Source of the DNA: Chloroflexota bacterium
GTDB taxonomy: Bacteria; Chloroflexota; Limnocylindria; Limnocylindrales; CSP1-4
NCBI GenBank assembly: GCA_025358525.1
Contig: JANYJI010000065.1
Coordinates: 1-33,012 of the forward strand
DNA length: 33,012 nucleotides
Direction: 5' to 3'
This document shows, piece by piece, positions 1 through 33,012 of this stretch. Made by a program: the position numbers and the translations under genes. Every line of letters starts with the position of its first letter. Within the stretch, counting starts at the first letter, position 1. The notes beneath the pieces are model-generated. The model was not told the origin of the DNA. It was given only the letters and a program-made list of their open reading frames with translations, and did not search any database.

Positions 1-124
1 AAGCGATTTGGATAGGGGCCTTCGCCTCGCGGGCGTCCGGGGTCTGCCGGCTGGTCTCCTGTCACTCTGTCGACCAAGGGCTGCCATCCGGCAGGCAACG
101 GCGGAGCCACTTGACGCGATACGT

Positions 125-134
125 AGACTAGTCT
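125..134. promoter_or_regulatory. Palindrome AGACTAGTCT upstream of the TA operon, candidate autoregulatory operator
   Basis: Perfect 10-bp palindrome about 26 bp before the antitoxin ATG. Confidence 0.35.
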
Positions 135-160
135 TAGACCAGATGATAGGAGTTCCAAAT

Positions 161-403
161 ATGCGCCGGGTCGGAGCCTACGAGGCCAAGACATATCTTC
201 CGCGACTACTCGACGAGGTTGCCGCCAACGGGGAACCGATAGCCATCACCAAGCATGGCGTCGCGGTGGCTGTGCTAGGTCCCGCTTCCACGCGCGCGGA
301 CCTGACCACGAGCGAGGCGATCGCCGGCTTGCGCGCCTTCCGAGACGGCCATCGGCTGGACGGGTTTTCTCTTCGTGAGCTCATCGACGAGGGGAGGCGG
401 TGA
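161..403 (+). CDS. vapB: Phd/YefM-like antitoxin of a type II toxin-antitoxin pair
   Basis: Internal ATG of ORF 8..403 with AGGAG upstream; product MRRVGAYEAKTYLPRLLDEVAANGEPIAITKHGVAVAVLGP is a typical Phd/YefM N-terminus; stop overlaps the GTG start of the PIN gene. Confidence 0.85.
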   Translation: MRRVGAYEAKTYLPRLLDEVAANGEPIAITKHGVAVAVLGPASTRADLTTSEAIAGLRAFRDGHRLDGFSLRELIDEGRR

Positions 404-810
404 GCTTCGTCATCGACGCCTCGGTCGCACTCGCATGGTGCTTCGCCGACGAAGTCTCTCCCGTCGCGGACGCGGCCCTGGATCGGCTCATCAGCGAGGA
501 TGCGATCGTTCCGTCCATCTGGCCGCTCGAGGTCGCCAACGCCCTGAGGACGGCCGAGCGCCGCGGCCGTCTCGAGCTGGCCGATCTCGCACGCATCCGC
601 GAGCTGCTGATTTCTCTGCCGATCGAGATCGAGGCAATCAACCTGGACCTGGCTCTTGGCGAGGTCTCCGATCTTGCGCGCAATCTGAACCTGACCGCCT
701 ACGACGCTGCCTACCTGGCCCTGGCCGCCAGACGCGGGCTCGTCCTGGCTACGATCGACGAGAGTCTCAAGAGAGCCTGTAATTCGGCCGGGGTCAAGCT
801 CGTCGAGTAA
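400..810 (+). CDS. vapC: PIN-domain ribonuclease toxin, VapC family
   Basis: MSFVIDASVALAWCFADE..., PSIWPLEVANAL, LTAYDAAYLALA, LATIDESL: PIN acidic motifs; GTGA overlap with antitoxin stop. Confidence 0.9.
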   Translation: MSFVIDASVALAWCFADEVSPVADAALDRLISEDAIVPSIWPLEVANALRTAERRGRLELADLARIRELLISLPIEIEAINLDLALGEVSDLARNLNLTAYDAAYLALAARRGLVLATIDESLKRACNSAGVKLVE

Positions 811-1139
811 GTTGGAGAATCTACGCAAGCACCGGACGAGTGGGCAACTCATACCCGAAGTAGTTGGCTCCGGCGGGCGCGCCCCGGGCGTCTACTGAAT
901 TCGGCTTGCCGGGCGGCCGAGGTGGCAATCCCCCCGCCCCATCCGCTCACGCGAATGGCTGGCAGATGCACTACTGGAATGTGCCACCTGCGACCAGATC
1001 GTCCCGCGTCGATCTCCGACCCAACGCCACTGCGCCGACTGTCGATAGGCTCGCAAACAGACCCAGAGTCGCTAGGCGGTCGCACGCAAGCGGCGAAATT
1101 TCTCGTTGAGACGTTGGTGGGACATCGACAAGTGAACAT

Positions 1140-2694
1140 CTAGCTGGCGGCCCCGTACGAGTCCGCCAGCAGGACGCCGTGCGGCATGACCAGGAAGCCG
1201 TTGCCGTTCCAGGCCCCGGTGGGATCGCCGCCGGTCCAGGCGATCGACGACCAGTGCTGGCCGTCGTAGCTCAACCAAGCCTGCTTGCCGCCGTTCTTCA
1301 CCGCAACGAAATACGTGCCGTTGGCGCCGATCACGCCATCCTCGCCGTTGCCGCATGCGCCCTGACAGGTGGACGGGCCCAGCGGACCGTATTTCGTGTC
1401 CTCGTGCCAGGTCCGGCCGCCGTCGTTCGAGTAGGCGATCCCGGTCGCGCCCGGAGCGGCGCCATAGGCGTCTGTGTGGAGGATCATCCCGTCCCTGCCG
1501 AAGTCGATGTAGTCGGCGTCGAGGCCCCCGCTGGCGCTGTAGCCACCCGCGCTCTTCGTCCATGTCTTGCCATCGCCCGACAGCCACATCTCGTCAGGAG
1601 GCGACACGCCCGCGACGATGGTCGTCCCCGGCCCGGCGCTGCCCATCAGATAGAACTGGCCGGCGTGGGTTTGCACATGGGGCGGCTCCCCGTAAAAGAC
1701 CTGGGCCGAGGAAAGACCGGGGCTCACGTTCTCAGCCGTCCAATGCAGGCCGTCGGTCGAGAACTCTATCTGGAAGCTCCCGTACTGGCCCTTCCCGGTA
1801 CCGTGCGTGATCCCCACCGTCGCGACGATACCGGAGCTGGTACCCGCGATCGAGACCAGGCGCCCCGGGAAATCGGGCTGGCCCAGCTTCGTCCAGTTCC
1901 GGCCATCGGGGCTTGACCAAGCCGAACCAATCATCTGGTCGCCGGCCACGTTCGTGTCGAAGCCGATCGCAACGAGCCCGGCCGGCGCGACGGAGACTCT
2001 GGCCGCGTCGTCGCTGACACCGCGTGCCGCGGTCCACGTCTTTCCGTCGGCCGAGATCCACAAACCCGGTGAGGGGTCGCCAACGTAATGCATGAGCGAT
2101 GCCGCGGCGACGTAGCCGCCGCTCCATTGCAGCACCTGGCCGACGCCACTCAGCGGCGTTCCAGCGGAGGTCCAGCTGAAGCTACTCCAGCCACTGGCGA
2201 CGCCCGCGGTCGTGAAGCCTGAAGGATCATCGTGGCGCCTGGCGACCGAACGGGGCCGGAGGTCGGCGAGACGGCGACGGACAGCGAGGCAGAAGCGCTG
2301 ACCGACGAAGCCGGCGCCGCCGACACGCTGGGTGTCGGCGGCATGGAGCAGCCCGAACTCGCCCCGGCCAGAACGGAGTTGCCCGCGCCACCGCAACCGG
2401 CCACCGAAGCAGACTCGCCGGCCGATCCAGACGTCGCCGGACCCGCCGACCTGATCGAGACCGCGAAACCCGCCAGGGCGATCGCCAAGATCACCGCGGC
2501 GGCCACTCCCATAGTGGTCAGGAAGCGCGATCTGCCGGTCACCCGGCTCCTACCGAACGATGAGGACCCTTGTCTCGCCCCGTCTCTGTGACCTCGCTGG
2601 CATAGTCGTACAGCGAGTCCGGAACTCGGGTGTCCAGCGAGCTGGAGATGCGTCGGAAGCGTTGCTCCAGATCCTGATCTTCGTAGCCGTTCAT
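1140..2694 (-). pseudogene. Anti-sigma-like membrane protein with C-terminal Asp-box/BNR repeat domain, disrupted by frameshifts
   Basis: ATG at 2694 starts MNGYEDQDLEQRFRRISSSLDTRVPDSLYDYASEVTETGRDKG; frame then changes near 2559-2575 to ...FLTTMGVAAAVILAIALAGFAVSI (TM) plus Ser-rich linker; changes again at about 2160-2245 to a domain with Asp-boxes SADGKTW, SPDGRNW, STDGLHW, SGDGKTW, SNDGGRTW, SYDGQHW. Confidence 0.7.
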
Positions 2695-3184
2695 GGGCGC
2701 ACCTCTCCGGCCTGCCGGTCCAGCTGCTGACGCAGTGAGCGCATCGCGTAGTGGAGCCTCGACTTGAACGTACCAAGCGGCAAACCCAGCCGATCGGCGA
2801 TCTGGTCGAGTGGCATGTCCCGCCAGAAGCGGAGCCCAACCACGATCTGTTGATCGGGCGGAAGGTTCCGAATCAGGCGACCAAGCTCGTCACGAGCGAA
2901 CGCGTCTCGGAACGGATCGCCGGGGCTGTGGCCGTCGATCGTCTCGTCGAGCGCAGGACGCGATGCTTGCCGCGACTGCGCAGTCGGTCGTGGCAGACGT
3001 TGGCGACGATCCGGTCTATCCAGGCCCCGAAGCGATCCTCGGCTTCAGCCTCATCGCCCAGGAGAAAGCCGGCCAGTCGATAAGCTCCCGGCAGTTGGGC
3101 TCGCACGAGGCGGGCGAATTCGGCGGCCTCCCGGCTCGCCGTAATCGCCAGCTCCACCCTCGCCGCTCCTTCCCCCAACATCAT
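2691..3184 (-). pseudogene. ECF RNA polymerase sigma factor (sigma-70 family), frameshifted and lacking part of region 2
   Basis: Frame 1: ...LVRAQLPGAYRLAGFLLGDEAEAEDRFGAWIDRIVANVCHDRLRSRGKHRV; after a shift at about 2950-2960 the other frame reads ALDETIDGHSPGDPFRDAFARDELGRLIRNLPPDQQIVVGLRFWRDMPLDQIADRLGLPLGTFKSRLHYAMRSLRQQLDRQAGEVRP*, an ECF region 4; stop overlaps the next ATG (ATGA). Confidence 0.75.
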
Positions 3185-3390
3185 GCGACTCCCTTCCGCA
3201 AGTGTGACCATCCAGACGGAAGCGAAGGGTCGAAAGGTTCAATTGGAGCCGAAGATAGCCGATCGGCGAAACTGGCGAGCGATGGCCCGGACCTAACCCC
3301 CCCCCGGCCCGTTCGCCAATCCTCGCCCGCTGACACCGCGTTCGCGGCCGCACACGCACCGCTGGGATAGGAATGGACCTACCGAACAAA

Positions 3391-3465
3391 TGGCTCCGGC
3401 GGTAGGATTCGAACCTACGGCCAAGCGGTTAACAGCCGCCCGCTCTACCACTGAGCTACGCCGGA
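3391..3465 (-). tRNA. tRNA-Asn (anticodon GTT), CCA encoded
   Basis: Reverse strand TCCGGCGTAGCTCAGTGGTAGAGCGGGCGGCTGTTAACCGCTTGGCCGTAGGTTCGAATCCTACCGCCGGAGCCA; 7-bp acceptor stem, anticodon loop CTGTTAA, T-loop TTCGAAT. Confidence 0.95.
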
Positions 3466-3568
3466 GCGAGTCGATCGCCTAAGGCGATCCGTGGCGCCGT
3501 CGCGGTGCCGCGCGACAGAATAGCACGGCATCGCCGCGGCGGGAGACGCGCCTGGCGCTAGGAGACGA

Positions 3569-6241
3569 GTGGCACAGCAATCGCTCAGCGGCGCGTGGCA
3601 GCTGCGGCAGGTTGGGACGGACGAGTGGCTGACGGGCACCGTTCCCGGTGGCGTCCATTTGGACCTCATGGCAGCGGGCCGCATCGCGGACCCTTTCGTG
3701 GGCGACGAGGAGTTGCGGGTCCAGTGGGTCGCGGAGCGCGACTGGGAGTACCGCCTCGAGTTTGCCGTCGAGGCGAACGTGGCGGCAGAGGACCACCTCG
3801 CCCTCGTCTTCGACGGACTGGACACTCTCGCCGACCTCAGTCTCAACGGGGAGTTGCTCGGCAGCGCCGACAACATGTTCCGGATGTGGCGCTGGGACGT
3901 GACCGGCCGACTGCGCCCGGGCGCCAATGAACTGGCGGTCGTCTTCCGCTCGGCGGTCCAGCGCGCGGCCGAGCTGGATGCCCAGCGCCACCTCGACTCA
4001 GCCAACGACCAGCTGCCGGGCGCCCCCTACCTCCGCAAGGCGCCGTGTCACTTCGGGTGGGACTGGGGGCCCAAACTGCCGAACATAGGCTTCTGGCAGG
4101 GGGTTCGGCTGGAGGGCTGGAGCACCGCCAGGCTGGGGGATGTTCGCATCGCCCAAACGGTCGACCGACGGACCGCGGTCGATCGGCCAGCTGCTCCCGA
4201 GCTTGCGCGAGCCCGGATCTCGGCGCGAGTCGAAGTCGAATGGACGGCCGACGGCGGATCCCAGGCGGTCGAAGCCGTCATGCGTGTTGCCCACCCGGAC
4301 GGTCGGGTCGAGACCCTCCGATCGGTCGTCGATCCCGATCGATCGCTTGCCAGCTTTGCCGTCGAGATAGCGGAGCCGGAGCTGTGGTGGCCGAACGGGC
4401 TCGGGGACCAGCCGCTCTATCGGGTCGAAGTCGAACTGGTAGCGGGGGCTCGGCGTTTGGACGCTCGATCGTTCCACGTCGGCCTGAGGACCCTCGAGCT
4501 TCGACGCGAGCCCGACGAATGGGGCGAGTCGTTCGGCTTCACCGTGAATGGCGTGCCCGTCTTCGCGAAGGGCAGCAATTGGATTCCGGCCGACGCCTTT
4601 CCGGCGCGCGTGAGCGACGAGCGGCTGGAATCCCTGCTCAGCGCCGCCGCGGATGCAAACCACAACATGGTCCGGGTCTGGGGCGGCGGTTACTACGAGA
4701 CCGAGGCATTCTATGACGCCTGCGACCGCCTGGGCATCCTGGTCTGGCAGGAATTCATGTTCGCCTGCAGTGTCTATCCCCTTGGCGACGAGGCGTTCCT
4801 TGCCGGCGTGGCCGCCGAAGTGGCCGAGCAGGTCCGGCGGCTGCGGCATCGGCCTTGTATGGCGCTGTGGTGCGGCAACAACGAAATGGAGCGGGGCTGG
4901 GTCTCGTGGGGCTGGGATCGGCCGGAGAACGGCGACCTGAAAGCAGCGTACCTGCGTTTCTTTGGCGAGACGCTGCCGGCTTGGGTCGCGGCCGAGGACG
5001 GGACCACGCCCTACTGGCCGAGTTCGCCTTCGTCGGGGCGGCCCCTGGTAGAGGCAATCGGTAAGCGTGGTGGCGACCAGCACGAGTGGGTCGTGTGGCA
5101 CGGACTTGCACCGTTCGCCGATTATGGGCGTGAGGTGTACCGGTTCGTGAGCGAGTTCGGCTTCGAGTCGCTGCCGTCGATGGCGACCGTCGCGGCATTT
5201 GCGCCCGACCCAGGCGACTGGAACCTCGGATCGCCGCTGCTGGACCATCACCAGCGCTGCCCGTCGGGGAACGCTCGAATCCTCTTCTATCTGGCCCAGC
5301 AGTTCCGGCTGCCTCACGACTTCCAGGGGTTGGTGTACCTGAGCCAGATTCTCCAGGCGGAGGCCATAAGGGTTGGCGTGGAGCATTGGCGGCGGGAACG
5401 GGAGCGCTGCAGCGGGGCGCTCTACTGGCAACTCAACGATTGCTGGCCAGTTTCGTCGTGGTCGAGCATCGACTACTTCGGCCGCTGGAAGGCGCTGCAC
5501 TACGCCACGCGCCGGTTCTACGCGCCGGTGCTTCTAGCCGCGGAGGTTGAGGGCGACACAGCAACGCTGTCTGTGACGAATGACCTGCCGCAGACTTGGC
5601 GCGGCGAATTGCGATGGTCCCTGGAGCGACTCGACGGGACGATCGCTGCGGCCGGGGGCGGCGCGGTGGAGGCCGTCGGACTCACTACAACATCATTGGC
5701 CCGAGTGCCCGTCCCTAACTCGGCTTTGGACCGGAGATCCCTCGTACTGGTGTCGGAGCTGCTCGAGGCGGGGGCGCGACGGTCTCTGGTCATCACACCG
5801 TTCGTCCCCGACAAGCATCTGGCCCTCCGGTGCCCGAAGATTGAGCTGGAGATGGAGTCGGCGTCGGAAGCCGTGGCGTCCAAAGCGGTGGCGTCCGGGC
5901 GGATGGAGCCCCCGACCGTGGCGTCCGGGCGGGCCGCGTCTGCATTCGTGGCGTCCGGGCGGAGGGCGTCCGGGCGGGCCGCGTCCGGGGGACAGGCGGC
6001 CGAAATCATGGCGTCCGGGCGGAGGGCGTCCGAACGGGCTGTCGTCCGCCTCCGGTCCGACACGCTGGCGCGCTGGGTCGAGCTATCGCTCGACGGTGCC
6101 GAGCCTGTCTTTGACGACAACTACTTCGATGTGCCGGCCGGGCGGGACGTAGCCACCTCGTTCGAGCTCCCGGATGGTTGGGACCTCGATCGAGCCCGGG
6201 AGGCGCTGCGCATGCGATCGGTAGTCGACACCTACTCGTAA
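3569..6241 (+). CDS. Glycoside hydrolase family 2 beta-mannosidase
   Basis: 890 aa; PGGVHLDLMAAGRIADPF, LVFDGLDTLADLSLNG, KAPCHFGWDWGPKLPNIGFW, WGGGYYETEAFYDACDRLGILVWQEFMFACS, WCGNNEMERGW, NDCWPVSSWSSIDYFGRWKALHY; GTG start with AGGAG SD. Confidence 0.92.
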   Translation: MAQQSLSGAWQLRQVGTDEWLTGTVPGGVHLDLMAAGRIADPFVGDEELRVQWVAERDWEYRLEFAVEANVAAEDHLALVFDGLDTLADLSLNGELLGSADNMFRMWRWDVTGRLRPGANELAVVFRSAVQRAAELDAQRHLDSANDQLPGAPYLRKAPCHFGWDWGPKLPNIGFWQGVRLEGWSTARLGDVRIAQTVDRRTAVDRPAAPELARARISARVEVEWTADGGSQAVEAVMRVAHPDGRVETLRSVVDPDRSLASFAVEIAEPELWWPNGLGDQPLYRVEVELVAGARRLDARSFHVGLRTLELRREPDEWGESFGFTVNGVPVFAKGSNWIPADAFPARVSDERLESLLSAAADANHNMVRVWGGGYYETEAFYDACDRLGILVWQEFMFACSVYPLGDEAFLAGVAAEVAEQVRRLRHRPCMALWCGNNEMERGWVSWGWDRPENGDLKAAYLRFFGETLPAWVAAEDGTTPYWPSSPSSGRPLVEAIGKRGGDQHEWVVWHGLAPFADYGREVYRFVSEFGFESLPSMATVAAFAPDPGDWNLGSPLLDHHQRCPSGNARILFYLAQQFRLPHDFQGLVYLSQILQAEAIRVGVEHWRRERERCSGALYWQLNDCWPVSSWSSIDYFGRWKALHYATRRFYAPVLLAAEVEGDTATLSVTNDLPQTWRGELRWSLERLDGTIAAAGGGAVEAVGLTTTSLARVPVPNSALDRRSLVLVSELLEAGARRSLVITPFVPDKHLALRCPKIELEMESASEAVASKAVASGRMEPPTVASGRAASAFVASGRRASGRAASGGQAAEIMASGRRASERAVVRLRSDTLARWVELSLDGAEPVFDDNYFDVPAGRDVATSFELPDGWDLDRAREALRMRSVVDTYS
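5861..6040 (+). repeat. 15-bp in-frame minisatellite (about 12 units) encoding pentapeptide repeats inside the beta-mannosidase
   Basis: GCGTC- unit starts fall on a 15-nt lattice at 5861, 5876, 5891, 5921, 5936, 5951, 5966, 5981, 6011, 6026; protein ASEAV ASKAV ASGRM EPPTV ASGRA ASAFV ASGRR ASGRA ASGGQ AAEIM ASGRR ASERA. Confidence 0.92.
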
Positions 6242-6280
6242 GGCGTTCCGGGCGGCTCCCTGCTCGCCGCCCCGGCTCAT

Positions 6281-6306
6281 CTCTCGGCAGGCACGCGTGC
6301 CGAGAG
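6281..6306 (+). terminator. Hairpin downstream of the beta-mannosidase, possible terminator without U-tract
   Basis: CTCTCGGCA - GGCACGCG - TGCCGAGAG, perfect 9-bp arms, 40 bp after the stop. Confidence 0.5.
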
Positions 6307-6385
6307 GCGGCCCTGGCGAGGGGCGGGCCGCGCCGGCCGTGCCGATAGGCGGGCCGTGCCGAGGGGCGGGCCTTTAGCGCCGGTT

Positions 6386-7042
6386 TCAGGCGAGCACTAT
6401 GCCGCTCCCTCCTGGGTCGCGCCCATCAGATAGTGCCTCTAGGAGGGCAGCCGCTGGAACCGGGAAGTCGCCGCGCAGGGCTTCACCGTGCTCCCTCAGG
6501 AGGGCTCGATTGTGACGCGTGTCCGCAAGAAGTAGAACCACGCCCGACACGCCCGGGTCGTCGCGCCGTTTTAGTGCCACCCGTCGCTGCAACGCCTGGA
6601 CGTCTCGCGGCCTCGTCTCCGCCTCCAGACCCAACTCGACCGCACCGACGAGCAACACAGCATCCCAAGCCCGCAAATCACCGGCTCGGCCCACCGGCAC
6701 CTCGAAACGCCACGCCACGGACGGCGCCACTCGAGCCCGAAACCGATCCAGTAGCCCTCGATGCGCCGCGTCCCTGATGGGCGGACCCGCGGGATACGCC
6801 CGGGCACTCAGCTCAAGCCCGACCACCGCCAGAAGACGCGCGATCTGGCGAATAGACAGGCATTTCGGCTGGGCTCGCTCGATGCGGCTCACCTGAGATG
6901 CGGAGACGCCCACGGCCCGGCCGACCACCGTCTGGCTCAGGCCGTGTTGCTCTCGGGCACGACGAAGCTCGCCGGCCAAATCAATCGTGATCGACCGCGC
7001 CTGGTCGGTGCCCTTGTCAACGGCGCGCTGCTTGCTGGCCAT
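6386..7042 (-). CDS. XRE-family HTH transcriptional regulator with C-terminal domain of uncertain function
   Basis: LAGELRRAREQHGLSQTVVGRAVGVSASQVSRIERAQPKCLSIRQIARLLAVVGLEL = HTH_XRE; C-terminal ...AWDAVLLVGAVELGLEAETRPRDVQALQRRVALKRRDD... Confidence 0.85.
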   Translation of the reverse strand: MASKQRAVDKGTDQARSITIDLAGELRRAREQHGLSQTVVGRAVGVSASQVSRIERAQPKCLSIRQIARLLAVVGLELSARAYPAGPPIRDAAHRGLLDRFRARVAPSVAWRFEVPVGRAGDLRAWDAVLLVGAVELGLEAETRPRDVQALQRRVALKRRDDPGVSGVVLLLADTRHNRALLREHGEALRGDFPVPAAALLEALSDGRDPGGSGIVLA

Positions 7043-7126
7043 ATTCGGAGAATGCCCCAGGCCGATCTCCTACGGCTTATCAGGCGTTCCTACTCGGCTC
7101 GCCTCGGGCCGCCGAGTGCGTCGTTC

Positions 7127-7145
7127 CCGTGCGTCAGACGCACGG
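7127..7145. promoter_or_regulatory. Perfect 19-bp dyad CCGTGCGTC-A-GACGCACGG upstream of the XRE gene
   Basis: 9-bp arms about a single central A, 84 bp before the XRE start; extra GTGCGTC half-site at 7117. Confidence 0.5.
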
Positions 7146-7175
7146 ATACAACTCACTAGCCTCGTCCGCCAGGTC

Positions 7176-7194
7176 CGCTGTGCGGCAGATGCAC
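7176..7194 (+). repeat. CGCTGTGCGGCAGATGCAC repeat copy 1
   Basis: 19-bp identity to 7238..7256; 14-bp core inverted at 7354..7367. Confidence 0.8.
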
Positions 7195-7237
7195 ACACGC
7201 GACCACCCCGCGCGAGAAGGCAGCTCGAACATGTCTT

Positions 7238-7256
7238 CGCTGTGCGGCAGATGCAC
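7238..7256 (+). repeat. CGCTGTGCGGCAGATGCAC repeat copy 2
   Basis: Exact 19-bp match to 7176..7194. Confidence 0.8.
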
Positions 7257-7353
7257 GATCCAGCCACTCAGTACGCGAACTGGTCGGGAACTTACACTGG
7301 ATGCACAGGCTCGACGCGCTTTGCGGCTTGATGGCAGGACGCGCGTTGGATGT

Positions 7354-7367
7354 GTGCATCTGCCGCA
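7354..7367 (-). repeat. Inverted copy of core TGCGGCAGATGCAC (copy 3)
   Basis: + strand GTGCATCTGCCGCA, exact reverse complement of the core of copies 1 and 2. Confidence 0.75.
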
Positions 7368-7600
7368 AGGTCAGCGGGATCTTGGACGCCTCCGGTCAAG
7401 ACTGCCTCTGCATGTGCAACGAATTGACCAGGGCAGCCCGATCCCCAAAAGGCTCGGCTATTCGGGGCCGAGATTGGCGCGGCCCCGGTCTGGAGGACCG
7501 TGTCCTCCCCTTTCGTACCCGTCACGGGGCGGGCCCGCCGCCCGCGCCGCCGCCGGGCCGGCCCCCCCGCCACCGAACCCCGTCACCTGGCCGCCCCACC

Positions 7601-7656
7601 CCGCCCGACCCCGCCACGGGCCGCCCGACCCCGCCACGGGCCGCCCGACCCCGCCA
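7601..7656 (+). repeat. 20-bp tandem repeat CCGCCCGACCCCGCCACGGG, two full copies plus a partial third
   Basis: Exact units 7601-7620 and 7621-7640, third unit matches for its first 16 nt; lies 3' of rpoD. Confidence 0.9.
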
Positions 7657-7716
7657 TCGCGCCCCGCCACCTCCCCGCCTCGGGGCCGAGCCCGCCCCGG
7701 ACAGACCTCCCGCGCT

Positions 7717-9423
7717 CTACTCCAGATAGTCCTTGAGCTTGCGAGAGCGGGATGGGTGGCGGAGTTTGCGCAGAGCCTTGGCCTCGATCTGCCGGATCCG
7801 CTCGCGGGTCACATTGAACTCCTTGCCCACTTCCTCGAGGGTGCGGGCTCGGCCGTCTTCCAACCCAAAGCGAAGCTGCAGAACCCTGCGCTCGCGACCA
7901 GTGAGCGAGTCCAGGACCGCCTCCACCTGCTCCTTGAGAAGCTGGTGAGACGCGGCTTCGGCCGGGGCCAGGGCGCCCCGGTCCTCGATGAAATCGCCCA
8001 GGTGGCTGTCCTCTTCCTCGCCGATCGGGGTCTCGAGGGACACGGGCTCCTGGCTGACTTTGATGATCTCGCGGACCTTGTCGGGTGTGACCACCTGCTC
8101 CTGGCCCTTGGACATCGCCTCGGCGATCTCGTCGACCGTCGGTTCGCGGCCCAACTCCTGGAGCAAAGTGCGCGAGACCCGGATCAGGCGGTTGATCGTC
8201 TCAACCATGTGGACCGGAATGCGGATCGTGCGGGCCTGGTCGGCTATAGCGCGCGTGATCGCCTGGCGGATCCACCACGTCGCGTACGTGCTGAACTTGT
8301 AGCCCTTCTCGTAGTCGAACTTCTCGACCGCCCGGATCAGGCCGATGTTGCCCTCCTGAATCAGGTCCAGGAAGCTCATGCCCCGGCCGATGTACTTCTT
8401 CGCGATCGAGACGACAAGTCGGAGGTTGGCCGAGGTCAGCTGCTCGCGCGCGTCGCGGCCGATCCGTACCAGCTCGCCACGCCGATGGGCGAGTTTGGTG
8501 TTGAGCGGAACTTCCGGATCGTGGCCGAGACGCTTGAGCAGGTCGGCGTCGTGGCCGCTGTCCATCCAGCGCTGCAGGGCCGGGTAGGCTACAGCGTCGC
8601 GAGTCCAGTCGTAGATGGCCCGCAGGCCGACGTTGTCGCGCGAGTCCAGATCGCCGTTATGGACCGCGAGGTAGGCCCAATCGAGCATGGAGATGAACGA
8701 CTCCGCGGTGAGCGAGTCGTTGTAGGCCTGGACCAGGTGGCGGCCTTCCTTGAGCAGCTCCTTGGTGCCGTCGGTCGTGGCTTCCTTGCCGGCCTTGATC
8801 AGGTGGAAGTCGGCCGTCGGGACGAGAAGGTCGGCCGCGTCGGGCGCTGAAACCGCGTCGCCGACCATCTTCCTGGCTTCCGGGCCGAAGGGCAGTCTGT
8901 GTTGAGGCTTGATGGTGCGGGTCTTGCGCTCCGTCTCGTGGTGGGTCCACTCATGGAGCGAAACCATGCCCTTCCAGGGCTCATCGACGAGCTGCTCTCC
9001 AAGCTCGATTGCCTTGGCCAGTACGACCTCTTCCTCGGCCGTCAGGAGGGCGACCTTGCCGATCTCCTTCAGGTACATCCGAACGGGGTCGTCGATCCCG
9101 ATCATGTCGGCCGAAAGAGCCTCAATCTCCTCCTGGGTCGGCTCGTCAATAGACCCGGCGTCGATCTTGACCGGGACCTCGCCGGCCGCGCGTGGCTCGG
9201 CCAGGGCGTCCTCTTCGACGACCTCCACTCCGAGCTCGGCCGAGTCCTCGTCATTGCCCTCAGGCGGGACGACCTCGTCCTCATCGAGCTCGTCGTCCTC
9301 GAGCGAGTCCTCGCCGCGGCGGGTGTGCACGCCCGCAAGCTTTGCCTCCTCCAGATCGGCCTTGCGTCGGCCGCCGCCGGAAAGGGCAACCTCAACGAGT
9401 TGCTTGTCGTGTGGATCGGTCAT
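7717..9423 (-). CDS. rpoD: Primary RNA polymerase sigma factor
   Basis: 568 aa; [154 protein letters not shown]. Confidence 0.98.
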
Positions 9424-11441
9424 CGGTGTCCTCCAGCGGAAGCCAGGAGGCTCGTGTCCTGCCGACGTCGGTCGAGCGAACGGCGAGCCTCATTCAGATT
9501 GCGTTGCGTTTCCAGGAGTCGAGCTTCGGCCTGCGCATCCGAGGCGGCGTGAGCCTCCACGATCTCGCCGGCGTTGAAACGTATTTCGTCTTCGAGCCTG
9601 TCCGCCTCGAGAGCGAGCAGACATTGGTCCACACCAATAGAGACGCGTGCGGCGGCAAGTTCGTTCGGATCCGGGCCACGTTCCGCGTACAAAGCGATAG
9701 CCAGGCCATGTAGCTCCGGCGGCAGCGCCTCCAGGAAGCGGCCCCGTTCGAAATTGCCGGACCCGCCGGCCTCGCGGTCGCGCTCGCGGTCGGCGACCAT
9801 CGCCGCCAGCAACTCCCGCGCCGGGGTGCTGGGCAGGTTAGCCCTCTGGGCCCGCATCGTGTCCGCCACGCGTTCCTGCTGCTCCGGGACGAGGAGGAGG
9901 AGCCGCAGCAGCTTGCGCTCGTCGAGCGATACGGCCTTCAGCTCCGCCTTGGTGTCGATAGTGTCCGGGGCCGACATGACGGCCTCTGCGGTGAAACGCC
10001 CGGACGAGGTAGTGCCGCCTCCTCCGGCCCAGCCGGGACGGGCCGGCAAATTGGGCGCCCGAATAGCCTCGAGAAGGACGCGCTCCTCCACTCCGGTTCG
10101 GCGGGCCAGCACCTGCAGGTAGCTGTCGCGGACCACCGGATCGCGGATCTCGCGCAGCAGTGGCACCAGGGCCCCGACCGCGTGGCGCTTGCCCTCGGGA
10201 GTGCGGACGTCGTAAGCCGTGGCGTAGTAGTCGATCAGGAATTCGACGATCGGCTGAGCCGTTCGGATCGACTCCCGCCAGAGGTCGGGCGTGTCGCGGA
10301 TCACCTCGTCGGGGTCCTTGCCTTCCGGCAGGCGAGCCACCCTGACGCGCGTGATTTCAACGCCGGTGTCCTCGGCCGCGAGCGATCCGATGAGATGGAA
10401 CAACTCTGCGCCACCGATAGACCCCGCATGCTGGCCGGCCGGATCGACGTCGTAAGCGAGGACGATCTCGCGGGCGTAGCGGGCGATCAACGCCACCTGG
10501 GCTGGCGTCAGCGCGGTGCCGAGGCTGGCGACCACGTTGCCGAAGCCGGCCTGGTGGGCCATCAGCGCATCGGTGTAACCCTCGACCAAGACGGCCTGGT
10601 CCAGGCGGCGCATCTCGGCGCGGGCCCGCTCGATGAGGTATAGCGTGCGGCTCTTGTCGAAGAGCGCCGTCGCTGGAGAGTTGAGGTATTTGGGGGCGTG
10701 GCCATCCGTGGCCGGGCCAGCCATGGTGGCGCCAGCCGGGGCCATGCCCGAGCCTGCGGCGCCCATCGCGCCCGTTGCGGCGGCGCCCGGCAGGATCCGT
10801 CCACCCAGTCCCACCGCCGCCCCGGTCACGTCGCGTATCGGGAAGATGACGCGGCTTCGGAACTTGTCGTAGGCGCCTCGCCCGCCCTGGCGCTGGCTCG
10901 TCAGGCCCACTTCCGCCAGCTCCGCCTCCGCCACGTTGCGGCGGCTCTGGAGCATCTTGATCATCTGGTCCCAGCCGTCCGGCGCCCAGCCGAGTTGGAA
11001 CTTCTCGATCGTTTCGTCCGTGAAGCCTCGACCGTGCAGGTATTCGAGCGCCGCCGCGCCCGTCTTCGAAGACGTCAGGACGACGTGGTAGAAGGCGACC
11101 GCCTGCTCGAGCACCTCGCGCTGGCGAGCCTTGCGGGCGTCTTCGCGACTCGTCCGCTCGTCGATCTCGATGCCGGCCTTCGCCGCCAGTCGCTTGAGGG
11201 CCTCAGGGAAGGTCAGTGACTCGCGGCGCATCACGAAGCTGAAGATGTCGCCGCCCTCACCGCAGCCAAAGCAGTGCCAGCTCTCGCGCGCCGGGGTCAC
11301 GACGAAGCTGGGCGTCTTCTCCCCGTGAAATGGGCACAGGCCCTTCAGGGTGGTTCCCGCCTTGCGCAGCTGCACGGCCTCGCCGACGACATCGACGATC
11401 GACAGCTTGCTCTTCACTTCGGCGGCAACGCCTACTGCCAA
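9420..11441 (-). CDS. dnaG: DNA primase
   Basis: 673 aa; CHC2 zinc motif [50 protein letters not shown] and DVDPAG; TTG start with AGGAG; 4-nt overlap with rpoD. Confidence 0.97.
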
Positions 11442-11454
11442 TACAGTTCTCCTA

Positions 11455-11479
11455 AAGGCAGAGCCTCTCGCTCTGCCTT
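11455..11479 (-). promoter_or_regulatory. Strong hairpin in the dnaG leader immediately upstream of its Shine-Dalgarno
   Basis: AAGGCAGAGC-CTCTC-GCTCTGCCTT: perfect 10-bp stem, 5-nt loop, adjoining AGGAG of the dnaG RBS. Confidence 0.6.
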
Positions 11480-11639
11480 CATATCAGACGATTAAGGTGG
11501 CCGAGAGGTTCGGCGTTCGCTGGCACTGGCGTTCGATCAAGCCGACCCGACAGCCCAACGGAGACTCACCAAGCCCACCACCCTGCCCGACCGCCCGATC
11601 CCCCAACCTTCCGCACCGGATGACCCTGACATGATTAGG

Positions 11640-11662
11640 GGCCTGTCAAGTCTTGACAGGCC
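11640..11662. promoter_or_regulatory. 23-bp perfect dyad GGCCTGTCAAG-T-CTTGACAGGCC
   Basis: 11-bp arms about a single T, in the dnaG-cfa intergenic region. Confidence 0.6.
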
Positions 11663-11697
11663 GCGCTGGCGTGATTCTTACACCATTCCGCCGCGTT

Positions 11698-11728
11698 CGT
11701 ATACCCCCGGGGGGTATTGACATGTCAA
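11698..11728 (-). promoter_or_regulatory. Candidate minus-strand promoter (TTGACA ... TATACG) containing a CsoR/CstR/RcnR-like dyad ATACCCCCGGGGGGTAT
   Basis: Dyad at 11701..11717; minus-strand TTGACA at 11728..11723 and TATACG at 11703..11698 with a 19-nt spacer; TTGACATGTCAA palindrome 11717..11728. Confidence 0.45.
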
Positions 11729-11819
11729 GTGGGTCGGGCCGGTCTGTGTTACCAACCGGGCGGCCCCCTTCGAGCTGGATCTTCACCTGCTTGGGGACTT
11801 TGGCGCCTCGGTCAAGGAC

Positions 11820-13037
11820 CTATCGCCGGTCGAGGCCGCGGCCCTTCTCGAAGACGATCTGAAGGACCTGACACGTGCCCGTCCTAAAGCCCGCCTCGCT
11901 GATGGCTAGGTAGTAATCCCACGTGCGCATGAACCGCTCGTCGAAGCCCATCGCCCGGACTGCGGCCGCCTGCGTAAGAAAACGCGTCCGCCAGAGACTG
12001 AGCGTGCGCGCGTAGTCGAGGGCGACGTCCGTGACGCGCGTGACCAGCAGTTGCGTGCCGTGCGTCGAGCGTTCGATGACGGCCAGAGACGGCAGCAGGC
12101 CGCCCGGGAAGATATAGCGCTGGATCCAATTGACGCCGCGGCGCTGCGGCTCGTAGGCCACGTCCGGGTAAGTGATCGACTGCAGACTCAGCCGTCCGCC
12201 CGGAGCCAACCCCCCCTCGCAGACCTCGAAGAAGGTTCCGAAGAATTCGGCGCCGACGGCCTCAAGCATCTCGATCGAGACGATCGCGTCGTAGGTGCCG
12301 GCGACCTCCCGATAATCGAGAAGCTGGACGTCGACGAGGCGATCGAGGCCGGCCGACCGAATGCGCTCGCGGGCAAGCTCCGCCTGGGACGGCGAAATCG
12401 TGATCGAGGTCACGCGACAGCCGATCTCGGCGGCGGCGTACATGGCGAAACCACCCCAGCCGGTGCCGATCTCAAGGACGTGCTGGCCCTTCGTCAGGCC
12501 AGCGCCCTCGGCGATGAGCCGGTATTTGTTGCGCTGGGCGTCGGCCAAGGTTTGGTCCGGCGATTCGAACACGGCCGAGGAGTACGTCATGGTTTCGTCA
12601 AGGAATAGGCGGTAGAAATCGTTGCCCAGGTCGTAGTGGGCGGCGATGTTCTTCTTCGCCTGCGAGCGCGTGTTCCGCCTGGCTCGATGGGCCAGCGTCC
12701 GACCGAATTGGGCCGGCAGCCGCCACCAGCCGGTAGCCAGCGCCAGCGAATGGCGGTTCAGGAGCCCCAGTTCGATCAGGCCGACGAGATCCGGGCTGGA
12801 CCACCAGCCCTCCATGTAGGCCTCGCCCATGCCGGTCTCGCCGTGGAGCAGAATCTTCACCAGGGCGAGCCGGTCGTGGATATGGATCTCGCCCCGGCGC
12901 TCCGCCGCGGGGTCGCCGAAGGTGCGCCGCGAGCCTGCCGGCAGGACCACGTCCAGGCGGCCAACTCGGATCCGCTTCGCGGCCGCAAAGCCGATGCGCA
13001 TGGCGAGCCGGGCCAGGACCGGATCGAAAACGCTCAT
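11820..13037 (-). CDS. Cyclopropane-fatty-acyl-phospholipid synthase-family SAM methyltransferase
   Basis: NIAAHYDLGNDFYRLFLDETMTYSSAVFESPDQTLADAQRNKYRLIAEGAGLTKGQHVLEIGTGWGGFAMYAA; SIEMLEAVG; YIFPGGLLPS. Confidence 0.93.
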   Translation of the reverse strand: MSVFDPVLARLAMRIGFAAAKRIRVGRLDVVLPAGSRRTFGDPAAERRGEIHIHDRLALVKILLHGETGMGEAYMEGWWSSPDLVGLIELGLLNRHSLALATGWWRLPAQFGRTLAHRARRNTRSQAKKNIAAHYDLGNDFYRLFLDETMTYSSAVFESPDQTLADAQRNKYRLIAEGAGLTKGQHVLEIGTGWGGFAMYAAAEIGCRVTSITISPSQAELARERIRSAGLDRLVDVQLLDYREVAGTYDAIVSIEMLEAVGAEFFGTFFEVCEGGLAPGGRLSLQSITYPDVAYEPQRRGVNWIQRYIFPGGLLPSLAVIERSTHGTQLLVTRVTDVALDYARTLSLWRTRFLTQAAAVRAMGFDERFMRTWDYYLAISEAGFRTGTCQVLQIVFEKGRGLDRR

Positions 13038-13810
13038 CGCGCCGCTCCATCACCCGCCCGGGGCGTGGCCTTGGCCGTGGCTTCGCCGCGACGGTGGAAG
13101 CGAGCGCCTCGCCGCCACAGCTGCAGGGCGTGCCAGTGGATCATGGCGATCGTCTTCAGCGTCACGAAGGGATAGCGGGTCAGCATCCTCGCAACCGTCC
13201 GGTCGGTCAGTTGAAGTCGGCGCAGGACCAGGCTGGTGTTGAGCAGAAGCTCGCCCTCCTCGCTCATGTCGAGCGCGATGCGCAGGCTGGCGGGGTTGTC
13301 CTTGACCCTGAGCACGTACCGCCCCTCCGCCCCGATGAAGGGCGAGACGTAGAACCCTTTGTCCATCGACGCGATGTAGGTGCCGCTGTCCCGCTCCGGC
13401 CGGAGCGTGTAGAGGTGACGCTCGCCGTGGGTGTTGTGGACCTCCACGATGACGATCTGGAGCTGACCCGAGCGATCCCGGCAGAGGTAGAAGCTGGCCG
13501 GGTTGAAGACGTAGCCGAAGACGCGCAGGTTGGTCACGAGCGTCAGGCGCCAGCCATCGGGATCGACACCCTGGTCGCGCAGGTGAGCCCGGATCTCCGC
13601 GGCAACGTCGGTCGCGGGCGAGTCGAGGTGGTCCCCGTCGCGAAAACTCAGGACGTTCGGTCGATTTCGACTAACCAGCCGAAGCTTCCCGACCACCTCG
13701 TCCAGCTCGCCCAGGTCGAGGGCGAAGTAGTAGACGTCGTGATCGAGTGTGTACACGAAAGGACGCGCCCGGCGATGCCGAACTTTCCCCTCTAGGAGGT
13801 GCGACCTCAT
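13034..13810 (-). CDS. DUF1365 domain-containing protein
   Basis: [36 protein letters not shown] ... [14 protein letters not shown] ... [14 protein letters not shown] ... KGFYVSPF; start trimmed to ATG after AGGAGG; ATGA overlap with upstream gene. Confidence 0.88.
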
Positions 13811-15108
13811 CCGGCGCCGACCTTCGACGCGGCCGCCCCAGCGCCTGTTCGGGCGGCCACCGCCGAAACCATTTCCGCTGCCAGGAAGCCAGAGCGGCAG
13901 CCATCCTCGTGGAAGCCGTAGCCGAGGTGGGCCCCGGCATAGAAGGTATTGCGCCACCCCTGGAGCGCGCCGATCGCCTGCTGCGCGGCCAGTGTCCGGA
14001 AGGTGTATCGGGGATGGCTCATCTCGCGCGCCACCATGACCTTCTCGGTGCGGACGCGGTCGCCGCAGTTCAGGGAGACGCAGTACTCCTCGGGCCCGCC
14101 GAGCGACTGCAGGCGATTCATGTAGTACGTCATCGTCAACTCTTCGCCGGGCTGGCCGCAGCTGGGCAGATCCACATTCCAGGAGGCCCAGGCGCGCGGC
14201 CTCTTTGGCAGAAGGGCTTTGTCAGTGTGGAGCACCACCTGGTTCCGCGAATAGTCGATGCCGCCAAGGGCGGCTCGCTCGGCCTGGTCTGAGTCCGCGA
14301 GGAACGTCAACGCATCGTCGCAATGGGTCGCGATGACGACTGCGTCGAAATACTCCGCAACCCCGTCCCGGGTAAGGACGGTAACGCCCTCGTCGTCGCG
14401 CGTGACGGCCACGACCGGGCTCCCGGACCGCACCCCATCGGCGGGCAGCGACGCGACGATCCGCTTGACGTACTCCATCGACCCGCCGCGGAGAACTCGC
14501 CATTGGATCCTATCGCGTAGACCGATAAGCCCGTGGTTGTCCAGGAAGTGGAGCAGGTAGTCGACCGGGAAATCGAGGATCTTGTCCGGCCCGGTGGACC
14601 ACACGGCGGCGGTCAGCGGGATGAGGAAGTGGCGCCGGAAGCCCCGCCCATAGTGCCGCTCGTCGAGATACTCACCCAGCGTCGTGTCGGAGCGGACGCC
14701 GCCATCCAGCCTGCGGCGAGCGTCGCGGTAGAACAGGACGATGTCGACGAGCATCCGCCAGTGCGACGGCCGAAGCAGGGCCGAGCGCTGGGCGAAGACG
14801 CCGCCGACACCCTTCAGGCTGAACTCGAGGCCGCATGAATGGCAAATGGAACTTAGCGACATCTCGCTCGGCTGCGTCTCAACGCCAAGCTCTCTGAGCA
14901 TGCGCACAAAGATCGGGTACGTCTTCTCGTTGTAGACGATGAACCCCGTGTCGACGGGGATGCGCCCACCGGGCGTCTCGACGGGGACGGTCTTGACGTG
15001 CCCGCCTACGACCGGCTCGCCTTCGAAGAGCCGGACCTGATGCTTGCGGTTCAGGTAGTAGGCCGCCGTCAGGCCGCTAACTCCCGCTCCAACCACAGCG
15101 ACCTTCAT
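13807..15108 (-). CDS. NAD(P)/FAD-dependent amine-oxidase-family protein
   Basis: [41 protein letters not shown] dinucleotide-binding motif; [16 protein letters not shown]-terminal [31 protein letters not shown]. Confidence 0.9.
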
Positions 15109-15156
15109 GGGCAGCGATATGCCGGGCCGCCCCGAATCATTGCCATGGCCAAGATC

Positions 15157-15600
15157 TTACGCATGCGCCCGCCGATCCAACTCTCGCTGCATACCGTCGA
15201 GCGCGTTCCGAGCGAGCTTCGCGAAGGCCCGCCCGAGGAGCGGCTGAATCAGTTGCATCCAGCCACGCAGACGGATATCGGCCGTGTAATCGATCGTCGT
15301 ACCATTCGCGGCCGCCGCGAAACGAATGTCATCGACTGCCGAGACACTGGAACTCTCGCCCATGAGAACGACTCGATTCGGCGGCTCGAAGACGGTGATG
15401 CGGTACTCCATGGGGGCGACGCGGCCGCCGAGCCGCACCCCAAGCTGGAAACGGGAGCCGACGCCGAGTGTCCCCGGGTCGAGGCGCTCCGATGTCGCGA
15501 CGCCGGGGTCCCAGACGCTGGCGTTCTCAAAGTCGGCGACAAAGGCGAACGCCGCGTCGATCGGCAACGATGTCTCAATCTGTTCATGTAGCCTGGTCAT
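15157..15600 (-). CDS. SRPBCC/polyketide-cyclase-like protein
   Basis: MTRLHEQIETSLPIDAAFAFVADFENASVWDPGVATSERLDPGTLGVGSRFQL...MEYRITVFEPPNRVVLMGES: START-like pattern; internal start of ORF 15157..15978. Confidence 0.75.
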   Translation of the reverse strand: MTRLHEQIETSLPIDAAFAFVADFENASVWDPGVATSERLDPGTLGVGSRFQLGVRLGGRVAPMEYRITVFEPPNRVVLMGESSSVSAVDDIRFAAAANGTTIDYTADIRLRGWMQLIQPLLGRAFAKLARNALDGMQRELDRRAHA

Positions 15601-15693
15601 TTCTGGCTCCAAGACGGGTTCGGGATCATGATGGCGGTCGCAGCCGCAAACGGCCAAGCCAACCGGCCGCCGTTTCGCTCCGGAGGACTGGTC

Positions 15694-16719
15694 GTGAAGC
15701 TCAAGACGCTCGTGAAGACACTCGTGGACGACGCAATCGAAATCTCGGTCGTCGGCAGCTTCTCCAGACTGGGTATCGCTCTGCGCCGCACTCTGTTCGG
15801 CTGGACTCCCCCACCGCCAGACGCGCTGGCGGGCAAGACCGTCCTGGTCACGGGCCCGACATCCGGCCTGGGCAGGGCCGCGGCCGAAGCTCTCGCAGCG
15901 CTGGGGGCGCGAGTGGTTCTGGTCGGCAGGAGCCAGGAGCGGCTCGCCGCCGTGCACGATGCCCTGGTTTCGGCGCACGGTCAGGACCGCTTCCCCGTTG
16001 TGGTCGCGGACATGGGGTCGCTCGCCTCGGTGCGGGCGGCAGTGGCCTGGGTCCTCGAGACCGAGCCGCGCCTCGATGTCGTGATCGACAATGCAGGCAC
16101 CATTTATGCGGAGCGCATGGACGGGCCGGACGGGGTCGAGGCCACGCTTGCAATTCTGGTCGTCGCGCCGTTCGTCCTTATATCGGGGCTACTTCCGCTG
16201 CTCCGGCAAACCCCGGGATCTCGGGTGATCGCGGTGACTTCCGGCGGCATGTACAGCCAACGCCTCCACCTCGACGACATGCAGTGGGACTCCGAGCCGT
16301 TCTCGGGTTCGCGCGCCTACGCTCGGGCGAAGCGGGCGCAAACGGCGCTTATCCGCGAATGGGCGCGGCGAACCGCGTTGGAGCGCGGCACGGACGGCAG
16401 GGACGGCACGGGCGAAAGCCCGATCTTCAACGCGATGCACCCGGGCTGGGCCGACACTCCCGGCCTCGCGGAGACACTGCCCGGCTTCTACCGACTCATG
16501 CAACCTTTCCTGCGCACGCCCGAGCAGGGCGCCGACACCATCGTCTGGCTCGCCACCGACCCGGCCGCCAGCGAGGTGAGCGGCAAACTCTTCCTCGATC
16601 GAAGGCCGCGGCCCTTCGACCGGATCCCGTCAACGCGCCTCTCCCCCGCGGATCGCCGGCGCGTCTGGGAAACCGTGGTCCAGTTGTCCGGCGCGCCCGA
16701 TCCGGCCCCGGGGCGCTGA
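15694..16719 (+). CDS. SDR-family oxidoreductase
   Basis: LAGKTVLVTGPTSGLGRAAAEALAALGARVVLVGRSQERL; DNAGTIY; SGSRAYARAKRAQ (YxxxK); internal GTG at 15694 preferred because of GGAGGA SD (ORF opens at 15628). Confidence 0.87.
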   Translation: MKLKTLVKTLVDDAIEISVVGSFSRLGIALRRTLFGWTPPPPDALAGKTVLVTGPTSGLGRAAAEALAALGARVVLVGRSQERLAAVHDALVSAHGQDRFPVVVADMGSLASVRAAVAWVLETEPRLDVVIDNAGTIYAERMDGPDGVEATLAILVVAPFVLISGLLPLLRQTPGSRVIAVTSGGMYSQRLHLDDMQWDSEPFSGSRAYARAKRAQTALIREWARRTALERGTDGRDGTGESPIFNAMHPGWADTPGLAETLPGFYRLMQPFLRTPEQGADTIVWLATDPAASEVSGKLFLDRRPRPFDRIPSTRLSPADRRRVWETVVQLSGAPDPAPGR

Positions 16720-16824
16720 AGCAACCCTGTGTCGGGGCGACCTCCCACGGAGGTAGCGGAGGTGGTCGTGACGGGTCAACCGCGCTGGTCTCATGAGGAC
16801 CACGGGCGCACTCGATGCGAGCAG

Positions 16825-17244
16825 TTACAGGGCGCGAATTCGGTTGTTCTTGGGGTTGTGCTCCACCTCGGCCAGGCCCAGGGCCTCCAAAAGTGGCGGC
16901 AGATACATCCCGAACCGGCCACGAAGCCCCTTCTTGAGGCCGTACCAGCCACCGACCGGGTTCTCGGGCGAACGCGCCCAGGCTTCGACCGTGCCCTCGG
17001 CCGCGGGCTTCTGCTCATCGGCGCTGCCAAGCAGCATCCAGTCGCCGTGCCGCTGCAGCATTGCATGCAGGTCGTCGAAGCAGCGCAACTGGTAGCGCAG
17101 GACCGTGGTCCCGACCGTGCACACGAGCGCCGGCGGATCGGCCTCTTCGTCACGGTACATCTGATACTCCGATGTACCGCTCGGTGTCTTCAGCTGCCAC
17201 GGCGCTTCGCGCGTACCGAAGCCGTGAACGTCGGCTGCTGCCAT
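16825..17244 (-). CDS. Conserved hypothetical protein (possibly DUF6855-like)
   Basis: 139 aa ORF with coherent sequence WQLKTPSGTSEYQMYRDEEADPPALVCTVGTTVLRYQLRCFDDLHAMLQRHGDWMLLGSADEQKPAAEGTVEAWARSPENPVGGWYGLKKG; family name from memory only. Confidence 0.7.
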   Translation of the reverse strand: MAAADVHGFGTREAPWQLKTPSGTSEYQMYRDEEADPPALVCTVGTTVLRYQLRCFDDLHAMLQRHGDWMLLGSADEQKPAAEGTVEAWARSPENPVGGWYGLKKGLRGRFGMYLPPLLEALGLAEVEHNPKNNRIRAL

Positions 17245-17387
17245 CTTGCCTCCTAGTGTCGTAGGGGCGCCGTCCGTTCGCCCTCGGTCGGACGGCCGCC
17301 GAGGTGACCGTACAGGCTGGAGCCGTGGTGGCGCGCCCTGTGTGTTAGGCCGATCACGTGGCGGGACTGGCTCGACCTATGCGGACG

Positions 17388-18617
17388 CTACTTGACGGGA
17401 TCGATGATGACCCATTTGCCGTACCACTCGGTCTTTCCGACCTGGCCGTCGACCGGGTCTGCATACGGAGAGTCGGTCTCCAGGTACGGGCTGAATCGAA
17501 CCCATTTCCCCCCAGAGCGCCAGTCCGCAGACGTGAGGAAGGTATCGCGATGAGCCTTGGAGTTAAGGGGGTCGGTGAGATAGACGCCCACGATGTTGAA
17601 TGCCGATGACCCGGTCCTTGGATCGTCGCCCGTCACTTTGTAGCCCGTGATGACCTGGGCGTGACCGCCCGACAGCGCGAGAATCCCCACGGGCTTGCGG
17701 TGCGTGGCCAGCGCCACCACCGCGGTCTTCGTGGCGGCATCGAACGATGAATAGGCCTCATCGCGATAGACGCCCGCATCGACGCTGCCCCAGCCGTAGA
17801 AGTTGAGGGCGTTACGCCAGCCATGCGGGTCCGTGCCGGCGGAGCTGATGAGCATGGTCATGTGCTCGCGCTCGAAGGCGAGGATTGACTCCTGCGTCGA
17901 GTAGGAAGTGGTGGCCTGCCAGACGAATGCGGAAGCCGACCCAGCGTAGGTGATCGTGTTCAGCATCGATTCGGTCGAGGCTGCCGTGCACGCCGTGTAG
18001 TCGGGGTCCTGGTAGCGATCTGCCGCTGCGTTGTAGAGGTCGAACGTCCACGTGGCCGCCACCGGTGAGGAGGTGGGAGCCTCGCTAGCCGTAGGGGCGG
18101 GCGCAGCGGTAGGAGCGGGAGTCGGAGCGGGAGTCGGAGCCGGTGTCGGGACTGCGATCGGCGTGGGAGACGGGGTCGGCTTCGCGGTGGGGGCGACCTT
18201 GGCCTTGGCGGGCGACAATATCGGCTTCGGTTTGAGAGCGGCCTTCGCGGGCAACGATGTCGGCTGCAACGCTGGGGCTGCGGGCGCCGATGGGGGCGAC
18301 ATGACTTCCGTCGGCGCCGGGGACGCAGGCAGACCCGTTGCTGCCGCCGCTAGCAACAACACGGAGTTGGCAGCGTCCGCCTCAGCAAGCCCCAAAGCGG
18401 CATCGGCGCCGCCAAGGAGCCTTTCGGGGGCGTAATTGTGCGTCTCCGTCACGACGACCACCGCCGACGTGGGAGAGACGGCCTGGGTCCGAGGGATCGC
18501 CACACTCACCGCCGACAGAGCGACAGCCGCCGGAAGCAGAACGTCAAGAGCGAAGGACGCCGGACGGAAAGTCAATATTGGGTATCCCCTCTGAGTCGAG
18601 GGCCTCTCGGCCGCCAC
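17388..18617 (-). CDS. Secreted/anchored protein: hydrophobic N-terminus, Pro/Ala-rich linker, C-terminal C39-like (papain-fold) domain
   Basis: LDVLLPAAVALSAVSVAIP; PTPSPTPIAVPTPAPTPAPTPAPTAAPAP; DLYNAAADRYQDPDYTACTAASTESMLN...GTDPHGWRNALNFYGWG...KPVGILALSGGHAQVITGYK...LTDPL. Confidence 0.78.
   Translation of the reverse strand: MAAERPSTQRGYPILTFRPASFALDVLLPAAVALSAVSVAIPRTQAVSPTSAVVVVTETHNYAPERLLGGADAALGLAEADAANSVLLLAAAATGLPASPAPTEVMSPPSAPAAPALQPTSLPAKAALKPKPILSPAKAKVAPTAKPTPSPTPIAVPTPAPTPAPTPAPTAAPAPTASEAPTSSPVAATWTFDLYNAAADRYQDPDYTACTAASTESMLNTITYAGSASAFVWQATTSYSTQESILAFEREHMTMLISSAGTDPHGWRNALNFYGWGSVDAGVYRDEAYSSFDAATKTAVVALATHRKPVGILALSGGHAQVITGYKVTGDDPRTGSSAFNIVGVYLTDPLNSKAHRDTFLTSADWRSGGKWVRFSPYLETDSPYADPVDGQVGKTEWYGKWVIIDPVK
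18112..18147 (-). repeat. 12-bp tandem repeat GGAGCGGGAGTC (three units) encoding a (PTPA)n linker
   Basis: 18112-18123, 18124-18135, then degenerate 18136-18147. Confidence 0.85.
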
Positions 18618-18810
18618 GGGCCAGTCAACTAGAACCGGCCCGGGGAAAGACTACTCCGTGAATTGGGTGCGTTCACGCCTATCAGTAGTACCAAGTGTGC
18701 GCACCACCAACGGGGAGGGAGAGCACCGCTATCCGCTTATAGGGGCTATCCGGGTTGGGTCGACTCCGGACCGGCGCGCGCCACAAGCCGGAGTTCTTGT
18801 CCGTCGCGGG

Positions 18811-21189
18811 ATGACTAAGATGGCCGGACCCAATGTCCCACCTACCGCACGGAGGAATCGCGGCTTGCCCTGGTCGGACGAGACGCCCCGAGGACGACGG
18901 CTGACCCGCCTCAGCGCGGCCGAGACGGCCTTGTACCAGGACGACGCTGACCTGGAGGCCGGCGGCCCCGTGCATCTAGTTAAGGGCCTCGCTCAGAAAG
19001 CCATACCCAGGGGCGCGGTGATCCTGGGGTTCCTGTTCGTGCTGAACGCGGGCATGGCCGTCCTCCGGGACAAGGTTCTCGCCCACACCTTTGGCGCGGG
19101 CCCCGAACTCGATGCCTTCTTCACCGCCCTCTTCCTGCCCCAGCTAGTCCTGGAATTCCTGGTTGTTGGCGGGGTCGTGGGGCCATTCCTTCCGATCTTC
19201 GTGGGCCTGAAGGGCGAGGCGGAGGCAACGGCCCGGGACTTTGCTCGCACCATCCTTACCGGATCGATGATTGTCATGGCCGCGGCCATGGCCCTCGTCG
19301 TCATCTTCGCCCCACAGACCGCCTCGTTTGTGGCGCCCGGCTACGAGGGCAGCCAGCGCGAGCTGTACATCGGGCTGCTCCGGGTGATGGCCCTCGGCCA
19401 GATCGTCTTTGCGGCCTCGTTCGTGTTGGGCGAGGTACTCGTGGCGGAGCGGCGCTTCCTGTCCTACGGCCTGGGTGACTTCGCCTATAACGCCGGCATC
19501 GTGGCCGGAGCGTTGCTGCTCACGGGCGCGTTCGGCATCTATGGGGCGGCCATCGGTTTCCTCCTCGGTGCGCTGGGCCACCTGGGCATCCGCCTCGTCG
19601 GCATCTACGGGACCAGCTTCCGCCCCCAGCTGTCGTTGTCGCTCAGGACGAAGGGTTTGGGCGAGTTCGTTCGACTGTCGCTGCCCAAGATGATCAGCCA
19701 ACCGATGGGCACGTTGATGCTGATCTACTTCGGCTCGCTGGCATCGACTCTCGCCCCCGGCTCGGCCACCTCGTTCAACTTCGCCCGCAACTTCCAGAGC
19801 GTCGGCGAGAGTGTGGTCGGGCTGGCCTTCGCAACAGCAGCCTTCCCTGCCCTCTCCGCGGCGGCCGCCGCGGGCGACAAACGGGTCTTTAGGCGAGTTT
19901 TCAGGACAAATCTGGCCACGATCGCGTTCTTCTCGACCTGCGCCGGTATCGGCCTGCTCCTGTTCGGCGGGCTGGCCATCAGGATCCTGTTGAGCGGCGG
20001 CGCCTTCGACGAGACCGACGTCGCCCGGACCACCATGATCCTGATGATCCTGGCCATATCGATCCCCTTCGAGAGCCTTGTTGAACTCTTCGCCCGGGCA
20101 ATTTTCGCCACGCACAACACCGTCGAACCGACGGTCGCAGCGGCGACTGGGTTCCTAGCGGGAGTGGGCACGACCATGGCCCTCTCGTCGCCCGCAGGGC
20201 TGGCCGCCATACCGATCGGCTATGTGGCCTGCCGGGTTGCGCAGCTGACCGTCCTCGCGTTCTTCCTGCAGCCGCGGATGGCCCGCATGGGTGGCACGTC
20301 GCGCTGGTCGCAGGCACTCGTTCGCAATCGTTGGGGCGGCGTCCGGGGCGCCAATCGCCGAGCCATGCCCACCGGCCAACTCGTCCTGCTGGCGGTCCTG
20401 ATGGCGGCCCTCACCGGCGGCACGCTCTTCGCGGCGGCACAGGCGCTTAGCCACTCCTCCATCGGTGGCGAGCCGAAGACGACTCCATGGGTCCGTACCA
20501 ACGGCACCCGCGAGCCCGTCCTCACACCCCCGCCGGCGACCCCATCGGTTGTCCCCTCGGCATCTGGTCCGGTCTGGAGCGCGACGCCCTCCGGCACCCC
20601 CGGCATCTTCGTGATGGACCTCTATCGCGAAGGCGATTTCGTTAGCGAGTCAACGGACAAATGGTGCATTGCCGCGGCAATGCAGACGTCCATGAACATG
20701 ATGAGCGTCAGCCCCGACACCTCCCGTGACACCCAGGCCAAGCTCTTCGATCTGGCGGTCTCCATCGCCGGCTTGCAAGGCGGCGGCACTGACCCTGACG
20801 GATGGGCTGGAGGCCTCTCATCGCTTGGCTACGGCCGCTACTCGGTCGGCGCGAATGTAAGCATGGTCGCAGCGCTCCACACCGTGGCCAAGCAGATTCG
20901 CATCACCGAGCGGCCCGCCGGCCTCGTCGTCTGGAGGGGCTGGCATTCCTGGGTGGTGTCGGGCTTCACGGCCACGGCCGATCCCGCCCTCACGGACAAG
21001 TTCACGGTCCTTTCGCTGCGGATCGAGGACGTCTGGTATCCGCGGGTCTCGCACCTCTGGCCCAAGTCACGCGCGCCCGACGCGGACGTTGCAGTCAGCG
21101 CGCTGGCCCCTGACTACAAGCCCTGGCTGCAATCGGGCACGTGGCCCGGCCGCGACGGCAGGTATGTCTACGTTATCCCGGAGCTCTAG
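18811..21189 (+). CDS. MurJ/MviN-family lipid II flippase fused to an additional TM helix and a C-terminal C39-like domain
   Basis: Single uninterrupted ORF (18658..21189; ATG 18811 preferred): FVLNAGMAVLRDKVLAHTFGAGPELDAFFTALFLPQLVLEFLVVGGVVGPFLPIF is MurJ-like; extra TM TGQLVLLAVLMAALTGGTLFAAAQAL; C-terminus MDLYREGDFVSESTDKWCIAAAMQTSMNMM...GTDPDGWAGGLSSLGYGRY...RPAGLVVWRGWHSWVVSGF...IEDVWYPR. Confidence 0.87.
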   Translation: MTKMAGPNVPPTARRNRGLPWSDETPRGRRLTRLSAAETALYQDDADLEAGGPVHLVKGLAQKAIPRGAVILGFLFVLNAGMAVLRDKVLAHTFGAGPELDAFFTALFLPQLVLEFLVVGGVVGPFLPIFVGLKGEAEATARDFARTILTGSMIVMAAAMALVVIFAPQTASFVAPGYEGSQRELYIGLLRVMALGQIVFAASFVLGEVLVAERRFLSYGLGDFAYNAGIVAGALLLTGAFGIYGAAIGFLLGALGHLGIRLVGIYGTSFRPQLSLSLRTKGLGEFVRLSLPKMISQPMGTLMLIYFGSLASTLAPGSATSFNFARNFQSVGESVVGLAFATAAFPALSAAAAAGDKRVFRRVFRTNLATIAFFSTCAGIGLLLFGGLAIRILLSGGAFDETDVARTTMILMILAISIPFESLVELFARAIFATHNTVEPTVAAATGFLAGVGTTMALSSPAGLAAIPIGYVACRVAQLTVLAFFLQPRMARMGGTSRWSQALVRNRWGGVRGANRRAMPTGQLVLLAVLMAALTGGTLFAAAQALSHSSIGGEPKTTPWVRTNGTREPVLTPPPATPSVVPSASGPVWSATPSGTPGIFVMDLYREGDFVSESTDKWCIAAAMQTSMNMMSVSPDTSRDTQAKLFDLAVSIAGLQGGGTDPDGWAGGLSSLGYGRYSVGANVSMVAALHTVAKQIRITERPAGLVVWRGWHSWVVSGFTATADPALTDKFTVLSLRIEDVWYPRVSHLWPKSRAPDADVAVSALAPDYKPWLQSGTWPGRDGRYVYVIPEL

Positions 21190-21495
21190 GCCGGCTCGCA
21201 CCTGTGGGCCGCATGCGCCCCAGCCGCTCACTCCAACTGATCGCGGGCTAATTCGGGAGCCATAGCGGTGATGTCGCAGGGCGGGACAGGGCTCCTGGCT
21301 GCCCTTTCTTTCAGGCTATCTAGAGGTGACCGCTCGCCGTTTGCCCTGGTCTTGGACGGCAGACCCGCAGGACGAAACGCCAGGCGTCTCGAAGAACCAG
21401 CAGCCGCCCCCCACCCGTACCCCCTTATGCACCCCTTCGAATAGGAGGGGGCCGTTCGGAGAAGGATCCAGAGGCACGGATCCAGGAGAAATGAC

Positions 21496-22047
21496 ATGCG
21501 TCCCAGCTCACGGTGGACATCGTTTGCCGGCCTGGTGGTCGGTGTGGCTTTCGTCGCGACTGCGTGCTCGGCTGCCGTGGCAACCCCAGTGAACACGGCC
21601 GGAGGAGCTATGGCCACGCCCACCACGGCCGGTGTGGCAGGGGCCGGAGCTGCCAGCCTTACGTTGAGCTCAACCAACAACCCAACCCTCGGCTCCTACC
21701 TGACCGGCAAGACCGGCATGACGCTCTACATCCTTACCAAGGACACGGCCGACACGAGCACCTGCACCGGCAGCTGCGCGACCAACTGGCCGCCCCTCAC
21801 CGTCGCCGGCGGAGCGACCATAACCGGCCCCAGCGGTGCCATGGGCGCCTTCGCTACGAGCACCCGCTCTGATGGCACGGTCCAGGTCACATACAACCAC
21901 ATGCCGCTGTACTACTACGCTGGCGACTCCGCCGCGGGCGACACAAAGGGTCAGGCCAAGAACAACACCTGGTTCGTGGCGCCGCTCAGCGGCTCCGTCG
22001 GGGCAATGAGCCCGGCCGCCAGCCAGTCCGCGAGCAGCGGCTACTGA
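21496..22047 (+). CDS. Secreted repeat lipoprotein, PF03640/COG4315-like
   Basis: Signal peptide ending ATAC; LGSYLTGKTGMTLYILTKDTADTSTCTGSCATNWPPLTV...VTYNHMPLYYYAGDSAAGDTKGQAKNNTWFVAPLSG; GGAG SD. Confidence 0.88.
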   Translation: MRPSSRWTSFAGLVVGVAFVATACSAAVATPVNTAGGAMATPTTAGVAGAGAASLTLSSTNNPTLGSYLTGKTGMTLYILTKDTADTSTCTGSCATNWPPLTVAGGATITGPSGAMGAFATSTRSDGTVQVTYNHMPLYYYAGDSAAGDTKGQAKNNTWFVAPLSGSVGAMSPAASQSASSGY

Positions 22048-22085
22048 TAGCGCGGCGGCCCAGAGCCGCCAACCAGTAGCCACAA

Positions 22086-22115
22086 GGAACCCGCTGGGCC
22101 CGCCCGGCGGGTTCC
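22086..22115. terminator. Bidirectional terminator-like hairpin between convergent genes
   Basis: GGAACCCGC - 12 nt - GCGGGTTCC, between stops at 22047 (+) and 22122 (-). Confidence 0.65.
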
Positions 22116-22121
22116 GCCGTG

Positions 22122-22985
22122 CTACGGCAGAAGAACGGCCGCGAATGCCTCGGCGATGGCCCTGTAGCCACGGGCATTGGCGTGGAAGTCCGGCCCCAAT
22201 GGCGGCGGCGCCGCCCCCCACGTCCATTCGCAAGCCAGGGCAACGTTCACCGGCACCGGGCCCGCGTTGAGCAACTCCACGACGGTCTCGAAGTCCGTCG
22301 TCCGAAAGACCCCTTGCACGTCGGCCAGTCGCAGACCCGCGGCGCGGTAGATTTCGGTGAAATGAGCGTTGATCGGCACGACCGCGTCCCAGACTGATGA
22401 TCGAGCGATGGCCTGGCCCTCAGGACCGAGGAGCCACATCGTCAGGAATGGATCGTAGATCGTCATGCCCACGATAGGCACCTGTGGCCCCGCTGCCTGC
22501 TGCAGCCGGTCCAGGATTCTGGGCAGATTGCGGCTGATGTTGGCCATCCCCACGGGGATCGCTTCCATCGTGTACGCCGGCAGGTCGTTGAAGCCGATGT
22601 CGAGAGTGACGAACTCAACCGAGCCGCGATGCTCGCGCAGGAAGGCGACCGCTTCGTCGAGCTGACTGCCTTGGGTGTAGGTCGTCAGGCTGCCATCGAT
22701 CATCGTCGTAGTCGACTCGCCCGGGTAGCCAAGCTTGACCGTCCGAAGGTTCGGCGAGTGCCTTCGCGCGATCGAGGAGAGTTGGTCCGCGTAGCCCTCG
22801 TCGGTGCGGAACTGCGACTCCTCGCGGCCGATTGGCTGCACGCCCGTAGCCAGCGAGTCGCCAAGCGACAGGTAGTACGTGGGGGCCGCGTCGTGGGTCA
22901 TCGTAGGACCAGCGTCCCCGAGGTGCGTTTCCATCTCGGCGAGCCTACCAGCCACGGCTGCCGACGAGTGTCGCCTGGCAGACAT
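22122..22985 (-). CDS. SGNH/GDSL-family hydrolase
   Basis: YYLSLGDSLATGVQP (block I GDS), TLDIGFNDL (N/G block), C-terminal DFHANARGYRAIAEA; true start uncertain (22985, 22934 or 22901). Confidence 0.85.
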   Translation of the reverse strand: MSARRHSSAAVAGRLAEMETHLGDAGPTMTHDAAPTYYLSLGDSLATGVQPIGREESQFRTDEGYADQLSSIARRHSPNLRTVKLGYPGESTTTMIDGSLTTYTQGSQLDEAVAFLREHRGSVEFVTLDIGFNDLPAYTMEAIPVGMANISRNLPRILDRLQQAAGPQVPIVGMTIYDPFLTMWLLGPEGQAIARSSVWDAVVPINAHFTEIYRAAGLRLADVQGVFRTTDFETVVELLNAGPVPVNVALACEWTWGAAPPPLGPDFHANARGYRAIAEAFAAVLLP

Positions 22986-23141
22986 CCAGCCGCGCAGATG
23001 AGGTCCTGACCGGCGATACTGGCCCTGACAACGAGGCCTGGGAAGCAGGCGTTAACGGCAATCCGGCCGAGCGGGACCGAGCCGCATTCAGCGGGGCGAG
23101 GCGAGGCGACGGTTCGGACCGACAACGGGAGGCGCTCGCCG

Positions 23142-24539
23142 GTGCTCGACGTGGGCAAGGGAATCGAATCGATCGTCGACGAGGTGCCCCTGGCCGCCGT
23201 CCCGACGCACGATTCGGACGGGCGTCCCACCAAGCCCCTACCACTCGGCCACTTGATCCGGATTTCGCTCTACTGGCTTGGCATTTCCGCGGTCTGGAGC
23301 GGCATCCTGGACATCGTCAACAATCGCCTCCAGTTCACCCACCTTGTGCCCAAGGGCGGGGAGGGGCTGGGCGCGTTCCAGATTGCGCTCGCCGGCACGT
23401 TGATCGCCATCCTCGTCCAGCCGACCGTCGGGACCATCAGCGACTACACCATGACCCGCTGGGGCCGGCGCAAGCCGTACATATTCATTGGTGCTGCCCT
23501 CGACGTGGTCTTTTTGTGGGGCGTGGCCACGTCCAATACGCTGCCGGCAATTGCCGCCTTCGTCACAATGCTCCAGTTCAGCTCCAACTTCGCCCAGGGG
23601 CCGTTCCAGGGGTACGTGCCCGACCTCGTCCCGGCCAAGCAGGTGGGACTCGCCTCGGGACTGATCGGCCTCATGGCCGCTCTGGGCAACGTGGTCGGGT
23701 ATACGGTCTCGGCCGTCGCCCTAACGCTCAGCCAGCACGACCCCAACGCCTTCGTCTACGGCACGATGGCGATCGGCGTGGTCGAGTTCCTGACGATGGT
23801 TAGCGTGGTCCTGTCTGTTGACGAGGGCAAGGTAGTCAAGGCTCGCAACGGGCGATCCTGGTTTGCCATCGCCCGCGAAGCATGGGGCACCGACATCCTG
23901 CGGGAGCGCAGCTTCCTGTGGCTGGTGGGCTCGCGGTTCTGCATCCTCACCGGGGCGGCCCTCTACCCGATCATGGCTACGTTCTACCTGGCTCAGGTCT
24001 TTGGCCTGGACCAGGAGGCCACGGGCAACACGAAGCTGGTCCTGCTCGCCATCGTCGGTCTGTGCGTGACGCTCTCGGTCGTGCCCTCCAGCCGGCTATC
24101 CGACAAGGTCGGCCGCAAGAAGGTGATCTACGCCTCGTGCCTTGCGGGCGGCGTGGGACTTGGAATTGGAGCGGTCGCGCCCGTCCTCCCAGTAGCCCTT
24201 GCCGGCGCCGCGTTGTTTGCCGTCGCCGCGGGTGCCTTCCTGGCCGTGGATTGGGCACTCATGAGCGACATCGTCCCCAAAGCCTCGACCGGCCGATACA
24301 TGGGCATCTCCAACGTTGCGACAGCCTCGGCCGGCACGGTGGCCCTGGCCCTGGGCGGCGCCGCCGTCATGGATTCAGTGAACCACGCCTTCGGCTATGG
24401 GACCGGCCCACGTGCCGCCCTGGGCTTCGGGGTGGTGTGCTACCTCCTGGGCGCATTGCTGCTCAAGCCCGTGGTGGAGCGCCGCAGAGAACTCGAGGCC
24501 GGATCGCTCGAGAGCGGCCCCCTCGGAGCGGCCTCGTAG
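23142..24539 (+). CDS. MFS transporter (SLC45/GPH-like)
   Basis: 465 aa with about 12 hydrophobic segments; VQPTVGTISDYTMTRWGRRKPYIFIGA and SSRLSDKVGRKKVIYASCLAGG MFS signature loops. Confidence 0.88.
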   Translation: MLDVGKGIESIVDEVPLAAVPTHDSDGRPTKPLPLGHLIRISLYWLGISAVWSGILDIVNNRLQFTHLVPKGGEGLGAFQIALAGTLIAILVQPTVGTISDYTMTRWGRRKPYIFIGAALDVVFLWGVATSNTLPAIAAFVTMLQFSSNFAQGPFQGYVPDLVPAKQVGLASGLIGLMAALGNVVGYTVSAVALTLSQHDPNAFVYGTMAIGVVEFLTMVSVVLSVDEGKVVKARNGRSWFAIAREAWGTDILRERSFLWLVGSRFCILTGAALYPIMATFYLAQVFGLDQEATGNTKLVLLAIVGLCVTLSVVPSSRLSDKVGRKKVIYASCLAGGVGLGIGAVAPVLPVALAGAALFAVAAGAFLAVDWALMSDIVPKASTGRYMGISNVATASAGTVALALGGAAVMDSVNHAFGYGTGPRAALGFGVVCYLLGALLLKPVVERRRELEAGSLESGPLGAAS

Positions 24540-24614
24540 CGGCCTCGTAGCTGGCAAAGATCCGGCGAGCTTCCTCGAATGCGCAGGATCGTCGCTGAAT
24601 CGCACTTGTCGACG

Positions 24615-24637
24615 TTGGCCACGTCAGCGGTGGCCAA
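24615..24637. terminator. Hairpin downstream of the MFS gene
   Basis: TTGGCCAC - GTCAGCG - GTGGCCAA, perfect 8-bp stem. Confidence 0.45.
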
Positions 24638-25091
24638 GGTGAAGCGATTGGTACTGGCCTCGCCAGTCTGCCCTCCTCGATGGTCGTGGACTATAGGAAC
24701 GTCCCGTATCCCCCATTTGGACCAGAAAGCTCCACGGCGCCGTCGCCGATACCACCTCCGGAGGCGCCTCTAGAGTGCGTTCACTTTGCGGCCGCTTGGG
24801 TTGCCCGTCGCTCGCGACGCCCGCGGGTCCAATCGAGAGCGCCATTACCGGGATGTTCCTGGCTAGCCACTCGTTCCAGCCGGCCGGTCACGAAGGCTCG
24901 AACGGCAACGCTGGAATCGTACTGACGGACACTTCCCACGGGACGACGTTGTCGGCGTGGACCAGCCACGTCACGACAAGCGGGACCGGCCCGGCTCGTG
25001 GTGCATGCCCGTGCGTGGGGCGCGGCCCACTCCCCGTCGCCCGTGCCCGCGCCCAGGCCCGTGCCCAAGAGGACTTCGGGGGTCGGCTCCG

Positions 25092-27311
25092 ATGAGCCGC
25101 GGAATTGCGATCCGACACTCCGGTCTCTTCCCGGCAGCCAAGGCCGCGACCGTCTCACCTGCGCGTGGACGCCGGCGATGGAGCGACAGGCCCGGAGTGG
25201 TCCTGCTGGTCGGGTCGATCGCCACGTACGCCCTCATTGTCCTCGAGCTAGCCAACCTGGGCGGCCAGGCAGCGGTCTTCCAAAGCACGTACACGGTAGT
25301 CGCGGCCGCAGCCTCGACGCTGGCATTGGGCGTGCTGGCCCGTCGCCAATTGGCCGGCCTCCTGCGATATCGGATGCTGGCCTGGGCCGTCGGCTGCACC
25401 GGCATGGCGATGGTCGTGCTGGACCTGGCTCCGGTGATTGGCACCGCGCCTGTGGTGGTCACCGCCAACGTTCTCTTCGTGTGCGGCATCGTGCCGTCGC
25501 TGGCAGTGATCTTGCCTGCCCTGTACCGGGATCTGGACCGCCGCGCTGTCGTGACGGCCGTCCTGGACGGCGGGATCATGCTCTTCGCGGGCATCACCCT
25601 GATGCTGACGTTGCGGAGGACCGGCGAGGGCTCCAACGCAAGCATCAACGAGTTGTTGGTGCCGATTATTGCCGCCGGCCTGCTCGCCAGCTCCGGCGTA
25701 GCCGCTATCGCGGCCTTCACGAAGAGAGCTGCGCCTGGGTTCCGAGGTATCTGGTGTGGTATCGCCGGTGTTTCGATCGTCGGCCTGTCCTGGGTTCTCT
25801 GGATTGAGTTCATCATGCATGGCCAGGTTCGCAACACCCCGACGAGCATCCTGTACTCGAGCGGCATCTTGCTGCTCGGTTATGCGTGGATGACCTGGAA
25901 CGAGGACATAGGCGGCGGCAAGACGTATGAACGCGTGGCTCGTGGGCTGGTCGATTGGCTGCCCATAGTGGCAATCGTGCTATGTGTGGCCGTGGCCGCC
26001 GTCCCGCACAGCCGCATTCAGGGCATCGACCCAGTCCCGGTGGGCACGGCAATGGTGGTCATGCTGTCGATCGCCCGGCAGCGCATGCTCATAGTTCGTG
26101 AACGCTGGGCCTCACACCGGTTGGCCGGTGAGGTCGAGGAGCGGGCCCAGACGATGCTCTCGCTGGCGCGACTCGAACGGGCCGAGACGGTCGACCAAAC
26201 GGCTATGCGCATTTGCGACGAAGCTCTTCGCCTCGACGGCATCGAAACGGCCGGGGTTTATGTGTTCAGCCCCAGCGGGGGCTCGCTTGCCCTGGCCCTC
26301 GCCGGCGAGCATCGTGAGAATGATGCGATCGGCGAACCGATCGATGCGCCGCGATCGCTCCACCTGCGGGCATGCGCGGGCGCAGGAGCCTGGATCGACG
26401 CCCCCGGCCCGGAGGCCACGACGGCAATCGGGCGGCTCCTCGGCGAGGCCTTCGCGCCGATGCGCTGGGACGACCGGATCATCGGTGTCGTATCCATGGG
26501 AACGACCAGCCGCGACGACGCGCAACGGCTGGCGACTCGCCTCCACACGCTGACCGAGTTCGGGGTGGTTTCGGCTGCATTGCTCGGTCCGATGTTGACG
26601 GACCATTGGCGGCTCGCCGATATCCGCTGCCAGCTCAATGCGATCATTGCCGACCACGCCTTCCTGCCGGTATTCCAGGCCGTGGTCCAGCTGCAGACTC
26701 GCCAGATCCTGGGCTTCGAGGCGCTGACGCGGTTCCGCGACGGCACCCGGCCCGACCAGCGCTTTGCGGAGGCGCACGCGGCCGGCATGAGCGTCAAGCT
26801 CGAGATGGCCTGTCTGGGCGAGCAGCTCGAGGCAGCCTCCTGGTTGCCGCCTGGGCCCTGGGTCAGCCTCAATGTCTCCCCCGCCCTAGCCACGGCGATC
26901 ATCCCGCTGATAGCCGCCCTGGAGCGAGCGGAACGAGACGTCGTCCTGGAGATCACCGAGCACGTAGAGATAGCCGACTACCGCCAGCTCGTCGCGGCAC
27001 TGGATCTCGTCCGAGGCAAGGTTCGTCTGGCCGTCGACGACGCCGGGGCTGGCTATGCGGGCCTGCGCCACATCCTCGAACTGCGACCGCAGTTCGTGAA
27101 GCTCGACCTCTCGCTGGTCCGCCACGTGGACACGGACCCAGCCCGCCAGGCAATGGTGGCCGGCATGGCTCACTTTGCCCGCAATTCCGGCTGCGAACTG
27201 ATCGCAGAGGGAATCGAAACCGAGGGGGAACTCAACGAGCTCATCCGCCTTGGCGTCTCGCTCGGTCAGGGCTATCTCTTGGGGAAGCCGGAGCCCATCG
27301 TCACGGACTGA
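25092..27311 (+). CDS. Integral-membrane EAL-domain protein (putative c-di-GMP phosphodiesterase) with GAF-like region
   Basis: Multiple TM helices; FEALTRF, NVSPALA, LEITEHVEI, AVDDAGAGYAGLRHILELRPQFVKLDLSLV, IAEGIETEGEL, GQGYLLGKP; no GGDEF seen; ORF opens at 24957. Confidence 0.9.
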   Translation: MSRGIAIRHSGLFPAAKAATVSPARGRRRWSDRPGVVLLVGSIATYALIVLELANLGGQAAVFQSTYTVVAAAASTLALGVLARRQLAGLLRYRMLAWAVGCTGMAMVVLDLAPVIGTAPVVVTANVLFVCGIVPSLAVILPALYRDLDRRAVVTAVLDGGIMLFAGITLMLTLRRTGEGSNASINELLVPIIAAGLLASSGVAAIAAFTKRAAPGFRGIWCGIAGVSIVGLSWVLWIEFIMHGQVRNTPTSILYSSGILLLGYAWMTWNEDIGGGKTYERVARGLVDWLPIVAIVLCVAVAAVPHSRIQGIDPVPVGTAMVVMLSIARQRMLIVRERWASHRLAGEVEERAQTMLSLARLERAETVDQTAMRICDEALRLDGIETAGVYVFSPSGGSLALALAGEHRENDAIGEPIDAPRSLHLRACAGAGAWIDAPGPEATTAIGRLLGEAFAPMRWDDRIIGVVSMGTTSRDDAQRLATRLHTLTEFGVVSAALLGPMLTDHWRLADIRCQLNAIIADHAFLPVFQAVVQLQTRQILGFEALTRFRDGTRPDQRFAEAHAAGMSVKLEMACLGEQLEAASWLPPGPWVSLNVSPALATAIIPLIAALERAERDVVLEITEHVEIADYRQLVAALDLVRGKVRLAVDDAGAGYAGLRHILELRPQFVKLDLSLVRHVDTDPARQAMVAGMAHFARNSGCELIAEGIETEGELNELIRLGVSLGQGYLLGKPEPIVTD

Positions 27312-27334
27312 GCCCCGAGCGGCGAAGGGGAGAG

Positions 27335-27390
27335 CGGCTCCGCGCCTCCGTCGTTCGGCTTCGCGGCTCCGCGGTTCCGTCGTTCGGCCG
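27335..27390 (+). repeat. Imperfect tandem duplication with 29-nt period
   Basis: CGGCTCCGCGCCTCCGTCGTTCGGC at 27335 and CGGCTCCGCGGTTCCGTCGTTCGGC at 27364. Confidence 0.8.
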
Positions 27391-27582
27391 GGCGTCTGAG
27401 CGGGCGGCGCGGGGAAGGATCCGCGCCGCCACGAGCCCAGGGGTCACAGGCCTTGTACGCCCGGTGCTGATAGCCTGCACACGCCGCCTGTAAGGACTGC
27501 CCGGCCATCCAGACGAGGCCGACCGATCCTTTGTTCAGGCGCCCCCGGCAGCAACCTTCCTTTCGGAGGCAAAGACGAGGCG

Positions 27583-28545
27583 ATGGGTGTACTGAGGCAG
27601 CACTTGCTGGTTCTCGAGCCCGAGTACCACGAGCGAGTTTGGGGCGGACAGCGACTTCGGCCATCGGACCCGCCGATCGGCGAGGTCTGGATCGCCCACG
27701 GGCCAAGTGTCGTATCAGCAGGCCCGCACGCCGGGGAAACGATCAACGCGTTGATCGCCGATTGCGGCGGCGCGCTCGTGGGCACGGCCGTTGCCGAGCG
27801 GTTTGGAGGTCGATTCCCGATCCTTATCAAGCTGCTCGACTGCGCAGACTGGCTCTCCGTCCAGGTTCACCCCAACGATGAGCAGGCTCGGCGGCTCGTG
27901 GGTCCCAACGAGTTCGGCAAGACGGAGGCGTGGTACTTCCTGGACGCCAAGCCGGGTTCGCGGATCATGGCCGGGGTGAAGTCAGGCGTCGACCGAGACA
28001 CGCTCGCGGCCGCGATACGGGGGGGCCGTGTCCTCGATGTGGCCGAGCACGTCGAAATCCGCGCTGGCGATGCCTTGCTCATCCCGGCCGGCACTCTCCA
28101 CGCCCTCGGTCCCGGGCTCTTGCTATACGAGATTCAGCAGGCCAGCGACACGACGTATCGAGCTTATGACTGGGGGCGACCCCAGTCGACCGGCAGGAAG
28201 CTGCACATCGAAGAATCGGTCGAGGTTACCGAGCCGGTCGGACCTGCCGACAAGGTCCACCCCGAGATCGCTCCCGGCACCGGGGCGGCATCCGTCGTCG
28301 ATTGCGCCCTCTTCGACCTCGATCTGGTCCGCGTCTCGCCTTCGACGCCATGGTCCTCCGACACCCTTGGCAAGTCCTTCCACTTCATCACCGTGATCGA
28401 AGGGACGGCCGAACTCGTGAGCGGCGACGATCGAGTCCGGCTTGGCCGATTCGAGACAGCGCTGGTCGCCGGCTCAGCCGGCGCTTTTGAGATCCGCGCA
28501 GTTGCCGAACCAGTCAGCCTTTTGCGAGCGATGGTGCCAGACTAG
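27583..28545 (+). CDS. manA: Class I mannose-6-phosphate isomerase
   Basis: EYHERVWGGQRL, PILIKLLDCADWLSVQVHPNDEQA, KTEAWYFLDAKPGSRIMAGV, GDALLIPAGTLHALGPGLLLYEIQQASDTTYRAYDWGR. Confidence 0.92.
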   Translation: MGVLRQHLLVLEPEYHERVWGGQRLRPSDPPIGEVWIAHGPSVVSAGPHAGETINALIADCGGALVGTAVAERFGGRFPILIKLLDCADWLSVQVHPNDEQARRLVGPNEFGKTEAWYFLDAKPGSRIMAGVKSGVDRDTLAAAIRGGRVLDVAEHVEIRAGDALLIPAGTLHALGPGLLLYEIQQASDTTYRAYDWGRPQSTGRKLHIEESVEVTEPVGPADKVHPEIAPGTGAASVVDCALFDLDLVRVSPSTPWSSDTLGKSFHFITVIEGTAELVSGDDRVRLGRFETALVAGSAGAFEIRAVAEPVSLLRAMVPD

Positions 28546-28685
28546 GCGAGACGGGCTCATCGAGGCCGGACCCACCGGTCCAGGGCCGGAAATCGCCGGG
28601 CCACCGAATGTACGCCAAGGCGGCTCGGAGCACGGAGCGATCACACCAGCAGGTGCGCGAGAGAGAGGCAAGAGGAGGCGGCGCG

Positions 28686-29591
28686 ATGCACGTGGGCGTG
28701 CTGATCCCACAAGGTTGGAAGTACGAGTACAACGGCTGGGATCCAGCCGCGGCTTGGGCCCGGACGCTTGAGCTGGCGAGAGACGCCGAGGCCCTCGGCT
28801 TCGAGTCCGAGTGGGTTTTCGATCATTTCCATACCGTCCCAGAAGTCACCGACGAGATCACGTTCGAGTCTTTCACGACGCTCACCGCAATGGCCTGCGT
28901 CACCTCCCGCGTCCGGCTCGGCCATATGGTCGTATGCAACGGCTTTCGCAACCCTGCTCTGGTCGCCAAGCTGGCGTCCACGCTGGACGTGGCCTCGGGC
29001 GGACGTTTCGAGCTTGGCATTGGCGGCGGCTGGAAAGAGGACGAGTGGCTGGCCTACGGCTATGGCTTCCCGCCGACGGCCGACCGACTGCGAGCCCTTC
29101 ACGACGCGCTCGAGGTGGTCACGCGGATGCTCGGACCCGGCCGGGCGACCTACCACGGCCGGTACGCCCGGGTCATGGATGCCGTCAACGTTCCGAAGGG
29201 AATCCAGAAGCCACGTCCGCCGATCATCGTCGGTGGCAACGGCCATGAGGTCACGTGGCGCCTGGCGGCTCGCTACGCCGACGAACTGAACGTCGTCTTC
29301 GTCTCGCCCGAGGAAGTGGCGACTTGGATGCCCACGATCCGCGCTCGTTGCGAAGAGATCGGCCGCGACCCAGCCACACTTAAGGTCTCGCTCTACTCGC
29401 GCGACGACGATGTGAAGGAGCCGGGCCAGGAGAGAATCGACTTCATCGGCCGCTGCTCGGAAGTCGGCCTGAGCCGGCTCGCTGCCTTCCCAACCCGCTG
29501 GCATCCAACGACCGAGACGCAGGCCCGCTTCGCCGAGGATTGCCGCGCCGCCGGCGCCGAGATGTCGGAACCGGCTGGGCTCCCCGCCTAG
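28686..29591 (+). CDS. LLM-class (F420-dependent-type) flavin oxidoreductase
   Basis: MHVGVLIPQG...LARDAEALGFESEWVFDHFHTVPEVTDEITFESFTTLTAMACVTSRVRLGHMVVCNGFRNPALVAKLASTLDVASGGRFELGIGGGWKEDEW. Confidence 0.9.
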   Translation: MHVGVLIPQGWKYEYNGWDPAAAWARTLELARDAEALGFESEWVFDHFHTVPEVTDEITFESFTTLTAMACVTSRVRLGHMVVCNGFRNPALVAKLASTLDVASGGRFELGIGGGWKEDEWLAYGYGFPPTADRLRALHDALEVVTRMLGPGRATYHGRYARVMDAVNVPKGIQKPRPPIIVGGNGHEVTWRLAARYADELNVVFVSPEEVATWMPTIRARCEEIGRDPATLKVSLYSRDDDVKEPGQERIDFIGRCSEVGLSRLAAFPTRWHPTTETQARFAEDCRAAGAEMSEPAGLPA

Positions 29592-29607
29592 ACCCGGGTC
29601 TGGGCGG

Positions 29608-30615
29608 TCAGGAGGGCCGGACCGGCTCCGAGCCAGCGCCCAAGCGTTCCACGGCGAGCGCGATCTCGGCCAGATCGTCCGGCGTGAGAACGAGCGTCCC
29701 GCCAGGCAGCCAGCCGTCGACCTGCTCGGGCGTGCGGGCACCGACGATCGCGCCGCTGACACCGGGCCAGGCGAGCACCCAGGCCACAGCCACCGCCGAG
29801 ACCGTCCTGCCGTGGCGAGCGGCGATGGGCCGGAGCGCATCTCGCAGGGCCAGGTTTCGAGTCAGGGCTGGCTCGGTGTGGCTCTCCGAGTGGCGCCGCC
29901 AGTCACCTTCAGCCATGGCCGCGACTCGCTCCCGAGAGAACGAGTCGGTCAGGATGCCCGCGCCCATCGGGCTGTAGACGATGACGCCCGTGCCATGGGC
30001 TGCCGCCCAGGGGATTACGTCGACGCCGGAGGCCCGACTAACGAGTGAGAAGGGCGGCTGCACCGAATCCACATGGCGAACCGCCTCGCAGCGCTCCAGC
30101 AGGTCTACGCCGTAGTTGCTGACGCCTATGGCGCGGACCTTGCCCTCGTCCACCAGACGGGCCATCTCGCCCCAGGAATCCTCGGCCGGTACGCCGGATT
30201 CATCAGGCCAGTGGATCTGGTACAGGTCGATGCGATCGACCCCCAGACGTCGGAGCGAGTCTTCGCATTCGCGCCGCACCGAGGCAGGCTCCGCGATCTG
30301 CTGAGGGGGAGCCATCTGGTCGGCGGGGTCCCACCTCAGGCCGCATTTGGTGAACACAAGTGGCCGATCCGCAGCCGGCATCCCGCCGAGAGCTCGGCCC
30401 ACCACCTCTTCCGAGTGGCCCAGACCGTAGACCGCGGCGGTGTCGATCCAATTCACGCCGCCATCCACGGCACGCACGATTGCCCGGATCGAATCCGCAT
30501 CATCCTGCGGCCCCCAGCCGAACGCCCAGCCGCCGCCACCAACCGCCCACGAACCAAAACCGACAGTAGTGATTTGGAGGCCACTCCTGCCGAGTGATCG
30601 AGTCTGGAGGTTCAT
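29608..30615 (-). CDS. Aldo/keto reductase
   Basis: MNLQTRSLGRSGLQITTVGFGSWAVGGG...WIDTAAVYGLGHSEEVVGRAL...RIDLYQIHWPD...VRAIGVSNYGVDLL; start trimmed from 30735. Confidence 0.92.
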   Translation of the reverse strand: MNLQTRSLGRSGLQITTVGFGSWAVGGGGWAFGWGPQDDADSIRAIVRAVDGGVNWIDTAAVYGLGHSEEVVGRALGGMPAADRPLVFTKCGLRWDPADQMAPPQQIAEPASVRRECEDSLRRLGVDRIDLYQIHWPDESGVPAEDSWGEMARLVDEGKVRAIGVSNYGVDLLERCEAVRHVDSVQPPFSLVSRASGVDVIPWAAAHGTGVIVYSPMGAGILTDSFSRERVAAMAEGDWRRHSESHTEPALTRNLALRDALRPIAARHGRTVSAVAVAWVLAWPGVSGAIVGARTPEQVDGWLPGGTLVLTPDDLAEIALAVERLGAGSEPVRPS

Positions 30616-30728
30616 ACTTTCTCCCGCATGCTGGCCTGGCCACTGCCGTCGGGTCGATTCTCGCAGGCCTGGCCGCTTGCCGCTTGGCGTTCGGGCGGAC
30701 TGGGGCACAAGAACGTACGCTTGGCACG

Positions 30729-31223
30729 ATGACACGAACGAGCGCCGGCATCATCCTCTACCGCCGTCGAGCTGGCATCATCGAGGTCCTTTTAGTTCAT
30801 CCCGGCGGCCCATTCTTCGCCCGAAAGGACCTCGGCAACTGGTCGATCCCCAAAGGTGAGGTCGATTCCGTCGACTCGGACTACGAGCAGACGGCCCGTC
30901 GAGAATTCGAGGAGGAGGTTGGCCACGCCGTGCCAGATGCCCCGCTGATCGAGCTTGGGTCCGTCCGACAGAAGGGCGGCAAGATCGTCCATGCCTGGGC
31001 GGTCAACGGCGACATCGACCCGGAGACCATGGCCAGCAACCTCATCGAACTCGAATGGCCGCCCTTCTCGGGTCGCAAGAAGAGCTTCCCCGAGGTCGAC
31101 CAGTGGGTCTATTTCGGCCCCGAGGATGCCCGTGCCCACATCAAGGAGACGCAGATCCCGCTCCTCGACCGGCTCGAGGCGGCATTAGCGATCAGCCCAT
31201 CTGAAGGCCAGGCGTCCCGGTGA
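30729..31223 (+). CDS. NUDIX hydrolase
   Basis: SAGIILYRRR...WSIPKGEVDSVDSDYEQTARREFEEEVG Nudix box; ATG at 30729. Confidence 0.93.
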   Translation: MTRTSAGIILYRRRAGIIEVLLVHPGGPFFARKDLGNWSIPKGEVDSVDSDYEQTARREFEEEVGHAVPDAPLIELGSVRQKGGKIVHAWAVNGDIDPETMASNLIELEWPPFSGRKKSFPEVDQWVYFGPEDARAHIKETQIPLLDRLEAALAISPSEGQASR

Positions 31224-32044
31224 TGGACGAGCGGCCGAAGCTGAACGGCGAGGTCGTGGGCATCCACGGCGTCTCGGTCATTCGGGCCGGCACTGCGCTT
31301 CTCGACGTCATCGAGTGGCACGTGGCCCGGGGCGAGCGATGGGTCGTGCTGGGCCCAAATGGCAGCGGCAAGACCACGCTGATCTCGGTCGCCGCCACGT
31401 ACTTGTGGCCGTCTCGAGGCAGCGTATCCGTTCTGGGTCGAGCGGTCGGTGCGGTCGACGTACGCGAGGTGCGTAAGCGCATCGGGCTCGTCAGCGCCGC
31501 TCTGCAAGCCCGCATTCCGCCGCAACTGACCGGCCTGGACGTGGTCGTGGCCGGAGCGACGGGCGCAATAGCGCCGTGGTGGGATCGCCCCGGCCGAGAC
31601 ACGCAAGATCGCGCCGCGGAGCTTCTCGACGGGGTCGGTTGCGGCGCCATCAAGGACCGCCGCTTCGAGCTACTGTCGTCTGGTGAGAAGCAACGGGTCC
31701 AGATCGCCCGAGCCCTGATGCTCGATCCGGCGCTACTGCTGCTCGACGAACCAGCGGCGGGCCTTGACCTCGGCGCACGCGAGCAGCTGGCGGTGCTGCT
31801 GGCCCGGCTCAACGTCCAGCCCGGCCTCGCCGCCACGGTCGTTGTCACCCATCATGTCGAGGAAATCGCGCCCGGCACTACCCATGCCCTGGTATTGCGA
31901 TCCGGGCGTGTCGTGGCCGCTGGGCCGGTGGCGGAGATAGTCACTGGTCCGGTCCTGTCCGAGGCCTTTGGTCTGCCCCTTCGGGTATACCGCGTCGGCG
32001 ACAGATTCGCGGCCCAGGCCGCCCACCAGGGCCCAAGGACCTAG
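31220..32044 (+). CDS. ABC transporter ATP-binding protein
   Basis: Walker A GPNGSGKTT, signature LSSGEKQRVQIARALMLDP, Walker B LLLLDEPAAGLD, VVVTHHVEE; ATGA overlap with NUDIX. Confidence 0.93.
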   Translation: MMDERPKLNGEVVGIHGVSVIRAGTALLDVIEWHVARGERWVVLGPNGSGKTTLISVAATYLWPSRGSVSVLGRAVGAVDVREVRKRIGLVSAALQARIPPQLTGLDVVVAGATGAIAPWWDRPGRDTQDRAAELLDGVGCGAIKDRRFELLSSGEKQRVQIARALMLDPALLLLDEPAAGLDLGAREQLAVLLARLNVQPGLAATVVVTHHVEEIAPGTTHALVLRSGRVVAAGPVAEIVTGPVLSEAFGLPLRVYRVGDRFAAQAAHQGPRT

Positions 32045-32454
32045 GGTCGGAGCCAGGCGATGCTGGGCCAGCTCTCCTCGGCTGAGGCGTCCGCGACGGT
32101 CGGTTCGATCGAGGCCAGGTCGGACGCGGCCGGACGAGACTCGCGGACCGCCGGGAGGGCAGGGCGAGGCCTTCGGCCCACCAGTGGGCGTGACTTGGCC
32201 TGCGAACCCGGCATCAGGAGCGGCTGCGGCAGGTTCTCCCAGCCCGGCATGCGGCCGCGGAACTGCACTCGGATCTGGCGCAGTCTGTCGAGACGCTCCA
32301 CCATGTGGAGGGCCGGTCCCACCTCGTCGGGGCGCAGCTCATGGGCGGCCACGGCCAGGTCCAATCGCTCGAGGCGATCGCCGGGATCAAGCTCGAGCAA
32401 CTCGTCGAGCACCTTCTGCCGCCGCGCTTCGCGGCGCGCACGCGTCCAGAACAC
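32041..32454 (-). CDS. Hypothetical protein, 137 aa
   Basis: GTG start with AGGAG 6 nt upstream; charged helical N-terminus FWTRARREARRQKVLDELLELDPGDRLERLDLAVAAHELRPDEVGPALHMVERLDRLRQIRVQFRGRM; stop shares CTAG with the convergent ABC gene. Confidence 0.6.
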   Translation of the reverse strand: MFWTRARREARRQKVLDELLELDPGDRLERLDLAVAAHELRPDEVGPALHMVERLDRLRQIRVQFRGRMPGWENLPQPLLMPGSQAKSRPLVGRRPRPALPAVRESRPAASDLASIEPTVADASAEESWPSIAWLRP

Positions 32455-32756
32455 TTTTCGCTCCTGCCGCTTGACGCTGGACCGACGGCCCGCAAGGGCT
32501 ACTGCTCGCGAACTCGCCAGGCACGACCGGGATCGATTCGGTCGGGTCGGAATGCAGCTCCGGACCGATGCGGATCTCCAATGCCGGGCAGACTGCCATT
32601 CGTCCGTACTCGCGACAAGGGCAGGTGCACCTGCCGGCACGGGCAGGGGCAGGTGTTCCAGAGGGTGGGTTCTATGGCGCGTCTGGGTAGGTCGCGGCGT
32701 CATATCCGGAGTCTCGGGTACGATCCAGTGGTCTCCACCACGCAACCAGGCAGGCA

Positions 32757-33012
32757 ATGAGGCCCGTGACGATACGAATTGAGGCAGTGGCATTCGACTT
32801 AGGCGGAGTCCTGCTCGACTGGAACCCGCGCCACCTGTATCGCCGGCTCCTCGACGATGAGGACGCGATTGAGCGGTTCCTGGCGGAGGTCTGCACGCCC
32901 GAGTGGAACGCAACCCTCGACGCCGGCCGCCCATTCGCTGACGGAGTGGCTCAGCTCGTGCGAGAGCATCCAGAGCAGGCGGAGTTGATCGAAGCCTACC
33001 GGTCGCGCTGGC
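32757..33012 (+). CDS. HAD-superfamily hydrolase (3' truncated by window end)
   Basis: ATG AGG CCC GTG: MRPVTIRIEAVAFDLGGVLLDWNPRHLYRRLLDDEDAIERFLAEVCTPEWNATLDAGRPFADGVAQLVREHPEQAELIEAYRSRW, DxGGVL motif I and YihX-like pattern. Confidence 0.85.
   Translation, partial: MRPVTIRIEAVAFDLGGVLLDWNPRHLYRRLLDDEDAIERFLAEVCTPEWNATLDAGRPFADGVAQLVREHPEQAELIEAYRSRW

Follow-up and report, generated by a model that had tools for sequence, protein, structure and literature searches.

Flippases for lipid-linked precursors have usually been studied as stand-alone transporters. The C39 domains of PCAT and ComA are cytoplasmic, are carried on ABC exporters and cut double-glycine leaders. The lipid II flippase MurJ/MviN (PF03023, TIGR01695; PDB 5T77, 6NC6-9, 7WAW) has been examined in T. 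africanus, where Arg24 and Arg255 are essential and Asp39 has been described as essential (PMC6465408). The nearest architectural precedent for the gene described here is the mycobacterial MviN/MurJ, in which a MurJ-family core is followed by extra C-terminal domains, a pseudokinase and a domain of the carbohydrate-binding type, both regulatory and non-catalytic (PMC12599244).

The window (the whole stretch of DNA that was analysed, 33,012 nt) carries a gene in which a MurJ-family paralogue is joined to a C39-like domain. The encoded protein shares the MurJ fold, is homologous to MurJ over the first 12 transmembrane helices (TM), and keeps the essential Asp39 and, in the window copy, Arg24. 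Unlike MurJ, it is without the canonical TM13-14 and Arg18 and falls below the MurJ equivalog cut-off; it accompanies a canonical MurJ as an additional copy and is linked to a C39-like domain. It also differs from mycobacterial MviN, as the additional domain is of the papain fold, has an intact candidate catalytic set and is predicted to lie outside. This domain resembles Peptidase_C39_2 (PF13529) and Peptidase_C39 (ComA, PCAT1) in its papain fold, its Q/E-x5-C-x-P-A motif and its His and Asp residues, and has a TM-score of 0.70 (by target length) with the C39 domain of ComA. In contrast to PCAT and ComA, however, the C39-like domain is predicted to be outward-facing and is fused to a MOP flippase. 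There is also a likeness to the phytochelatin-synthase-like transpeptidase Alr0975 (PDB 2BU3, 6TH5; TM-score about 0.5, with a weak motif match around the Cys), but that enzyme acts on glutathione and has no membrane transporter. Full-text literature searches found no described MurJ-C39 fusion, in agreement with what the preliminary description had supposed. Both folds are known; what is new is the domain architecture that combines them and the conserved partnership of the two genes.

Architecture and membrane topology of the fused gene

The open frame at nt 18811-21189 (+ strand) starts with ATG and encodes 792 aa. Its parts, as first read, were a MurJ core, an extra helix, a Pro-rich linker and a C-terminal domain in a single frame, and all could be placed in that order (Table 1). 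A full-length AlphaFold2 (AF2) model built with 45 homologues (mean pLDDT 83) returned 12 core TM, a short Arg-rich loop, a TM at residues 521-547 and, after a disordered Pro-rich linker, a globular C-terminal domain. Pairwise dN/dS ranged from 0.09 to 0.31 in the MurJ core as well as in the C39-like half, and both are under purifying selection. An assembly artefact or a chance ORF is ruled out by these values and by the 24 full-length homologues from as many genomes, all without internal stops; the fusion is genuine and conserved. Within the cytoplasmic N-terminal region, residues 16-42 (nt 18856-18936) contain a motif, LPWxxxTxxxRxLxRxGAAxAALY, that is found in most fusions of the genus and is not present in canonical MurJ. 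It is a possible partner-binding site.

The loops predicted to be inside hold nearly all Lys and Arg residues, and none are found in the core loops predicted to be outside. This positive-inside pattern places the N-terminus in and the C-terminal domain out rather than in the cytoplasm, so that the C39-like domain is predicted to be extracytoplasmic, facing outward. The preliminary description had proposed 14 TM followed by one extra helix and an outside location. The extra helix and the location stand; the count does not, as the core has 12 TM and the extra helix is thus TM13, but 12 plus one has the same parity as 14 plus one and leaves the location unchanged. Related C39-like proteins that are not fused, either stand-alone or encoded by convergent neighbours of unfused MurJ paralogues (see below), each consist of one anchor TM, a Pro-rich linker and a C39-like domain. 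This is the layout of the C-terminal third of the fusion, and the single anchor and linker would place all of them on the same outer side. The TM-linker region of related members can be aligned with that of stand-alone proteins (L069 against L056, 41% over 111 aa).

Table 1. Features of the fused gene and its divergent neighbour in the window
Feature	Position (nt)	Strand	Basis or remark
C39-like protein, 409 aa, N-terminal hydrophobic segment, very long Pro/Thr/Ala linker	17388..18617	-	divergent neighbour
Fused gene: MurJ-family paralogue, TM13, Pro-rich linker, C39-like domain	18811..21189	+	792 aa, open frame
Cytoplasmic N-terminal region, residues 1-59	18811..18987	+	alignments; low AF2 confidence
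12-TM MurJ/MOP core, residues 60-492	18988..20286	+	PF03023; PDB MurJ by sequence and fold; modelled helices
Ala80, at the MurJ Arg18 position	19048..19050	+	alignment to T. africanus MurJ and canonical MurJs
Arg86, at the essential MurJ Arg24 position	19066..19068	+	alignment; kept in window copy
Asp101, at the essential MurJ Asp39 position	19111..19113	+	alignment
Arg-rich cytoplasmic loop, residues 493-520, 6 K/R, 0 D/E	20287..20370	+	residue charges
TM13, residues 521-547	20371..20451	+	AF2 model and charge topology; resembles membrane anchor of stand-alone C39-like proteins
Pro/Thr/Ser-rich extracytoplasmic linker	20452..20601	+	pLDDT about 40-60
C39-like papain-fold domain, residues 598-792	20602..21186	+	AF2, Foldseek, Peptidase_C39_2 matches of homologues
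Glu613, papain oxyanion-Gln position, 6 residues before Cys	20647..20649	+	residue conservation
Cys619, candidate nucleophile, N-terminus of first helix	20665..20667	+	conservation; AF2 helix starts at Cys
His712, candidate general base	20944..20946	+	conservation
Asp740, candidate third catalytic residue	21028..21030	+	conservation

Candidate functional residues of the MurJ-like core and the C39-like domain

Membership of the core in the MurJ family is clear from Pfam MurJ (PF03023; residues 90-491, E = 1.3e-50, 172.8 bits against a cut-off of 27.4) and from a match between the window protein and PDB MurJ sequence (E = 2e-15). MurJ structures ranked first in a Foldseek search with the full model, and WzxE, the lipid III flippase, also gave a good fit. 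The score against the NCBIfam MurJ equivalog TIGR01695 was lower than its cut-off (188 vs 235.55 bits), and where MurJ has 14 TM there are 12 core TM and one anchor. The fused core stops where the canonical TM13-14 would start, and the unfused orthologues end after TM12. Among the cavity residues, the position of Arg18 is never occupied by Arg in this MurJ subfamily, fused or unfused. Arg24 is present in 10 of the 24 fusions and lost in the other 14 (A, E, N, Q or K instead), and is found in all unfused orthologues covering the position; Asp39 is invariant in every member of the paralogue that covers it. Arg255/270 is missing from the paralogue. Its loss was considered as a sign of lost flippase function and dropped, since the canonical MurJs of the lineage are also without Arg255 and the loss is therefore uninformative. 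A supposedly essential residue, Arg255, is thus not universal in MurJ. Eight canonical MurJs (L094, L100, L034, L035, L037, L096-L098) have no Arg at the Arg52 and Arg255/270 positions and keep Arg18, Arg24 and Asp39.

A canonical MurJ is encoded separately from the fusion in all 21 genomes of the genus (on C35 in the window's own genome), so the fusion is not the housekeeping lipid II flippase, and that identity was ruled out. MraY was likewise found in 21 of 21, and lipid-linked peptidoglycan precursors can thus be taken to exist in the genus. Lipid II export, the function given in the preliminary description, is not supported, given the separate canonical MurJ and the low equivalog score. 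Plain lipid II flipping is made less likely by the absence of Arg18 from every member and of Arg24 from 14 of the 24 fusions. Judged by these residues, the core may be a transporter whose cargo has changed; in some members of the derived genus it possibly serves as an anchor.

The C-terminal domain was modelled separately with 65 homologues and high confidence (pLDDT 95.1, pTM 0.91). Its best Foldseek neighbours in the PDB are all of the papain fold: CdiA-CT papain-like domains, UfSP2, Alr0975, the ComA C39 peptidase and staphopain. Taken alone, the window domain has no Pfam match (it scores below the PF13529 gathering threshold); 31 of the 65 homologues match Peptidase_C39_2 at E up to 1 (best 1.4e-6), and 19 match Peptidase_C70. 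The model, the structural neighbours and the Peptidase_C39_2 matches of the homologues bear out the C39-like, papain-type fold that had been proposed. The possible Cys-His-Asp arrangement noted earlier is also conserved: each of the 24 fusions and each of the 25 convergent partners has all three residues, and the His and Asp recur without exception across the 65 homologues. Their placement in the model is that of papain, with Cys619 capping the first helix, His712 starting a strand and Asp740 ending the next one. All 24 fusions have Glu at the oxyanion position, where nearly all relatives have either Gln or Glu; Glu in place of Gln may reduce classical protease activity. The domain belongs to the papain fold (clan CA), has an intact candidate catalytic set, and would be expected to perform thiol chemistry. 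A stand-alone homologue at L092:8129-8767 (- strand) has Ser for the catalytic Cys (TYSIAASM) and is a candidate inactive variant.

Distribution of the fusion and of its unfused orthologues

Full-length fusions were detected in 24 genomes belonging to five genera, along with one split copy. Nineteen of the 21 genomes of the window's genus carry a full-length fused ORF (48-70% identity), as do five genomes from four other genera of the same family. The split copy (L027) is in a 20th genome of the genus, G004, where the gene is broken into two ORFs near residue 473-525 by a frameshift that is either real or an assembly error. The lineage consists of uncultured Chloroflexota of soil and peat; its named records are 'Chloroflexi bacterium' MAGs, many of them labelled 'fen'. 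In the MurJ tree, the fusions form one clade (99/99 support) nested within unfused paralogues, a topology indicating that the fusion arose once.

Orthologues of the MurJ half without a fused domain were found in two families of the class, namely in eight genera of the family that has the fusions and in one further family. In all 25 cases with readable flanks, from two families, a C39-like gene lies directly downstream on the opposite strand, at spacings from an overlap of ~70 bp to a gap of about 410 bp; one small ORF intervenes at L138. In family f1, most loci share the order rarA, MurJ paralogue, C39, aminotransferase (agxt), serA, and much of the adjacency within this family could be inherited synteny. 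Loci without that context, among them L053, L075 and L135-L138 and including those of the second family, also keep the pair, so that it is seen in several gene contexts that are unrelated to one another. As convergent genes do not form an operon, the pairing does not imply that the two are expressed together. No C39-like gene was seen near the canonical MurJ loci, and a wider search of the phylum gave C39-like matches (E up to 1e-12) only in this class of Chloroflexota. The MurJ paralogue was likewise found only in the class, except for a 33%-identical protein in G485 that has no C39 neighbour. Among the readable loci, the paralogue is always tied to a C39-like domain, either by fusion or through a convergent neighbour.

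The two kinds of link involve different C39-like proteins. In the C39 tree, the convergent partners form one clade (100/100), and the fused domains belong to a second clade that also includes a few stand-alone proteins with an anchor. One genome, G092, carries both a convergent partner and a stand-alone protein of the fused type, so the two types are paralogues. The separate clades indicate that the neighbour was not simply absorbed and that the one fusion event brought in a different C39 paralogue as partner; the former convergent C39 neighbour was not found beside the fused genes. An origin of the fused domain by inversion of the convergent gene was considered and is disfavoured by the separate clades and by the presence of both types in G092. 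Apart from the pair, no clear common gene family was found in the flanks of fused and unfused loci, nor any envelope pathway, with the exception of one apparent sugar-nucleotide cluster beside the L067 fusion. This set (L067:4989-8423, G109), judged by eye and not by family search, reads as a nucleotidyltransferase, an epimerase/dehydratase, a methyltransferase and an RmlC-like protein.

Possible function and genomic surroundings

The flippase core and the C39-like enzyme very probably work together as one functional unit. The best overall explanation, which we would put at about an even chance, is a coupled MOP flippase and outer-face thiol enzyme acting on a lipid-linked envelope precursor. 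The 12-TM core would flip a precursor containing peptide, perhaps lipid II or a relative (this is the less certain part), and its cargo would differ from, or add to, that of the housekeeping MurJ. At the outer face, the substrate of the tethered enzyme would be the molecule as it emerges, or else a protein destined for attachment to that molecule, and the enzyme might, more speculatively, cleave or transfer a peptide, isopeptide or acyl bond. As some cores of the derived genus are without the phosphate-binding Arg24, the core in those proteins may serve another cargo or mainly provide an anchor. A more specific form, which is plausible but somewhat short of even, is an undescribed two-part envelope machine in which a thiol enzyme at the outer face, always present with a dedicated MurJ-type flippase, modifies the cargo of that flippase. 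The enzyme would have been replaced by a paralogue and turned from a neighbour into a tethered domain without loss of the link. The lasting connection of a MurJ-family protein to an extracytoplasmic thiol enzyme implies a coupling of flipping to processing. The fusion offers a natural single-chain system for learning which cargo the non-housekeeping MurJ paralogues transport and how it is passed on at the outer side, as well as a lead to the function of a C39-like family seen, at the sensitivity searched, only in this Chloroflexota class.

The same residue losses (Arg18 in all members, Arg24 in 14 of 24 fusions), and a canonical MurJ that is always separate, would also fit a core that no longer transports and serves as a multi-TM platform that brings a C39-like protease or lyase to the places where the envelope is made. 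We consider this unlikely, though worth keeping in view: Arg24 is kept in the window copy and in the covered unfused orthologues, Asp39 in every covering member, the strong purifying selection on the core exceeds the needs of a mere anchor, and one TM suffices for many stand-alone C39-like proteins. If transport is retained, the core could instead be a redundant lipid II flippase whose C39-like domain edits the stem peptide as lipid II emerges, as a thiol carboxypeptidase or endopeptidase or as a crosslinking enzyme. MurJ is indeed the best family by both sequence and fold, MraY is present, and the window copy has Arg24 and Asp39, but the score below the equivalog cut-off, the missing Arg18, the constant presence of a housekeeping MurJ and the lack of adjoining peptidoglycan genes make such an editor improbable.

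Sortases that act on lipid II provide a well-established precedent, and papain-fold relatives include the transpeptidase phytochelatin synthase. By analogy, the C39-like domain could work as a thiol transpeptidase in the manner of a sortase, linking surface proteins to a lipid-linked carrier flipped by the core. Ordinary sortase-fold genes are, however, present in 14 of the 21 genomes of the genus, so that such a ligase is not needed to fill a gap, and we think this role very doubtful. That the proximity has no functional meaning, being a chance fusion combined with inherited synteny, is hardly credible. The convergent orientation and the shared rarA/serA context of most unfused f1 loci are what it would predict, but the link holds at every one of the 25 unfused loci, which come from two families and some of which lack the f1 context, it was re-created by the fusion with a different C39 paralogue, and both halves are under purifying selection. 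A coupled flippase and outer-face thiol enzyme is the reading we prefer.

Together with the C139 paralogue, the divergent C39-like gene next to the fusion (Table 1) falls in a separate clade. Its adjacency to the fusion was not seen in other members of the genus, and it is not needed for the fusion finding. C39-like proteins with an anchor or signal and Pro-rich linkers are a multi-copy family in the class, and mostly are poorly detected by Pfam; the window's own genome (G000) has four C39-like copies (C36, C139 and C166 among the sites) and its relatives have more. Elsewhere in the window, nt 11820-15108 (- strand) specify a CMAS cyclopropane synthase, a DUF1365 protein and an FAD amine oxidoreductase; operons of this type, for fatty-acid modification, are known.
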